Positions 1-64,000 of a stretch of DNA of 64,000 nucleotides are shown here, one piece after another. The stretch spans positions 1 through 64,000 of the forward strand of contig NZ_WBZB01000016.1 of assembly GCF_009017255.1 (NCBI RefSeq). Reading direction: 5' to 3'. Below the pieces are notes generated by a model. It was not told the origin of the DNA and made no database searches. It worked only from the letters and a program-made list of their open reading frames with translations. The stretch's first letter is position 1. Every line of letters begins with the position of its first letter. A program made the position numbers and the translations under genes. This stretch comes from Alkaliphilus serpentinus (GTDB lineage: Bacteria; Bacillota; Clostridia; Peptostreptococcales; Natronincolaceae).

Positions 1-4
1 GAAG

Positions 5-106
5 TTACTTTTTCATTTCACCTTCATTAAAAAAGTAGTACTCAGAAAAGAACAAAAGTATATATGCACTAGCAATAATCATCCATAGTCTTTTCAATGT
101 TTCCAT
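5..106 (-). CDS. small single-pass membrane ORF, 33 aa
   Basis: The ORF has a strong AGGAGG ribosome site 7-8 bases before its ATG. The protein starts METLKRLWMII, has one hydrophobic stretch (about residues 8-22), then a short acidic and basic tail ending EGEMKK. I do not recognise a family. It lies next to decayed transposon DNA, so it may be the intact N-terminus of a truncated membrane protein. The ribosome site is the main support for its being translated. Confidence 0.45.
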   Translation of the reverse strand: METLKRLWMIIASAYILLFFSEYYFFNEGEMKK

Positions 107-264
107 CTTTTAACCTCCTAAACCCCAGCAACTTATATAGCTTCAATTACAGCTGCAACAGCTAATTATAACTTCATGTAACAAAGAAATACTTGTTGTT
201 AATTTGCAATACTATACTTTGCTTAAGCTTTCAGTTCTTTAACCATGTTACTCCATATAAGATA

Positions 265-530
265 TTATAATGCCCCCCCAATGTCAAGACACGAAATGAA
301 TTTTTTAAGTTGCTGATGTTCAACTTTCTGAGTAAGTAGGGCCTTATATTGGGCATGATAACGCTTACTATTCTTTGGCTTAGGATAGATTGTATAAAAG
401 CCCATATCCCTCACCATTCGCCGAACCTTCTTTTTCTGGTTCACTTTCAATTCACGGCGAATTGTCTTAGTGAGCATCCTGTAGCTCCAAGTGGGATGGG
501 CTGTATGCAGTTCATCAAGTTGGTTGAAAC
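265..530 (-). pseudogene. IS3-family transposase (orfB) remnant
   Basis: The translation contains the HTAHPTWSYRMLT and VRRMVRDMGFYTIYPKPK stretches typical of the N-terminal part of IS3-family OrfB (IS150-type). The DDE catalytic core is missing. The frame runs from the HAQYK region directly into a C-rich end resembling an IS3 terminal repeat (about 270-293, CCCCCCCAATGTC). No proper start is present; the longest ATG frame begins at 477. This is a deleted insertion sequence. Its end at 530 is approximate. Confidence 0.7.
270..293. repeat. probable terminal inverted repeat of the IS3 remnant
   Basis: A C7 tract followed by AATGTCAAGACA resembles the CCCC-AAnTGTCAGACA-type ends of IS3 elements. 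It lies just beyond the truncated transposase frame. The partner end is not visible in the window. Confidence 0.4.
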
Positions 531-572
531 ACCTCCAAATGTATGCTAGTCTATATTTAAAGGTGGTTTTTT

Positions 573-978
573 ATGTTAATAATAGCGCGACAAATAAGTG
601 AAAGTGGCCTATATCAAATAATCCTGCAAGGAATTAATAAGCATATAATATTTGAAGACGAAGAAGATAAGGAAAAGTTTTTACAAACATTAAATAATTA
701 CAAAGTGAAAAGAGGATATATGGTATATGGATATTCTCTTATGGGAAAATCATATACATTTCATAATACATGAAATAGAAGAAGGATTAGAAATAGTAAT
801 GTGAAGCATAGGAGCCAGTTATATGTATTGGTACAATTGAAGATACAATAGAATTGGACATTTGTTTCAAGATAGATGCAAAAGCGAGCCAATAGAAGAT
901 GAAGCTTATTTATCAACGGTATTAAGATACACACATAACCACAAGAACCGTCCGGGACCAGTGACTGTGGTTATCTAG
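573..978 (+). pseudogene. Y1 (IS200/RAYT-like) transposase, decayed
   Basis: The first frame, 573-773, reads RQISESGLYQIILQGINKHIIFEDEEDKEKF in two joined blocks, typical of COG1943 Y1 transposases. A frameshift near 750 breaks the HxH motif region (LMGK then HIHFIIHE in the next frame). In-frame stops follow, and the family tail (YNRIGHLFQDR, EPIEDEAYLSTVLRY) is still readable to 978. The last segment, AACCGTCCGGGACC, resembles repeats often seen beside such genes. The gene cannot give a functional protein. Confidence 0.8.
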
Positions 979-1077
979 AGAGGAGGGGGTTTATTGAAAG
1001 CATTGAAATTATTTAGAAAAATTCAATGATACTATGAAAGATATAAAATAAACTTGAATAAGGAGGGTGATTATATA

Positions 1078-1626
1078 ATGAAAAAAACAATATTTTTAAT
1101 AGCCATGATTATTAGTATCTCTGTTTATACGGCCTGTACTCAAGATGTTACAGTTCCTGATGAAAATAATGAGCCCAATACCGGAGAGATAAATAATGAG
1201 TCACATAATAATCAACAAAGTTCAGAGTACACAAATATTAATCCAAAAGATGATAGTGAGAATAATGTAAAAGATGCTCCATCTGATGGTAAAGTTGATT
1301 TAAGGAAGGTTGTCATAAAAAATGATGTATTTAGGATCTATCAGCCAGCTCCTGGTGCTGAAGTAAAGGAAAAAATAGTTGTTAAGGGATTAGCAAGGAT
1401 TTTTGAAGGTACTGTATTATATGAGTTTGAAGACGGTCATAATATCCTTGATAAAGGTTTTACAACAGCTACAGAAGGTGCTCCAGGATGGGGAGAATTT
1501 GAGATTGTTATACAGCTTGATAAAGATGTAGCTAATGATTCAGGAAGTGTTATTTTGTATGAAGAAAGTGCAAAAGACGGCTCTAGAAGAAATGAGTTAA
1601 TCATTCCTGTTAAGATTATTCAGTAA
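1078..1626 (+). CDS. lipoprotein with Gmad2 immunoglobulin-like domain
   Basis: This is a secreted lipoprotein of about 182 aa. The start at 1078 was chosen because AGGAGGG lies at about 1060-1067 and the signal peptide MKKTIFLIAMIISISVYTAC begins there; an upstream in-frame ATG at 1054 lacks this support. The lipobox is YTAC. A low-complexity Asn/Glu/Ser linker follows. The C-terminal 95 residues (FRIYQPAPGAEV, ILDKGFTTATEGAPGWGEFE) match the Gmad2 domain named for spore germination proteins. Its role is unknown; cell-surface or spore-related binding is inferred from the family only. Confidence 0.8.
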   Translation: MKKTIFLIAMIISISVYTACTQDVTVPDENNEPNTGEINNESHNNQQSSEYTNINPKDDSENNVKDAPSDGKVDLRKVVIKNDVFRIYQPAPGAEVKEKIVVKGLARIFEGTVLYEFEDGHNILDKGFTTATEGAPGWGEFEIVIQLDKDVANDSGSVILYEESAKDGSRRNELIIPVKIIQ

Positions 1627-1807
1627 AATAATTAAGTTGAAAAAATGTATTTGCTAATCTAAAAGTTGCGATTTCTATTTTACACATTTAGGCAAAAAAT
1701 ATATTACTCAATAACATAAAAAACGCCATAGATTGTATATCTCCTACAACTGACGGTTGAGAATACATTTATTACGTTTCTTTTACAGAGCATGTATAAA
1801 CCCAATG

Positions 1808-1821
1808 AGAACACTTGTTCT
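1808..1821. promoter_or_regulatory. LexA (SOS)-box-like palindrome
   Basis: AGAACACTTGTTCT has symmetric GAAC and GTTC halves, as in the Gram-positive LexA operator GAACRNRYGTTY, with one deviation in the centre. It overlaps the -35 hexamer of the promoter before the KilA-N gene, where repressor binding would block RNA polymerase. LexA binding is inferred. Confidence 0.45.
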
Positions 1822-1843
1822 AATAACAAATGACTGATATAAT
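1815..1843 (+). promoter_or_regulatory. sigma-A-type promoter of KilA-N gene
   Basis: TTGTTC, a 17-base spacer, then a perfect TATAAT. The predicted start near 1850 gives a leader of about 90 bases before the KilA-N start at 1940. Confidence 0.6.
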
Positions 1844-1939
1844 ATTGGTATTAACTCGTAGAAGATTATGCAGATAGAACTGTTATGATTTTCTCTCACT
1901 GCAGTTGTGAGGATTTGCGAATATGGGGGGTGCTATGAG

Positions 1940-2593
1940 ATGGTAAAGAAACCTATTAAAGGGACAATCCAGGCGAAAGGTATTGATATTGCAATTTATA
2001 CGGAAGATTTTCGAAACGAGTTTATTTCTCTTACAGATATTGCAAGATATAAGAGCGATGAACCTAATGATGCTATTAAAAATTGGATGCGAAATCGGGA
2101 TACAATAGAATTTTTAGGTTTATGGGAAAGCTTGCATAATCCAAGCTTTAAACCCGTCGAATTCGACGGGTTTAAAAAAGAAGCTGGTTTGAATGCATTT
2201 ACAATGTCTCCGACAAAATGGATTACAACTGTAAATGCAATTGGCATTGTCTCAAAGTCAGGTCGATATGGTGGAACATTTGCTCATTCCGACATTGCTT
2301 TTGAATTTGCCTCATGGATATCAGCAGAGTTTAAGCTCTATATTATTAAGGATTATAAAAGATTAAAAAACGATGAAAGCAGCAGGCTTTCCTTAGGTTG
2401 GAATTTAAATAGGGAGATATCCAAACTTAACTATAGAATTCATACCGATGCTATTAAGGAAAATTTACTCCCACCGGAATTGAAGCCATTTCAAATTTCA
2501 ATGACTTATGCCAGCGAAGCAGATGTGTTAAATGTTGCCCTCTTCGGAATTACAGCTAAACAGTGGAGAATCATAAGGGCTATATTGTATTAA
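1940..2593 (+). CDS. KilA-N domain protein, probably C-terminally truncated
   Basis: Phage-type KilA-N DNA-binding protein, 217 aa from the ATG at 1940, which follows GGGGGG TGCT; a GTG 33 bases upstream has no ribosome site. The domain is clear: FISLTDIARYKS, NWMRNRDTIEFLGLWE, and the conserved TFAHSDIAFEFASWISAEFKLYI. Homologues normally continue past the GITAKQW motif with about 50 more residues. Here the frame diverges after QWR and stops, which suggests a frameshift or deletion. The promoter overlaps a LexA-like palindrome, which fits a phage or SOS origin. It is probably a relic of an integrated element. Confidence 0.75.
   Translation: MVKKPIKGTIQAKGIDIAIYTEDFRNEFISLTDIARYKSDEPNDAIKNWMRNRDTIEFLGLWESLHNPSFKPVEFDGFKKEAGLNAFTMSPTKWITTVNAIGIVSKSGRYGGTFAHSDIAFEFASWISAEFKLYIIKDYKRLKNDESSRLSLGWNLNREISKLNYRIHTDAIKENLLPPELKPFQISMTYASEADVLNVALFGITAKQWRIIRAILY
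2147..2176. repeat. perfect 30-bp palindrome inside the KilA-N gene
   Basis: The arms read TTTAAACCCGTCGAA and TTCGACGGGTTTAAA with no spacer, and every one of the 15 pairs matches. The palindrome encodes FKPVEFDGFK, a sequence usual for this family, so it may come partly from the protein code. It could still be a DNA-binding or replication-sensitive site. Confidence 0.8.
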
Positions 2594-2622
2594 AATCTGA
2601 ATTATTAGACAATAAATAGATT

Positions 2623-2649
2623 ACCCTACTGTGAAAGCAGTAGGGTTTT
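2623..2649 (+). terminator. intrinsic terminator, hexaloop family copy 1
   Basis: Stem CCCTACTG / CAGTAGGG with loop TGAAAG, then TTTT. The same stem recurs at 7753, 12561 (with a compensating pair change) and 15018. Confidence 0.8.
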
Positions 2650-2786
2650 CATGTTCACGTAAATCTAACTTTTATTAATTTATTTGAACATCTTCCATTC
2701 TACCATTATTAGCCTATCCAATTTTTAAGAAAGAAAGCTATTGGAGTGGGCTTCTAAAAATTAGCTGGACCCTAATATCCTTTATA

Positions 2787-2815
2787 TTGTATATCTACTT
2801 TAAATTGGATATAAT
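2787..2815 (+). promoter_or_regulatory. promoter of the GntR-transporter operon
   Basis: TTGTAT, 17-base spacer, TATAAT. The predicted start is near 2822, just before the operator-like palindrome and the gntR ribosome site. Confidence 0.6.
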
Positions 2816-2828
2816 GGTTTTAAATAAC

Positions 2829-2841
2829 GTGGTAATACCAC
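2829..2841. promoter_or_regulatory. GntR/FadR-type operator
   Basis: GTGGTAATACCAC fits the TNGTNNNACNA pattern of FadR-subfamily regulators. It sits just downstream of the predicted transcription start and before the regulator gene, which suggests autorepression. Confidence 0.55.
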
Positions 2842-2858
2842 AACTGAGGTGAGTACTA

Positions 2859-3521
2859 TTGATTGTTAAAAAAAATGCAGAATCTAAGGTTGAAGAGTAT
2901 CTCATCAAGCTCATTTTAAATGGTAAGGTTAGTCCAGGGACTTATTTAAAGCCTGAAAGACAGCTTGCTATAGAGTTGGGTTATACTCGCCCTGTTATTC
3001 ACAAGGCCATCATAAGGTTGGAGTCAAAAGGGTTGGTTACTATCGTACCGAGGCAAGGTGTAATGGTGAACGACTATAGAATAACAGGGAAGCTTGAACT
3101 ATTAGAGAATCTTTTTGACTTAAATCGACAGGGCATCCATCCAGCTTTAAACCGATCTATGCTTAGGTTTATTCACAGAAACTTCCAATCACTATTAATT
3201 GAATTAGCATCTGATAAATCTAATACCCTGAAATTCCATCAAAATCCAATTGAATCAGGGGAGGATATTTTCAATTGGATGCATGGGTATGCTATGTCTT
3301 CAAAAAATGTAATTTATACAATGCTATTTAATGAATTTAAGTTGGGTATTTTGAATGTTGGAGATGCCATTGTAAAAGCAGATAAACAGTTTCTGCAGCA
3401 GGGAAGAAAGTCCATCGATCATGCTGTTGAATCAGGGCATATTGATGATATTGAGGTTTTACTTCACCAATGGTTTAACACCATTGAAAAATTATGGTTA
3501 GGGGGAGAAAAAAGTGAATAA
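2859..3521 (+). CDS. GntR-family transcriptional regulator
   Basis: 220 aa from a TTG start behind GAGGTGAG. The N-terminal winged helix (KPERQLAIELGYTRPVIHKA, then LESKGLVTIVPRQGVMV) is the GntR signature. The C-terminal part is an all-helical effector domain of about 140 residues, consistent with the FadR type but not matched to a specific ligand. The gene overlaps the following transporter by 8 bases. An operator-like palindrome lies before it. It probably controls the downstream uptake and hydrolysis genes in response to their substrate. Confidence 0.85.
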   Translation: MIVKKNAESKVEEYLIKLILNGKVSPGTYLKPERQLAIELGYTRPVIHKAIIRLESKGLVTIVPRQGVMVNDYRITGKLELLENLFDLNRQGIHPALNRSMLRFIHRNFQSLLIELASDKSNTLKFHQNPIESGEDIFNWMHGYAMSSKNVIYTMLFNEFKLGILNVGDAIVKADKQFLQQGRKSIDHAVESGHIDDIEVLLHQWFNTIEKLWLGGEKSE

Positions 3522-4822
3522 AAATTCCGTAGTAAAAACCTTTATGAGTGCACTTCTGGTACTTTGTGGCATGCTTGCCATGACGGGATTATTTACAAGA
3601 GTTGTACCAGGTGCCAACCCTTCTATACATTGGTATTTTTCACCGATTACTGTTTTGTTCAGTGATTCGGGGCCTCTGATAATTGCAATCATAGTTTTTT
3701 TACTTATTATTGGTGGTGCCTTGCATATTCTTAAGACGACCGGACTAATGGAAGGGGTTATCATTGCAACAGCAAAAAAATACCAAGAAAAAGAATTTGT
3801 ACTCTTAAGTGTGTTGGTATTGGTCTTTATGGCTATGGGAGCTTTTGTAGGTGTTTTTGAAGAAGTGGTGCCTCTAGTCCCACTTGTAATCCTGCTTTCA
3901 AAGGGTATGGGCTGGGATGACATGACTGGCCTTGGTATTAGTATTTTGGCCTGTAGCCTTGGGTTTGCAGCTGCAGTCACCAATCCATTTACCATAGGTG
4001 TAGCACAGGAATTAGCAGAGGTACCGCTTTTTTCTGGAGCAGTGCTAAGGATTTTTGTCTTTAAATCAGTGTATATGATTCTTCTTGGATTCTTATGGGG
4101 GCACATAAAAAAGACCCGTACTCCAATAAGAAAAGATGTGTTGGCTGTTGAGCCTAAAGGACAGATTCCTAAAAAGGCTTATATTTTTTTTTCGTCTTCA
4201 ATGATTTTAATGGGATGCTTCATCGCCACCTCTCCATTTATCTCAATTTTACGTGACCTGAGTTTGCCGATAATCGCCCTCATCTTTTTTGTAACGGCCA
4301 TGGGGGTTGGTCAGCTAGTTAAGGGGAATATGAAATGGATTGCTAAACAGTATGCTATTGGTGCCCGTGATATGGCACCAGCTATTGTTTTAATTCTAAT
4401 AGCAACAGGCATTAAGCATATTATGATTGAAGGACATATTTTAGACTATATCTTATCTAGGGTGTCTAATAACATTGATCAGTTCTCCATTTGGTGCTAT
4501 CGTAATGATTTTTCTATTGGTTCTCTTCTTGAATTTTTTTATCGGTTCCGGAAGCGCTAAAGCATTCATTCTAATGCCTTTACTGGTACCAACTACAGAT
4601 TTACTTGGGATAAGCAGACAGTTGGGCATATTGGCATTCCAGTTTGGAGATGGCTTTTCCAATGTACTTTATCCAACCAATGCTGTGCTGCTTATCGCCT
4701 TAGGATTATCCGGAGTGAGTTATGGAAAATGGTTTAGATTTATTCTTCCTATCCAAGGGCTTCTATTAATACTATCTCTAATATGGTTGGCCATCGCTTA
4801 TCGATTCGGTTATGGTCTATAA
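3514..4822 (+). pseudogene. YfcC-family transporter, interrupted by a frameshift
   Basis: Multi-pass carrier of the YfcC (ion-transporter superfamily, COG1288) type. Frame one, 3514-4560, carries the first part: FVGVFEEVVPLVPLVILLSK and GFAAAVTNPFTIGVAQ. The conserved C-terminal part (SSPFGAIVM, FFIGSGSAKAF, GDGFSNVLYPTNAV) is in the +1 frame, 4475-4822. One extra base near 4474, in AATAACATTGATC, accounts for the shift. Neighbouring genes are intact, so this may be a recent mutation or a sequence error. If corrected it would be about 435 aa. The substrate is unknown; YfcC relatives are suggested to carry carboxylates or peptides. Confidence 0.75.
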
Positions 4823-4835
4823 GAAGGAGGATTTT

Positions 4836-5558
4836 ATGAAATTCAATTTAAACAGTAATTTTTTATTTATGATCGGTGGTTGTGTATTTACTTTTGTAAT
4901 AGCCCAGTCTGTTTTTTTCCTTTATAGAGCCATTAAACAGGCTAAGATTATGGGAATGGACAGAGCTGTTATAAAAAGTACCATTATATCCAGTGCTGCA
5001 TTCTCAATTGCACCTGCACTTTCAATTCTTTTGGGGGTTCTTTCCTTATCAAAATTTTTAGGATTACCATTGCCTTGGATTAGACTTAGTATTTTGGGAG
5101 CATTAACCTATGAACTGACAGCAGCTGCATCTGCAGCATCCTCTGTCGGCATCTCAGTAACAGAGCAGATTACTAATCCTCAAGCTTATACCACTATTGC
5201 ATGGGTGATGACTCTAGGTATTATACCTGGTGTAATTTTGATTCCTCTGTTTCTTAAAAAAATACAAGGTGGATTAATTTCTCAAAAAAACAGGGATAGG
5301 ATATGGGGAGAACACTTTATGACGGCTATTTTTCTGGGTATGATTTCTGCATTCCTTGGAATGGTATTTGCCACAGTACGTAAGGGTATAGCAGGATGGA
5401 TACCTGTGTTTGTTCTTATTTTCTCAGCAATTGTTATGGTGTGCTGCGGATTGGCTATCAAAAAATATAATGTTAAATGGCTTGAGGACTATGCACTTCC
5501 TTTTAGTATTTTAGGGGGGATGGCCTTTGCCATTTTAACTACTCATATATTGGTGTAG
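4836..5558 (+). CDS. DUF5058-family membrane protein
   Basis: About 240 aa, polytopic. The start at 4836 has AAGGAGG at 4824-4830; an in-frame start 24 bases upstream is less likely. Visible blocks are ISSAAFSIAPALSILLGVLSLSKFLGLPLPW in two parts, LTYELTAAASAASSVG and MTLGIIPGVILIPLF, which match my memory of DUF5058. It is co-transcribed with the next membrane protein and an M20 hydrolase. Function is unknown; it may form a transport complex with its neighbour. Confidence 0.7.
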   Translation: MKFNLNSNFLFMIGGCVFTFVIAQSVFFLYRAIKQAKIMGMDRAVIKSTIISSAAFSIAPALSILLGVLSLSKFLGLPLPWIRLSILGALTYELTAAASAASSVGISVTEQITNPQAYTTIAWVMTLGIIPGVILIPLFLKKIQGGLISQKNRDRIWGEHFMTAIFLGMISAFLGMVFATVRKGIAGWIPVFVLIFSAIVMVCCGLAIKKYNVKWLEDYALPFSILGGMAFAILTTHILV

Positions 5559-5569
5559 GGGGGATAAAT

Positions 5570-6229
5570 ATGAAAAATAGAGGATATGAGGATTCGGTTC
5601 ATGTGTATGGACGTCTTTGGATGTTTTTCGCACTATTAATGATGTTGATGATACCAGCTTCCATTTGTCTTTATTATGATGCATGGCCCACATTTAGTTC
5701 TGTTTTTAAAGGGTTAATGGGTGTAGCTCCCATATTTTGGACTGTTGCAGTGATTGAAGTTGTAACTTTTACTCCAATGCTTGGATCAGGGGGAGCTTAT
5801 CTTGGATTTGTTACAGGAAATCTTACAAATTTAAAGGTGCCTTGTGCTTTGTATGCTATGGAAAATGCAAAAGTTAAACAGGGTTCTCTAGAAGGTGAGA
5901 TTATTTCTACTATTGCTATTGCAGTATCATCAATAGTCACAACTCTAATTATCGCCTTGGGAATATTGATGCTAGCTCCATTGACACCAGTGCTGCAGTC
6001 GGATTTATTAAAACCAGCTTTTGATAACATACTACCAGCTCTTTTTGGTGGGCTTGCTGTAGTGTATGTGGGTAAGAACTGGAAAATTGCACTTACCCCG
6101 CTGTTGTTTATGATTACTTTGTTTATTATGATACCAAGCCTTGCAAGCTCTGTATCTGTATTGGTTTCCATAGGTGTGGTAATTGCTATTGGTACAGCAC
6201 GGATTCTTTACAAAAAAGGGAAGCTCTAG
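5570..6229 (+). CDS. multi-pass membrane protein, partner of DUF5058 gene
   Basis: 219 aa with about six hydrophobic segments; family not named. The start follows a GGGGGG ribosome site and lies 11 bases after the DUF5058 gene. The central part, IEVVTFTPMLGSGGAYLGFVTGN in two adjoining blocks, is glycine-rich and could line a pore. Its fixed position between DUF5058 and the M20 peptidase suggests the two membrane proteins act together. Confidence 0.65.
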   Translation: MKNRGYEDSVHVYGRLWMFFALLMMLMIPASICLYYDAWPTFSSVFKGLMGVAPIFWTVAVIEVVTFTPMLGSGGAYLGFVTGNLTNLKVPCALYAMENAKVKQGSLEGEIISTIAIAVSSIVTTLIIALGILMLAPLTPVLQSDLLKPAFDNILPALFGGLAVVYVGKNWKIALTPLLFMITLFIMIPSLASSVSVLVSIGVVIAIGTARILYKKGKL

Positions 6230-6238
6230 GAGGTTAAT

Positions 6239-7666
6239 ATGTGGATTGTATTTTTATTGTTGGCATGTTTTGTAATGGTTTTAGTAATCCGAGCTTTATG
6301 GTTTAAGGTTGAGTCTACCAATGGTAAATCCCTTATAGCATCGGATGGAGATGTAGAGGCTGTAACTCAACGCTTTTCAAAGATGATTCAATGCCCTACT
6401 GTAAGCTATTTTGAAAAGGAGAAAATGGATTGGCAGGTTTTTGAAGATTTTAAAGAGCTGCTACCAGTTCTTTACCCTAAAATTCATGCTGTTTGTGACC
6501 GAGAGTTTCACAGTGAAACGGGTATACTGTATTTGTGGAAGGGACATAGAAGTGATGCTGTGACCGTACTCATGTCTCACTATGACGTAGTGCCTGCCAA
6601 TGAAGAGTTATGGTCTAAGCCACCATTTTCAGGGATTGTAGAAGCTAATACAATCTGGGGAAGAGGGACTCTAGATACCAAAGGAACTCTATGCGGTATA
6701 CTAGAGGCAGCAGAAAGACTGATTGCTCAGGGATATATTCCTGAAAATGATATTTATTTTTCCTTCTCAGGAGATGAGGAGATCAGCGGGCCTTCAGCCC
6801 CTGCCATTGTATCATATTTACAGAAAAAAGGTATACGTCCTGCGCTGGTTCTTGACGAAGGAGGAGCTATTGTTAAGAACATCTTGCCAGGAGTAGATAA
6901 GCCTATTGCTGTAATTGGAACTGGAGAAAAGGGTTATATGGACATTGAACTCTCTATGAAAGGTAAAGGAGGACATTCATCCACCCCTCCTCCCAATTCT
7001 TTAGTAGGATTACTATCAAAAGCGGTAGTAAGGCTTGAAAGAAGGCCTTTTAAATCTCATTTAACACCACCTGTACAGGAGCTTTTTGAAACCCTTGGGA
7101 TACATTCGTCATTCACTTATCGATTTGTTTTTTCAAACCTATGGTGTTTTAGTCCGTTAATCCAGTGGTTATTTGGAAGAAAAGGTGGAGAAATGAATGC
7201 CTTGATTAGGACTACCCTTGCGGTGACGAAGGCTGAGGGTAGTGAAGCCTTTAATGTGGTGCCAGTAAAAGCAAGTATAGGTGTCAATCTCAGGCTGTTA
7301 TCTAAAGATACCACCGATGAGGCATTGAAACATGTCAAGACAGTTATCAACAACGAGGATATAGAGGTGAAGGTTATTGAAAAAAGGGAGGCTTCCCCCA
7401 TTTCTCCTACCAATACGGAGGCATGGAAAAAAGTAAAAACTGCTATTCAAAACACTTGGGAAGGTACAATTGTAACACCTTATCTTATGTTGGCTGCCAG
7501 TGATTCAAGACATTTTTGCAGTATATCAGATAATGTGCTGCGGTTTTCAGCTATGTCTCTTTCAGAGGAAGAACGTGGGTTAATCCATGGCAATAATGAA
7601 CGTATACCAATAAAAACCTTGATGGATACCATTGATTTTTATGAACGGTTGATGCAACTGCTTTGA
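6239..7666 (+). CDS. membrane-anchored M20 metallopeptidase
   Basis: 475 aa with one N-terminal membrane segment (about residues 2-22), then an M20 (ArgE/DapE/PM20D1-like) catalytic domain. The metal and catalytic motifs are present: SHYDVVP (His114, Asp116), GRGTLDTKGT (Asp146) and SGDEEISG (Glu180-Glu181). The dimerisation domain follows (KGKGGHSSTPPPNSLVG). It should hydrolyse an amide bond in a small peptide or N-acyl amino acid, probably near the membrane. It is the last gene of the GntR operon, which couples it to uptake. AGGAGG lies before the start. Confidence 0.85.
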   Translation: MWIVFLLLACFVMVLVIRALWFKVESTNGKSLIASDGDVEAVTQRFSKMIQCPTVSYFEKEKMDWQVFEDFKELLPVLYPKIHAVCDREFHSETGILYLWKGHRSDAVTVLMSHYDVVPANEELWSKPPFSGIVEANTIWGRGTLDTKGTLCGILEAAERLIAQGYIPENDIYFSFSGDEEISGPSAPAIVSYLQKKGIRPALVLDEGGAIVKNILPGVDKPIAVIGTGEKGYMDIELSMKGKGGHSSTPPPNSLVGLLSKAVVRLERRPFKSHLTPPVQELFETLGIHSSFTYRFVFSNLWCFSPLIQWLFGRKGGEMNALIRTTLAVTKAEGSEAFNVVPVKASIGVNLRLLSKDTTDEALKHVKTVINNEDIEVKVIEKREASPISPTNTEAWKKVKTAIQNTWEGTIVTPYLMLAASDSRHFCSISDNVLRFSAMSLSEEERGLIHGNNERIPIKTLMDTIDFYERLMQLL

Positions 7667-7672
7667 TAACCT

Positions 7673-7747
7673 GTTGCTGGGTGTTAGCCAAGGGGAGAAA
7701 CCAAAACAGCAACTACCCTCGGAGAAGCTAGAAGGAAAGAGGCCGAG
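7673..7747 (+). other. structured 3' untranslated region
   Basis: Two inverted repeats precede the terminator: GTTGCTG (7673-7679) with CAGCAAC (7707-7713), and CTCGG (7718-7722) with CCGAG (7743-7747). Together with the terminator this gives three hairpins in about 105 bases. The class is not recognised. Confidence 0.4.
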
Positions 7748-7752
7748 ATGAG

Positions 7753-7780
7753 CCCTACTGTGATTGCAGTAGGGTTTTTA
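7753..7780 (+). terminator. intrinsic terminator, hexaloop family copy 2
   Basis: CCCTACTG / CAGTAGGG stem, loop TGATTG, T5 run. It ends the M20 operon. From here to 8000 I see no gene or clear promoter. Confidence 0.85.
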
Positions 7781-8015
7781 GAGCTGGTAAAATGATTATA
7801 ATAACTTACATTAACTGTATGATTGGTATAAAATGTAATAGATAATAGTTTTAGTTAATCAAGAAAATTGGAAGATGAATATCCTTACAAAGTTTTACAT
7901 AATAAGTAAACTTTCCACTAAGCACTTTGTAGTTTGTATAACTAAGCTGTTGGCTAAAGTGTAGCAAGCAATCAGTTTTCACATATATTGTAGTACAAAA
8001 GAAAGGAGGAAAAAA

Positions 8016-8606
8016 ATGAGTTCATATATAAGAGTCTTTCATGCTGTTCCAGATGCACCAGCAGTAGATGTATATGCCAACAATTGTTTAATAGTAAATA
8101 ATATTTCCTATAAACATATCTCTCAGTATTTATACTTGCCTTCAGGACCTACCAATATTAAAATATATCCTGCTGGTAGTATGGGTATTCCCGTACTGGA
8201 TGTCAATATAGTAGTACCTCCTATGGAAATTCTTACAGTTGCTGCTGTAGGAACTCTTTCTACTATTGGATTGCTTGTTATTGAAGAACCTAAATTTTGT
8301 AATCCCTACCATCAGAGCAATATAAGGTTTGCCCACTTATCCCCCAATGCACCATCGGTAGACATCACTTTGAGGGATGGGACAGTAATTTTTGGTAATG
8401 TGTCATTTAAAGATGTTACTGATTATCTAAGGGTAGCACCAGGAATATATGAATTACAAGTAAGAATAGCTGGAACAAATCAAGTAGTCCTTAACTTACC
8501 CCCTGTGGCCTTGAATCCTAAAACCTTCTACACGATATATGCAGTAGGGCTAGTTGGAGAAATGCCACCTTTACAGGCACTCTTGTCTGTGGATAGAATA
8601 TGCTAA
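8016..8606 (+). CDS. DUF4397 repeat protein
   Basis: 196 aa with two related DUF4397 units: SYIRVFHAVPDAPAVDVYAN near residue 3, and NIRFAHLSPNAPSVDITLRDG near residue 105. The start follows GAAAGGAGGA. There is no obvious signal peptide, although many DUF4397 proteins are secreted; in spore-formers related proteins may be spore-coat or surface components, which is inference. It is monocistronic, ending at a hairpin near 8789. Confidence 0.85.
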   Translation: MSSYIRVFHAVPDAPAVDVYANNCLIVNNISYKHISQYLYLPSGPTNIKIYPAGSMGIPVLDVNIVVPPMEILTVAAVGTLSTIGLLVIEEPKFCNPYHQSNIRFAHLSPNAPSVDITLRDGTVIFGNVSFKDVTDYLRVAPGIYELQVRIAGTNQVVLNLPPVALNPKTFYTIYAVGLVGEMPPLQALLSVDRIC

Positions 8607-8788
8607 CCCCTAATGTGAGGAATTTTAATTAGAGTATTCTATGACTATAGAGAAGTTATTTAATAATAAAGCAGGGGTATTTATTGAATTTTCAAAAATA
8701 TTGCCCAGTGACTATATTATAGCAGATAACATTTAACGAATTCGATCTTTGTCTATTCATTAAGATGTTTTCCAAAATCAAATGGACA

Positions 8789-8814
8789 ACCGTATCTTCT
8801 GATACGGTCTTTTT
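8789..8814 (+). terminator. intrinsic terminator after DUF4397 gene
   Basis: ACCGTATC / GATACGGT with a TTCT loop, then CTTTTT. The 180 bases between the DUF4397 stop and this hairpin hold no recognisable gene. A TATAAT at about 8833-8838 may belong to the next gene's promoter, but I see no good -35. Confidence 0.75.
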
Positions 8815-8926
8815 CATGGGGTTATTTAGTAGTATAATAGAAAGGAGGTTTATATACCGTTAGTTGGAAGTATATATGTAACTAGCCCTTGTAATCTGTG
8901 AAACAGTGAAAGGAATGAAGCTGAAA

Positions 8927-10090
8927 ATGAAGTATAGAGTGAATCCTAAGAATAATGATCAGCTTTCTATTTTAGGCTTTGGATGTATGCGTTTTCCAAG
9001 GGATGAAAAGGAAGTAGAAAAACAGATTATTTATGCCATAGAAAATGGTGTTAACTATTTTGATACAGCCTACATCTATCCCAACAGCGAAGCGGTATTA
9101 GGGAGGGTGCTGGCCAAGGGTTATCGCCATCGAGTTAAAATTGCAACAAAGCTCCCTCCATATTTAATTAAAAAATATGAGGATTTTGATCGAATTTTTG
9201 ATGAGGAATTGAGACGATTACAGACGGATTATATTGATTACTATTTTATTCATATGCTATCAGATGTAAATATGTGGAACAGGTTAATTGATATTGGAGT
9301 TTTAAGATGGATAGAAGAAAAAAAGCAAAAAGGTCAGATAATCAATGTTGGTTTTTCTTACCACGGTGGTAGAGAAGATTTCATTAAGATTATCGATGAA
9401 TATGACTGGGAGTTTTGTATGATTCAGTATAACTATCTAGACGAGAATAATCAAGCTGGAAAAACTGGATTACAATATGCAGCAGCTAAGGGATTACCGG
9501 TTATGGTTATGGAACCATTGAGAGGCGGAAAGCTGGTTACCAACCTCCCAAAGGAAGTATATAAAATATGGGAAAAGGCCCACATAAAGCGTTCTCCAGC
9601 AGAATGGGCATTTCATTGGATTTGGAATCACCCAGAGGTTACAGTGGTTTTATCCGGGATGAATTCTATGGAAATGATCCAAGAAAACATCAATGCAGCA
9701 TCTCAAGCTGAGGCCAATTCCTTTACGGAGGAGGACTATGAGGTATTCAATAAGGTGGGGAGGATCCTTAAGGAAAAAATCAAGGTTCCATGTACAGCCT
9801 GCAACTACTGCATGCCCTGTCCTATGGGGGTAGATATTCCTACTGTTTTTTCTTGTTATAATGATGTGGAGATAGAAGGGAAGCTTATGGGTAAGATAAA
9901 GTATTTAGTACAAACCAGCCTAAAAACTGATGCAAGTAATGCCTCCTTGTGCTCCAAATGCCGAAAATGTGAAATATATTGTCCTCAGAAAATCGCAATT
10001 GGAGATGAACTTGAGAAAACAGCTAAAAAAATGGAAGGCATCTTTTATAAACCTGCTAGATATTTTATCAAGAAATTTATGAAGTTATAG
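8927..10090 (+). CDS. aldo/keto reductase with C-terminal ferredoxin domain
   Basis: 387 aa from the ATG at 8927 (MKYRVNPKNND); in-frame GTG 8906 and ATG 8915 are possible alternatives. The N-terminal 270 residues are an aldo/keto reductase barrel (LGFGCMRFP, YFDTAYIYPNSE, IATKLP, YIDYYFIH). The C-terminal part has ferredoxin-like cysteines: CTACNYCMPCPMGVDIP and CSKCRKCEIYCPQ. It probably transfers electrons between an Fe-S or NADPH donor and a carbonyl substrate. Such fusions are common in anaerobes; the substrate is not known. Confidence 0.88.
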   Translation: MKYRVNPKNNDQLSILGFGCMRFPRDEKEVEKQIIYAIENGVNYFDTAYIYPNSEAVLGRVLAKGYRHRVKIATKLPPYLIKKYEDFDRIFDEELRRLQTDYIDYYFIHMLSDVNMWNRLIDIGVLRWIEEKKQKGQIINVGFSYHGGREDFIKIIDEYDWEFCMIQYNYLDENNQAGKTGLQYAAAKGLPVMVMEPLRGGKLVTNLPKEVYKIWEKAHIKRSPAEWAFHWIWNHPEVTVVLSGMNSMEMIQENINAASQAEANSFTEEDYEVFNKVGRILKEKIKVPCTACNYCMPCPMGVDIPTVFSCYNDVEIEGKLMGKIKYLVQTSLKTDASNASLCSKCRKCEIYCPQKIAIGDELEKTAKKMEGIFYKPARYFIKKFMKL

Positions 10091-10193
10091 AAATTGAATA
10101 AGACCAAATGTTATATACAAGGAGAACTGGATATATATATAATATCTATTGATTTAGACAGGCACTATAAGTATATACAGGAGGTGTTTATCT

Positions 10194-10355
10194 ATGTTAA
10201 AATGGGCACTAGTATTCTTTATAATATCAGTAATAGCAGGATTGTTTGGTTTTAGAGGCGTTGCTGGTACATCTAAGCAGATTGCTAAAGTGCTATTTTT
10301 CATCTTTGTCGTATTGTTTGTACTTACGCTTATTTTTGGAGGTCTAGCCATTTAG
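10194..10355 (+). CDS. DUF1328 (YtjA-like) small membrane protein
   Basis: 53 aa, start behind CAGGAGGTG. The sequence ([22 protein letters not shown], then [17 protein letters not shown]) matches the DUF1328 two-helix family. An opposite-strand frame over it is a shadow. Function is unknown; the family is often stress- or envelope-linked. Confidence 0.85.
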
Positions 10356-10387
10356 TATAGAATCCTAAACTTTATAACAAAGGTATG

Positions 10388-10413
10388 AAAGTCGCAATTA
10401 TTGCGACTTTTCT
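10388..10413 (+). terminator. intrinsic terminator after DUF1328 gene
   Basis: AAAGTCGCAA / TTGCGACTTT, three-base loop, T run. Confidence 0.8.
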
Positions 10414-10546
10414 GCTTATTTGATCTAATCAATTAATCGTATCTTGTCTTAACCATCTTAATATTTTTATTCCATCGGTGGTTATAGACTTGAAAAATGA
10501 CAATATATAATATAAGTAGTTTTTAAAAATCGTAGGAGGTGCTTAC

Positions 10547-12523
10547 ATGTTAAAGGCTATAGCCAATATCGTAAGGGGACTATCTGCTGACGCAGTAGAG
10601 GCAGCCATTTCAGGACATCCTGGCTTGCCATTAGGCTGTGCTGAAATTGGAGGAGTGTTATATGGTGAAGTACTGAATTACAATCCAAAGGATCCCCATT
10701 GGATCAATCGGGATCGCTTCGTATTATCAGCTGGTCATGGTTCGATGCTACTGTATTCCTATCTTCACCTTGCCCAGTTTGATTTACCCCTAGAGGAAAT
10801 AAAAGCTTTTCGACAGTTAGGTTCAATAACTCCAGGGCATCCAGAGATTCATGAAACCCCTGGGGTCGAAGCAACCACTGGCCCTTTAGGACAGGGTTTT
10901 TCAAATGCTGTAGGGATGGCTTTAGCAGAAAGAATTCTTGCAAAAAAGTATAACACTGAGGATTATACTATTATAGATCATTACACCTATACCTTGATGG
11001 GAGATGGTTGTATGATGGAGGGGGTAACCTCTGAGGCAGCTTCATTGGCTGGACATTTAGGACTTGGAAAACTCATTGCCATATATGATAGTAACAACAT
11101 CACCATTGAGGGGAATACTAGTTTAGCCTTTACTGAGTCGGTTGCAGATAGATTTAGAGCCTATGGATGGCAGGTGATAGACAATATAGATGGTCATAAT
11201 GTCCATGAGGTTAGGGAAGCTATCCTAACGGCTAAGGAAGAAGGGGAGAAACCCTCCTTAATCATAGCGAAAACCACCATTGGTTATGGAGCACCAAATA
11301 AGGAAGGTACTAGTAGTGTTCATGGTTCCCCCTTGGGGGAGTCTGAAGTTACTCTGATGAAGGAAGCAATAGGGCTTCCCAATAACGAGAGATTTTATAT
11401 ATCAGAGGAGGTAAAAAACTTTTTCTCCCAAAGAATAAAGGAATTAGAAGAAAAATATCGAGATTGGGTAACTAAGTATCAAAGGTGGTCAGAGGATTAT
11501 CCAAAGAAGAGAAAGGATTTAGAAGAAGCCTTAAACTTAGAGCTACCAAAGGAATTAAGAGAGGATATTGCAGGCTTAAAAATTAAGTCTCCAAGTGCCA
11601 CAAGAAAATCCTCCAGTGAAGTGCTTACAGCTGTGGCTGATAATCTTCATTATTTAATTGGAGGCTCTGCGGATTTAGCACCCTCAAATAACACTTATCT
11701 TAAAAAGTACTCCGAAATTCAAAAAGGAAGTTATGATGGAAGAAATCTACGCTTTGGAGTTCGAGAGCATGGTATGGCGGCAATTGCAAATGGTATCTCC
11801 CTTCATGGAGGATTGAGACCCTATTGCGGAAGCTTCCTTGTGTTTTCGGATTATATGAGGGCTGGAATTAGGATGTCTGCCATTATGAAGCAGCCAGTAA
11901 TATATGTTTTAACCCATGATTCAATCGCCGTTGGGGAGGATGGACCTACCCATCAGCCCATTGAGCACTTGGAATCTCTAAGATTGATCCCCAATTTAAA
12001 GGTTATCAGACCAGCAGATGCAGAAGAGGTAAAGGAAGGATGGCTTTTAGCTCTAGAAAACCTCACAGGCCCAACAGCTCTGATTTTAACAAGACAGGAT
12101 TTGCCCCTAATTGAAAAAGAGTTTGGAATCTCTAATATGGCCAGGGGTGCCTATATCGTCGAAAAAGAAAAGGGGAAACAAGAGGTTACCCTTATGGCAT
12201 CGGGAAGCGAATTGGCCTTGGCAGTTGAAACAGCAGGACTATTAAAGGAGAAGAAAATTGGTGTGAGGGTTGTATCGGTACCTGATCGAGGAGAATTTGT
12301 GAAGCAAGAGAATAACTATATCCATGAGGTTTTAGGGGATGATCAAGCAATGAGGGTAGCCATTGAGGCTGGTGTAGGGATAGGTTGGTATCAACTACTA
12401 AAGGATAGGCATATGGTTGTTGGAATCGAAGACTTTGGTGCCAGTGGAAAAGGAGAAGAGGTTCAAAGAAAATTTGGATTTGTTGCAGAAAAAATTGCCA
12501 ATGATATTTTAAAAAGTATGTAA
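10547..12523 (+). CDS. tkt: transketolase
   Basis: 658 aa, the full single-chain length. It transfers two-carbon ketol units in the pentose phosphate pathway using thiamine diphosphate. Visible motifs are SGHPGLPLG near residue 22, [15 protein letters not shown], the ThDP site [13 protein letters not shown], and later the conserved [14 protein letters not shown] and RQDLPL. The AGGAGGTG ribosome site and hexaloop terminator show a single-gene unit. GCAEIG replaces the more usual GAAD after the GHPG motif. Confidence 0.95.
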
Positions 12524-12559
12524 ATAACAAAGCTTATTAAATACTTTGTCTTCAATCTA

Positions 12560-12590
12560 ACTCTACTGTGAAAACAGTAGAGTTTTTTAA
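12560..12590 (+). terminator. intrinsic terminator, hexaloop family copy 3
   Basis: CTCTACTG / CAGTAGAG, loop TGAAAA, T6 run. Relative to the other copies one C-G pair has become T-A on both arms, so the pairing is kept. Confidence 0.85.
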
Positions 12591-12698
12591 TGACTATACA
12601 AAACTGTTCATAAGAATTAACAATTATTTAATATAGTAAATATGTAAAATATGTATAATGGAATCAATAGGATAAAAGTACTAAATTTATAGAATTAA

Positions 12699-14495
12699 AT
12701 GGAGTTGAGTAAAGTGGGACAGGATAATATAAAATCTTTAGATAATATGCAATATGAAAAAATAATCAATACAGAAGATGTTGATAATGTTTTTCAGTGT
12801 ATTATATCATTGAAGGATGGTACTGTATTAGGCTATGAGGCTTTATGCAGGGGACCAAAAGGAACAATCTACGAGAATCCAAAAAACCTGTTTCATACAG
12901 CTAAACAATATGGAAGAATCCTTGAATTAGAGGAAATCTGTAAAAGGAAGGCCCTACAAAAATTTAAGAGCAAAGGCGAAAAAGTTAAGCTTTTTGTAAA
13001 CATAGACCCCAGTTGCCTTTTTGAAGACGAAGAAGGTATAAACCTATTAAAAAATCTATTTACATTATGGGATGAGGATTATAGCTTTCTTATATTTGAG
13101 GTGACAGAAGAGATTTGCATAGGTGACTATAAACGTTTTTGTAATGCTCTAAATCAATATAAAAAGTTTGGAATTGATATTGCCATTGATAACGTTGGTA
13201 ATGGATATGCAGGTTTAAATCTTCTTACCAACTTAGAACCCTTGTATATGAAAATTAATATGGAACTGGTAAGGGATGTTGAAAAAAATGTCTTTAAGAA
13301 GGCCATTATTAAATCTTTAGTAGCATTTGCTAATAATACAAACTCAAAGCTCATTGCTGAAGGAATCGAGACCCAAGCTGAGTTGGATGAGTTAATAGAT
13401 TTAGGTGTTCACTATGGACAAGGTTATTATATTCAAAAACCTTCTTATGAGTTACTTCATACCCATTCCAATATAAAACAACATATATTAGAAAGAAATT
13501 TAACTATCAGTGACATCAAACTACAAAATATTACTACTATTAGAATTGGAGAGATTAGTAGACCTATAAGAAATATTTTTGTCGATACCTTAGGAAAAGA
13601 AGTAAACATGATATTTGAAAATGACTTAACTATACAAGGTCTTCCGGTGGTTGATGATGATAAACCCGTAGGACTAATTATGAAGCATAAATTTTATCGC
13701 TATTTAGGAAAACAGTATGGATACTCAATTTTTATGGATAGACCTGTAGATTATTTAATGGATAACGCACCAATGGTTATAGATTTTGATACGCCCTTAG
13801 ATCAAGTTTCTGAGATCGCTATGAAGAGAGATGATGATACCCTCTATGATTACATAATTGTAACTAAAAATCATAAATACTGTGGAATAGCCACAATAAA
13901 AGATTTATTACAGAAAACAACTGAGATAGAACTAAATCGAGCTAAGTTTGCAAATCCATTGACAGGGTTGCCAGGAAACATTATTATAGAGCAAAAAATC
14001 AGAAATATCATTAAATCTACAAAGGATTATTCAGTGCTTTACTTTGATATAGATAATTTTAAATCCTATAATGATGTTTATGGCTTTGATAATGGAGACA
14101 GAATTCTTCAAATGCTAGGTAATTTGATAGGGCAGTGGATGGAGCTATTAGATTTTAAGGAGGGTTTTCTAGGGCACATAGGAGGAGATGACTTTGTTGC
14201 AATAGTAGAAAGCCATGTCGTCAATAACTTATGCGATGCAATTATTGATAAGTTTGATAGAAGCATTCTAGATTACTATTCAGAAATTGATCAGAAAAAT
14301 GGATATATTATGGCAGAAAACCGTCATGGTGTCATGGAGCAATATCCTTTAATGAGTTTATCCATAGCAATTGTGACAAATAAATACCAAAACTTTGAGA
14401 GTGTTTCACAGTTGGTAGAGTATGCCAGTAGGATTAAGAAAAAATGTAAAGCATGTTGGAAAAGTAATTATATTATTGGAAATATCACTGAATAA
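12699..14495 (+). CDS. EAL-CBS-GGDEF signalling protein
   Basis: 598 aa, cytosolic, no membrane segments. Residues about 25-260 form an EAL domain: E47 in YEALCRG and AEGIET at 220-224. The usual DDFG motif reads D164-N165 (IDNVGNG) and the usual KID reads KIN (N187), so phosphodiesterase activity may be lost. Residues about 285-420 resemble a CBS pair. The C-terminal GGDEF domain has YFDIDNFKSYND and GGDD at 495-498, an acceptable active-site form. It probably makes c-di-GMP, or binds it, under nucleotide control by the CBS part. Confidence 0.88.
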   Translation: MELSKVGQDNIKSLDNMQYEKIINTEDVDNVFQCIISLKDGTVLGYEALCRGPKGTIYENPKNLFHTAKQYGRILELEEICKRKALQKFKSKGEKVKLFVNIDPSCLFEDEEGINLLKNLFTLWDEDYSFLIFEVTEEICIGDYKRFCNALNQYKKFGIDIAIDNVGNGYAGLNLLTNLEPLYMKINMELVRDVEKNVFKKAIIKSLVAFANNTNSKLIAEGIETQAELDELIDLGVHYGQGYYIQKPSYELLHTHSNIKQHILERNLTISDIKLQNITTIRIGEISRPIRNIFVDTLGKEVNMIFENDLTIQGLPVVDDDKPVGLIMKHKFYRYLGKQYGYSIFMDRPVDYLMDNAPMVIDFDTPLDQVSEIAMKRDDDTLYDYIIVTKNHKYCGIATIKDLLQKTTEIELNRAKFANPLTGLPGNIIIEQKIRNIIKSTKDYSVLYFDIDNFKSYNDVYGFDNGDRILQMLGNLIGQWMELLDFKEGFLGHIGGDDFVAIVESHVVNNLCDAIIDKFDRSILDYYSEIDQKNGYIMAENRHGVMEQYPLMSLSIAIVTNKYQNFESVSQLVEYASRIKKKCKACWKSNYIIGNITE

Positions 14496-14608
14496 GGGTT
14501 TATTAACATAGTTTTTAAGAACTCTTAATATAAACACGTCTAAAATAAGGAACTGAAGGTGTATCATATAAATATAAAGCTTACTAAGAGTTCATGGAGG
14601 TGCATAGT

Positions 14609-14815
14609 GTGAAAAGCATAACCTATGGGGATCTTACATTTGAACAAGTATGTGCTAAAATAAAAGATTACACTAAGAAGGACTTACAAGGAACCTATGT
14701 AATCTCTATTGGAACCGACTCTCAAAGCTATGAGGGGGTTACAAAAATGGTTTCTGTTATTACCTTAATTCGAAAATCAAAGGGTGGCATCTTTTTTTAT
14801 GATATTAGAAAGTAG
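14609..14815 (+). pseudogene. YkuK-like (DUF458, RNase H fold) fragment
   Basis: GTG start at 14609 with GGAGGTG at 14597-14603. The reading frame gives SITYGDLTFEQVCAKI and YVISIGTDSQS, the N-terminal hallmark of YkuK, then FFYDIRK and a stop at about 68 aa. Family members are about twice as long. Remnants of the missing part appear in other frames after 14815 (for example SEAV), so the gene is frameshifted or decayed. Confidence 0.7.
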
Positions 14816-15016
14816 ACTCATACTCATCCTCGGGTATTGCAGATAGGCTTTCTAAGCGAGGCAGTATAGTGAGCTAATTATTGTTTAAGAAAATTAATAT
14901 GAACCCAAAGCAAGTAATGTATAAAAGTAATACTTATCATGAAATATTGTAAGTAATAAGAATTTAAATGTATAAGAGATAGCTATCGATTATGATTGTA
15001 GTACTAAAAAAAGATT

Positions 15017-15046
15017 ACCCTACTGTTAATGCAGTAGGGTTATTAA
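15017..15046 (+). terminator. hexaloop family copy 4
   Basis: CCCTACTG / CAGTAGGG with loop TTAATG, followed by a weak TTATTAATTCTT tail. Between 14816 and 15140 nothing else is recognisable apart from YkuK debris. Confidence 0.6.
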
Positions 15047-15140
15047 TTCTTCTTTAGTAAGTTTTAATTAGGATCCTGTAGTTAATATAGTATATTTATT
15101 AAAATTAGATTATTATTTATAAACCCTGAGGAATGCTTTT

Positions 15141-16520
15141 TTATAAGTATCCTTCAGCTAAAACTGCCAGAGGACTTCTCTCTACATGCTTTAGAGTGAT
15201 ATGTCCCGATAGGGGTGAGAATTTTAGCTTTTCAATAAGATAAACTAAGCCATTGGATTTAGCATCCACCAGGACGTTATCGATCTGACTCATGGAAGGG
15301 TCTCCAATAATGATAAATTTGCTACCCTGGCCAGCTCTAGTTAACATTAGTTTCGCCAGGTGGGGGGTGGTTTCCTGAGTTTCGTCGATAATTACTAGTG
15401 TATTGGCTAGGGTTCTACCCCTCATGTAATTAAATGTTTTCAGCTCCAATAGACCTATTTGACTGTAGGTTTCTACAAAGTTATCGGCAGTGAAATTAGG
15501 TTTCTCACCTTTTTTAATAATATTAATCTTTTCCTCCCGTTTATGCCTGCTCTTCTGATCAATCAGGTTGTCTACTGCATCATAAAAGGCTGACATCCAA
15601 GGTCGAAGCTTGTCCTTCTCTTCACCAGGCAAAAACCCGATATCATTACCTGCTGGTACAACAGGTCGAACAAATACAAGCTTTCGGAAATCCCCCTTTT
15701 CCAATACACTTTCTAAGGCATAGGCAATAGCCAGTATGCTCTTACCACTTCCAGCTCCTCCGCTGATAGACACTAAGGGCACATCGGGATCATGAAGCAG
15801 CTCAAAGGCCATTTTCTGCTCGCGGTTGATGGGCTTTAGACCCCAGGTCATATTATTGGAATATTCTAAAGGTACAATACGTCCATTTTTATATTTAACT
15901 AAAATCTCATGATTGGATTTGTCCAAGCTTCTAATATGAAAAAAATGATTTGGGTAGAGAATCTCCTCCTTCATCTCCTCTGGCAGGGGAATGCCGTTCT
16001 TATTACGATAAATTCTGTCTATGATATCGGAGGTTAAATACACCTCACTATAACCCCTGTAAAGCTCATCTCCATGTATCTTATCATTTTCATAATCCTG
16101 CACCTGAAGGCCTAAGGATTCTGCCAGTACCGTCATAGCAGCATCCTTAGTAACCAGGATGGTAGGGGTTTTTTTATGAGCCTTAGCTAGATTTAATGCT
16201 ATGGCTATGATTTTATTATCATTTTTATTTCGATCAGTACCATCGGGTAGAGCTGTGAAATCCATATAGTTGGTTTCAATTCGAATGGTTCCCTTATTAG
16301 GTAGAGGGATACCCTTGCTGTAATTACCCAAATGCCTTAGCTTATTCAGTTCCTTTAAAACCTCCCGGGCATGATAGCCCACAATTCCATCCTTCTTTTT
16401 TAGATTATCTAGCTCCTCCAGTACAATAATAGGAAGGATTAAATGGTTATCCTCAAAGTTGTACATGAATTTTGGATCATGGATGACAACATTGGTATCA
16501 ATAATATAATTTTTAATCAC
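15141..16520 (-). CDS. PIN-PhoH family ATPase (YlaK-like)
   Basis: About 459 aa. I prefer the GTG at 16520, which has GGAGGAAGG 4 bases upstream and begins just before the PIN motif IIDTNVVIHDP; an ATG at 16598 would add 26 residues. The N-terminal half is a PIN nuclease-like domain (LPIIVLEELDNLKK, YHAREVLKEL). The C-terminal half is a PhoH ATPase: SGGAGSGKSILAIAYA (Walker A) and LVIIDETQETTPHLAKLML (Walker B). It is thought to unwind and cut RNA; the exact role is unsettled. Monocistronic. Confidence 0.9.
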   Translation of the reverse strand: MIKNYIIDTNVVIHDPKFMYNFEDNHLILPIIVLEELDNLKKKDGIVGYHAREVLKELNKLRHLGNYSKGIPLPNKGTIRIETNYMDFTALPDGTDRNKNDNKIIAIALNLAKAHKKTPTILVTKDAAMTVLAESLGLQVQDYENDKIHGDELYRGYSEVYLTSDIIDRIYRNKNGIPLPEEMKEEILYPNHFFHIRSLDKSNHEILVKYKNGRIVPLEYSNNMTWGLKPINREQKMAFELLHDPDVPLVSISGGAGSGKSILAIAYALESVLEKGDFRKLVFVRPVVPAGNDIGFLPGEEKDKLRPWMSAFYDAVDNLIDQKSRHKREEKINIIKKGEKPNFTADNFVETYSQIGLLELKTFNYMRGRTLANTLVIIDETQETTPHLAKLMLTRAGQGSKFIIIGDPSMSQIDNVLVDAKSNGLVYLIEKLKFSPLSGHITLKHVERSPLAVLAEGYL

Positions 16521-16812
16521 AGTGCCTTCCTCCAATTCTATTGTAGTTTTTGTCTTTATTTGTGGATATTTATTAACCTTGTTTAATATATTACACATGA
16601 AAGGACCCTTTCCTGCCAGTATACATTAATTTAACATAGAATTAAATAATCCTATCTGTATCCTAAAATCTATGAATCAACTGGTATCAAGGCTTTTAAA
16701 TAAAGACTATGAAAAGAGTTTTTTCAAATGGGTCAAAAGTCGTGGTTTTTATGTATGATCGTATTGGTAGTAAAGGGTGGAGTATATAGCTAAGCAAAGT
16801 AGTTTACACTTA

Positions 16813-16841
16813 TTGCCAAAACATGAATAAAGAAGTATAAT
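16813..16841 (+). promoter_or_regulatory. sigma-A-type promoter of the sigma-54 activator gene
   Basis: TTGCCA, 17-base spacer, TATAAT; start about 45 bases before the ATG. The activator therefore appears to be made by the housekeeping polymerase. The rest of 16600-16810 holds no recognisable feature. Confidence 0.6.
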
Positions 16842-16885
16842 GTAGTTAATAAATTAACAAATGTGGTTATAAATGGGGGATCCTT

Positions 16886-19543
16886 ATGAAAGAGATTATA
16901 AAAGTGATCAAAAATAAATGTAAACAGTGTTATTCATGCGTTAGAAACTGTCCGGCCAAGGCTATAAAGATTGAAAATGGTCAGGCAACTGTGATTTACT
17001 CCAGATGCATTAATTGTGGAATGTGTATAAAGGCCTGCTCTCAAAATGCTAAGGTGGTAATTGATAGCAAAGAGAAAACCTTAGAAATTTTGAAAAATCA
17101 TCAAGAAGTGGTGGCATGCTTAGCCCCCTCCTTTGTAGCATCCTTCCACCAGTATCCCTATAAAAAAGTTATCGGGGCTTTGAGATCTATTGGATTTTCG
17201 CAGATATGGGAAGTTGCAGTAGGTGCTGAAGAGTTAACAAGGCAGTTGGATGAATTCTTTCAAAAAAAACATCAGAAAAAAACCTATATTAGTTCTCCCT
17301 GCCCAGCCTTTGTAACTATGATCGAAAAGCATCATCCAGAGCTTATAAAGTATCTTCTACCCTTTGCCTCTCCTATGATTGCAACTGCTAAGATTATTAA
17401 GGATATTTATAAAGAAAGAGATATAAAAATTGTATTTATTGGACCTTGTGTGGCAAAAAAATCTGAAGCAGAAGACCCTCAATTTGAAGGAGTAATAGAC
17501 AGTGTTTTAACCTTTGAGGAAATTAAAGAAATCCTGAAGGAGAAAAGGGTAAGTATTCACAAGTCTAAAGAGGGGAATTTTGATAGTCTCTATTGTGATC
17601 GAGGAAGGTTATATCCATTATCGGGAGGACTATTAGCCAATCTTAAAGCAGTAAAGAACTTTAAAGATAACCAATATGAGTGTATCGAAAATGTATCAGA
17701 TTGTGCAAACCTCATTCATGCTCTATCCACCGATAAAGTTTCAGGAAAACTTATTGACGTATTAATGTGTAAAGGTTGTATCGAAGGGCCTAAAATAGAT
17801 AGCAAATTGAATTACTATGATAAGCTCAATAAGATTTACGAGTTTTTTGAGACAAACAAGGTGGGAGAAAGAGAAAAAGTTTATTATCATGTAGATTTAA
17901 AAAGACACTATAGAAATATTAAAGATATCTTATCTGATCCTTCGGAAAATGAGATTGAAGAAGTTTTAAGAAAAACCAATAAGTTTACCCAAGAGGATGA
18001 GCTTAATTGTGGAGCCTGCGGTTATGATACCTGTAGAGAAAAGGCTGTAGCTGTAGTTCAGGAAATAGCTGAAGTGGATATGTGCTTACCCTATCTATTA
18101 TCAAAAAAGACAAAGCTTCTTGATGAGTTGTCTGAAAGGATTAAGGAGGTAACCATTTTAAAGGAAGAGTTAGAGACAGTCATCGAATCCTCCTATGATG
18201 GTCTAGTGGTTACGGATGGGGAGGGGAAAATACTAAAAACCAATAAGGCATGGAGTAAACTATCGGGAATTTTGGAGGATAGTATAGATAAATCCGTCCA
18301 TGAAATTCAGGATAAATATCTGATGTTTCCATCAGCAACCCTCATGGCCCTAAAGGAGAAGCGAAGAATATCCTTTATGCAGGAAACAAGGTCAGGTAAA
18401 GAGTTTTTAGTAACTGCAACACCCATTTTTGAAGAAGATGGAAAGGTAAGTAGGGTTGTATCTAATGCTAGGGATATTGAAGAGCTCAATCGATTAAAAA
18501 GGCAAATAGAAGAAGCACAAAGATTGCAGAAGTACCATAAAAATTTTGACAATAATATAATTGATAAAGTAAATATAGAAAGTGAAAACATTGTTGCCAA
18601 TAGCTTTGAGTTTGGAGAAATATTACAAACAGCCAGTAATATAGCCGGTGTAGATTCGACGGTTCTGGTATTGGGAGAATCGGGGGTAGGTAAGGAAATC
18701 GTAGCTAAGTTTATACATACACTAAGCAAACGTAAAGATCATTCTCTGATAAAGATTAATTGTGGAGCTATACCAGAAAACCTTATAGAATCAGAGTTCT
18801 TTGGATACGAAACCGGCGCCTTTACTGGAGCTAGAAGCAAAGGAAAGCCCGGCCTTATAGAGCTAGCCCATCGAGGAACCCTTTTTCTAGATGAAATTGG
18901 AGAGCTACCCCTCAACCTCCAAGTAAAGCTTCTTAGGGTTATTCAGGATAGAAAGATCATGAGGATTGGAGGAACTGAAGAGGTTGATGTCGACATACGA
19001 TTAATAACAGCCACCAATAGAAATCTTCAGAAAATGGTTTTAGAAGGTAAGTTTAGAGCAGATTTATTCTATAGACTCAATGTAGTTCCCATAGAGATAC
19101 CTCCACTGAGGCATAGAAGGGCGGATATATTACCTCTCTGTTATTATTTCATTGATATATACAATAAAAGGTATGGCTGCAATAAGGAAATTACCTTTAA
19201 TGCAGAAAGTGCTTTGTTAGATTATAGCTGGCCTGGCAATGTAAGGGAGCTTGAAAATCTGATTGAAAGATTGGTTGTGACGGTGAATAAGGATATAATT
19301 GATGTGGACGATTTACCATCCTTTATTTTTCAAAAGGATGAAAACATGAGTAAAAAGATTGAGGTTGATGGGATCCTTCCCCTAAAGGAAGCTGTTGAGT
19401 TATTGGAAGAAAAACTCATATACAGAGCCCATAAAAAATACAGTACCACCTATGAAATGGCCAAGGCCTTAGGCGTAAATCAATCAACAATTGTAAGGAA
19501 GATCCAAAAATATTTAAAGGAAGATGCAGGTGAGCATTATTAA
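16886..19543 (+). CDS. sigma-54 activator with [FeFe]-hydrogenase-like sensor
   Basis: 885 aa. Two [4Fe-4S] ferredoxin motifs come first (C12-C22, C41-C51). Residues about 80-320 resemble the hydrogenase large-subunit domain: C139 in SSPCPAF, C188 in GPCVAKK, and C295-C298 in LMCKGCIEGP. The last is CxxC rather than the catalytic CxxxC, so a sensor role is likely. A further Fe-S domain follows (C375, C378, C383, C400), then PAS (about 420-540). The AAA+ domain has GESGVGKE 597-604, GAFTGA 644-649 and FLDEIGEL; a Fis-type helix-turn-helix is at the end. It lies directly before the hydrogenase operon and its -24/-12 promoter. Confidence 0.9.
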   Translation: MKEIIKVIKNKCKQCYSCVRNCPAKAIKIENGQATVIYSRCINCGMCIKACSQNAKVVIDSKEKTLEILKNHQEVVACLAPSFVASFHQYPYKKVIGALRSIGFSQIWEVAVGAEELTRQLDEFFQKKHQKKTYISSPCPAFVTMIEKHHPELIKYLLPFASPMIATAKIIKDIYKERDIKIVFIGPCVAKKSEAEDPQFEGVIDSVLTFEEIKEILKEKRVSIHKSKEGNFDSLYCDRGRLYPLSGGLLANLKAVKNFKDNQYECIENVSDCANLIHALSTDKVSGKLIDVLMCKGCIEGPKIDSKLNYYDKLNKIYEFFETNKVGEREKVYYHVDLKRHYRNIKDILSDPSENEIEEVLRKTNKFTQEDELNCGACGYDTCREKAVAVVQEIAEVDMCLPYLLSKKTKLLDELSERIKEVTILKEELETVIESSYDGLVVTDGEGKILKTNKAWSKLSGILEDSIDKSVHEIQDKYLMFPSATLMALKEKRRISFMQETRSGKEFLVTATPIFEEDGKVSRVVSNARDIEELNRLKRQIEEAQRLQKYHKNFDNNIIDKVNIESENIVANSFEFGEILQTASNIAGVDSTVLVLGESGVGKEIVAKFIHTLSKRKDHSLIKINCGAIPENLIESEFFGYETGAFTGARSKGKPGLIELAHRGTLFLDEIGELPLNLQVKLLRVIQDRKIMRIGGTEEVDVDIRLITATNRNLQKMVLEGKFRADLFYRLNVVPIEIPPLRHRRADILPLCYYFIDIYNKRYGCNKEITFNAESALLDYSWPGNVRELENLIERLVVTVNKDIIDVDDLPSFIFQKDENMSKKIEVDGILPLKEAVELLEEKLIYRAHKKYSTTYEMAKALGVNQSTIVRKIQKYLKEDAGEHY

Positions 19544-19653
19544 ATGCAGTAATGCATTAAAAGGGATCTTTTTTGGTCCTTCTAATGAGTTGGATAATCT
19601 TATGAAAAAGAATCTTAAATGTTTTTAAGAAAATTGAATGTAGTAATTCTAAG

Positions 19654-19680
19654 ATGCTGGTAGGTATAAACTACCAGCAT
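19654..19680. promoter_or_regulatory. inverted repeat: activator site or terminator
   Basis: ATGCTGGTAG and CTACCAGCAT form a perfect 10-bp inverted repeat around a 7-base centre, about 40-65 bases before the -24 element. A T7 run begins soon after (TTTCAGTTTTTTT), so it may terminate the activator gene. Its position also suits a binding site for the sigma-54 activator. The sequence alone does not decide. Confidence 0.55.
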
Positions 19681-19718
19681 TTCAGTTTTTTTGTGAAAAA
19701 ACTAAGTTTGTTAAAAAT

Positions 19719-19735
19719 TTGGCATACTTCGTGCG
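19719..19735 (+). promoter_or_regulatory. sigma-54 (-24/-12) promoter of the hydrogenase operon
   Basis: TTGGCATACTTCGTGC has GG (19721-19722) and GC (19733-19734) exactly 10 bases apart, with TGGCA and TGC of the consensus kept. The start of transcription would be near 19746, 25 bases before the first gene. Two Rex-like half sites (TTGTGAA 19691, TTGTTAA 19708) overlap the region; a role for Rex is only a suggestion. Confidence 0.8.
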
Positions 19736-19770
19736 ATATCTTTAGATGAAAAGTTTAAAGGGGGGAGTGT

Positions 19771-20130
19771 ATGAAAACCAATCTAACCTATAATCAATTA
19801 AGAAATGCTGCAGAGGATTCTTTAGCCAAAAAAAATTGCAAGGGGAGAATTCGTGTACTGTTAGGGTACTCAACCTGTAGTGTTACGGTGGGAGCCAATG
19901 AAGTGCTAAAGGCTTTACAGGAGGCTGTGGCATATGGGCAGTTAAGAAATGTCATCATTGAAACAACGGGGTGTGTAGGATTATGTTCCAAGGAGCCTTT
20001 AATCGACGTAATAATGCCCGATGATAAAAAGTTTACCTATGAACTGGTTACACCCAAAAAGGCTATGGCAATTGTCATCAACCATTCTTTATATGAAGAG
20101 GATGTTGAGGAATGGTTAATAAAAATGTAA
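19771..20130 (+). CDS. hndB: thioredoxin-like [2Fe-2S] subunit, HndB type
   Basis: 119 aa, first gene of the hydrogenase operon, behind AAGGGGGGAG. It has the thioredoxin-like [2Fe-2S] fold with cysteines in YSTCSVTVGANE and TTGCVGLCSKEPL. In NADP-reducing and bifurcating hydrogenases such a subunit carries electrons between the flavin and hydrogenase parts. It is followed 15 bases later by the NuoE-like gene. Confidence 0.85.
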   Translation: MKTNLTYNQLRNAAEDSLAKKNCKGRIRVLLGYSTCSVTVGANEVLKALQEAVAYGQLRNVIIETTGCVGLCSKEPLIDVIMPDDKKFTYELVTPKKAMAIVINHSLYEEDVEEWLIKM

Positions 20131-20145
20131 AAGGGGGTTATTTTA

Positions 20146-20625
20146 ATGTGTATCGTTTTAGAAGACAAGACTATGGAGATTATTGACAACGTAGGAAACA
20201 CACCTGATAAATTATTGGAAGTATTAATTGCAGTTCAAGAGAGCTCTGAGGAAAATTATATTTCTGAAGAGCAGTTGGTTTCTGTATCAAAGGGTCTAGG
20301 AGTAACCCTTAGCAAGGCCTACGGAGTTGCAACTTTTTATTCAATGCTTTCTTTAAAGCAGAGGGGAAAATATGTAATTCAACTGTGCAATAGTGCACCT
20401 TGCTATGTAAATAAAGCCTTTGAGATCATAAGGGCATTCGAAGAGAACCTAGGAATAAAAGTTGGAGAGGTAACCGATGATGGCCTATTCTCTTTAGAAT
20501 TTGTGAGTTGTATAGGCGCTTGTCATATGGCACCTGCTGTTAAGATTAATGATGAAGTATTTGGTAATCTAGATAGATTTAAGGTAAAGAGCATTCTAGA
20601 AGAAATCATAAGGAGGGAAAGATAG
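20146..20625 (+). CDS. hndA: NuoE-like [2Fe-2S] hydrogenase subunit
   Basis: 159 aa, full length for NuoE/HndA. Cluster ligands are visible in QLCNSAPCYVNKA and SCIGACHMAPAVKI. The N-terminal helices (LLEVLIAVQESSEENYISEEQL region) are typical. The stop is directly followed by the start of the next gene. It forms part of the diaphorase-like module that exchanges electrons with NAD(P)H. Confidence 0.9.
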   Translation: MCIVLEDKTMEIIDNVGNTPDKLLEVLIAVQESSEENYISEEQLVSVSKGLGVTLSKAYGVATFYSMLSLKQRGKYVIQLCNSAPCYVNKAFEIIRAFEENLGIKVGEVTDDGLFSLEFVSCIGACHMAPAVKINDEVFGNLDRFKVKSILEEIIRRER

Positions 20626-21921
20626 ATGGCCAATATTTTATCAAAATTTTATGTCAAAACAAAGCCATTATCTATTAAAGAATACAAAGAAAATGGTGGT
20701 TTTGAAGGGTTAGAGAAGGCTTTGCATAAAATGAAGCCTCAAGAAATTTTAGATGAGGTTATAAGCTCAAACCTTAAGGGCAGAGGAGGAGCTACCTTCC
20801 CTACGGGTTTAAAATGGCAATTTACAGCAAATGAAAGCAATGAAACCAAATACATTATTTGTAATGCTGATGAAGGAGAACCTGGTACATTTAAGGATAA
20901 GGTCCTTTTAGAGGGCTGCCCTTTTCTATTGATCGAAGGAATGATTATTGCTGCATATGCTGTTGGTGGAACAAAAGGATATATTTATATAAGAGGAGAG
21001 TATCCTAAATCAAAGGAAATGTTAAGAAATGCTATTGGAGTACTAAAGGATGAAGGATATTTAGGAGATAAGATTTTAGATACCGATTTTAGCTTTGACA
21101 TAGAGGTAAGGTCAGGATATGGAGCCTATATATGTGGTGAAGAAACAGCCCTTATAGAGTCCATTGAAGGAAATCCTGGTAGAGCAAGAACAAAGCCCCC
21201 CTATCCACCCAACAAGGGTCTGTGGGGTAAGCCAACCCTTGTTAATAATGTTGAGACCTTAGCCAATATACCCATTATTCTTTCTATGGGGGCAGAAAAA
21301 TTTAAAGAATATGGTACAGCATCCAGTAGTGGTACCAAACTAATATCTGTATCTGGTAGTGTTGTAAATAAAGGTGTTTTTGAGGTGGAGTTTGGTGTTA
21401 CCTTAAAAGATATCGTATATGAAACATGTGGGGGACTTACGGAAAATAGTAAATTTAAGTTTTTACAGCTAGGGGGTTCTGCTGGGGCATGTTTACCAGA
21501 AAATCTACTAGATACAAAATTGGATTTTGATGATTTGAGATCTAGGAATATTAGCTTAGGATCAGGAGCTATACTTGTTGCAGATGATACCACCTGCTTA
21601 CTAGGATTTATTAAAGCCACAGCAGAGTTTTTTGAGCATGAGTCCTGTGGAAAATGTACACCATGTAGGGAAGGAAATAAGCATGTAACTAAATTACTAG
21701 ATAAAATCGTTAATGGTGTAGCAACAGTAGAGGATTTAGAAATCCTAAAGGATGTTGCATTAACCATGAAGGAAATGTCATTATGTGGCTTAGGTCAAGC
21801 AGCGCCTACGGCTCTATTAACAACACTAAACTATTTTGAAGGAGAATACAATGAGCATATAAAAGGGTATTGCAGAACTGGAGTATGCTTCATGAAGGGG
21901 GGAGAGGTTGTAAATGAATAA
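20626..21921 (+). CDS. hndC: NuoF-like FMN and Fe-S hydrogenase subunit
   Basis: 431 aa. FMN and NAD(H) binding blocks are visible (GRGGATFPTGLKWQ, CNADEGEPGTFKD, YICGEETALIESIEG), as is the [4Fe-4S] site ESCGKCTPCREG with LCGLG later. Many HndC/HydB proteins are near 600 aa, with an N-terminal [2Fe-2S] domain and a C-terminal two-cluster ferredoxin. Both are absent here; the protein ends soon after YCRTGVC. The separate HndB-type subunit may replace the first. It overlaps the next gene by 8 bases. Confidence 0.9.
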   Translation: MANILSKFYVKTKPLSIKEYKENGGFEGLEKALHKMKPQEILDEVISSNLKGRGGATFPTGLKWQFTANESNETKYIICNADEGEPGTFKDKVLLEGCPFLLIEGMIIAAYAVGGTKGYIYIRGEYPKSKEMLRNAIGVLKDEGYLGDKILDTDFSFDIEVRSGYGAYICGEETALIESIEGNPGRARTKPPYPPNKGLWGKPTLVNNVETLANIPIILSMGAEKFKEYGTASSSGTKLISVSGSVVNKGVFEVEFGVTLKDIVYETCGGLTENSKFKFLQLGGSAGACLPENLLDTKLDFDDLRSRNISLGSGAILVADDTTCLLGFIKATAEFFEHESCGKCTPCREGNKHVTKLLDKIVNGVATVEDLEILKDVALTMKEMSLCGLGQAAPTALLTTLNYFEGEYNEHIKGYCRTGVCFMKGGEVVNE

Positions 21922-23635
21922 GGTAACCATTAACATTGATGGTCGAGATATCACTGTAAAGGACGGAGCAACTATATTAGAGGCTGCAAAGGAGTTAAAT
22001 ATTCAAATACCAACATTATGTTATCATCCAGATCAAAGCATAAAGGGGAGCTGTAGAGTATGTACTGTTGAGGTAGAAGGGATAGAAAATTTACAAGCAT
22101 CCTGCTGTACCCTAGTTAGGGACGGAATGAAGGTAAGAACCAACACCAAAAGAGTTAGAGATGCACGGAAAAAGGTTCTTGAATTAATCATAGCCAGTCA
22201 TAACGACAATTGTTTAGCTTGTGTAAGAAGTGAAAATTGCGAGTTACAGGCATTAAGTAAAGAGCTGAGCATGAAGGAAACAAGATTGGAGAAGATTGTT
22301 AGTAACGTGTCAATCCAAGATGATAATCCTTCTATTGTTAGAGATAGTAGCAAGTGTATTAAGTGTGGTAGATGTATTGAGGTTTGTCACGATGTTCAAG
22401 GGGTAGGAGCTATATACAATTTAAATAGAAGCTTTAACATGGAAATCGGTACTCCCCTGGGTAAGGATTTGAGTGAAATTTCCTGTGTCTACTGTGGCCA
22501 ATGCATTAATGTATGTCCAGTTGGTGCAATATATGAAAAAACCGATATAGATAGAGTATGGAAAGCATTAGAGGATGAGGGTAAGCATGTGGTGGTTCAA
22601 GTTGCGCCGGCTGTAAGGGTTTCCATAGGGGAAGAGTTTGGAATGCCTCCTGGCAGTATATTAACGAAAAAAATGGTGGCAGTTTTAAGGGCACTAGGCT
22701 TTAATAAGGTTTTTGATACGGATTTTACTGCCGACTTAACAATTTTAGAAGAAGGAAATGAGTTCCTTCATCGATTAAATGGCGGTGGAACCCTTCCAAT
22801 GTTTACTTCCTGTAGTCCTGGATGGGTAAGGTATATAGAAAACTTCTATCCTGAGTTACTTGATCATGTATCCAGCTGTAAATCTCCTCAGCAAATGTTT
22901 GGAGCATTGGCTAAAACCTATTATGCAGAGAAGGAGAATGTTGATCCAAAGGATATAGTAGTTGTATCCATCATGCCATGTACTGCTAAAAAGGCTGAAG
23001 CAGCAAGAGATGAAATGATCGATAGTGGGTATCAGGACGTAGATATCGTATTAACCACTAGAGAACTAGGTAGGATGATCAAAGAATCAGGTATCGATAT
23101 GATCTCTTTACCAGAAGAAGAGTTTGATGAGCCTTTGGGAATATCCACTGGTGCCGCAGTTATATTTGGAGCCTCTGGTGGAGTTATGGAAGCCGCCCTC
23201 AGAACTGTATATGAGGTTGTAACAGGGGAAGAACTAGAAAATATAGATTTTGTTAACCTCCGAGGTATTGAGGGTTTTAAGGAAGCAGTAGTTAAGGTAG
23301 GAGATTTAGATGTTAAGGTGGCTGTTGTCAATAGTCTGATGAGTGCTAAGAAGGTATTAGATATGGTTAAGGAAGGAAAGGCGGATTATCACTTTGTAGA
23401 GGTGATGTGTTGTCCAGGAGGCTGTATTGGTGGTGGTGGACAGCCGATTCCAGGAACCAATGAAATAAAAAGAAAGAGGGTAGAAGGCATCTATAATGCA
23501 GATAAAAAGCTAGCATTAAGAAAGTCCCATGAGAACCCAGCTGTGAAGGTCCTATATGAGGAGTTCTTAGAAAAGCCATTGGGAGAAAAATCCCATCATC
23601 TACTGCATACCCATTATGTAGATCGAAGCAACTAA
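21914..23635 (+). CDS. hndD: [FeFe] hydrogenase catalytic subunit
   Basis: 573 aa. Order: N-terminal [2Fe-2S] domain (CYHPDQSIKGSCRVC), His-Cys cluster (HNDNCLACVRSENC), two [4Fe-4S] clusters (CIKCGRCIEVCHD, CVYCGQCINVCPVG), then the H-cluster domain. All three H-cluster motifs are intact: TSCSPGW (C300), MPCTAKK (C356) and MCCPGGCIGGG (C500, C504). The C-terminal small-subunit-like tail is present (SHENPAVKVLYEEFL). The enzyme makes or oxidises H2; with the NuoE/F-like subunits it probably bifurcates electrons between ferredoxin and NAD(P)H. Confidence 0.95.
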   Translation: MNKVTINIDGRDITVKDGATILEAAKELNIQIPTLCYHPDQSIKGSCRVCTVEVEGIENLQASCCTLVRDGMKVRTNTKRVRDARKKVLELIIASHNDNCLACVRSENCELQALSKELSMKETRLEKIVSNVSIQDDNPSIVRDSSKCIKCGRCIEVCHDVQGVGAIYNLNRSFNMEIGTPLGKDLSEISCVYCGQCINVCPVGAIYEKTDIDRVWKALEDEGKHVVVQVAPAVRVSIGEEFGMPPGSILTKKMVAVLRALGFNKVFDTDFTADLTILEEGNEFLHRLNGGGTLPMFTSCSPGWVRYIENFYPELLDHVSSCKSPQQMFGALAKTYYAEKENVDPKDIVVVSIMPCTAKKAEAARDEMIDSGYQDVDIVLTTRELGRMIKESGIDMISLPEEEFDEPLGISTGAAVIFGASGGVMEAALRTVYEVVTGEELENIDFVNLRGIEGFKEAVVKVGDLDVKVAVVNSLMSAKKVLDMVKEGKADYHFVEVMCCPGGCIGGGGQPIPGTNEIKRKRVEGIYNADKKLALRKSHENPAVKVLYEEFLEKPLGEKSHHLLHTHYVDRSN

Positions 23636-23858
23636 ATAGATAAATCTTTAGTGTAAAGTCTCATAAAATAAACCTATCAATTGATTTTTGTACAGGAATA
23701 AATTGGATTTGGTATCTTGTTAAATGTTTGTGGGTATGTTAATATGAAGGTGTAATCAATACAAAAAAATGGATTTTTTATTTCTGAACTACTCTCCTTG
23801 ATTTATTTAAGGAAGGTTAAGAATTATAGGTCCAGATAAATTAAGGAGGAATTTAAAA

Positions 23859-24062
23859 ATGGCGGACAAAACTATTTCATGTAAGGATTGTAGTTCAGAC
23901 TTTCTATTCACCGAGAATGAGCAGGCATTTTATAAGGAGAAGGGTTTTGAAAATGAACCTCAAAGATGTCCTGATTGCAGAAAGAAAAAAAAGCAACAAA
24001 GAAATAATAACAATAATAGAGGTGGCGGAAATAGAGGCGGCTTCGGAAATAGAAGATCATAA
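23859..24062 (+). CDS. small zinc-ribbon protein with Arg-Gly tail
   Basis: 67 aa behind AAGGAGGAA. It has two cysteine pairs (SCKDCSSDF, RCPDCRKK) of the zinc-ribbon type found in zf-trcl-like proteins. The C-terminal tail is Asn-, Gly- and Arg-rich (RGGGNRGGFGNRRS), typical of RNA-binding or disordered segments. Role unknown; nucleic acid binding is likely. A strong terminator follows. Confidence 0.85.
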   Translation: MADKTISCKDCSSDFLFTENEQAFYKEKGFENEPQRCPDCRKKKKQQRNNNNNRGGGNRGGFGNRRS

Positions 24063-24064
24063 AA

Positions 24065-24095
24065 AATAGAGAGAAGAAATTCTCTCTATTTTTTA
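24065..24095 (+). terminator. intrinsic terminator after zinc-ribbon gene
   Basis: AATAGAGAGAA / TTCTCTCTATT, four-base loop, T run. Confidence 0.85.
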
Positions 24096-24133
24096 TGATT
24101 AATGTCTAATGTCAACATCCCCAGAGGAGGATA

Positions 24134-24814
24134 TTATTTCGATGAAATCGGTAAGTAAGGGAATAGTTCACCAGCCATATTTTGAATTGGCATAGTTTGA
24201 ATCCATACCTTACCTGGGCCTGTTAAGGTAGTTAGGAATAGGCCCTCACCACCGAATACAATGTTGCTGAAGCCTTTAACCATCTCAACACTCATATTTA
24301 CAGAGGACTCATACATACCAACGGCTCCTGTATCAACCTTTATGGATTCTCCAGCTGCTAATTCCAGCATAACGCTTTCTCCATCAATTTCTACGAAGGC
24401 CATCCCATTTCCTTTTAATTCTTGCATGATGAAGCCTTCACCACCAAAGAAGCCGGTTCCAATTTTTTTCTGGAAGGCGATGCTGGTTTCTACCCCTTCT
24501 GTTGAACACAAAAAGGAACGCTTTTGACATATTATAGACTGCTTATCCACTGAAACTGGAATAATATGTCCTGGGAAGGTGTGGCCAAAGGCGATCCTTT
24601 GTCCTGTTGCCTGTGCTTCAAAGAAATTTAAGAAGCCGCTTTCCCCCATTAGCTTTCTTTTTAGAAATCCACCAACACCTCCATCCATGCTGGTTTTCAT
24701 AGAAATACCGTTGTCCATCCAAACCATTGCCCCTGATTGGCATTTAATCAGCTCACCTTTATTTAGGGTAAGCTGTAATAGGGGCATAACACTGCCAATA
24801 ATCTTATAATCCAT
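24134..24814 (-). CDS. AIM24 / TIGR00266 family protein
   Basis: 226 aa, soluble, Gly- and Met-rich beta protein. The pattern GELIKCQSGAMVWMDNGI, GFLKRKLMGESGFLNFFEA and GEGLFLTTLTGPGKVWIQT is typical of the TIGR00266 (AIM24-like) family. The biochemical role is not established. It is a single gene on the opposite strand from its neighbours. Confidence 0.85.
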   Translation of the reverse strand: MDYKIIGSVMPLLQLTLNKGELIKCQSGAMVWMDNGISMKTSMDGGVGGFLKRKLMGESGFLNFFEAQATGQRIAFGHTFPGHIIPVSVDKQSIICQKRSFLCSTEGVETSIAFQKKIGTGFFGGEGFIMQELKGNGMAFVEIDGESVMLELAAGESIKVDTGAVGMYESSVNMSVEMVKGFSNIVFGGEGLFLTTLTGPGKVWIQTMPIQNMAGELFPYLPISSK

Positions 24815-24981
24815 TCCTCAAACCTCCAATATATGTAATTTAACCCTATATAATAATATGCTAAATAATATAAAAAACCTTCTAATGATGAAAAAAATAA
24901 GATTGTTATTATTTTAGATGGATTCTGATATAATAATTAGGTATTCTAAATGATAATAGAAAGTGTAAGGGAGTTATAAGG

Positions 24982-26343
24982 ATGTTTTCAATGAATTTTA
25001 AAGATAGAGGCTTTTATATAAAGCTACTGGCTATAGCACTGCCCATAGCCTTGCAAAACCTAATATCGTCTTCATTAAATATGGTGGATACCTTAATGAT
25101 CGGTAGATTGGGAGAAATTGAAATTGCATCTGTAGGTTTGGCAAATCAATTTTTCTTTCTATTTGTTTTGCTTCTTTTTGGTATTAACAGTGGTGTATCC
25201 ATATTTACATCTCAATTTTGGGGTAAGGGGGATACTTCAAATATTCGTAAGGTCTTATCCTTGGCAATAATCCTAGGAGGAGGCTTAAGTGCTGCCTTTG
25301 CTGCCGGGGCTTTATTCTTTCCACAGCTAATCTTAAGGATTTTTACCAATGATGCAGAGGTTATAAAGTTAGGGGCAAGCTATCTAAGGATTGTATCAGT
25401 TAGCTATATATTTACTGCCTTTTCCTTCGCCTTTTCCTTTACCTTAAGGAGTATTGGAAATGCCAAGCTTACCATGTTTGTCAGTACGATATCCCTACTA
25501 ACGAATACCTTGTTAAACTATTTATTTATTTTTGGTTTCGGTAATATCCCATCCATGGGGGTAGCAGGGGCTGCCATTGCAACACTTATATCCAGAGCCA
25601 TAGAAATGCTATTAATAATCTTCTATGTTTATAATTACCAAAAGGAATTGGCCATTAGGAGACTAAAGGACTTTAAACATTCAAAAACCTTTGTTATTAG
25701 AATCTTAAACACAACCATACCTGTGATTCTAAATGAGGGCTTCTGGGCACTGGGAATGACTATGTATTCAATATCCTATGCAAGAATTAGTACAGAGGCC
25801 ATAGCTGCAGTTCAAATCACCAACACTGTACAGAGTATTTTTATGGTGGTAAGCATGGGTTTAGGAAACGCCTGTGCTATAATGATTGGAAATGTGATTG
25901 GAGCAAAGGAAGAGACCAAGGCAATAGAATATGCTGGTAGATTTTCTGTATTGGGAACCCTTGCTGGATTTGTTATAGGCATCCTTATGTTTATAGCCTC
26001 ACCCTTAATCATTGGCTTCTTTAACATATCTCCCCAGGTTCAATTTAACGCCCAACGGATACTATATATTATTGCCTTCTTTATGGCCTTTAAGTTCTTC
26101 AACACCCTGCTAATTATAGGGATATTAAGAAGTGGTGGGGACACGAAGTTTTCTATGTTCTTGGAAATGGGTAGTGTATGGCTATATGGAGTTCCAATGG
26201 CCTTTATTGGAGCCCATGTTCTAAAGCTTCCAATTTACTGGGTAATTGCCCTTGTATCCTTTGAAGAAATCATTAAGGGGATTGTAGGAATTTATAGGGT
26301 TCTATCGAAAAAATGGGTAAAAAATGTTATTGAAACCATGTAG
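24982..26343 (+). CDS. MATE family efflux transporter
   Basis: 453 aa with about 12 membrane segments, arranged in the two-repeat MATE pattern. The opening (LALPIALQNLISSSLNMVDTLMIGRLG in adjoining blocks) and GVAGAAIATLISRAIEM are typical. MATE proteins export organic cations or drugs with Na+ or H+. The start at 24982 has GGGAG upstream; an ATG 9 bases later is also possible. Confidence 0.9.
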   Translation: MFSMNFKDRGFYIKLLAIALPIALQNLISSSLNMVDTLMIGRLGEIEIASVGLANQFFFLFVLLLFGINSGVSIFTSQFWGKGDTSNIRKVLSLAIILGGGLSAAFAAGALFFPQLILRIFTNDAEVIKLGASYLRIVSVSYIFTAFSFAFSFTLRSIGNAKLTMFVSTISLLTNTLLNYLFIFGFGNIPSMGVAGAAIATLISRAIEMLLIIFYVYNYQKELAIRRLKDFKHSKTFVIRILNTTIPVILNEGFWALGMTMYSISYARISTEAIAAVQITNTVQSIFMVVSMGLGNACAIMIGNVIGAKEETKAIEYAGRFSVLGTLAGFVIGILMFIASPLIIGFFNISPQVQFNAQRILYIIAFFMAFKFFNTLLIIGILRSGGDTKFSMFLEMGSVWLYGVPMAFIGAHVLKLPIYWVIALVSFEEIIKGIVGIYRVLSKKWVKNVIETM

Positions 26344-26364
26344 CTAGATGATGCTTTCATAGAT

Positions 26365-26393
26365 TTGACATTTTAATATACTTATGGTAATAT
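26365..26393 (+). promoter_or_regulatory. promoter of the Mn riboswitch transcript
   Basis: Perfect TTGACA, 17-base spacer, TAATAT. The start would be near 26401, about 23 bases before the riboswitch core. Confidence 0.75.
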
Positions 26394-26423
26394 AACTTGT
26401 ATTATTTAGGTTATACTAATATG

Positions 26424-26526
26424 GAAAAGGGAGTAGCTGTAGCAATGCTACGGGTAGAGTCAACATACTGGTCATAAGACCTGGTTCTATCCACTTTAGA
26501 TTCCTAAAGGAGCGAGACTTTTACGT
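26424..26526 (+). ncRNA. yybP-ykoY manganese riboswitch
   Basis: The 5' core AAAAGGGAGTAGCTG and the 3' core GCGAGACTTTTA are the conserved flanks of the yybP-ykoY class, with GTCAACATACTGG between. The downstream gene is a GDT1-type Mn exporter, the usual partner of this riboswitch. A hairpin with GGCTA / TAGCC arms and TTTT (about 26532-26552), or the AAAGG / CCTTT hairpin near 26558-26574, may be the expression switch. Confidence 0.85.
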
Positions 26527-26735
26527 TTAATGGGCTAATGATAGCCTTTTAAACATAAAGGTTTGGTTCCTTTAATTTTGTGGAAAGATCCCTTTTGTTA
26601 AATCACTCTATGCTCTTTCACAAGAGCTTTTCCTTATTCTTAAGATTATAGGATTGTAATAATATTATATTTTTTAGATGTTTTTGTATGAAATGCTTTT
26701 GTTCTTTAGCATACTATTACTTAGGAGGAAGTTGT

Positions 26736-27821
26736 ATGATAAGTGAATTAATTTTAGGCTTTGGAATGATATTGATTGCAGAAATGGGAGATAAAACTCA
26801 AATACTTGCCATGGCCTTTGCTGCGAAATATCCTGTTCATAAGGTTTTATTAGGAGTGTTGGTAGGATCCTTCCTTAATCATGGATTAGCCGTGCTGCTG
26901 GGCTCCTATGTAACAAACTTCTTTCCCATTGAAACCATAGCCTTTATTGCAGCAATTTCCTTTATTCTATTTGGCTTATGGTCTTTAAGGATAGACCATG
27001 ACGATGAAGAGGTGGATAAGGCTAGTAAATATGGGCCTCTTTTAACGGTGGCATTGGCTTTTTTCGTTGGAGAATTGGGGGACAAGACTCAGCTTACAGC
27101 TATAGCCTTGTCCAGTAAAGCTTCATATCCTCTGTTTATTTTGATGGGAACTGTAATAGGAATGGTGGTAACCAGTGCTATAGGTGTATGGGTGGGTAGT
27201 AAGCTAGGTAAGAAAATACCGGAATTAACGATGAAGATTTTGTCCTCGGGAGTATTTATTTTCTTTGGATTGATAGGGTTAAATAATAATGCTCCAGAGG
27301 TACTACAAACAGCTGGTATAAAGGTTGGCTTCGTTGGTGTTTTGGCTGTAATTCTCGCGACTATGATTTTAAAACTAAGGAGATTCCATGGATTGCAGCA
27401 AACCTCTCTAAAACGTGTAGCTGATCAGTTATATATAAATGCCCAAAAAATTCATAAATCCTTAGATGAATTGTGTAATGATAAGGGATGTATTAGCTGC
27501 CAAACTGGAAAATGTACAATTCAACAGCTTAAGGCTCACTTAGAGGAGGCTTGCCAAAACAAGTGCTTTGAAGCAGAAGGGGATTGGAGCATTCCCATTA
27601 CAGAAGATATCATTACCAATGATGAAAAGCTTAAAAGTAGTCTAAAAACCGCTATAGAAACCTGTTTAGAATGCCCTAACCATAATAAAAATTGTGTAGG
27701 CAACCAGACAAGAATGGTGTTGGAAACCCTATATTTTGGTCATCCAATCAAATATAATGGTGTTAAAAAGGAATATATTCAAGAAGTAAAGAAAATTGAT
27801 CCGAACTTTTTTCGATCCTAG
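26736..27821 (+). CDS. GDT1/TMEM165-family Mn exporter with Cys-rich tail
   Basis: 361 aa from the ATG at 26736, which has TAGGAGGAAG upstream; the in-frame ATG at 26688 would add 16 residues. Residues 1-215 contain the two UPF0016 repeats with EMGDKTQ (E16) and ELGDKTQ (E113), the ion-binding signatures. Residues about 230-361 are an unusual soluble extension with nine cysteines between about 247 and 325 (GCISCQTGKC, CLECPNHNKNC). Regulated by the yybP-ykoY riboswitch, so it should export Mn2+ from the cytosol. The extension may bind metal or sense it. Confidence 0.9.
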   Translation: MISELILGFGMILIAEMGDKTQILAMAFAAKYPVHKVLLGVLVGSFLNHGLAVLLGSYVTNFFPIETIAFIAAISFILFGLWSLRIDHDDEEVDKASKYGPLLTVALAFFVGELGDKTQLTAIALSSKASYPLFILMGTVIGMVVTSAIGVWVGSKLGKKIPELTMKILSSGVFIFFGLIGLNNNAPEVLQTAGIKVGFVGVLAVILATMILKLRRFHGLQQTSLKRVADQLYINAQKIHKSLDELCNDKGCISCQTGKCTIQQLKAHLEEACQNKCFEAEGDWSIPITEDIITNDEKLKSSLKTAIETCLECPNHNKNCVGNQTRMVLETLYFGHPIKYNGVKKEYIQEVKKIDPNFFRS

Positions 27822-27965
27822 ACTTTTGAAGCCTCTATCATAATTAGTGTTTTGTATGGTCTAAGCCTTTGGGAAGCTTAAAGTCTTGCAATCCCATAGG
27901 GTCTTTGATATATTGAATACATAATTATGAAGCAGGTAGTTATTGATTATTTTAACACTAATTGA

Positions 27966-29084
<1,119 letters not shown>

Positions 29085-29197
29085 TATGAAAAGCCAAATT
29101 GAGAAAGCTTTATAAGATTCCCTACTAGGTTTTTTTGTCCTCTTAATGGGGTTAAATGCAAATGGCAAGAGGAGTATCTGCGGGAACTCCAATGGAT

Positions 29198-29226
29198 TTT
29201 ACATATTGGTAATTTCATGGTATAAT
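29198..29226 (+). promoter_or_regulatory. promoter of the ablB leader transcript
   Basis: TTTACA, 17-base spacer, TATAAT; predicted start about 29233. This gives a leader of about 300 bases before the coding region. Confidence 0.65.
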
Positions 29227-29232
29227 ATTACA

Positions 29233-29488
29233 TGGAAAAAAATATATAGTAATTGTGAAGTATTTATGGTTAAAAAGGTGAGGCAACGAGTTTATATATG
29301 TTTATCATTTAACAGATATAAATAAGGGTCTCGGAAACCAAAACCCATAAAGAAAAACAGTTATGGAGATGGGATTCTCGCGGGTTCAAAATGGGCCAGT
29401 GATAGACTATCATTTTTGATGGTTTAAGATGAGTCGAAAGGCGAAATCTGGGTACTCTTCCTCTATGTGAGGAAGAGTACCCTTTTTT
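29233..29488 (+). ncRNA. structured leader or sRNA before ablB, class unknown
   Basis: Hairpins CCATAA / TTATGG (29345-29366), ACTATCA / TGATGGT near 29407-29424, and a GAAA-capped GTC / GGC stem near 29433 lead to a very strong terminator. Conserved-looking single-stranded stretches (GGGTCTCGGAAACC, CGCGGGTTCAAA) resemble no riboswitch I can name. The layout, promoter, structure, terminator, ribosome site, is that of an attenuated leader. Confidence 0.5.
29450..29488 (+). terminator. strong terminator in the ablB leader
   Basis: GGGTACTCTTCCTC / GAGGAAGAGTACCC, a perfect 14-bp stem with loop TATGT, then T6. It lies about 45 bases before the ablB start. Confidence 0.9.
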
Positions 29489-29534
29489 AATATCCTTTTT
29501 CCAGAAAAAGTTAATAATTTTAGGAGGGATATAA

Positions 29535-30398
29535 TTGACATTACTAAAAAATAAAATGATTGAAACCAACAATGAGCATATTATCGTTGACGAACCTAAT
29601 AAAAGAGTAATATTTTATCAATATGAAGCTGATTTACTACAAAAGAGGCTAGAAGAAGTAGAGGCTATGAAGGATAAAAATATTGTAGACAAGGTTAGCC
29701 TGTATGCAACAGAGGAGAACTTGCAGGAGATAGAAGAGGTGGCTGAAGCTACTGAGATGAATCTAAAATTTGAAGGAAAAATTGATGGATATTTTGATGG
29801 CGAGGATGCATTTATCTATTCACAATTCTTAGATCCTACAAGAGAAGTATGTAAACACAAACAACAACAGGAGAAAATAATTTCTTCGGCCATAAAGAAG
29901 GGCAGTATAGATGAAATCCCACAGCTTCAGGAGGAGTTTGATCTAAGGGCTGCTAGACATAGGGATGTAATAGAAATGGCAGATGTTTTTCGGCAGGTAT
30001 TTAAAACCTATCCTACACCAATGCACGAACCAAAATATATAAAAAAGGTGATGGATGACAACACGATTTTTACCCTAGTGACCTATGAAGACAAAATCGT
30101 TAGCATTGCATCAGCTGATATCAATAGTAAATATAATAATGCAGAAATAACCGATTGTGCAACCCTGCCTGAGTTCAGGGGGAATGGTCTTTTAACCCAC
30201 ATAATAGCAAATCTAGAGGAAAGATTAATTGAAAGGGAAGTGCCCAATCTATTTTCCTTAACTAGGGCTCAATCTATTGGAATGAATCATGTTATTGCAA
30301 AGCATGGTTATGATTATCGTGGAACATTGGTTCAAAACTGTGATATTTCTGGTAGCTTTGAGGATATGAACATATGGGTTAAGCAATTAGAGCTTTAA
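29535..30398 (+). CDS. ablB: beta-lysine N-acetyltransferase (AblB)
   Basis: 287 aa, TTG start behind AGGAGGG. The C-terminal GNAT domain is clear: MADVFRQVFKTYPTP, ATLPEFRGNGLLTHIIANLE (acetyl-CoA site) and RAQSIGMNHVIAKHGYDYRGTLVQN. The N-terminal half (YEADLLQKRLEEVE, DGYFDGEDAFIYSQFLD) fits the AblB family, which makes the osmolyte N-acetyl-beta-lysine. The partner ablA (lysine 2,3-aminomutase) is not adjacent. A long attenuator-like leader precedes it. Confidence 0.85.
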   Translation: MTLLKNKMIETNNEHIIVDEPNKRVIFYQYEADLLQKRLEEVEAMKDKNIVDKVSLYATEENLQEIEEVAEATEMNLKFEGKIDGYFDGEDAFIYSQFLDPTREVCKHKQQQEKIISSAIKKGSIDEIPQLQEEFDLRAARHRDVIEMADVFRQVFKTYPTPMHEPKYIKKVMDDNTIFTLVTYEDKIVSIASADINSKYNNAEITDCATLPEFRGNGLLTHIIANLEERLIEREVPNLFSLTRAQSIGMNHVIAKHGYDYRGTLVQNCDISGSFEDMNIWVKQLEL

Positions 30399-30415
30399 GT
30401 TTAGTTTAATAGAGA

Positions 30416-30446
30416 GCAGGTATTCAATTTAGAATACCTGTTTTTA
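30416..30446 (+). terminator. intrinsic terminator after ablB
   Basis: CAGGTATTC / GAATACCTG stem, then TTTTT. Confidence 0.8.
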
Positions 30447-30516
30447 TTATGATCATTCATATCTAAAATCGTTATTTACATCATTATCATCAATTAAAAA
30501 ATTTTTCCAAAAACTA

Positions 30517-30545
30517 TTGATTATTATCATAAAGTAATTTATACT
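30517..30545 (+). promoter_or_regulatory. promoter of the ABC exporter operon
   Basis: TTGATT, 17-base spacer, TATACT. Leader of about 140 AT-rich bases; the rest of 30447-30692 shows no other feature. Confidence 0.55.
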
Positions 30546-30692
30546 ATAATTAAGTTTATGATATAAACTAAAATTAATATTTAAATATACACAAACAAGC
30601 TATTATTTATAAGAAGATTATTAAGGATCAGTTCAATCTAAATTTTAAATCCATATTATTTAGAGCATGATATAAGCTAAGGAGGTTGAAAA

Positions 30693-31361
30693 ATGTCAAA
30701 AAAAGGTGAAGTAGAAAAATTAGTAGATGATTTGGTGTTTATAAAAGAAGCCATAAAGAAGAACAACAGTATTTTCAAGTATTTTTCCATCAGTAGAGCC
30801 TTAAGAGGGGTTTTACTCTATTCTGGATTAGTGGTGATATCCTTTTCTTTATGGCTTAACCATTTGATCTCAAAATATGATTCCTTTCAAGCTGCACCAA
30901 TTATACTAAAAAGATTTACCTATTTCCTGATTGTCATTGCATTAGTAATAGTTGTCATATTTAAGATTAAAACTATGATAAGGGCTGCACAAAAGGTGCA
31001 ATCGGACATCACTGTAACTAAGCTTATTAAGGAAGTCTATACGGGGCAGACTTTAATGGTTATGATTCCCTTCATTATTACGATTGCTTTATTTATTGTG
31101 TTTTTACAACAGCAGGCCTTAGGGGATTATATATTGCCCATTGTAGCGATCTTGGTTGGCCTATTAACAAACTCTGTTGTGAGTGTTTTTCATATAAAGG
31201 AACTAATCATTATGGGGGATTGGCTAATCATAACAGGCTTTATTACTTTATTTTTCCTATCTTCCTTCAGCACAGCCTTAATCCTTGCCTTCACCTTCGG
31301 CCTTGGGTGCATCGTCATGTATTTTGCTACATTCTTATCCTCAAGCCAGGAGGGGGAGTAA
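30693..31361 (+). CDS. membrane protein of ABC exporter operon
   Basis: 222 aa behind AAGGAGG. A basic N-terminal soluble part of about 40 residues is followed by about five membrane segments. No named family. It lies 3 bases before a winged-helix regulator and is probably co-translated with it; the pair may form a membrane-linked regulatory unit for the downstream exporter. Confidence 0.75.
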   Translation: MSKKGEVEKLVDDLVFIKEAIKKNNSIFKYFSISRALRGVLLYSGLVVISFSLWLNHLISKYDSFQAAPIILKRFTYFLIVIALVIVVIFKIKTMIRAAQKVQSDITVTKLIKEVYTGQTLMVMIPFIITIALFIVFLQQQALGDYILPIVAILVGLLTNSVVSVFHIKELIIMGDWLIITGFITLFFLSSFSTALILAFTFGLGCIVMYFATFLSSSQEGE

Positions 31362-31364
31362 GAT

Positions 31365-31688
31365 TTGGATAATAAATTTCATGTGGATATAGATAAGGTC
31401 ATTCATGAGAGGGCTAGACTGTTAATTTTATCTTATCTAGCCAGCAGTAATGAAAAAAGGATTCAGTTTAATGAGCTGAAGGAAAATTTAAGCTTTACAT
31501 CCGGTAACCTATCTGTCCAGCTAAAAAACCTAGAGGAGGCAGGATATATAAAAATTCATAAAAAAATTATGGATAACAAGCCCCTTACCAGCGTCTCTTT
31601 AACGGTAGCAGGCTTAGAAAGCTTAATGGAGTATTTACAACAAATGGAGGGGTTAATTAACAAGGTTAAAACCTCCCGGGAGGATTAA
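31365..31688 (+). CDS. winged-helix transcriptional regulator
   Basis: 107 aa from TTG behind GGGGGAG. It has the ArsR/MarR-like winged helix of single-domain regulators: RARLLILSYLASS, FNELKENLSFTSGNLSVQLKNLEEAGYI in two parts, then KPLTSVSLTVAGLESL. No metal-binding cysteines. It probably represses its own operon, which encodes an ABC exporter. Confidence 0.85.
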   Translation: MDNKFHVDIDKVIHERARLLILSYLASSNEKRIQFNELKENLSFTSGNLSVQLKNLEEAGYIKIHKKIMDNKPLTSVSLTVAGLESLMEYLQQMEGLINKVKTSRED

Positions 31689-31714
31689 AAATAATAATTT
31701 TAATGAAGGAGTGA

Positions 31715-32572
31715 GTGAAGTTGTTTAAAGTTCATAATGTAAATTATATGTATCCTAGGGCTACAAAAAACACCATTAATGGCATTGATTTTGAGATAAA
31801 GGAAGGGGAAATCTTTGGTTTTCTTGGTCCCAGTGGAGCTGGAAAGAGTACCACTCAAAAGATCTTAATTAAGCTATTGCCAAAATATAATGGAGATATT
31901 CAGTACAAGGGGAAGTCTTTATCCAACTATAATGATGAGTTTTATCAAGACATTGGAGTGTCCTTCGAGATGCCAATATCCTTCTCAAAGCTTACAGCAA
32001 TGGAAAACCTTGAGTTCTTTAAAAAGCTCTATAAAAATACAATAGATGTTGAGCCTCTGCTTAAAAGAGTAGGCTTGTGGGATGCCCGGAATAAGAAGGC
32101 AGGAGAATACTCAAAGGGTATGAAAATCCGTTTAAACTTTATCAGGGCCCTTATTAATAATCCTAAAATGTTATTCTTAGATGAACCAACAAATGGACTT
32201 GATCCAGTTAATGCAAGGATTATGAAGGATATGGTGTTGGAGTTTAAACAGCAGGGAGGCACCGTGTTCTTAACAAGTCATATTATGAGTGATGTCGACC
32301 AGCTATGTGATCGGGTTGCCTTTATTGTAGATGGAAAGCTGAAGGAAATTGATTCTCCAAGAAACTTGAAGCTGAAGTATGGTAAGCGGACGATTAATGT
32401 GGAATATAAGGAAGAAGGAAATATACTAACAAGGGAATTCCCTATGGAGGATATAAAGAAACCAGATTTCTGTCAGTTCCTACAAGCTAAGGAGGTTGAA
32501 ACCATCCATAGTGGGGAAACAACCCTTGAAGAGATTTTTATCAAGGTTACGGGGGTGGACCTTCGTGGGTAG
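31715..32572 (+). CDS. ABC transporter ATP-binding protein
   Basis: 285 aa. Walker A GPSGAGKST, signature YSKGMKIRLNFIRALINNP (a KGM variant of the usual SGGQ), Walker B MLFLDEPTNGLDP and the switch His in FLTSHIMSDVDQL. It drives the two permeases that follow. GTG 31715 is close to AAGGAG (31706-31711); TTG 31721 is a possible alternative start. The last 8 bases overlap the first permease gene. Confidence 0.93.
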   Translation: MKLFKVHNVNYMYPRATKNTINGIDFEIKEGEIFGFLGPSGAGKSTTQKILIKLLPKYNGDIQYKGKSLSNYNDEFYQDIGVSFEMPISFSKLTAMENLEFFKKLYKNTIDVEPLLKRVGLWDARNKKAGEYSKGMKIRLNFIRALINNPKMLFLDEPTNGLDPVNARIMKDMVLEFKQQGGTVFLTSHIMSDVDQLCDRVAFIVDGKLKEIDSPRNLKLKYGKRTINVEYKEEGNILTREFPMEDIKKPDFCQFLQAKEVETIHSGETTLEEIFIKVTGVDLRG

Positions 32573-33290
32573 ACTAATATTTCTTGTTAAGAGCGAGTTT
32601 CAGCGCTTAACTAAATACAACTTATTTACAGCAAATTTTGTTGCCCTTCTCCTATGGTTAGGGGTGTCATGGTTTATTGAAGGGGAACACCTAAGGCAGT
32701 TTATTCCATTTGTTTTTCTTATGGATAGCACAATGATGACCATATTGCTGGTGGGGGCAACTCTTTTCTATGAAAAGAAGGAGCATACAGTGAATACCAT
32801 CATGATTTCACCAGTTACGGAAAGTGAATACTTGTATTCTAAGGCTCTGGTAAATGTTTTAAACTCTTTATTTTCTGTTGTATTTATTTCAGCTGGCCTC
32901 TACATTATGAAGGGTTTAACCTATAACTATTTACTGTTAACCATCAGTGTCATTTTCATAACAGTAACCCATACCTTCATCGGTATAAAAATAGCCTATT
33001 ATGCTAAGGATTTCACATCCATACTGGTTTATTTTATGATATATACCTTTGTATTCCTATTTCCATCTATTTTAATTTTAATGGGGGTTATAGATGCTGA
33101 ATTAGCAAAATATTTAATTATACTTCCACCAGAAACCTCCAATGTGCTAATTAGTGCCAGCATAAAGGAAGTAGAGGTCTGGAAGCTGATATTCGGGTAT
33201 TCCTATCTAACCTTCTTAACCCTTGTATTGTACAGATATGATATAAAGCCTAAGTTTAAAGAATATGTAATGCGGGAAACGGGGGTGTAG
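32565..33290 (+). CDS. ABC transporter permease 1
   Basis: 241 aa with about six membrane segments; family resembles the permeases labelled fluoroquinolone exporters in some genomes. The GTG at 32565 is preferred because it overlaps the ATPase stop and opens VGRLIFLVKSEFQRL; the longer frame from 32496 would lie inside the ATPase gene. The drug substrate is not proven. Confidence 0.85.
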   Translation: MGRLIFLVKSEFQRLTKYNLFTANFVALLLWLGVSWFIEGEHLRQFIPFVFLMDSTMMTILLVGATLFYEKKEHTVNTIMISPVTESEYLYSKALVNVLNSLFSVVFISAGLYIMKGLTYNYLLLTISVIFITVTHTFIGIKIAYYAKDFTSILVYFMIYTFVFLFPSILILMGVIDAELAKYLIILPPETSNVLISASIKEVEVWKLIFGYSYLTFLTLVLYRYDIKPKFKEYVMRETGV

Positions 33291-33292
33291 AG

Positions 33293-34018
33293 ATGATATT
33301 GACTATGGCTAAATTTGAAATTAAGAATCTATTAAGGGAAAAAATGACAGCTGTAATGATGGTATATCCTTTAATCTTTGGATTCCTAGGCCGGTACTTG
33401 ATTACCAATGAGATTATCGAGGGTCAGGCTATGGGTGTAGTAGCCACAATAACAGCCCTTATGGCTGGATTCGCTTATGGAGCTATGGCAGGATTTTCTC
33501 TTTTAGATGATAGGGATGACCAGGTATTCGATTCAATTCAAATATCCCCCATACCCCTTAAGGTGTATATTTGGTTTAAGCTTTTCTTTGCTTATATTAT
33601 GGCTGTATTAGGAAGCTTCTTTATCATATGGTATACAGGTGCCTTCGATCTTTCGGTGGAAAGATTATTGGTGATATCAATATTGGCGTCCCTACAAACT
33701 CCTATAACAGCCCTATTGGTAAACTCCTTTGCCACCAATAAGGTGGAGGGCTTTGTTACAATGAAGGCTTCAGGATTTTTACTACTGTTTCCGATAGGGG
33801 GCTTCTTCTTCCTTGATGCAAAGGAATGGCTTTTCTCCATAGCACCGGGTCATTGGGCTGCAAAGGCAGTGCAGTACTCCTTACTTTCGCCCCAAATTGA
33901 TGCAGTTTTTGTAGAGATGAATCTAAGCTTCTATCAATATATTGGTTTTGGTTTGCTATACAATTTCTTATTAATAATAGGGACCTACGCTATATTCAAA
34001 AAGAAAAACAATTTATAA
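33293..34018 (+). CDS. ABC transporter permease 2
   Basis: 241 aa with about six membrane segments, starting 2 bases after permease 1. It begins with a short amphipathic segment (MAKFEIKNLLREKMTA) typical of ABC-2 permeases, and has DDRDDQVFDSIQISPIPLKVYIWFKL between the second and third segments. It pairs with permease 1 and the ATPase to form an exporter. Confidence 0.85.
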   Translation: MILTMAKFEIKNLLREKMTAVMMVYPLIFGFLGRYLITNEIIEGQAMGVVATITALMAGFAYGAMAGFSLLDDRDDQVFDSIQISPIPLKVYIWFKLFFAYIMAVLGSFFIIWYTGAFDLSVERLLVISILASLQTPITALLVNSFATNKVEGFVTMKASGFLLLFPIGGFFFLDAKEWLFSIAPGHWAAKAVQYSLLSPQIDAVFVEMNLSFYQYIGFGLLYNFLLIIGTYAIFKKKNNL

Positions 34019-34057
34019 AAATGAAAAATCAAATAAAGCAAAGTGAGGTGAAGGGTA

Positions 34058-34174
34058 ATGGAATGGTATTGGTGGGTGTTAATTGCAGCGGTTGTAGTTG
34101 TGGGAGGTTATTTTAAGCTTAAGATCTTTAAGAAACTAATGAGTAAGGACAAAAGCAATAAATATGAAGACTAA
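34058..34174 (+). CDS. 38-aa single-pass membrane peptide
   Basis: ATG behind GAGGTGAAGG. The protein starts MEWYWWVLIAAVVVVGGYF and continues with a basic tail KLKIFKKLMSKDKSNKYED. It lies 39 bases after permease 2 and before the operon terminator, so it is probably the last gene of the ABC unit. Similar small membrane peptides modulate transporters elsewhere; that role here is inference. Confidence 0.65.
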   Translation: MEWYWWVLIAAVVVVGGYFKLKIFKKLMSKDKSNKYED

Positions 34175-34190
34175 AAATGTTTTTATGTGA

Positions 34191-34219
34191 AAGGGCTACC
34201 CTCTTAGGGTGGTCCTTTT
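34191..34219 (+). terminator. terminator of the ABC exporter operon
   Basis: AAGGGCTACCCT / AGGGTGGTCCTT with wobble pairs, then TTTT. Confidence 0.75.
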
Positions 34220-34412
34220 ATTGTAGGATCAATAAATAATAAAAAAGAAGGATTAAAGACTCTTGTGGCTACCATTGGAGAGACGGATGAGGGGATGAAA
34301 GAAATCTATGAATTTTTCATTTTCAATTTTAAGGATTATTGTATATAATCTAATTAGTTGGGAAATTTAACTAACAGCTTAGTAATGAGAAAAGTAAGAA
34401 AGGATGTTGTTA

Positions 34413-34937
34413 ATGAGTGAAAAAAATCCAATAGTTACAATAACCATGGAAAATGGAAATACCATGAAGGCGGAGCTTTATCCAGAAATTGCACCAAACA
34501 CTGTTCATAATTTTATTTCATTAGCGAAGAAGGGTTTTTATAATGGAGTGATTTTCCACAGAGTAATCCCTGGTTTCATGATCCAAGGGGGTGACCCTCA
34601 GGGTACTGGGGTGGGAGGTCCTGGCTATGGCATAAAGGGAGAGTTTACCTCCAATGGCTTTAAAAATGATTTAAAGCATACCAAGGGGGTTCTTTCAATG
34701 GCACGAGCTCAAAATCCTAATTCAGCCGGCTCACAATTCTTTGTTATGGTGGCTACTTCACCCCATCTTGATGGTCAATATGCTGCCTTTGGTAAGGTGA
34801 CTGAAGGTATCGAAGAGGCCGATAGAATCGTGGCAGTGGATAGAGATTTTAGAGATAAACCCTTTGAGGATCAACGCATTAAGGAAATGACTGTTGAAAC
34901 CTTTGGCATGGAGTATCCAGAGCCTGAGAAAATGTAG
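34413..34937 (+). CDS. cyclophilin-type peptidyl-prolyl isomerase
   Basis: 174 aa from ATG 34413, with AAAGGA 7 bases upstream; the ATG at 34404 is too close to that site. Cyclophilin motifs include FHRVIPGFMIQGGDPQGTG, the active-site Arg and Phe region, LSMARAQNPNSAGSQFFV and LDGQYAAFGKV. It is a cytosolic protein-folding enzyme. Confidence 0.93.
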   Translation: MSEKNPIVTITMENGNTMKAELYPEIAPNTVHNFISLAKKGFYNGVIFHRVIPGFMIQGGDPQGTGVGGPGYGIKGEFTSNGFKNDLKHTKGVLSMARAQNPNSAGSQFFVMVATSPHLDGQYAAFGKVTEGIEEADRIVAVDRDFRDKPFEDQRIKEMTVETFGMEYPEPEKM

Positions 34938-34968
34938 TATATAGGCTAAAAAAACCTTTGCTTTATAG

Positions 34969-35016
34969 CTAGCACCTTAAATTGAATGTTTATCTATAGG
35001 TGCTAGTTTATGTTTT
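34969..35016. terminator. hairpin between cyclophilin and gerC
   Basis: CTAGCACCT / AGGTGCTAG with a 20-base loop, then TTTATGTTTTTTT. It ends the cyclophilin transcript and may also serve the convergent ger operon. Confidence 0.65.
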
Positions 35017-35030
35017 TTTGGAAATCAAGA

Positions 35031-36134
35031 TTAATGGGATATTCCTACCTTTTTAATTCTAACATCAGATTTTGCCTCAACAACTGCATCGAGAAAGAGA
35101 CAGCACCATTCGTCCTTTTCAAAAAAATCTGGATGGTTTGCCCTTACATGAAGGCCATATCCAATATTATCGCATCGATTTTTTTTCATCCTTTCAATTG
35201 TGGTGCTTAATAAATCATCTAAATAATCTTCCATTATTTTTTCGAAGCTCTCTAGCATAGCTGCATCGAAGATGGAATCGACCCTAGTAAACTCAGATAA
35301 ATCAGCATTTATGATAACCTCCTGATTTATATATAGTACATCATCCTTTACGGATGTTTTTATTTTTGTATGGCCTCCAGTTAGGCTTATGGTTAAATGA
35401 TGCTTATCATCCTCTGGCAAAGGGGCGGTTATAAAGCCATGGTTAACCTCTCCCCTTAGCAGCATAAAGGCCATAGCCATATCATCCCGTATGATGTCCA
35501 CCATCCGATCTTCAAAAAATAAAGCTATACAGTTGATGGTGATGGATTCCCCTTCACTATCATAGACAATATAGGGTAAGGCTGGTTCAATTCCATCGGT
35601 GAAGAGCTGATGGTTAAAATTTCTTAGGGTTGTAAAAGGTACCGCTGTATATCGATTGCTCTGGCGTACTGCATCGAATAAAAATTCACTGACAAACAAG
35701 GACATGGGAGGATCATAGTTTATTAAATCTATGGCTCTGGTATTTACGATTACAAATCTTGAAGTAGCTGGAAAAAGAGGTTCCCTTAGCATACTATCAA
35801 TATGATGATAAATCCCTTTTCTAGCCAATTCTTCACTAAATATAACAACTCGGGTATTTCCATAGGATATCTCTCTATATACCTTATTCTGAAGATTTTG
35901 TTCTCCTCCCCCTAAGGAGGGGGATTGGGTGGTAACCTCTGCTTTATCTTTTGGAGCACCCTCTATAATTGTTGGAAAGGCTACAGTAATAGAGAGTTTT
36001 TCAGGGTCCTCCTTGCTGACATCAAAACCAACGGTATATATAATTAACAGCTCTTCAAGATTCTTTGCATCCCAACAGGAGGTTAATAAGCCTAGCGCCA
36101 CAAATAGAGTTAAAAATTTCAGCAGTTTTTTCAT
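35031..36134 (-). CDS. gerC: Ger(x)C germination lipoprotein
   Basis: 367 aa. Signal peptide with lipobox LLTSC, followed by WDAKNLEELLIIYTVGFDVS, the Ger(x)C opening. The middle block FSEELARKGIYHHIDSMLREP is also typical. It is the lipoprotein subunit of a GerA-type nutrient germinant receptor in the inner spore membrane. Its ATG overlaps the gerB stop (ATGA), so translation is coupled. Confidence 0.92.
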   Translation of the reverse strand: MKKLLKFLTLFVALGLLTSCWDAKNLEELLIIYTVGFDVSKEDPEKLSITVAFPTIIEGAPKDKAEVTTQSPSLGGGEQNLQNKVYREISYGNTRVVIFSEELARKGIYHHIDSMLREPLFPATSRFVIVNTRAIDLINYDPPMSLFVSEFLFDAVRQSNRYTAVPFTTLRNFNHQLFTDGIEPALPYIVYDSEGESITINCIALFFEDRMVDIIRDDMAMAFMLLRGEVNHGFITAPLPEDDKHHLTISLTGGHTKIKTSVKDDVLYINQEVIINADLSEFTRVDSIFDAAMLESFEKIMEDYLDDLLSTTIERMKKNRCDNIGYGLHVRANHPDFFEKDEWCCLFLDAVVEAKSDVRIKKVGISH

Positions 36135-37234
36135 TTTTTGATAGCCCTCCTTTTCCTGATTAAATATGTAAAAAACAACAATAAGGGAAGAATCATTGAA
36201 AAGAAAATTGTGAGCCTGCCTACTTGATCTCCCATTTCTGCAACATCAACGGTGTTTTTAGGAATTAAAGAAATGGCAAAAACTATAGGAGATAGAATAT
36301 AAGCGTAAAGGCTGGTTTTATCATTTTTAAATACTGACTGTAAAAGGATATTAGCCGTCATATATTGTAGTGCTACTGTGGACAGAACCGTAAAGCTCCA
36401 AAAAACCGTAAAGAATATCTCCATTCGCTCAACTAATGGAAAATCAACGGCTCCTATATAGTTAATTGCAGGAAATAAAACCCTTTGGATTTCATCTGGC
36501 CCAAATAGAGCTATGTGAAAAAAGACTGTTCCTCCATAGAAGAGTGTAACCAATAACATGGATAACACAGAATATTTCAGTATCGGTTTCTTTTTGTTGG
36601 AAATATACGGATAGACAATCATCATGATCTCATAGCCTCCGAAGGCATAAAAGGAGGGTACTACTCCAGCCATAATATTTTTTATTCCACTGCCACCAAT
36701 GGGTTTGATGTAGACAAAATTCAGTTCCGTATAGCTTACGAAAACCAGTAGGGCAAAGGGAATTAGCATAAAGGCAATAACCTCATTAAAGCGAGCCAGA
36801 ACCGTTAAGCCTTTACGGGTCATATAAATAGTGGTGATCACTGTAATAGCACTGATTACATAAATGGGAGTTATTGGTAAAAACCAAGTGCCAATCATCT
36901 CAGATACAAATCGAATAATGGTTCCAGTGGCTAAGATGGAGTAGGCTATGAATCCAATTGTGATTGTATAGCCTACTGGCTTGCTTAATAGATGACATAC
37001 ATACTCTAAAAAGTTTAATTCTTTAAACTTGCTAATGGTGAACACCATTATTGCCATGATTATTGATATAAAGATACCGTTTACTAATACGGATATCCAA
37101 GCATCTTGTCTTGACACCGCAGCAACAATCCTAGATAAGCCTAAAATCCCTGTACCGATCATAATGCTAATTAAAATAATATAGGATTGAATTGGGGTTA
37201 TTTCACCATCCTTATATTTACCATACAAGACCAT
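36131..37234 (-). CDS. gerB: GerB-type germination permease
   Basis: 367 aa from the ATG at 37234, with AAGGAGAAG just upstream; the longer frame to 37300 lies inside gerA. About ten membrane segments, with the amino-acid permease-like opening GEITPIQSYIILISIMIGTGILGL in two blocks and MTRKGLTVLARFNEV. It is the ligand-binding membrane subunit of the receptor. Its start overlaps the gerA stop by one base. Confidence 0.92.
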   Translation of the reverse strand: MVLYGKYKDGEITPIQSYIILISIMIGTGILGLSRIVAAVSRQDAWISVLVNGIFISIIMAIMVFTISKFKELNFLEYVCHLLSKPVGYTITIGFIAYSILATGTIIRFVSEMIGTWFLPITPIYVISAITVITTIYMTRKGLTVLARFNEVIAFMLIPFALLVFVSYTELNFVYIKPIGGSGIKNIMAGVVPSFYAFGGYEIMMIVYPYISNKKKPILKYSVLSMLLVTLFYGGTVFFHIALFGPDEIQRVLFPAINYIGAVDFPLVERMEIFFTVFWSFTVLSTVALQYMTANILLQSVFKNDKTSLYAYILSPIVFAISLIPKNTVDVAEMGDQVGRLTIFFSMILPLLLFFTYLIRKRRAIKK

Positions 37235-38739
37235 CACTTCTCCTTTTTCCAACGTACATTGTTTTTTCTTGCAGTTTTGGGACGCTTCCACAACTTCCAC
37301 AGGGGTCTGCGTATAGCTGCATCGTTGAGGAGGTCGCTATCCAAAGGAGCCAAGGGAGATAAATAGGGATAACCAAAGGAATCTAAGCCACACATATGGA
37401 TGATAATCCAGGTCCATGTAATAGTAATCCCAAAGGCTCCAAATAGGGAGGCCATAATAATCATCGGAAAGCGAAGAAGTCTAATGGGGAAGGTGGTGCT
37501 GTAATGGGGCAAAACATAGCTGGCTATAGCAGTTATTGCTACTACAATAACCATAGTTGGACTGGCCATGTTAGCCCTTATGGCAGCCTCGCCAGTAACA
37601 ATAGCCCCTACAATCCCTATGGTTTGTCCGATTGTGCTTGGTAATCTTCCACTGGCTTCCCTCAAAAGCTCTATAGTTAATTCCATCAGCAAAGCTTCAA
37701 TAACAGGAGGAAAGGGAACCTTCACCCTATTTTGAGCTAGATCTACGATCATTCTAACGGGTACCATTTCATGATGGAAGGATATTAAAGCTACATAAAT
37801 GGCAGGTAAAGAAATGGCAATGATAAAGCCTATATGTCTAATTAATCTGGTTAGGTTCCCAAAGATTACCCTTTCATCATAGTCCTCAGGGGACTGGAAC
37901 AACTGAAAAAAATTAATGGGTAGAATTAAAGCCTGGGGAACTCCGTCCAGAAGTATTATGATCTTTCCTTCCATTAAGTTGGCGCAAGCCTTATCGGGAC
38001 GTTCAGTAAGCTGCATTTGGGGAAAGGGAGAATAGGTATATTTTTCAAGGAACTCCTCTATGTAGCCGCTGGAAAAAACTGAATCAATCTGGATTTCCTG
38101 TAATTTTTTTATAACCCTCGTCAATAAAACTTGGTTTACAATATCATCCATATATATTACAAAAAGAAAGGTATTTGATCTTGTACCAACATTCATCTCC
38201 TTGATCTTTAAGGCGGGATCCTTAATTTTTCTTCTTATCATGGCTGTGTTTTCTCTGATGCTTTCAGTAAAGCCCTCTCTAGGCCCCCTAGTTACATTCT
38301 CAACACTGGGTTCTTGAATACTTCTAGATGCCCAGCCCTTAGTGTCTAGATTTAAGGCTTCCTTGCTTCCGTGCAAAAATAGTACCGTATTTCCTGAAAA
38401 AATCTGCTGAAGGATATCACCAAAATTATCAATTTCCTCGATTTCATTAACATTTATAATTCTTTTAATATCCTCAATCGGATAGTCCTTTAAGATGCGA
38501 GGTTTTTTATTGGGAGGACTATAATTATTTAGGGGCTTTATAATGGCTTCGTTTATGTTTTTTGAGTCTACTAAACCATCGGTATATAAAATCATCATCC
38601 TTTGGGGTTTTATAGGACCATCCATAATGATTTCTCTAAAGATCACATCGGTGCAATCCTTTAAAATATTTTTAAGCTCCGTTATATTATGGTTTATATC
38701 CTTTGATAAGGGTTTTCTTTTTAAGTCATCAATAAGCAT
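37234..38739 (-). CDS. gerA: GerA-type germinant receptor subunit
   Basis: 501 aa, starting behind GGAGTGAG. A soluble N-terminal domain (about 1-290, with FLHGSKEALNLDTKGWASRSIQEPSVENV in two blocks and GPREGFTESIREN) is followed by a membrane domain with HEMVPVRMI and FPPVIEALLMELTIELLREA. These are hallmarks of the GerA family. It is the first gene of gerA-gerB-gerC, a standard spore germination operon. A forespore promoter is expected; I could not identify it securely. Confidence 0.93.
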   Translation of the reverse strand: MLIDDLKRKPLSKDINHNITELKNILKDCTDVIFREIIMDGPIKPQRMMILYTDGLVDSKNINEAIIKPLNNYSPPNKKPRILKDYPIEDIKRIINVNEIEEIDNFGDILQQIFSGNTVLFLHGSKEALNLDTKGWASRSIQEPSVENVTRGPREGFTESIRENTAMIRRKIKDPALKIKEMNVGTRSNTFLFVIYMDDIVNQVLLTRVIKKLQEIQIDSVFSSGYIEEFLEKYTYSPFPQMQLTERPDKACANLMEGKIIILLDGVPQALILPINFFQLFQSPEDYDERVIFGNLTRLIRHIGFIIAISLPAIYVALISFHHEMVPVRMIVDLAQNRVKVPFPPVIEALLMELTIELLREASGRLPSTIGQTIGIVGAIVTGEAAIRANMASPTMVIVVAITAIASYVLPHYSTTFPIRLLRFPMIIMASLFGAFGITITWTWIIIHMCGLDSFGYPYLSPLAPLDSDLLNDAAIRRPLWKLWKRPKTARKNNVRWKKEK

Positions 38740-38812
38740 ACTCTCACTCCGGTTAAGTTAATAGTATTAGTGTATATAATTTGGCTAGAAATATGTAACA
38801 TTACTATAAACA

Positions 38813-38838
38813 CAAAAAAAGCCCAACTTGGACTTTTT
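38813..38838 (-). terminator. terminator of the PgpA-like gene
   Basis: On the minus strand: AAAAAGTCC / GGGCTTTTT with loop AAGTT, then more T. It sits between the PgpA-like gene and gerA. Confidence 0.7.
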
Positions 38839-38904
38839 CCTGTATGTCAAGTTCCTAGCTAAGGGGCTGACATAAATTACAGATTCCCTTAATCAGCTTA
38901 TTTT

Positions 38905-38972
38905 GATTTTTCATTTTAATTTTTAATTTTTAACTATTACTTATTACATATTACTTATTCCTTTGCTATTAG
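38905..38972. repeat. degenerate heptamer tandem repeat
   Basis: Repeated 7-base units (ATTACTT and variants) with TTTTTAA units beside them, read on the plus strand. The complementary unit AAGTAAT recurs at 44893-44945. Confidence 0.6.
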
Positions 38973-39455
38973 TTATTCCCTCTTTATCTTATCATCCTCA
39001 GCAGCATGGGCCATTCTGGAGCAAGCGGCAGCAACGATACCTGCAATCAAATCATCCAAAAAGGTATTTACCTGACCACCTTTTTGATCATTGACAACAC
39101 CAATGATTCCTGGCTTTACCTTATCTAAATAACCAAAATTTGTGAAGCCTATAGAGCCGTAGATATTGGTTATACTTAAGGCTAAAATCTCATCTATTCC
39201 GTAGAGGGAATCATCATTTTTTAACACACTTAAAAGGGGCTCGTCAATTACATCTTTTTCTGCCAGCATATCCAAATGGATTCCTGTTAGAATAGCATTT
39301 TGAACCTCTCTTTTTTCAATAACCTTTTCTACATTTTCTAATGCACTTTCAAGGGTTACAGGTATATACTTTTTTTGAAGCTCATAAACCAGTTCTGCCA
39401 TATCTAATAGCTTAACCCCTCTTTTCTGCAGCATTGCAATCGTAATATCCTTCAT
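38973..39455 (-). CDS. phosphatidylglycerophosphatase A-like protein
   Basis: 160 aa. The C-terminal half NIYGSIGFTNFGYLDKVKPG and FLDDLIAGIVAAACSRMAHA matches the PgpA/YutG family of small phosphatases. The N-terminal helical part (MLQKRGVKLLDMAELVYEL) is shared with Firmicute members. Unlike enterobacterial PgpA it lacks strong membrane segments, so the exact substrate is uncertain. Confidence 0.85.
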   Translation of the reverse strand: MKDITIAMLQKRGVKLLDMAELVYELQKKYIPVTLESALENVEKVIEKREVQNAILTGIHLDMLAEKDVIDEPLLSVLKNDDSLYGIDEILALSITNIYGSIGFTNFGYLDKVKPGIIGVVNDQKGGQVNTFLDDLIAGIVAAACSRMAHAAEDDKIKRE

Positions 39456-39602
39456 TCAAGAACCTCCCCATAAAAGTATCTAATAAAATAATATACCACA
39501 TTTGTAATTGCCTATTCAAAAACATGGAATTTTTTAATAAAGGATTTTATCAGATATCAATTGTATGTTAGTATTATTATAGTATACTGAGGAGGTGTAG
39601 AT

Positions 39603-41228
39603 TTGATTACAAATAAAAAGGCCTTTATTAATGGTAAAATTTTAACCATGGACGAAAAACATCCAGAGGTAGAAGCAATGTTAGTGGAAGATGATAAAGT
39701 TAAGAAAATAGGTGGTAGTAAAGAAATTCTTTCTATTGCTGAAGATGCTGAAATCATAGATTTGATGGGTAAGAGAATACTTCCCGGAATGAATGATAGT
39801 CATATGCATTTATTGAGCTATGGATTATCAATAAAAAAAGTGGATTTAAGACAATGCAAAAGTCTACAGGATATAAGAGAAGAAATATTAGGGTATCTTG
39901 AAACTGAAGAAGAAAAATACTTTGGCGATTGGATTGTTGGTCATGGCTGGAATGAAGAGAACTTTTCCTTACCAGAATATCCTATTGCAGAGTTTTTAGA
40001 TGATATATGTAAGGATCGACCTATTTACATATCTAGGGCTTGTTACCATATGGCAGCAGTTAATCATAAAGCCCTACAGCTGGCAGGTATAGATAATACC
40101 ACCCAGAGTCCTGAGGGTGGAAAAATAGATAAGTATGAGGATGGAAAACCAACGGGTGTACTGAGGGAAAATGCTTTGCTCATGGCCTATAACCTAATTT
40201 CCATATCCGATGAGGTGGAAGTACTAAAAAAACTGATCTCAGATAGTGTGGAAGACGGGTTGAGGGTAGGTTTAACTTCTATTCAAAGCGACGATTTTGG
40301 CCATGTAAAGGATTATAACTGTGTGGTTGAAGCCTATAAATCTCTAGAAGAGGAAAATGCTTTAAATGTTAGAATAAACCTTCAAATGCTGGTGAACAAA
40401 AGTACTTTAGAGAAAATTATTGCTTCAAATATTAAAACAGGCACTGGTAGTGATTTACTAAAATATGGGCCCTTAAAGGTTTTAGCCGATGGATCTCTAG
40501 GAGGTAGGACAGCAGCCCTACAGGAGGCCTATGAGGACGATAAGGAAAACAATGGAATATTAATTCATAGTAGAAGTTATCTAAGGGACCTCTTACAAAC
40601 TGCAGCAGCTGCAGATATTCAGCTAGCTGTCCATGCCATAGGGGATAGAACCATGGTTGAGCTATTGGATTTATATGAGGAAATATATCTTCATGATGAC
40701 ACAAAAAGGCCAAGGCTCATACATTGCCAAATTACCAATAAAGAAATCCTTGAAAAAATGGCAAAGTTAAAGGTGATTGCTGATATCCAGCCCAGCTTTG
40801 TAATGACAGATATGAAGATGGTGGAAAATAGAGTAGGTAAGGAAAGGGCTAAGGATAGCTATATTTGGAAGAGTATGCTCAATCAGGGAGTAATGGTGGC
40901 TGGTAGCTCCGATGCACCAATAGAATCCTTTAATCCATTTTGGGGTATTTATGCTGCTGTAACCCGAAGAAACCTTGATGAAAAGCCTGAAGGAGGCTGG
41001 TATCCAGAGGAATGTCTTGCGATAATGGAAGCAATTAGGCTATATACTGTAGGCTCCAGCTATGCCACCTTTGAGGAGGAGATTAAGGGAAAGCTAAAGG
41101 AAGGCTATTTAGCAGATTTTATTGTCCTTGATAAAGATATTATGGAGATCAATCCTTTGGAAATTAAGGACTTAGAGGTGGAGGCTACCTATGTAGGAGG
41201 AGAATGTGTATATAAAATAGACCGTTGA
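39603..41228 (+). CDS. YtcJ-like amidohydrolase
   Basis: 541 aa from TTG behind GAGGAGGTG. Amidohydrolase-superfamily metal sites are visible: PGMNDSHMHLLSYG (HxH), VHAIGDRTM, HCQITN and GSSDAPIESFNPFWGIYAAVTR. The C-terminal beta segment LADFIVLDKDIM is typical of the COG1574 branch. The substrate is not predictable. Its last codons and stop lie within the left arm of a palindromic element (41220-41340), which may have replaced the original end. Confidence 0.88.
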   Translation: MITNKKAFINGKILTMDEKHPEVEAMLVEDDKVKKIGGSKEILSIAEDAEIIDLMGKRILPGMNDSHMHLLSYGLSIKKVDLRQCKSLQDIREEILGYLETEEEKYFGDWIVGHGWNEENFSLPEYPIAEFLDDICKDRPIYISRACYHMAAVNHKALQLAGIDNTTQSPEGGKIDKYEDGKPTGVLRENALLMAYNLISISDEVEVLKKLISDSVEDGLRVGLTSIQSDDFGHVKDYNCVVEAYKSLEEENALNVRINLQMLVNKSTLEKIIASNIKTGTGSDLLKYGPLKVLADGSLGGRTAALQEAYEDDKENNGILIHSRSYLRDLLQTAAAADIQLAVHAIGDRTMVELLDLYEEIYLHDDTKRPRLIHCQITNKEILEKMAKLKVIADIQPSFVMTDMKMVENRVGKERAKDSYIWKSMLNQGVMVAGSSDAPIESFNPFWGIYAAVTRRNLDEKPEGGWYPEECLAIMEAIRLYTVGSSYATFEEEIKGKLKEGYLADFIVLDKDIMEINPLEIKDLEVEATYVGGECVYKIDR

Positions 41229-41340
41229 AAAACCCTCATCTTCTTCGTTACTTCAAAAACCTAGCATCCTCACGTACTAATTATGTACGCTGCGGGGCTA
41301 GGTTTTCTTGCGCCTCGAATCTAAGAATTTTTGAACGGTC
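41220..41340. repeat. 121-bp palindromic (MITE- or REP-like) element
   Basis: Ends GACCGTTGAAAAA and TTTTTGAACGGTC are 13-bp inverted repeats with one mismatch. Inside, AAAACCTAGC (41256-41265) pairs with GCTAGGTTTT (41297-41306), and CGTAC with GTACG (41273-41289) forms the tip. There is no coding capacity. It overlaps the amidohydrolase stop at 41226-41228. I believe similar sequences occur in other Clostridia, but could not check. Confidence 0.75.
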
Positions 41341-41374
41341 TTACAGTAAGTTATCTAACACATATTTGGACCTT

Positions 41375-42586
41375 CTATTTTACATACTCATGCTTAAGCT
41401 TTATAACAGCTGCATCCATCAGCCCTTGAAGATTGGCTACATTGTCGCCTCCACCTTGGGCTGTAATGGGATTGCCTCCACCTTTGCCATCAATTAAACC
41501 AATAACCTCTTTAAAAAGCTTGCTTATATCAAGGGATAGGTCTTTTGAGCGGGTAAAAACTACCTGTGCTTTATCCCCCTTGGCAGCCAATAGAGCAACG
41601 GTATTAGGATATTGATTTAAGGCGGCAGCTAAGGTTTGAAGCTGCTTCATATCCTTATCCTCAAAGACCAAAGAAACTAAGGAAATTCCTTGATATTCCT
41701 CTGCCTCCCTATGATACTCCTTAACCTGATATTCCAGTAAAAGACGACTTTGTTGATTATACTTTTTATTTAAATCCCTGAGCTCTCTATAGATTCTTTC
41801 TGTACCTTCATAGGCCTCTACATCCTTAAGGGATAGAAGGGCAGATATAGAATTGATCTGCTGGTTTTTCCAAATGAAGTCCTTTAAAGCCCTCAAGCCA
41901 CATGCAAATTCTATACGAATATTACCCCTAACCTTCTCCCATTTCCTCACCTTAACCATCCCAACTTCACCAGTATAGGCAGGATGAGTACCGCCACAGG
42001 GGGAATAATCGTAATCCTTTATTTCAATTATTCGTATATCCTCATCGGTAGTTGGTTGTTTTCTTAAAGGAAGCTCTTTTAACCCTTCAACCGATGGGAA
42101 TAATGATTGAACTTTTAGGTTCTTATAAATTTGATTATTGGCCTCTAGCTCTACCTTCTGCAACTCTTCATCGGATATGGAATCCATGGTAAGGTCTATT
42201 GTAACTGTTTCTGTTCCTAGGTGGAAGCCAACGGTTTCTGCATTATGGTGTTTTTCAAACACAGAAGAAAGTATATGCTGACCTAGATGCTGCTGCATGA
42301 AATCAAAGCGTCTATCCCAGTCTATTCTACACTTCTGTATAGCACCTTTACCAGGATCCTGATCAACCACATGATATATAACTCCATCCTTAATAAATAC
42401 ATAGCTTACATAGCCATCACCTATATTTCCCTCATCCCAAGGTTGTCCACCCCCTTCAGGGTAAAAGCCTGTTTCATCTAAAACAACAAGAAATTTTCCC
42501 GGCCAGTTTTCGTTTTCCTCTACTGAAATAACTGAAGAGGTAAATGTAGAAAGGTAGGGATCTTCCCAAAAAAGTTTCTTAGTCAT
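41375..42586 (-). CDS. alanyl-tRNA editing protein (AlaX-L)
   Basis: 403 aa; ATG at 42586 behind GAGGTGATTT. Residues 1-240 are the AlaRS-type editing domain with metal motifs QQHLGQHIL (HxxxH) and CGGTHPA (CxxxH). GFYPEGGGQPWDEG is the usual N-terminal block. A coiled region and a DHHA1-like C-terminal part follow (GGGNPITAQGGG), which makes this the long form. It clears Ser or Gly wrongly attached to Ala-tRNA. Confidence 0.92.
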   Translation of the reverse strand: MTKKLFWEDPYLSTFTSSVISVEENENWPGKFLVVLDETGFYPEGGGQPWDEGNIGDGYVSYVFIKDGVIYHVVDQDPGKGAIQKCRIDWDRRFDFMQQHLGQHILSSVFEKHHNAETVGFHLGTETVTIDLTMDSISDEELQKVELEANNQIYKNLKVQSLFPSVEGLKELPLRKQPTTDEDIRIIEIKDYDYSPCGGTHPAYTGEVGMVKVRKWEKVRGNIRIEFACGLRALKDFIWKNQQINSISALLSLKDVEAYEGTERIYRELRDLNKKYNQQSRLLLEYQVKEYHREAEEYQGISLVSLVFEDKDMKQLQTLAAALNQYPNTVALLAAKGDKAQVVFTRSKDLSLDISKLFKEVIGLIDGKGGGNPITAQGGGDNVANLQGLMDAAVIKLKHEYVK

Positions 42587-42630
42587 CAAAAATCACCTCT
42601 GTTTTCATTAGTATAACTTTGATTATATCA

Positions 42631-43629
42631 TTAATTAGTAGTTTTTAACATATTTTCTAGGTTGCTTTTCGGTATGTATAGTATGTCTCCTAAGGAAGTC
42701 TTAAGCTTAAAATTATCATTTTTAATACCATAAAACTCATAAATATCATTTTCCATATCCTCTATAATAGCCACCTTATAGGGGAATATTGAGGCTGGAA
42801 TTTCTCCAATAATAAAGGTCTGATACTCCTCCTCCCATATATAGGTATTGGTAAAGGAATTGGATTCTGTGAGACTAAAGACTTCTTCCATAGGAAGATC
42901 CTCTGAAGTTGCAATATATTTTTTAAAGGTTGTAATGGTATTAACCTTCAATGGATAATTTAATGAAAAATCTATTACAGATTCTTCAATTACCTTAAAC
43001 CATTTATCCTTAGCACCATTGGGATTTATCCAGGATTCATTATAGATTTCCTCATAATAGAGGGTTTTTTGCCAAACTTCTTTGAAATCATCACCAATGT
43101 AATTATATACATCAACAAATTTTTCATAGAAAAATCCACCAAAGCTTTCATCCAGTATTTGATAGATTAACATCATATGATAATCCTTCTGTGGAAGGGG
43201 AATAAACTGGAGGGACTCCACCTTTACAAGGTTTTCAATATGATTAACATAAACATAGTGATTCAGATTTTTTTCAAATACTGCTGCTACTGCAAAGTCC
43301 TTTGTCAAATTTAAAACAACAATTAACTGGGGCTCTTCTTGAGGCATAATACTAGACTGGTAAACCAAAACCTCTATATAATCTATATATTCCAGCCATT
43401 GGAGATAACCAATAGATCTGAGAACTCTATCGGCAATCATGTTTTTGCTTGCTTTATCCTCCATATTTAATAGGTAGTCATCCAATAAGGTTTGTGTTAT
43501 CATATATTCTGGTGATGAATATTCCTTAAGTACCTTGATGTATTCTGTATCAGAATAAAAAATATTGTTTAAAATAAAGGAAAAGAAGGATAATAGTAAT
43601 AATAATAGTATAGTAATTATATTTTTCAA
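42631..43629 (-). CDS. uncharacterised signal-anchored protein
   Basis: 332 aa from a TTG at 43629, which has GAGGTG 7 bases upstream (a GTG at 43638 overlaps that site). One N-terminal hydrophobic segment (IITILLLLLLSFFSFILNNI) anchors or exports it; the rest is soluble and acidic, rich in Tyr and Ile. No motif recognised. It is 44 bases upstream of the AlaX gene and probably shares its transcript. Confidence 0.7.
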   Translation of the reverse strand: MKNIITILLLLLLSFFSFILNNIFYSDTEYIKVLKEYSSPEYMITQTLLDDYLLNMEDKASKNMIADRVLRSIGYLQWLEYIDYIEVLVYQSSIMPQEEPQLIVVLNLTKDFAVAAVFEKNLNHYVYVNHIENLVKVESLQFIPLPQKDYHMMLIYQILDESFGGFFYEKFVDVYNYIGDDFKEVWQKTLYYEEIYNESWINPNGAKDKWFKVIEESVIDFSLNYPLKVNTITTFKKYIATSEDLPMEEVFSLTESNSFTNTYIWEEEYQTFIIGEIPASIFPYKVAIIEDMENDIYEFYGIKNDNFKLKTSLGDILYIPKSNLENMLKTTN

Positions 43630-43724
43630 ATTAATCACCTCAATGAAATATATGATTGTAAATCATCAAATATGGATATGACATGAATATAAAATAAAGA
43701 AGTACTGGAAGAAGGGTTAAAATA

Positions 43725-44174
43725 ATGACATTGATTGCACAGAATGGTTTAGAATACACAGTAGATCTGATTTTTACGATCCCTATGGCAACAGATGAAT
43801 TTAAGGTGCTACAATTACTAATTGGGAATCTGGTGAAATATACTTATAAAATTAGTGATGAAGGGATCATTGTAATATATACTCTAAATGTCGATGCTGA
43901 AATAGCCAAAATGGGTAGGTTTAAGGATGTTCCTAGTGTTACTGAAATTAAAAAATATATGCCACTGGTGGTGGCCACTGACACCTTTATGAAAAGTGAT
44001 TTGGTATTTTCTAATGATGTTATAAATTATTATATAGATAAAGAAGCATTTAATGGAAAACTCATTTTGGATGAATTAAAACAAATACAAGAAAAACTAC
44101 AAAATACAGTAAAAAATCCTACAATAAAAATAACCAATTTAATACTAAATAAAAGAAAGAAACTTCATAAATAG
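43725..44174 (+). CDS. uncharacterised 149-aa protein
   Basis: ATG behind GAAGAAGGG. Soluble mixed alpha-beta protein ending in a basic tail (NLILNKRKKLHK). No family recognised. It is divergent from the anchored protein at 43629 and ends at a strong hairpin. Confidence 0.65.
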   Translation: MTLIAQNGLEYTVDLIFTIPMATDEFKVLQLLIGNLVKYTYKISDEGIIVIYTLNVDAEIAKMGRFKDVPSVTEIKKYMPLVVATDTFMKSDLVFSNDVINYYIDKEAFNGKLILDELKQIQEKLQNTVKNPTIKITNLILNKRKKLHK

Positions 44175-44182
44175 ACCATGAA

Positions 44183-44216
44183 TAAACCCGATTTAGAGTA
44201 CTCTAGATCGGGTTAT
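44183..44216. terminator. bidirectional terminator
   Basis: AACCCGATTTAGAG / CTCTAGATCGGGTT, one wobble pair, two-base centre. It lies between convergent genes ending at 44174 and 44234. Confidence 0.8.
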
Positions 44217-44233
44217 AAAATAATGATCAACAA

Positions 44234-44695
44234 TTACAGATTTTCCTCAATTAAAATATGTTCCCATTTATATTGTCTTGCCAAATTAATAGGTTCCATA
44301 TCCTCGGAGAATAGGTCTAAAGTATAGCAAAGACTTACTCTAACAATAATATCGGCTATGTTCTCACAATCGGAATCGCTTATACAACAATCTAGGTGAT
44401 CGCTGGTAAATTCAACAGCATGATCTATTGAAAAGGGCTTTGATATATTTAAACTGTCTAAAATATAATTTTTAATACTAGCATCCCCTTGGGAATTGTA
44501 TGTACCCATTGCTTTTATATAATCTGTAAAATAATTTCGGTCTATACTTTTTAATATTCGATTTTTATCCTTATAGGCAAGGTCTTTAATACCATTGTTA
44601 ATATGGGCAAACCAAAGAGAATGCCAATAGGCTTTTTTTCTTTCTCGATCCTTTTTCTTTTCAAGATGCTCAGCCATAGATAAGATTTTCGTCAA
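44234..44695 (-). CDS. uncharacterised 153-aa protein
   Basis: TTG start at 44695 with AGGGAGG 8 bases upstream. Helical, highly charged N-terminus (EKKKDRERKKAYWHSLWFAHI), then a cysteine-containing middle (DHLDCCISDSDCENIADII). No family recognised. Confidence 0.65.
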   Translation of the reverse strand: MTKILSMAEHLEKKKDRERKKAYWHSLWFAHINNGIKDLAYKDKNRILKSIDRNYFTDYIKAMGTYNSQGDASIKNYILDSLNISKPFSIDHAVEFTSDHLDCCISDSDCENIADIIVRVSLCYTLDLFSEDMEPINLARQYKWEHILIEENL

Positions 44696-45113
44696 GTTTT
44701 ATGCCTCCCTATACTTGTGACATTAAGCAATTTTACGTATAATATACATCGGAGAATAGATTTAATCAAATTGTCTATAGGTCATATAAATCTAAATTGA
44801 CGAAATAGCATTTGAATCTTCTGATTTTCAAGGTTTTTTATATGTATACATAAATTTACCTTTATAGATGAATGATGGTTTTTTATAGGGTGAAAGTAAT
44901 AAGTAATAAGTAATAGGTAATAGTTAAAAGTTAAAAGTGAAAATAAGCAGATAACCAAATCTCTGATTTGAGTTAGTCGCTTAGCTAGATATATGCTGCA
45001 AAACATCATCACCATTCAACATTTATCATTTATCATCCATATAAATATGCTTGATTATTATATTTAAATATTCAATATAAAATAATGATATACATAGGGA
45101 AAGGTGTGGTCAA
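44696..45113. other. intergenic region with heptamer array
   Basis: 418 bases without a supported gene. At 44893-44945 there is a run of AAGTAAT, AGGTAAT and AAGTTAA units. TATAAT-like sequence near 44740 may start the minus-strand gene. A short minus-strand frame here (44782-45015) has no ribosome site and spans the repeats, so it was left out. Confidence 0.5.
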
Positions 45114-45995
45114 ATGAATAGTCTAATAACGGAAAAAATCGTTACCTCTATCTATAAGAAAGGAAATATAGAAGAATTAGCCATATTAGAGGAGGAATTT
45201 TTTAAGGTCTGTAAAAATCACCAGTTGTTTATCGATTGGTTAGCTTACGATTATTTAGATAAAAACAAAGAACCCTTTAGTGAGGTTTATTATCCTATAG
45301 ATAAAGAGGCTATACCTAAGGAGGATGAGGAATATCTTAAAGCAGCATTAACCTCCTTTGTTGGGGTTTATGAGGTTGATAGATTCGAAGAAAATTATCT
45401 AATTCTTAAGGATGTCTTTACCAGATTTAAAATAAAGGTATCAAAGGATGAAATGGATGAGGAAATCGAAAAGTATGATATAGTTATTGGAAGGTTTATG
45501 AGGAGTCCCAATGGCAGACTGCTGGGATCAGCTGTGATATCTTTACCCTGTCAGTTTAAAACCATACTTGTAGGCCATATCGTTGAGGAATATGACAGAA
45601 AAAGAAATCTAGAGGCTTCTTTAACCTATGAAGAGTTCTTTAAAAAATATCCCTTAGTCCTTCTAAAAATCGTAACCAGTATTAGCTCCTACAAAAACCA
45701 AAGGGCAGATTTGACTGTTTATCAAAGTGTCTATGCCGTAAAGGACCATAAAAGGGTTAGAAGTCTTCTGAGGGATATGGATACCTCCCCAGAGATCAAC
45801 GGAAATGAAGAAATATTTAGCCTTTCTCATAAAGGTAGGGTAGTAGCAGAAATTGTCCTCAGTGAAAAAAACCTTGAGGTGGAATGTAAAAGCAGTTCAG
45901 AAAGACAAAAACTCAGGTCAACGTTAGAAGCCAAGCTGGGTAAGGATATATTACATATACGGGATGAAAACCTTACAATAGATGACATCCTATAA
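45114..45995 (+). CDS. uncharacterised 293-aa protein
   Basis: ATG behind GGAAAGGTG. Soluble, acidic. The segment CKNHQLFIDWLAYDYLD resembles a block found in some SEC-C-associated bacterial proteins, but no zinc motif is present. The C-terminus (VVAEIVLSEKNLEVECKSSSERQKL) looks like a small alpha-beta domain. Function unknown. Confidence 0.7.
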   Translation: MNSLITEKIVTSIYKKGNIEELAILEEEFFKVCKNHQLFIDWLAYDYLDKNKEPFSEVYYPIDKEAIPKEDEEYLKAALTSFVGVYEVDRFEENYLILKDVFTRFKIKVSKDEMDEEIEKYDIVIGRFMRSPNGRLLGSAVISLPCQFKTILVGHIVEEYDRKRNLEASLTYEEFFKKYPLVLLKIVTSISSYKNQRADLTVYQSVYAVKDHKRVRSLLRDMDTSPEINGNEEIFSLSHKGRVVAEIVLSEKNLEVECKSSSERQKLRSTLEAKLGKDILHIRDENLTIDDIL

Positions 45996-46004
45996 TTCCA
46001 AACT

Positions 46005-46661
46005 CTATAGTCTTTTATCTAGCAACATACCAGCTATAGAGAAGGTCCCATGGGAGTCAATATCATAGGTCTTGTTTTTTGTAGCTCTTGAGAGTTTAAT
46101 GCTTCTAAAAATATTGAAGAGCTTTCTAATTAAACCATTTTCATAATCAAAGAGAAAAAGAATATCAGATTGAAGGTTTATGTCAACAGAGTTAAAATGA
46201 AGATGGAAAAACTCATCCATAGTAACTCCGATATTCTTTAAGGAATCTTGATATTTTAACAGGGTTTCTTTAATTTGATTGCTATATTCTAGGGTATTAA
46301 GGTGACTTTCTAATTTTTTCAAGCTCTCATAGGCATGATTATATTTATCAACTAGGTCCCTTAATAACTGGGTCAATTGGTTTATAGAATCATAATCTTC
46401 ATTCTCCTTAAAGGAATCAAGGGTATCTTCAAGCTGCTGCTGGTTTAGATAAAAGCGTTTATAATGCTTTTTTAAATCCCTCAGCTTTTCATAGAATGCT
46501 TCTGAATATAGTAAATAGGTGTCCTTTGAAAAGGTGGTATCATTTTTTGCAGGCTTAATTGGGTCAACAGCAGGTGGAGCTGATATTGAATTCACAGACA
46601 CCTTTCTGTCTACATACATATTTCTTAATCGTTCGCTATTTACACGGGATACTTTACTCAC
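46005..46661 (-). CDS. uncharacterised coiled-coil protein
   Basis: 218 aa from a GTG with GGAGG 9 bases upstream. After a disordered Pro/Ser N-terminus, residues about 55-150 are strongly heptad-like (LKKHYKRFYLNQQQLEDTL, LKKLESHLNTLEYSNQ). A C-terminal segment ends GTFSIAGMLLDKRL. It recalls helical parts of flagellar or phage structural proteins, but I cannot assign it. It converges with the gene at 45995. Confidence 0.7.
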   Translation of the reverse strand: MSKVSRVNSERLRNMYVDRKVSVNSISAPPAVDPIKPAKNDTTFSKDTYLLYSEAFYEKLRDLKKHYKRFYLNQQQLEDTLDSFKENEDYDSINQLTQLLRDLVDKYNHAYESLKKLESHLNTLEYSNQIKETLLKYQDSLKNIGVTMDEFFHLHFNSVDINLQSDILFLFDYENGLIRKLFNIFRSIKLSRATKNKTYDIDSHGTFSIAGMLLDKRL

Positions 46662-46804
46662 GGTTGGTAGCCTCCTCTCTTAAAGAAAATGAAGAATTAA
46701 GAATTGAGAATTGTTTTATTACATAAAAAAATATTTTTTTAAAAAAAAGAAGGGTTTTTAAGGTGAAATGTTGAAACAATACAATGCCAACAAAAGCGCA
46801 AGTT

Positions 46805-46868
46805 CAATCATATAAATGCCCAAATATGATTGAGGATAGGTGAAGATTTATCTTCACCTGTTTTTTTT
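46805..46868 (+). ncRNA. two-hairpin leader with terminator before methylase
   Basis: Hairpin one: CAATCATAT (46805-46813) / ATATGATTG (46824-46832). Hairpin two: AGGTGAAGA / TCTTCACCT (46838-46859) then G and T8, a strong terminator. No plus-strand gene lies upstream, so this is either an attenuator for the methylase or the end of a small RNA. Confidence 0.55.
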
Positions 46869-46904
46869 GTTTAAAATAGTAATTTTTTTCAAAGGAGGCA
46901 TGTG

Positions 46905-49148
46905 ATGAGGTCAGAATTTTACTTAGAATGTAAAAGCTTTATAAACGAAAACCTTCAAGGGCTATCTTTTAAAAAACCTGAAGGATTACTATGGATATAC
47001 CTCCAAATATACTACTATAATTTATACCCACAGAATACTCCATTAAATAGCAAAAAGACATTTCTAGATTATCTAGATGGAGATCATCATTTTAATTCAT
47101 ATCTTAGTGGATTTACTGAAATCCCTGAGGAATTCTACAATGAAGTCCATAAAAAAATCCTATCGCGTTTCTCCTTTAAGAAGATAGGGGACCTTCAGGA
47201 GGTAGCCTTGAAGGAATTTGAGATATTATTTGAGGGAGCCTTGCAAAATAACCTTAGAAGTAAAACCGGGACCTATTATACTCCTGCTGAAATTGTTGAT
47301 TTAATGGTGAATAGAGGGATATTAGCTACTGTAAAAGAGGGTAAGCAACAAAAAATGTTACAAGCTGTATTAGATCACAAAAGTATTAATCTAGAAGAAG
47401 CTATTGCAAGGAAATTAATTACCCACCTAGAGGGAATCAAAGTAATTGATATCGCCTGTGGCGGAGGCGTGTTTTTAAGGGAGGCCTTAAAGACCATCAC
47501 AGAGGCTTTATTAACATTATATAGCCTTCTTGGTGTCAGAAAGCAAACTGTGGAAATAAAAGAGCTAATTTTAAATAATATTTATGGTATTGATCTCCAA
47601 GAGGATACTGTAGCCCTTTGTAAGCTCCTTCTCTTGATGGAGATTAATAAAGGGTCTACTACAGAAGCAAAGGATTACACCCTAAATATTCTTGCAGCAG
47701 ATGGTTTGTTGACAGATGAAATCAACCAAAGGAAATTAGAGGGAGAATTTGATTTAGTAATTGGAAATCCGCCTTATATAGGAGAAAAGGGTAATAAGAG
47801 AATATTTGAGGAAATCAAAAAAACCTCTTTTGGAGACTCCTACTATGAAAGTAAGATGGACTATTTTTACTTTTTTATATATCGTGGCTATCAGCTATTA
47901 AAGCAGGAGGGAACATTGATTTATATTACAACAAACTATTTTGTTACTGCCGATGGAGGACAAAAGCTAAGGGCCTTTTTTAGAAAGCATATGACCTTTC
48001 GATGGCTGGTAAATTTTAATGAGGTAAATTTATTTAAGGAAGCAAAGGGTCAACACAATCTGATATTTTTAGCTGAGAAAACCAAAAAAAGCATTGAAGC
48101 TGAGATCATTCATTTGGGGGATAAAACAAGAAAGCTATCGGATATTCATAAGGCTTTAAATGGTAAAGAGGTTAAAGGGGTTGTCAACTCCAAGGTTTTT
48201 AATGTAGATTTATATGATGAGAGGGGCAACATAGTCCTTTATCAAGAGAAGATGGATTTTAAGCTACAGAAAAAACTACTATCGGTTTCTACAAAAGCTT
48301 TAGGTGAACTATGCAATATCAACCAAGGGATGGTTAGTGGAGCCGATAGACTATCTACAGCATGGGGTAATGCCCTTGGACTTAGCCAGAATATTGGGAA
48401 GGGGATATTTGTGTTAAAAGAAGCAGAGGTAAAGGAAAAGGCCCTTGATCATCCTTTATATAAAAATTTCCTTAAAGATTTCTATAAAAATAGCGATATA
48501 GTTAGATATTCTACTAAAACCAGTAGGGGTCTAAAGATCTTGTATCTGGATGATGAGTATCCTAAGGATATAATAGATTATCCTGCCCTTTATAACCATT
48601 TGAAAGAATATAAAACTCTTTTAATGGAAAGAAGGGAGGTTAAAAAGGGGACAAGAAAATGGTACGCCCTACAATGGCCTAGAAGTAAAAAAATCTTTGA
48701 AGGGAAAAAGCTTTTAGTGCCTCAACGAGCTAATGTGAATTCCTTTGCATACCATGAGGGTCCATGGTATGCCAGTGCAGACGTTTATTACATCACTCTG
48801 AAGGATGAATCAAACTCCATATTCTATCTTTTAGGAATATTAAACTCATCAGTAATATACTACTGGCTCTATCATAGAGGCAAAAAAAAGGGAGAGTATT
48901 TAGAGCTATACTCTACTCCCCTAAAATCGATTCCCATCTGTTACACAGATGATCTTGAGGTCATAAAAGAGATCGAAAGAACTGCCTACCAGCTGACCTT
49001 TGGTAATTTAGATCAAGACCAATTTCAACAATGCTATCATAGAATAGACCAATTGGTATTTGAGCTTTACAGGTTGGAAGAGGAAGAAATATACTATATT
49101 AAAGATTTCTGCAATGCCAAAATCAAAATAGGAGTACTTAGGGCTTAG
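46905..49148 (+). CDS. orphan N6-adenine DNA methylase (Eco57I/TaqI type)
   Basis: 747 aa from the ATG at 46905 (GTG 46902 also possible), with AAAGGAGG at 46891-46898. Motifs: SKTGTYYTPAEIVDLMV, SAM-binding IDIACGGGVFLREAL, and catalytic DLVIGNPPYIG (NPPY). The C-terminal third (INQGMVSGADRLST, LVPQRANVNSFAYHEGPWYASADVYYI in parts) is a TaqI-like target-recognition domain. No nuclease gene or clear nuclease motif is nearby, so it appears solitary. Its end overlaps the convergent gene by 11 bases. Confidence 0.9.
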   Translation: MRSEFYLECKSFINENLQGLSFKKPEGLLWIYLQIYYYNLYPQNTPLNSKKTFLDYLDGDHHFNSYLSGFTEIPEEFYNEVHKKILSRFSFKKIGDLQEVALKEFEILFEGALQNNLRSKTGTYYTPAEIVDLMVNRGILATVKEGKQQKMLQAVLDHKSINLEEAIARKLITHLEGIKVIDIACGGGVFLREALKTITEALLTLYSLLGVRKQTVEIKELILNNIYGIDLQEDTVALCKLLLLMEINKGSTTEAKDYTLNILAADGLLTDEINQRKLEGEFDLVIGNPPYIGEKGNKRIFEEIKKTSFGDSYYESKMDYFYFFIYRGYQLLKQEGTLIYITTNYFVTADGGQKLRAFFRKHMTFRWLVNFNEVNLFKEAKGQHNLIFLAEKTKKSIEAEIIHLGDKTRKLSDIHKALNGKEVKGVVNSKVFNVDLYDERGNIVLYQEKMDFKLQKKLLSVSTKALGELCNINQGMVSGADRLSTAWGNALGLSQNIGKGIFVLKEAEVKEKALDHPLYKNFLKDFYKNSDIVRYSTKTSRGLKILYLDDEYPKDIIDYPALYNHLKEYKTLLMERREVKKGTRKWYALQWPRSKKIFEGKKLLVPQRANVNSFAYHEGPWYASADVYYITLKDESNSIFYLLGILNSSVIYYWLYHRGKKKGEYLELYSTPLKSIPICYTDDLEVIKEIERTAYQLTFGNLDQDQFQQCYHRIDQLVFELYRLEEEEIYYIKDFCNAKIKIGVLRA

Positions 49149-49998
49149 TGTTGGTCCATATCTCCTTACCATCACTGTAAAAAACCACTGTACCATGGTG
49201 ATCTGTTCGATAGATATGGAAATTTTGTAGCTTTTCCAAGGTTTCAGTATGGGGAAAGCCATAGGTATTGTTTTTACCTAAGGAAATAACGGCGATATCA
49301 GGCTCTACGGCATCTAAAAATTCTTTGCTGGTGGAGGTTTTACTACCATGGTGACCAACCTTTAATAAATGACTTTTTAAATTGACTTCTTCATAGGTAG
49401 CCAAAAGGTCTTCTTCAACCTCAATTTCTGCATCACCAGTAAAAAGAAAGGCTTTGTTATCATAAACCAATCTAGCGACAACACTCCAATTATTTAAACT
49501 GTTGCCATCCCTTAAGGGAGCTAAAATTGATAGGCTAATATCAGGGTCCAACTGATAGGTTAAGCCTCCCTTAGCAGGAGTGATTAATAGATTTTTACTC
49601 TCAATTGTAAGTAATAGCTCTTCGAAGGTTTTACTGGTATGACTAACCTTTGGCATAATCATTTCCTTTATTTCTAGAGCTTCTATAACATCCTTTAGCC
49701 CACCAATATGGTCAGCGTGGGGATGGGTGGCAATGAGAATGTCTATGGTATCAACCCCTTGGTCCTCTAAATAGTCTACAATGTATGGGCCATATTGAGG
49801 CTGGCCACCGTCTATCAACACTGCTTTGTTTTCAGGGGTGGTAATAAGAATACTATCTCCTTGACCTACATCTAGCACATGAACCTTTAGAAATCTGTCG
49901 TTGGAGATTGTTTGGACATTGGGTGAAATCTCACAGCCCACAAGGCTGGTTATAAGTATCGTAAAAACCAATAATAAAATTACACGCTTAGAGAACAT
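49138..49998 (-). CDS. ComEC/Rec2-like MBL-fold hydrolase, lipoprotein
   Basis: 286 aa from the ATG at 49998; the longer frame to 50088 would put 30 residues before the signal peptide. Lipobox SLVGC. The metallo-beta-lactamase fold has VLDVGQGDSILI, IDGGQP, ATHPHADHIGG (HxHxDH), FTGDAEIEVEEDLL and KVGHHGSKTSTS, all typical of the detached C-terminal domain of ComEC. It is probably exported and acts on nucleic acid or phosphoesters outside the membrane. Confidence 0.9.
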   Translation of the reverse strand: MFSKRVILLLVFTILITSLVGCEISPNVQTISNDRFLKVHVLDVGQGDSILITTPENKAVLIDGGQPQYGPYIVDYLEDQGVDTIDILIATHPHADHIGGLKDVIEALEIKEMIMPKVSHTSKTFEELLLTIESKNLLITPAKGGLTYQLDPDISLSILAPLRDGNSLNNWSVVARLVYDNKAFLFTGDAEIEVEEDLLATYEEVNLKSHLLKVGHHGSKTSTSKEFLDAVEPDIAVISLGKNNTYGFPHTETLEKLQNFHIYRTDHHGTVVFYSDGKEIWTNTKP

Positions 49999-50176
49999 AA
50001 AACACCTACCTAATCTATCTATACTATAATCATATAAGAAGTCCACTAAAAAGAAAAGAACCTTATGTTTTATATTATAAGAGATCATGAATTAGAAATC
50101 AGTCAAAATGAAATGGTATAAAATTGGTAGTTGGAGGGCAATACTTACTGCCTAAGAAGGGAGAATTAACACTTAG

Positions 50177-50405
50177 AACAAAAGCATTTCATGCGTTAAT
50201 TTTCTATGGTTAAAATGCTTTTGTTTTCCAGAGAACCCATGCGTTCTCTAGGACACTTCTTTTTCGGTCGTCTCACCGTCTCGACGCCGTTCGTAGCACA
50301 GTGTCACTTATTCGTGACACAACTCACCTCTCCTTATTTTTATAAGGGGGAGGGGCCCCTTAAAATCCCCCATTTAATAGGAAAAAAGAGAACTTTCCTA
50401 TTAAA
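50177..50405. other. dense hairpin cluster before the PD40 lipoprotein
   Basis: Hairpins in order: AACAAAAGCATTT / AAATGCTTTTGTT (50177-50225); GAGAAC / GTTCTC (50231-50248); GTGTCAC / GTGACAC (50301-50320); CCTTAT / ATAAGG (50332-50347); TTTAATAGGAAA / TTTCCTATTAAA (50373-50405). AGGGGCCCCT (50351-50360) is a further palindrome. The middle is more GC-rich than the surroundings. The first and last stems are perfect. Class unknown. Confidence 0.6.
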
Positions 50406-50424
50406 TTAAAAAGAGAGGATGAGG

Positions 50425-51864
50425 ATGAAAGTGACAGCTCATAGATTATTCATCTTATTGATGGTGATTTCATTGTTATTAACTGGATGTACAGCTACCG
50501 ATGATATAGAAACAGAATCATTGGCCCTTCAAGTAGAGGAAATTAAAGAAGCAACAGAAGTTGAGGAAGAACCGGAAATTGAAGAAGTTTTTGATATAAA
50601 AATCGAGAAAAATGAAGACCATTTTCGTATAACCGGTGGAGAAATTAAAGACTTTTTTATTTGGGAGAATGAGGAGCAATTGCTATTGACTGATGAGGAG
50701 TCAGGAAAAACCCTCCTTCTTAAGCTTCAAGAAATAGAATGGGAAGAGACGAATCCCCCTATAGTTGACTTACTTAATGATGGTGAGCGGATTGTAGCAA
50801 TAGAAAGCCCCTTAGAGGGAAGATATTTCATCATTAAAGAGACTGAAGGTTTTACATTGTATCATCTAAGCAAGAATAGCTTTAAATCCATAGCAACCAT
50901 TGCTGGAGAAGATTATCCCAGTTATAAAATTAGTAAAGATGGCAGCAGGATAGCATTTATAGATGATGAAACAAAAAATATCAGCATCTATAGCTTGAAT
51001 ACAAAACAATTTACAAGCTTTAATTTAGACATAGAAGTGGAAGAGTACTTAAAGAATTTTCATGAAAGGGTTATTTTATCTCCTAAGGGAACTTATCTAA
51101 CCTTAATTACGAAGGATGATAATGGAATAGAAGGCTTTAAGAGCTTTTACTCAGATAGTGGTAAAATCCTTCATGATTTAATTTATGGTGTTTGTCCCGT
51201 ATGGAGCAACAATCAGAATCATATTGCCTATCTCTATAGAAGTAGTTCGGAGGCTGTAGCAAAGGAGACTATAAATGGTGTACCCCTATATACCTCCGAT
51301 AAGCTTGGGATATTTAATCGGGGAAGCAGAAAAATCAGTTTAGTCACCGAGGTTGAGGGTCCTAATAAAATCATTGGTGGGGCCCAGTGGACTCCCAATG
51401 ACGACATCCTTATTTTTACTGGTGGAGATACTGATCTATCACTCCTTTATCTATATACAGTAAAGAGTAAAAGTATAACCACCTATAAGAATGATGCCTT
51501 CATAATCAGCTATCAGCTGCTGGAGAATCAAAGCTTAGTTCTCAATGTTTCTCAAGATGAAGGAACTGGATTAAAGGTTGTGAATACAGGGGATGGTAGT
51601 AGTACAACAATTGACGAAATTAATAGCTTTAAGCTATCAAAGACCAATAAAGAAATTCCCTTTTTAATCATCAATGATGAGATTATCTATATAAAGGAGA
51701 ATTCTTTGTATGCATTAGATAGTCAAAATAGTAGGTGCCTTTTTAAGAACAGAAGAGAGATTGATAGCATACAATATCTCAGCAATATTAGTTCAATAGC
51801 TGTTGTTTTTCAGGATGGACCAGCAACAGAAATTGCTGTGGTTCCTTACAACCCTAAAGAATAA
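50425..51864 (+). CDS. PD40/TolB-like beta-propeller lipoprotein
   Basis: 479 aa; ATG 50425 has AGAGAGG 6 bases upstream, with ATG 50419 as an alternative. Signal peptide with lipobox LLTGC, then a Glu-rich linker. The rest shows repeated WD/PD40-like units (YKISKDGSRIAFIDD, CPVWSNNQNHIAYLY, GGAQWTPNDDILIFTGG). It is surface-anchored; the role is unknown. Dense hairpins precede it. Confidence 0.8.
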   Translation: MKVTAHRLFILLMVISLLLTGCTATDDIETESLALQVEEIKEATEVEEEPEIEEVFDIKIEKNEDHFRITGGEIKDFFIWENEEQLLLTDEESGKTLLLKLQEIEWEETNPPIVDLLNDGERIVAIESPLEGRYFIIKETEGFTLYHLSKNSFKSIATIAGEDYPSYKISKDGSRIAFIDDETKNISIYSLNTKQFTSFNLDIEVEEYLKNFHERVILSPKGTYLTLITKDDNGIEGFKSFYSDSGKILHDLIYGVCPVWSNNQNHIAYLYRSSSEAVAKETINGVPLYTSDKLGIFNRGSRKISLVTEVEGPNKIIGGAQWTPNDDILIFTGGDTDLSLLYLYTVKSKSITTYKNDAFIISYQLLENQSLVLNVSQDEGTGLKVVNTGDGSSTTIDEINSFKLSKTNKEIPFLIINDEIIYIKENSLYALDSQNSRCLFKNRREIDSIQYLSNISSIAVVFQDGPATEIAVVPYNPKE

Positions 51865-51907
51865 ATTCCCCAAGACAATGACTTATTAACCCTCAATCTG
51901 AACTGAA

Positions 51908-51962
51908 AATAACAAAACGTGCTATGACTGTTGTGGTAACAGAATAGCACGTTTTGTTATTT
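51908..51962. terminator. bidirectional terminator
   Basis: AATAACAAAACGTGCTAT / ATAGCACGTTTTGTTATT, a perfect 18-bp stem with T runs on both strands. It separates convergent lipoprotein genes. Confidence 0.9.
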
Positions 51963-51976
51963 TTTAGAAAGATGTA

Positions 51977-52657
51977 CTATGGATATATCTCTTGGCTCCT
52001 TAAAAAATCAGCAAACCAGTTATCGTAATATTCTTCTATATCCTCAGCATAGTATTTATAGATTTCGTCATTATTTTTCATATACAATTCTACAATATTG
52101 GTATCAGGGTTTAACAAAATTGAAATGCCATCTGCCAATATAGAAAAATCATGAAATGTAAATTCTACTGGGTGCTTGTAATGGATGGTAATATATTTCA
52201 ATGCTGCATTATACTTTATTTTTTCATCTCCTTCAGGAAATCCCAAATTAAAGAGCATTTCTTTTACTAGCATAGTATCCTTTTCAACATATTGGCCTTC
52301 TTGAGATTTAACTGCATTAAAGACCTCTTGTAGCATTGATGATATATTATCCCATCCTAGCTCATTGCTATAACTCTTATCATAAGGCAAAAGATATCTA
52401 AAATAGCTGTAGTTGAAAACATAAATGTTAACTTCATCAAGAGGATTGTTTGTCAATTCTCCTGTAAAGGCATAAGGATTTTCTGGGTTTTCCTCATTTT
52501 TTCCATTCTCCGTATTATTTGCTGGTATTATTGCTTCCTCCACATTTATATCATTAGAATTTTTATCTTCCAAATTTTTCTTTGCTGGAGAACAACTTGA
52601 AGTAAGTAAAATTAGAAGGAGAAATACTACTAAATATTTAGTATTTTTTAACTTCAT
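51977..52657 (-). CDS. uncharacterised lipoprotein
   Basis: 226 aa, ATG with AGGAGATG upstream. Signal peptide LVVFLLLILLTSSC with lipobox LTSSC, an Asn/Glu-rich linker to about residue 65, then a soluble domain ending YDNWFADFLRSQEIYP. No family recognised. Confidence 0.75.
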   Translation of the reverse strand: MKLKNTKYLVVFLLLILLTSSCSPAKKNLEDKNSNDINVEEAIIPANNTENGKNEENPENPYAFTGELTNNPLDEVNIYVFNYSYFRYLLPYDKSYSNELGWDNISSMLQEVFNAVKSQEGQYVEKDTMLVKEMLFNLGFPEGDEKIKYNAALKYITIHYKHPVEFTFHDFSILADGISILLNPDTNIVELYMKNNDEIYKYYAEDIEEYYDNWFADFLRSQEIYP

Positions 52658-52925
52658 ACAATCATCTCCTGAGGGTTGCTATTTACTTAATTGGGTATAT
52701 AAAATATGATAACATGGCTACGAAATCACAAATAAAAACATTAATAACGATAAATAAATAAAATAGAAAAATAAAGAAAATATTGTAATTAAATGTATAT
52801 TATCAGTTATAATCCTCAATGTAAATAGCAAAAGTATAAAAATAACAAATTCCAACTAAAGTCTTATTTCATCGTTTGTTAATTGGGTCTTTGTACATAG
52901 CCCCTTCTTAGTAATTTTAACCTAA

Positions 52926-52950
52926 GGCTAATGAATCATTAGCCCTTTTT
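52926..52950 (+). terminator. orphan plus-strand terminator
   Basis: GGCTAATG / CATTAGCC with loop AAT, then C and T5. No plus-strand gene lies upstream; a TATAAT at 52808-52813 could start a short RNA of about 130 bases. Confidence 0.65.
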
Positions 52951-52971
52951 CAATGAATTTACTTTTTATGG

Positions 52972-53000
52972 TTAACAAATCAGCATACTTATAGTAGAAT
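52972..53000 (+). promoter_or_regulatory. promoter of the TPR gene
   Basis: TTAACA, 17-base spacer, TAGAAT. It lies just after the orphan terminator. Confidence 0.5.
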
Positions 53001-53038
53001 AATAGATGCACAAGCTGACTAGAAGGGAGGCTTTAAAC

Positions 53039-54319
53039 ATGAAGTTAAACTTATTTTTTACCAGTAAAGCCAATAGAACAAACTTTATGATAGACCACTT
53101 TAACATAAGTAAAGCTACAATAGAGGGCAACAAGCAGATAGATCCAGATGTTTCTGGAGTTCAGGGACTGAAGCTCAAGGGTAGCTACAAGCATATGCCT
53201 GGATACTGGCTAGAGATAGAATTTTGCAAGAGCTTAAAGGGTGTTGGGCTATATCATAGCTTAAATAAAGAAGGTACCTCTGATAAAGGAATTTTTTATC
53301 CAAAATCCTTTGAAAAAGCCATAGATTTGGAAAATGGATGGATAAACAAATATCATATTTCAAGCTTAGATGAGGAGGAAGATAAATGGCGGGTTTTCTA
53401 TGCCGAGGTTAAGAGTCATATGAAGGAAAAACGATACATGGTGGCCTATTGGGGTTTAAAGGTGATCTTAAAATATAATCCTTTTTTCTTAAAGAAATAT
53501 AAGAGATTTTATATATTTGAGGAGCTAGCCTATCTTTTTGAAGAAAGTAATAACTTAGGCAAGGCTATTAAATGCCTAAAGCTTCACATCATGTTACAAC
53601 CCGACTCCATAGAACCCTATTTAAATATGAGCAGCTTCTTTATCATAAATGGAATGGAGGAGGAGGCAGTAAAGGTTTGTCAAACTGCTTTAAAGAAGAA
53701 GCCCTATAACAAGTACTTAATCAGTAATCTAATAATTGCATTAAACAACATGGGAAACTACGAATATTCAATCGATTATTTGAAAAAAGTAATTCATATA
53801 CATCCAAACAACGCCTTCTTTTGGAAGCTATTGGGAGACATATATTACGAGCAGGAAATGAATGAAGAATCTCTGGATTGCTACCAAAGGGCTTTGAAGA
53901 AAATGAAGGTTAAGAATATCGATGATTTTACTATAGATTTGTATAATGGTATAGCTGCGGTTTATTATGAACTGGAGGATTACCAAGAGGCGGTTAAAAA
54001 CTATAAAAAGTCCTTAAAGCTCTCCCCCGATGATTCTTACACTCTTTTAAGCTTATCTCAGATTTATCTGTATAAGCTAAAGGATAATGATTCTGCCTTA
54101 AGCTATACAAAAAAGCTTTTAGACCTTATCCCAGAGAATGGTTACCCTCAATATCAAATGGGAATTATTTACTTTCAACTAGAAAATTATGAAAAGGCTA
54201 AGTGGTATCTTTATAAAGCCAGAAGAATGATGCCAGGCTATGAGCCCGTTCATGAAGCCATTAATATGCTGAAGCAGTTTTTGGAAGAGGGTACTAATAG
54301 AATGAAGAATGAAGAATGA
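53039..54319 (+). CDS. tetratricopeptide repeat protein
   Basis: 426 aa from ATG 53039 with GAAGGGAGG upstream. Residues 1-130 form an unassigned alpha-beta region. TPR units start near residue 135 and are clear from about 180 to 400 (GDIYYEQEMNEESLDCYQRALKK, YNGIAAVYYELEDYQEAVKNYKK). Probably a scaffold. The 3' end consists of AATGAAG repeats, encoding NRMKNEE. Confidence 0.8.
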   Translation: MKLNLFFTSKANRTNFMIDHFNISKATIEGNKQIDPDVSGVQGLKLKGSYKHMPGYWLEIEFCKSLKGVGLYHSLNKEGTSDKGIFYPKSFEKAIDLENGWINKYHISSLDEEEDKWRVFYAEVKSHMKEKRYMVAYWGLKVILKYNPFFLKKYKRFYIFEELAYLFEESNNLGKAIKCLKLHIMLQPDSIEPYLNMSSFFIINGMEEEAVKVCQTALKKKPYNKYLISNLIIALNNMGNYEYSIDYLKKVIHIHPNNAFFWKLLGDIYYEQEMNEESLDCYQRALKKMKVKNIDDFTIDLYNGIAAVYYELEDYQEAVKNYKKSLKLSPDDSYTLLSLSQIYLYKLKDNDSALSYTKKLLDLIPENGYPQYQMGIIYFQLENYEKAKWYLYKARRMMPGYEPVHEAINMLKQFLEEGTNRMKNEE

Positions 54320-54344
54320 AGATTTGTAGAGGGGTGTTAAACAA

Positions 54345-55082
54345 ATGAAGCTAACAGTTTTAGGTTGCTACGGACCCTATCCAAAGGCTAAAGGTGCATG
54401 CTCAGGCTATCTGTTGGAGGATATGGATACTAAAATTCTTATTGATTGTGGAAACGGCGTAATATCAAAGTATTTTGCCCATTGTGGAGATTTGAATATC
54501 CTTGATGCAATATTAATAAGCCATTTACATCCTGATCATATGAGTGACCTAATGGTACTGAGATACGCCATAGCAATTGGCCAAATGGAAGGTCGGGTGA
54601 AAAAGTCAATTGACCTTTATCTGCCTTCAAGTCCAAGGGAAGAATATGAGAGAATACCCTATAAAGAGGCCTTTAATAGACATATCATAGACGATGGAAT
54701 GAGGATAGAAATTAAAGGGATTAAAATAACCTTTTTTAGAACCAATCATCCTATTGAATGCTATGGGATGATTTTTGATAAGGGAATTAAAAAATTTGTG
54801 TATTCTGGCGACACAAAATATTTTCCAGAGCTTAATGATTATGTAAAAAAATGCGATTTGTTTTTATGTGAGGGTGGCTTTCTTGAAGCCAATCGAAAGG
54901 ATGACACTCCCCATTTGTCCGCTTTACAGGCAGCAGAAATTGCCCAAAAAGTTTCTTTAAAAAGACTGATTCTTACCCATATTTACCCACCGGTTAAGGT
55001 TGTCAATCTTTATGAAGAAGCCCGTGAAATATTCCCTAATATAATTGAAATTGCAGAGGAAGGAAAGACTTATTATATTTAA
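54345..55082 (+). CDS. RNase Z-like MBL-fold hydrolase (YhfI type)
   Basis: 245 aa. Opening MKLTVLGCYGPYPKAKGACSGYL, metal motif SHLHPDHMSDL, then FRTNHPIECYGMIF, YSGDTKYF and the final His in ILTHIYPP. All metal ligands are present. It belongs to the small RNase Z-like branch whose substrates are often unknown. It lies 25 bases after the TPR gene. Confidence 0.88.
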   Translation: MKLTVLGCYGPYPKAKGACSGYLLEDMDTKILIDCGNGVISKYFAHCGDLNILDAILISHLHPDHMSDLMVLRYAIAIGQMEGRVKKSIDLYLPSSPREEYERIPYKEAFNRHIIDDGMRIEIKGIKITFFRTNHPIECYGMIFDKGIKKFVYSGDTKYFPELNDYVKKCDLFLCEGGFLEANRKDDTPHLSALQAAEIAQKVSLKRLILTHIYPPVKVVNLYEEAREIFPNIIEIAEEGKTYYI

Positions 55083-55155
55083 ATCTGTAATTCATAAATT
55101 TAAGCTATAGGGTAAAAATAATATAGAGAACCTTTAAAGGAAAGGTGGCTATATT

Positions 55156-55467
55156 ATGTTAAATAGTATGATGGAGAGAAGAGTTAAAAAGGATGATGGT
55201 GGTTATGATTTGTATTTAGAAATACCTGAAAAGGAATATCTCAATATTTATGAAGATGTAAACGATGAAGCAGCTACAAATATTCTTAAATTATTTCTTG
55301 GTTACCATAGGGATGATGGTAGACCGGACTCTATTAAAATTAAGCATGATAAAGCCAATCACTCTATAAACATCTATGCCTTTTTAAACTATGAGGATAA
55401 TACCCATACCGATGAATATTATACTCCCCATCAATATCTAAGTATTACCAGTAAGAAGTTAAAATAA
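55156..55467 (+). CDS. uncharacterised 103-aa acidic protein
   Basis: ATG behind AGGAAAGGTGG. Soluble, acidic, mixed structure (LEIPEKEYLNIYEDVNDEAA, FLNYEDNTHTDEYYTPHQYL). No family recognised. A strong terminator follows directly. Confidence 0.65.
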   Translation: MLNSMMERRVKKDDGGYDLYLEIPEKEYLNIYEDVNDEAATNILKLFLGYHRDDGRPDSIKIKHDKANHSINIYAFLNYEDNTHTDEYYTPHQYLSITSKKLK

Positions 55468-55472
55468 TGGGT

Positions 55473-55508
55473 GCAGAAGGTCTACGTGACTTTCTGCTTT
55501 TTTTTTTG
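55473..55508 (+). terminator. intrinsic terminator
   Basis: GCAGAAGGTC / GACTTTCTGC with loop TACGT, then a run of ten or more T. Confidence 0.85.
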
Positions 55509-55553
55509 TATAATGGCATAAAGTAGCTGTTTAAATATTTGGGGGGAGTATGG

Positions 55554-55619
55554 ATGAAAGCCTCTATAATAATTTTTATTTTAGTAAATAAAGAGAAGAT
55601 CACTTCTATGGGTAAATAG
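55554..55619 (+). CDS. possible 21-aa leader peptide before comEC
   Basis: A GGGGGGAG site precedes two overlapping ATGs. The 55554 frame encodes MKASIIIFILVNKEKITSMGK and stops at 55617-55619, one base before the comEC start, which has no ribosome site of its own. This suggests translational coupling. The peptide itself may have no function. Confidence 0.35.
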   Translation: MKASIIIFILVNKEKITSMGK

Positions 55620-55620
55620 T

Positions 55621-57123
55621 ATGGTGATGGAATTTTTGTTGAAGCTGAAAAAAAGACCTTTTCTATTTTTATTCATTTTTCTAGCTATGGGAATCGTATT
55701 TTCATATTGGATTGCAATTAGAGTAAATGTAGCTTTTTTAGTGATCATAATGTTAGGAGCATTATTTTGTATCATTACTATAGATAAAAAGTTTACATTC
55801 TTCATAGGGGTTATCCTATTCATTCTGGGAATTATTTTATATCAGTTACAATTTACCCAAGAAAGTAGACTTGTTCCTTTAACAAAGGATCATCACTATG
55901 GAATTGCTAAGGTATTAAGGGATCCAATAAAAGGTGATTTTAACTGGCAGGTGGATATAAAGGTTACAAAGCTACAGACTAATAAGTGGGAGATGAAGCT
56001 TCAGGAAAAAGCAAGGTTGTTAATCTATCATGATGGTGACACTCCGCCCATGAAGGGTGGCCAATGGATAAAACTAAAGGATATATCCTCTTATGAGTAT
56101 ATAGAAGGGTACAGACCAGAGGGTTATAACCTTTATTTAAAGTCTAATCGAATAGACCATATCCTATCCGCTTCCGCCAATTCTATAGAAGTTATCGATA
56201 CAGTAAAATGGAATCCATTAATAAGCAGTTTGAGGTTTAAAGGGATTGCAGAGGAGATTTTTGATCAAACCTTGGGCTATAATCAAGGGAGTTTAGCTAA
56301 GAGTATGGTATTTGGGAATCAAGGATATTTATCAGAGGAGGTTCTAAAAACCTTTTCTCGCAGTGGCACAGCCCATGTAATTGCCATATCCGGCCTCCAT
56401 GTAGGCATTATCATCCTGATTCTTGGTAGGGCTATGGCTTGGATGGGCTTCAGTAAGAATACAGGATATCTAATAAGTTTAGCCCTTCTCTTAATTTATG
56501 GATATATTGCAGCCTTTCCTGTATCCATTATACGGGCCATAGCAATGTTTGGAGTATTCATTTTGGGATATAACCTCCACAGACCCTATGATTCTATTAA
56601 TGGTCTATCTGCAATAGCCTTTATTATTCTTTTATTTAATCCAATTGCAATATTTTCGGTATCCTTTCAGCTATCCTTTGCAGCCACTATGGGGATTATC
56701 CTTCTTTATCCTAAACTGAATAAGCTATTTGCCTTTGTACCAAAGGTTATTGGAGGACTTCTGGCGGTTACTATCTCAGCACAGCTTGCCACCATACCAA
56801 TAATAGCCTATCATTTCAAGGAAATATCCATTGTAGCATGGTTGGCAAATCTTTTAATTGTACCCTTTATGTCTATTATTCTAGGTCTAGCTCTTTTTAG
56901 TATTATTTTAGGCATTCTGAATTTGAGCTTTGCAGTCATTATAAATCAATTAACCAACCTGCTTCTAAGCTATACCTTATGGGTTGTTGAATTTCTAAGC
57001 AGCTTTAACTACAGTAGCATTGAAATAACCAACATCAATGTCATCACATTCATTACATATTATATTTTTCTTATTGTCATCTATCATTTATCAAGTAAAA
57101 GGATATGGGGGACTAACAAATGA
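55621..57123 (+). CDS. comEC: ComEC-family DNA uptake channel, lacking MBL domain
   Basis: 500 aa. The N-terminal DUF4131-like part has membrane segments and an OB-like stretch; the Competence domain follows with SRSGTAHVIAISGLHVGIIILIL, AFPVSIIRAIAMFGVFI and FNPIAIFSVSFQLSFAATMGI, each typical. Full ComEC proteins (about 750 aa) add a C-terminal metallo-hydrolase; this one stops after the membrane part. A ComEC-like hydrolase is encoded at 49138-49998. The stop overlaps the holA start (ATGA). Confidence 0.9.
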   Translation: MVMEFLLKLKKRPFLFLFIFLAMGIVFSYWIAIRVNVAFLVIIMLGALFCIITIDKKFTFFIGVILFILGIILYQLQFTQESRLVPLTKDHHYGIAKVLRDPIKGDFNWQVDIKVTKLQTNKWEMKLQEKARLLIYHDGDTPPMKGGQWIKLKDISSYEYIEGYRPEGYNLYLKSNRIDHILSASANSIEVIDTVKWNPLISSLRFKGIAEEIFDQTLGYNQGSLAKSMVFGNQGYLSEEVLKTFSRSGTAHVIAISGLHVGIIILILGRAMAWMGFSKNTGYLISLALLLIYGYIAAFPVSIIRAIAMFGVFILGYNLHRPYDSINGLSAIAFIILLFNPIAIFSVSFQLSFAATMGIILLYPKLNKLFAFVPKVIGGLLAVTISAQLATIPIIAYHFKEISIVAWLANLLIVPFMSIILGLALFSIILGILNLSFAVIINQLTNLLLSYTLWVVEFLSSFNYSSIEITNINVITFITYYIFLIVIYHLSSKRIWGTNK

Positions 57124-58157
57124 TCAACTATCAGGACCTTTTAAAACAAATAAAAGCCAACTCTTTAGGAGGCTTATATTTAATCTATGGAGAAGAGCCC
57201 TATCTTATGGAGGACAGTGTTAAAAGAATTATTAAGCACCTAATCTCCCCTGATTTTATAGAGCTAAACTATACAAATCTAATAGGTAAGGACATATCGG
57301 TGTCTACCCTGATAGATGCCTGTGAAACCCTACCCTTTATGGCGGATAAAAAACTAGTAATGGTAAAGGATTTTGAAGTCCTACAAGGAAAAAAGAAGCT
57401 ATCAGATGAAGAAGAAGAGGAATTGATAAAATATCTTGAGGGGTTACCGGATACCACCTGTTTGGTTTTCTATGGATTGCCCTCCGTTGATTCAAGAAGA
57501 AAATTGGTTAAAGCCATTGGTAAATATGGTGAAGTAGTTCAAATCAACAAATTAAAGGATAAAGAATTGGAAACATGGATTATAAAGTACTTTCAAAAAA
57601 GAGGGAAAACACTCCCCCAAAAGGATTCCATGACATTGGTGAGTAATTTAGACTATATTGGGAGAAATGCCACCCAGAGTCTTTTAGATATTGAAAATGA
57701 GATGAATAAAATCATTGCATATGTAGGAGACAAGGAAAGGATAGAAATGCAGGATATTGAAGATATATCTGTATTTAAGCATCAAAGTGATATTTTTAAG
57801 CTATTAGATGCCATAGGGGCAAAGAATTTGAAGGAAGCTATGGTGGGGGTAACTGATATCCTTGATGGTGGAGAAACTGTATTTAAGCTAATGGCCACAA
57901 TTGTCAACCAAACAAAAAATATTCTCATGGTGAAGCTCCTAATGGAGGAGGGATATAATTCTAAAATGATCGCAACTAAGATCGGAATTCACCCCTATGT
58001 CGCATCTAAGGCTGCAACCCATAGCAAAGGCTTTACTGTAAGTAGACTTAAGGAATTATTAAATAAAGCTTTGGAAATGGAGTACATGATTAAATCGGGA
58101 AAAATTAATGATCGACTAGCCTTTGAAATATTAATTATGGAATTGTGTAAGGGATAG
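57120..58157 (+). CDS. holA: DNA polymerase III delta subunit
   Basis: 345 aa, normal length. LIYGEEPYLMEDSVKRI is the opening of the HolA fold, with VMVKDFEVLQ, TCLVFYG and LDYIGRNATQSLLDIENEMNKI later, and a C-terminal helical collar. It loads the sliding clamp during replication. Coupled to comEC through ATGA, as in many Firmicutes. Confidence 0.92.
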   Translation: MINYQDLLKQIKANSLGGLYLIYGEEPYLMEDSVKRIIKHLISPDFIELNYTNLIGKDISVSTLIDACETLPFMADKKLVMVKDFEVLQGKKKLSDEEEEELIKYLEGLPDTTCLVFYGLPSVDSRRKLVKAIGKYGEVVQINKLKDKELETWIIKYFQKRGKTLPQKDSMTLVSNLDYIGRNATQSLLDIENEMNKIIAYVGDKERIEMQDIEDISVFKHQSDIFKLLDAIGAKNLKEAMVGVTDILDGGETVFKLMATIVNQTKNILMVKLLMEEGYNSKMIATKIGIHPYVASKAATHSKGFTVSRLKELLNKALEMEYMIKSGKINDRLAFEILIMELCKG

Positions 58158-58164
58158 TAAATCA

Positions 58165-58203
58165 AAAAAAGCAAAAAGCGTACTTTTGTACGCTGTTTTT
58201 TTA
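58165..58203. terminator. bidirectional terminator between holA and rpsT
   Basis: AGCGTAC / GTACGCT with a TTTT loop, A run before and T run after, suited to both convergent genes. Confidence 0.85.
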
Positions 58204-58251
58204 TTCTAAGTATTGAATGGAATCGAGACACGGATTTTTTCAACACAGGAA

Positions 58252-58515
58252 TTACATTGCCTTGTTTAATCTTGAAGCTAGTCTTGATACCTTTCTTGAG
58301 GCCTTCTTCTTGTGAATTACACCTTTAGCAGCAGCTTGGTGTAGCTTCTTCTCGATAAATTTTAATCTTGCCTTGGCATCATCTAAAGCTCCAGCAGTTA
58401 TTGCTTCTTCAAATCTTCTCACTGCAGTTTTTAATTGAGATTTAACCATTCTATTTCTTGCAGTTTTCTTAGCAATAACCTTAATACGCTTCATTGCTGA
58501 TTTAATATTTGCCAA
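58252..58515 (-). CDS. rpsT: ribosomal protein S20
   Basis: 87 aa from a TTG at 58515 with AAGGGGG 8 bases upstream; it opens as (M)ANIKSAMKRI, the S20 start. A GTG at 58524 would add three residues. The basic helical pattern KTARNRMVKSQLKTAVRRFEE and GVIHKKKASRKVSRLASRLN is typical. It binds 16S rRNA early in 30S assembly. Confidence 0.95.
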   Translation of the reverse strand: MANIKSAMKRIKVIAKKTARNRMVKSQLKTAVRRFEEAITAGALDDAKARLKFIEKKLHQAAAKGVIHKKKASRKVSRLASRLNKAM

Positions 58516-58686
58516 CCTATTCACCCCCTTGCGTGGTCATTAACACAGTAATTTTATCAGAAAAGCATATAAAATGCAATAAAAAAATTATATTTGTTTT
58601 ATTGCCATTAACAATAATATGATACATTTGTTTATATTTTATAACATTTAATCAAATACTAATAAAAAATGAGATGAGGTGAAGAA

Positions 58687-59661
58687 ATGTTTCAAGTTAG
58701 AACTGACCTTGCGATGGAGGCAAGAGAATTATACCATGAAGAGAAGCAAATTGAAATACCCGGTGTGGCTGTTGATCAGGATTTTTTTAAGGATGTTACC
58801 ATTACCAGAGTTGAGGTCTTAGAAAAGGAAGCAGAAGCCATCATGGGTAAACCCATAGGAAAATATATCACCATTGAATCTTCAGCCTTAAGGAGGAGTG
58901 ATGCAGATTTAAGGGATGAAATTAGTCAGCTATTGGCAAAGGAGCTACGGGCTCTTGTTGGGCCAGAAAAAAATTTAAAGGCTCTGGTGGTTGGGTTGGG
59001 TAATTGGAATGTAACCCCAGATGCCCTAGGCCCCAAAGCTGTTTCAAAAGTATTTGTCACTCGTCACTTATTTCAGTTTTATAATAAAGATCAGGATGAT
59101 GATTTGGCAGAAATCAGTGCAGTATCCCCAGGAGTTATGGGTCTGACTGGAATAGAGACTACAGAGATCATTAAGGGGATAGTAGAAAGAACCAAGCCCC
59201 ATGTGGTTGTTGCAATAGATGCATTAGCATCTCGTAAGATGGAAAGGGTAAATACTACAATACAGTTGTCAAACGCGGGGATCAGCCCTGGATCTGGGAT
59301 TGGTAATAAGCGAAAGGCCCTCAATCAAGAAAATTTAGGGGTGCCTGTTATTGCTATAGGGGTTCCTACTGTTGTGGACGCTGCAACCCTTACCAACGAC
59401 ACAATTAAAATGGTGATAGAGGCCTTTGCAAGGCAAACCTCAAAGGGCTCACAGTTTTATAATATGCTGATGGATTTGAAGGATGAAGAAAAATATGCAT
59501 TAATCAGAGAGGTGCTGGAGCCCTACAATGCAAATGTAATGGTTACTCCCAAGGAGGTGGATGAAGTCATATCAACTTTATCACAGATAATTGCCAATGG
59601 CATAAACATTGCCCTTCATCCCGGGATAGACCTTAAGGATGTTAATAGATATATTCAATAG
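58687..59661 (+). CDS. gpr: germination protease GPR
   Basis: 324 aa behind GAGGTGAAG. Opening VRTDLAMEARELY with the propeptide cleavage area EKQIEIPGVAV, then GLGNWNVTPDALGPKAV, AVSPGVMGLTGIET and AIDALASRKMERVNTTIQL. All are conserved in GPR, the aspartate-type protease that degrades small acid-soluble proteins in germinating spores. Probably made in the forespore. Confidence 0.95.
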   Translation: MFQVRTDLAMEARELYHEEKQIEIPGVAVDQDFFKDVTITRVEVLEKEAEAIMGKPIGKYITIESSALRRSDADLRDEISQLLAKELRALVGPEKNLKALVVGLGNWNVTPDALGPKAVSKVFVTRHLFQFYNKDQDDDLAEISAVSPGVMGLTGIETTEIIKGIVERTKPHVVVAIDALASRKMERVNTTIQLSNAGISPGSGIGNKRKALNQENLGVPVIAIGVPTVVDAATLTNDTIKMVIEAFARQTSKGSQFYNMLMDLKDEEKYALIREVLEPYNANVMVTPKEVDEVISTLSQIIANGINIALHPGIDLKDVNRYIQ

Positions 59662-59732
59662 CTAGAGGTATAATTTTATAGCAGCCCACATATGATTTAT
59701 AAGATAAAACCACAGAAGGGTTGGGATGCTAT

Positions 59733-60944
59733 ATGATGAACAAAAAGATTAAAAGAATAAGGCTTATCCAAAACATCATAATTATCGTGTTAATTATTGG
59801 GATCACTGCCCTAACACTGAATACAGTACTAAGTAAGAATATTATTGAAAACCAATTGGCTAAATTAAACCCAAACAAGACAGAGGAAATAAGCCCTATT
59901 TTTTATAAATCTATACAGCAGATTTTTCCAGCTACTGGTTTTAATCAAAGTGTGAAAAACTCCCTTCAGTTAAAAAAAACCTATAAAAGCTTAATTGGAG
60001 GGCTTTTTTTCTTTGATTTTAAAAATCCTTTAACCTTTATAAAAAACCAATTTCCAGCTGTAGCTTTAGTTACTGGGATTGAATATAAAGAAGTAGAAAA
60101 AGAAGCATTTAATCCAAAGGATATTGTGGAGAATAATGAAACAAAGGAAGTGGATAACCCTAGCAATAAAGAAAATCCAATAAATGATGATGATAAAGGG
60201 GAAGATATAGACGGTATTTACTTACCCGAAGACGATTCAATAATTGATAGTATTGAAGGTGACGTTGAGATTTCTGGTGTAGAAATTCCACAAAAGTTAA
60301 GTTTTCAAGAGGATAAGCCCCAAATTCTTATTTATCATACCCATGGAACTGAATCCTATAAGCCAGCATCTGAAGGGAATTATCACACCCAGAGGAAGGA
60401 ATACTCAGTTATTGAAATAGGTAAGATTATGGCAGAGGAGTTTGAAAAAAGGGGATATGAAGTAATCCATGATACAACCTATCATGATTATCCCTCCTAT
60501 AATGGCTCATATCTTAGATCTGAGAGCACTGTAATGGACATATTGAAAAAGAATCCTAGCATTAAGGTAGTACTAGATATTCATAGGGACGGTTATGATA
60601 AAATAGATACCAACCCAAATCGAAATACAATTACTGCTAATAATAGATATACTCATAATGATAAAACCTCTTCGAAATTTCAGCTTGTTATCGGTTCAGC
60701 CACTCCTAATCGTCAAAAGGTAGAAACCTTTGCAAAGTATATTAAGGCCTATAGTGATATAAAATATCCTGACTTCAGTAAGCCTATATTGGTTAAGCCC
60801 TACGGCAGCTTTAACCAGTTTTTAGCAGACCATTATGCATTGGTGGAGGTCGGCAGTAATGCCAATACAATAGAAGAGGCTAAGCTATCGGCTATATATA
60901 TAGTAGATATATTTGCTACAGCCCTAGATGATCTTAAGGAATAG
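59733..60944 (+). CDS. spoIIP: stage II sporulation protein P
   Basis: 403 aa from ATG 59733 (ATG 59736 also possible); the TTG at 59721 lacks a well placed site. One N-terminal membrane segment (IIIIVLIIGITALTLNT), a variable middle with an acidic linker (about 135-175), then the amidase and endopeptidase domain with IYHTHGTESYKP, YLRSESTVMDIL and VVLDIHRDGYD. It cuts peptidoglycan with SpoIID and SpoIIM during engulfment. Confidence 0.93.
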   Translation: MMNKKIKRIRLIQNIIIIVLIIGITALTLNTVLSKNIIENQLAKLNPNKTEEISPIFYKSIQQIFPATGFNQSVKNSLQLKKTYKSLIGGLFFFDFKNPLTFIKNQFPAVALVTGIEYKEVEKEAFNPKDIVENNETKEVDNPSNKENPINDDDKGEDIDGIYLPEDDSIIDSIEGDVEISGVEIPQKLSFQEDKPQILIYHTHGTESYKPASEGNYHTQRKEYSVIEIGKIMAEEFEKRGYEVIHDTTYHDYPSYNGSYLRSESTVMDILKKNPSIKVVLDIHRDGYDKIDTNPNRNTITANNRYTHNDKTSSKFQLVIGSATPNRQKVETFAKYIKAYSDIKYPDFSKPILVKPYGSFNQFLADHYALVEVGSNANTIEEAKLSAIYIVDIFATALDDLKE

Positions 60945-60989
60945 GTTTAGAATATCAATTTATAGGCTAAAATACCAATGGTGATGCTT

Positions 60990-61340
60990 ATGAGTAGAAT
61001 GGAGTTAAAAAAACAACGAAAAAAAAGCACCAGAATGGTAAAACTTTTATTCCTATTAATCTTTCTATTGCTTTTGGGTGGCTTAATGGCAACTGATTAT
61101 ACAATGAGGGAAATGCTTGCCATCTATGATGGAAAGCTTTTGGGTTACGAGAGAATGGAAGATTTACATGGAATATATTTGATGGGGAACATTTACTACA
61201 TAGATGGTGCATTGGTTAGGGAAAAGGTTTCTCTTTGGACCTCTGAAATTAGAGAATGGATTGATAAGGGATATAGATGGATAAAGGACAAACTGCCGAT
61301 TAATATGGGGAGTTTGTCCTTTTGTATTTTTGAAGGTTAA
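60990..61340 (+). CDS. small membrane protein after spoIIP
   Basis: 116 aa. The start is uncertain: ATG 60990 has GGTGATG just upstream, with others at 60978 and 60999. A basic N-terminus, one membrane segment (VKLLFLLIFLLLLGGLMATDY) and a soluble extracytoplasmic tail. The 3' end of the frame contains the operon terminator, which encodes KDKLPINMGSLSF. Confidence 0.65.
   Translation: MSRMELKKQRKKSTRMVKLLFLLIFLLLLGGLMATDYTMREMLAIYDGKLLGYERMEDLHGIYLMGNIYYIDGALVREKVSLWTSEIREWIDKGYRWIKDKLPINMGSLSFCIFEG
61283..61330 (+). terminator. terminator embedded in the end of the ORF
   Basis: AAAGGACAAACT / AGTTTGTCCTTT, a perfect 12-bp stem with a 16-base loop, then TTGTATTTTT. It lies wholly before the stop codon at 61338. 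Confidence 0.8.
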
Positions 61341-61374
61341 CTTAGGATAATGAAAATGGAAAATTGGTGCTGTT

Positions 61375-61555
61375 GAAAATAATATATCATTTATAATGTT
61401 GAATGTTAAATGTTGAATGTTGAATTGATGTAACTTCGATAAACCGAAGTGATTTTAAGTTACCAGCACAACTAAAGGATATTTGTCATCTGCTTATATA
61501 ATTCCTCATTTCTCTAATTACGAATTATTAATTATTAATTATTAATCATTAATTG
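61375..61555. repeat. heptamer arrays between spoIIP unit and XRE-TPR gene
   Basis: ATGTTGA-type units at about 61396-61426 and ATTATTA units at about 61523-61552, with a small ACTTCG / CGAAGT hairpin at 61433-61450 between them. No gene is seen in 61341-61548. Confidence 0.55.
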
Positions 61556-62856
61556 TTTATTGCTTCTCTAAGCTTTCTTATATATTCAACAGTCATCTCT
61601 CTTTCTCCAATACAAGCATAAAGCTCAGCGTAAAGGCTGTAGTATTGTTTTCTTCTGTCTTGATACTTCCCTTCAAGGATAAATGCCTCACACCTTTTAA
61701 GGTAATTTTCAGCTTGCTTATAGTCTCCCCTTTGGATATAAAGATGGCTTAGCTTTAAATAAATATCCATTAATATACAAATGGAGGTATTGACACTAAT
61801 GGTTGAATTTTCCAGCAACTCTATAGCTTCGTTAATGTGATTGTTCTCAATGTATAGCTGGGATTTCTCTAGTATTAGCTGATAATGCAATTCAACATGA
61901 TAATCCTTAGCTTCTTTTAGAGCCATATCAAAATATTCTAAGGATTTGATGGGGTTATGGTGAAACTTAAACAAAATAGAATAATTCCTATAAACTTCTA
62001 TTAGTAAATCAATTGAAAGGTTAGCTGACCTTTTTATGAGTCCTTGATATAAGTCTTCAGCTTTCTTGAAATTACCAATGGCTCTATAACAGTTGGCTTC
62101 CTGTAATAATACCTGATCATAGTATTCATCAATATATGAATATAAATCCTTGAAAAGAATGACATATTGAAGGGCCATTTCATATTTTTTTAATTTTATA
62201 TAGCATTTTACGGTTGATAATAACAGCCGTTGTTTTAGTTCATTATCATCAATCCTATGCTCCACCATCAATAGATAGGAAATATAATAATGAATAGATG
62301 CCTCCTCATAGAGGCCTAACTCCTGATAGCATTGGCCCTTATGATACTCAATATCTACAGCGCTATTATACTCCATTTGCTGGGTAAAATATAATAAAGC
62401 TATAGAAAAATCAGAAAGGGCTTCATAATAATGTTTGTTTTTAAAATGAACTTTGCCCCTCAGCAGTTGGACCTCAGCCTGCTCTCTTTTTAAATTCCAT
62501 TCCTTTGAAATTTCCAACAATCTATTAAAAATGTTCTCTATATCCATAAGGCTATATACTTTACTTGCCTGTAGGTTTTCTTCTAAATCCTTTAACTGAC
62601 CATAAATGTAGTTTCGGGCTTGATCCTCTTCTGTTTCCAATAAATATTCAGCCGTAATGGTTTTACCAAGATTTTCATAATATTTATTTAGAGATTCTGC
62701 TATGACTTGGGCAGAATGATAGGTGAGGGTCCTTTTATTATTCTCAACCATACTTATGAGGCTTCTGGTAATTTCATTATTGGTTAGTGCATCCTGCCTT
62801 AATCCTAAATCTCTTCTAAGCTTCTTAATCTTTTTTCCTACGCTTGAAAATTCCAA
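61549..62856 (-). CDS. XRE-type HTH regulator with TPR domain
   Basis: 435 aa. Residues about 6-65 form an XRE helix-turn-helix (VGKKIKKLRRDLGLRQDAL, RSLISMVENNKRTL). The rest is a long TPR array (SDFSIALLYFTQQMEY, KKAEDLYQGLIKRSANLS, QAENYLKRCEAFI). The layout is that of RRNPP peptide-responsive regulators, but no peptide gene was found next to it. Its target genes are unknown. Confidence 0.85.
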   Translation of the reverse strand: MEFSSVGKKIKKLRRDLGLRQDALTNNEITRSLISMVENNKRTLTYHSAQVIAESLNKYYENLGKTITAEYLLETEEDQARNYIYGQLKDLEENLQASKVYSLMDIENIFNRLLEISKEWNLKREQAEVQLLRGKVHFKNKHYYEALSDFSIALLYFTQQMEYNSAVDIEYHKGQCYQELGLYEEASIHYYISYLLMVEHRIDDNELKQRLLLSTVKCYIKLKKYEMALQYVILFKDLYSYIDEYYDQVLLQEANCYRAIGNFKKAEDLYQGLIKRSANLSIDLLIEVYRNYSILFKFHHNPIKSLEYFDMALKEAKDYHVELHYQLILEKSQLYIENNHINEAIELLENSTISVNTSICILMDIYLKLSHLYIQRGDYKQAENYLKRCEAFILEGKYQDRRKQYYSLYAELYACIGEREMTVEYIRKLREAINN

Positions 62857-63089
62857 ATAATTACCCCCCTATTTGATTCCTTGATTAAGCAGTATTATAT
62901 TCTCAACTTAAATATATACTAACAAATAGAACAATTCAATTAAGGATAGACAATTACTTATAAATATAAAAAAAAATTAATATCTGTAGACATATATACC
63001 TATAATAACAATGGAAATTTTCACTACCACCTTTTGAGAGTTTATGATATAATTTATAAAGTTACGCAGATTAAAGGAGGAAACTTGTT

Positions 63090-64000
63090 ATGGCTAGTCC
63101 AAGACAACAAAGAACCAGAAATTTCTCCATAATAGCCCATATTGATCATGGTAAATCTACCTTAGCCGATAGACTTATTCAGCATACAGGTCTAGTTAGT
63201 GATCGAGAAATGCAGGATCAAATCCTCGATAATATGGAATTGGAAAGAGAAAGAGGTATTACCATAAAGCTACAATCTATTCGCTTAATATATAAAGCTA
63301 AGGATGGAGAAGAATATTACTTAAATCTAATTGATACACCTGGTCATGTGGATTTTACCTATGAGGTATCCCGAAGCCTTGCTGCCTGTGAGGGAGCCAT
63401 ATTGGTGGTGGATGCTGCCCAAGGTATAGAGGCTCAAACCTTAGCCAATGTGTATTTGGCACTGGAGCAGAATCTAGAAATCATACCGGTTATAAATAAA
63501 ATAGATTTACCAAGTGCCCGTCCTGATGAAATTAAAAGGGAAATAGAAGATATAATAGGGTTAGATGCCAGTGACGCACCGTTGATATCTGCAAAAGACG
63601 GTATTAATATTATAGATGTATTAGAGGCAATAGTCGAAAAGGTGCCTGCTCCAAAGGGCAGTGGAGAGGATTCCCTAAAGGCATTAATCTTTGACTCTTA
63701 CTACGATAATTATAAAGGGGTTATTGCCTACGTACGAATCGTAGAGGGAACTGTTAAAAAGGGTACAAGAATCAAAATGATGGCAACAAATAAAGAATTT
63801 GAAGTAACGGAGGTTGGAGTATACTCACCTGGAGCAATTCAGTTGGACTCCCTAAGTGCTGGTGATGTTGGATATATTGCAGCCAGTATAAAGGATGTGC
63901 GAAATTGTAGAGTGGGGGATACCATCACCGATGCTGAGAACCCTACAGATACACCCCTTCCTGGATATCGAAAGGTAACCCCTATGGTTTACTGTGGTAT
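63090..64000 (+). CDS. lepA: elongation factor 4 (LepA), partial
   Basis: The first 303 codons are present; the gene runs past the window end. ATG behind AAAGGAGGAAAC. GTPase motifs: [14 protein letters not shown] (G1), RGITIK (G2), DTPGHVDF (G3) and NKIDLP (G4), then domain II ([19 protein letters not shown]). LepA moves stalled ribosomes back one step. Its place after gpr and spoIIP is conserved in Clostridia. Confidence 0.96.

Follow-up and report, generated by a model that had tools for sequence, protein, structure and literature searches.

Small repeats and introns comparable to the locus

BOX-type repeats and bacterial MITEs are small, non-coding sequences of modular build, in which a core can be optional, and they are thought to be mobilized in trans. 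To our knowledge, none of them is targeted to terminators. These modular repeats have been reviewed (PMC2229807). Group IIC introns insert at intrinsic terminator motifs (PMC4424553). The locus described here lies in a stretch of 64,000 nucleotides of Alkaliphilus serpentinus DNA (contig NZ_WBZB01000016.1, positions 1 to 64,000), which is referred to below as the window. Positions 50176–50406 of the window hold an element that is likewise small, non-coding, and modular with an optional core, and we know of no sequence relation between it and BOX-type repeats or MITEs. Its ends are two different hairpins and not inverted copies of each other, which separates it from DDE-type MITEs. Hairpin ends without terminal inverted repeats, an intergenic position and the presence of multiple copies are shared with the palindromes of REP/RAYT systems and with those derived from IS200/IS605. 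However, copies of the element do not flank RAYT genes, which have different repeats of their own. Like group IIC introns, the element inserts at intrinsic terminators, but it is shorter than 250 nt, no reverse transcriptase ORF or ribozyme was seen in it, and some of its carriers are genomes in which no reverse transcriptase was detected.

The closest described family is Clostridiales-2 (Rfam RF02937), which is filed as “Gene; sRNA”. Leaving the original family description aside, we are not aware that RF02937 has been described as a mobile element. The evidence presented below makes it very probable that the element at 50176–50406 is a non-autonomous, terminator-seeking mobile element and a distant relative of RF02937.

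Structure of the element and its surroundings

The initial annotation had reported five or more hairpins in front of a lipoprotein gene, with perfect stems of 13 and 12 bp around a GC-rich core unlike its flanks. The hairpins are real, as two outer stems and four inner hairpins (B, C1, C2 and D below) are present and both strands fold about 5.5 SD below shuffled sequences. For positions 50140–50420, the minimum free energy was −85.3 kcal/mol on the plus strand (z = −5.6) and −90.5 kcal/mol on the minus strand (z = −5.4), and 0 of 200 shuffles were as good in either case. Both outer stems are perfect (50177–50189/50213–50225 and 50372–50384/50394–50406), and the second, taken for 12 bp, also measures 13 bp. 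The core has a GC content of 45–48%, compared with 25–37% outside, as had been noted. Being conserved and present in many copies, the feature is far from a product of chance.

The structural (RNA) sense of the element is the minus strand, opposite to the lipoprotein gene. About 58 copies whose flanks are unrelated, together with tandem copies in a second genome (G008), served to set its boundaries. The features are as follows.

50176 to 50406, minus strand: whole element, long form, running 5' to 3' from 50406 to about 50176
50372 to 50406, minus strand: 5' terminal hairpin A of the ATTTAATAGGAAAG..CTTTCCTATTAAAT type, common to RF02937-type elements of other genera
50342 to 50363, minus strand: G-rich hairpin B, which corresponds by alignment to the one hairpin in the RF02937 model
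50327 to 50335, minus strand: conserved AAGGAGAGG motif; RF02937 consensus AAGGAGGGU
50301 to 50320, minus strand: core hairpin C1, GTGTCAC..GTGACAC, long form only
50265 to 50289, minus strand: core hairpin C2, arms CGTC/GACG, CGCC/GGCG or CACC/GGTG, long form only
50262 to 50327, minus strand: GC-rich module, replaced by TTGTA or GCTGTA in the short form
50228 to 50252, minus strand: hairpin D, arms AGAGAAC/GTTCTCT, AGGGAAC/GTTCCCT or AAGGAAC/GTTCCTT
50177 to 50225, minus strand: 3' terminal hairpin E, terminator-like, with the end GCTTTTGTT(C/A)
50407 to 50412, minus strand: T-tract at the insertion point (TAAAAA on the plus strand), without a terminator stem and directly before the lipoprotein ribosome-binding site
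50425 to 51864, plus strand: lipoprotein gene, whose upstream region now holds the element; no Pfam match

The lipoprotein ORF, with the lipobox LLLTGC, begins at 50419, 13 nt downstream of the element, or at ATG 50425; the spacing to the GAGAGG ribosome-binding site makes 50425 the more likely start. The left neighbour is a lipoprotein with a metallo-beta-lactamase fold on the minus strand. No tie of either flanking gene to the element was found, and the lipoprotein gene would be a bystander. At the window copy, promoter and terminator signals did not exceed chance in a scan with consensus sequences. Further upstream (46902–49148, plus strand), the window encodes an Eco57I-type restriction-modification methylase with a TaqI-like specificity domain.

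Copies, length forms and compensatory changes

A search of the host genome (G000) with the region gave 58 similarity matches, in which each short copy counts as two. With a pattern for the most conserved hairpin, about 41 copies were counted in G000, about 33 in G008, at least 11 in G017 and 1 in G007, and the reversed pattern, used as a control, gave 0 matches. All copy counts rest on such pattern and similarity searches. Several copies are 98–99% identical over about 237 bp with unrelated flanks. The genome search for repeat copies that had been suggested with the first description thus returned about 41 dispersed copies, and the mobile element, one of the options offered there, gains further from the target preference and from an occupied/empty pair in the related RF02937 type. 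The presence of the element among related genomes is patchy. No match was found in phages, plasmids or viral contigs. A 17-base pattern had two matches in the contig search, one in a Bacilli MAG and one in a Burkholderiales genome, and these were taken as chance hits in unrelated bacteria.

The element occurs in two length forms, a long one of about 237 bp and a short one of about 172 bp, which is without the GC-rich core (about 50262–50327). Both forms are found in G000 and G008, which belong to different genera of one family, and the window copy is nearly identical to the short form outside the core. The stems were counted one by one, since folding the complete MAFFT alignment with RNAalifold yielded a poor structure. 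In up to 51 copies, the named stems contain 1651 Watson–Crick pairs (about 99%), 10 G-T, 3 A-C and 13 other combinations. One pair of C1 is T-A in 11 copies, T.G in 4 and C-G in 2, and the arms of C2 and of D vary among the listed versions in a compensated fashion. In G008, hairpin E is replaced by another perfect hairpin. The ratio of G-T to A-C mismatches is 10:3 in these copies and 23:13 in a second count, both from too few lineages to tell RNA from DNA or one strand from the other. Wobble pairs are rare (about 1%), and in our judgement selection on DNA hairpins may explain this no less well than selection on RNA.

Many draft contigs of G000 end in or beside copies of the element (C2, C5, C8, C12, C17, C23, C34, C35, C38, C43, C47, C51, C60, C62, C66, C67, C70, C80 and others). 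The ends of C17, C23, C66 and C80 are the same 22 bases that flank the copy on C78, and flanks at contig ends may therefore be chimeric. In G017, an apparent IS-like end starting with GAGACTGTTGACAAAGTCCACC abuts or interrupts the end of a copy at two loci, L172 (C26, near 90870) and L186 (C58, near 57480). Two Rfam matches above gathering lie near copies elsewhere, namely a T-box leader (L054, 1714–2053) and a molybdenum cofactor riboswitch (L157 of G008, 2386–2500).

Relationship to Clostridiales-2

At the Rfam gathering score, nothing was found in the window, neither a riboswitch nor an intron. The earlier statement that no family could be recognized is right at this threshold, but a diverged relationship to RF02937 can be detected in sister copies. 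The window copy scores 12.7 bits (E = 4) and its short sisters 21–31 bits; neither reaches the gathering score of 58.6 bits, and by this Rfam criterion neither the long nor the short form is a member. The low score of the window copy is probably due to its enlarged core. A covariance search across the class, as had been recommended, gave 11 matches in G000, and all 11 fell on short copies of the element, on the minus strand, with E values from 2e-5 to 5e-4. In the alignments, which cover the full model, the G-rich hairpin, the AAGGAG strip and the GUC..AG.GAAC end are common to the element and the family. In G003, a related element reaches 81 bits against the model. Homology to RF02937 is thus statistically detectable on the right strand and at the right place, and the window copy is related to the family through the short form.

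The likeness extends to the order of the parts. On the same strand, both have a 5' palindrome (which in RF02937-type copies lies outside the Rfam model), a G-rich hairpin, a AAGGAGGGU-like strip, a GUC..AGGGAAC hairpin and a terminator-like end. Both also share their placement behind terminators, a feature found here that is not part of the Rfam definition. The window subfamily differs in the absence of A6 after hairpin A, in a different 3' hairpin, and in a core that is either enlarged (long form) or absent (short form). Further modularity is seen within the RF02937 type, where a variant with a longer 3' part carries an additional hairpin module, GCAGGCAACCAATTTAG..CTAAATTGTGTTGATCGC, ahead of the end (L094, L181, L219 and L223–L226 in G003; also L228 and L260).

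Insertion behind intrinsic terminators

In most copies, the 5' end on the minus strand sits in a T-run, typically 6–8 nt after the stem-loop of a host intrinsic terminator. Over the 58 copies, the 50 nt upstream on this strand fold at −12.2 kcal/mol, compared with −4.5 kcal/mol on the other side (p = 7e-10), and genes on the upstream side run towards the element in 47 of 58 cases (37 + 5 + 5). The excess of upstream stem-loops together with this gene orientation indicates that the usual position of a copy is immediately after the intrinsic terminator of the gene before it. The window copy departs from this pattern: next to its 5' end lies TAAAAA, and then come the GAGAGG and the start codon of the lipoprotein gene. 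Most copies end, on the minus strand, in a terminator-like hairpin of their own. In G008, head-to-tail copies start exactly after hairpin E plus TTTTGTTC of another copy (L153), so the 3' end of the element also serves as a landing place. Remnants in the same genome that consist of hairpin E only (L152, L157) stand directly on a terminator T-run.

The RF02937-type copies follow the same plan. In 50 copies from many genomes, a gene and its terminator are followed by a T-run, the palindrome ATATAATAGGAAAG..CTTTCCTATTATAT, A6, the RF02937 body, a hairpin and a T-run. A stem-loop of −8 kcal/mol or lower ends at the T-run in 45 of these 50 parsable copies, compared with 5 of 50 downstream (p = 1e-14). 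Members are patchy in several families of the class, and several genomes hold at least 21 copies each. The copy L285 in G123 splits a repeat (GGGGACGGTTCGTCTGGCACAGATGTTTTTTAT|GTGCCTGAGGAAC) of which the same genome has two uninterrupted occurrences elsewhere, and the comparison of occupied and empty sites shows a precise insertion after TTTTTTAT. This clean empty site belongs to the RF02937-type relative and not to the window subfamily. TTTTTAT at the 3' end may have arisen by target duplication or may belong to the element. When the two sides are compared, the bases that follow the T-run agree in L220, L189, L299, L312 and L315 and disagree in L290 and L294. In part of the RF02937 type, the T-run plus 2–4 nt is repeated at both ends, with p = 0.018 in a weak test; no target duplication is evident in the window subfamily.

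Alternative explanations

The alternative that survives best, though it is rather unlikely, is an RNA-mediated process, in which a short structured RNA is copied in trans by a reverse transcriptase, that of a group IIC intron or another. It would explain the shared preference for terminators with a polarity that appears the same as that of group IIC introns, and the remnants of hairpin E on terminator T-runs and the covariation of the stems would agree with it. However, no RVT_1 match was found in G008 or G007. The sole trace of a reverse transcriptase found in G000 is a group II intron gene with in-frame stops (C34, 76846–77660; L107, L140), and G000 and G008 nonetheless hold most of the near-identical copies of the window subfamily. 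With no such gene found in two carriers and a broken one in G000, a group II reverse transcriptase is unlikely as the present-day mobilizer in these genomes. The element, at 172–240 nt, also has no Rfam intron match, and the rarity of wobble pairs likewise argues against copying through RNA.

Under another reading, implied by the Rfam filing, selection has multiplied the copies as functional sRNA genes or as regulatory modules at 3' ends; its probability is lower. The conserved structure, the AAGGAGGGU motif and the terminator-like 3' end speak for it, and the noncoding RNA of the initial annotation is possible to the extent that relatives are filed as sRNA and the stems covary. Selection on a gene accounts poorly for dozens of near-identical copies beside unrelated genes, for the precise insertion of an RF02937-type copy into another repeat, for the patchy presence among related genomes, and for a window copy with no promoter signal above chance.

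Similarly low odds apply to a REP/RAYT-like system, in which Y1 transposases (RAYT) of the carrier genomes would move the element. Y1_Tnp genes, most of them RAYT-sized, are present in 10 of 10 genomes tested, and hairpin ends suit such enzymes. Nevertheless, Y1_Tnp genes also occur in genomes that yielded no copy of the element, and the RAYT genes examined are flanked not by the element but by a different palindrome, GGGGACGGTTCT..AGAACCGTCCCC, which forms a REP family of its own (L120–L124 in G000; also in G003, G008 and G017). The flanks of IS200 were rejected as relatives of the element since they carry other palindromes, and an IS91-like GTTC end was rejected because many copies have GTTA at their 3' end.

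A leader, attenuator or riboswitch dedicated to the lipoprotein gene is very improbable, for although the element ends 13 nt before the ORF and its plus strand also folds well, the other copies adjoin dozens of unrelated genes and for the most part stand the other way round relative to them, the polarity of the terminator is that of the opposite strand, and Rfam gives no riboswitch.

Proposed mechanism and significance

For the preferred explanation, a non-autonomous mobile element, an enzyme supplied in trans would copy or move the element, and its end signals would be the terminal palindrome and the T-runs at the two ends. Landing behind terminators would limit harm to the host, as the terminator of the upstream gene stays in place, and the hairpin brought in at the 3' end may recreate a landing site, as the tandem copies suggest. 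The most likely chemistry would be a hairpin-recognizing transposition at single-stranded DNA, which is preferred because the element ends in hairpins instead of inverted repeats and there are carriers in which no reverse transcriptase was detected. No mobilizing gene was found; the genes that recur beside the copies are ordinary ones, and no transposase was noticed among them. The arm of the element, the target and the 3' T-run show a tendency to change in step, with versions such as CAT and CAA. A bolder and quite tentative proposal is that Clostridiales-2 and the window element form one widespread superfamily of terminator-seeking mobile elements in which the inner arm of the palindrome, ATATAAAAAA, guides insertion by pairing with the T-run target, the mover not yet being linked to it.

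The element explains many breaks in the draft assembly. Beside group IIC introns, it would be a second case in which intrinsic terminators serve as landing sites. RF02937 is extended to a diverged branch that is invisible at the Rfam threshold, and a family filed as an sRNA gene gains a different, testable identity, namely that of a mobile repeat that homes on terminators.
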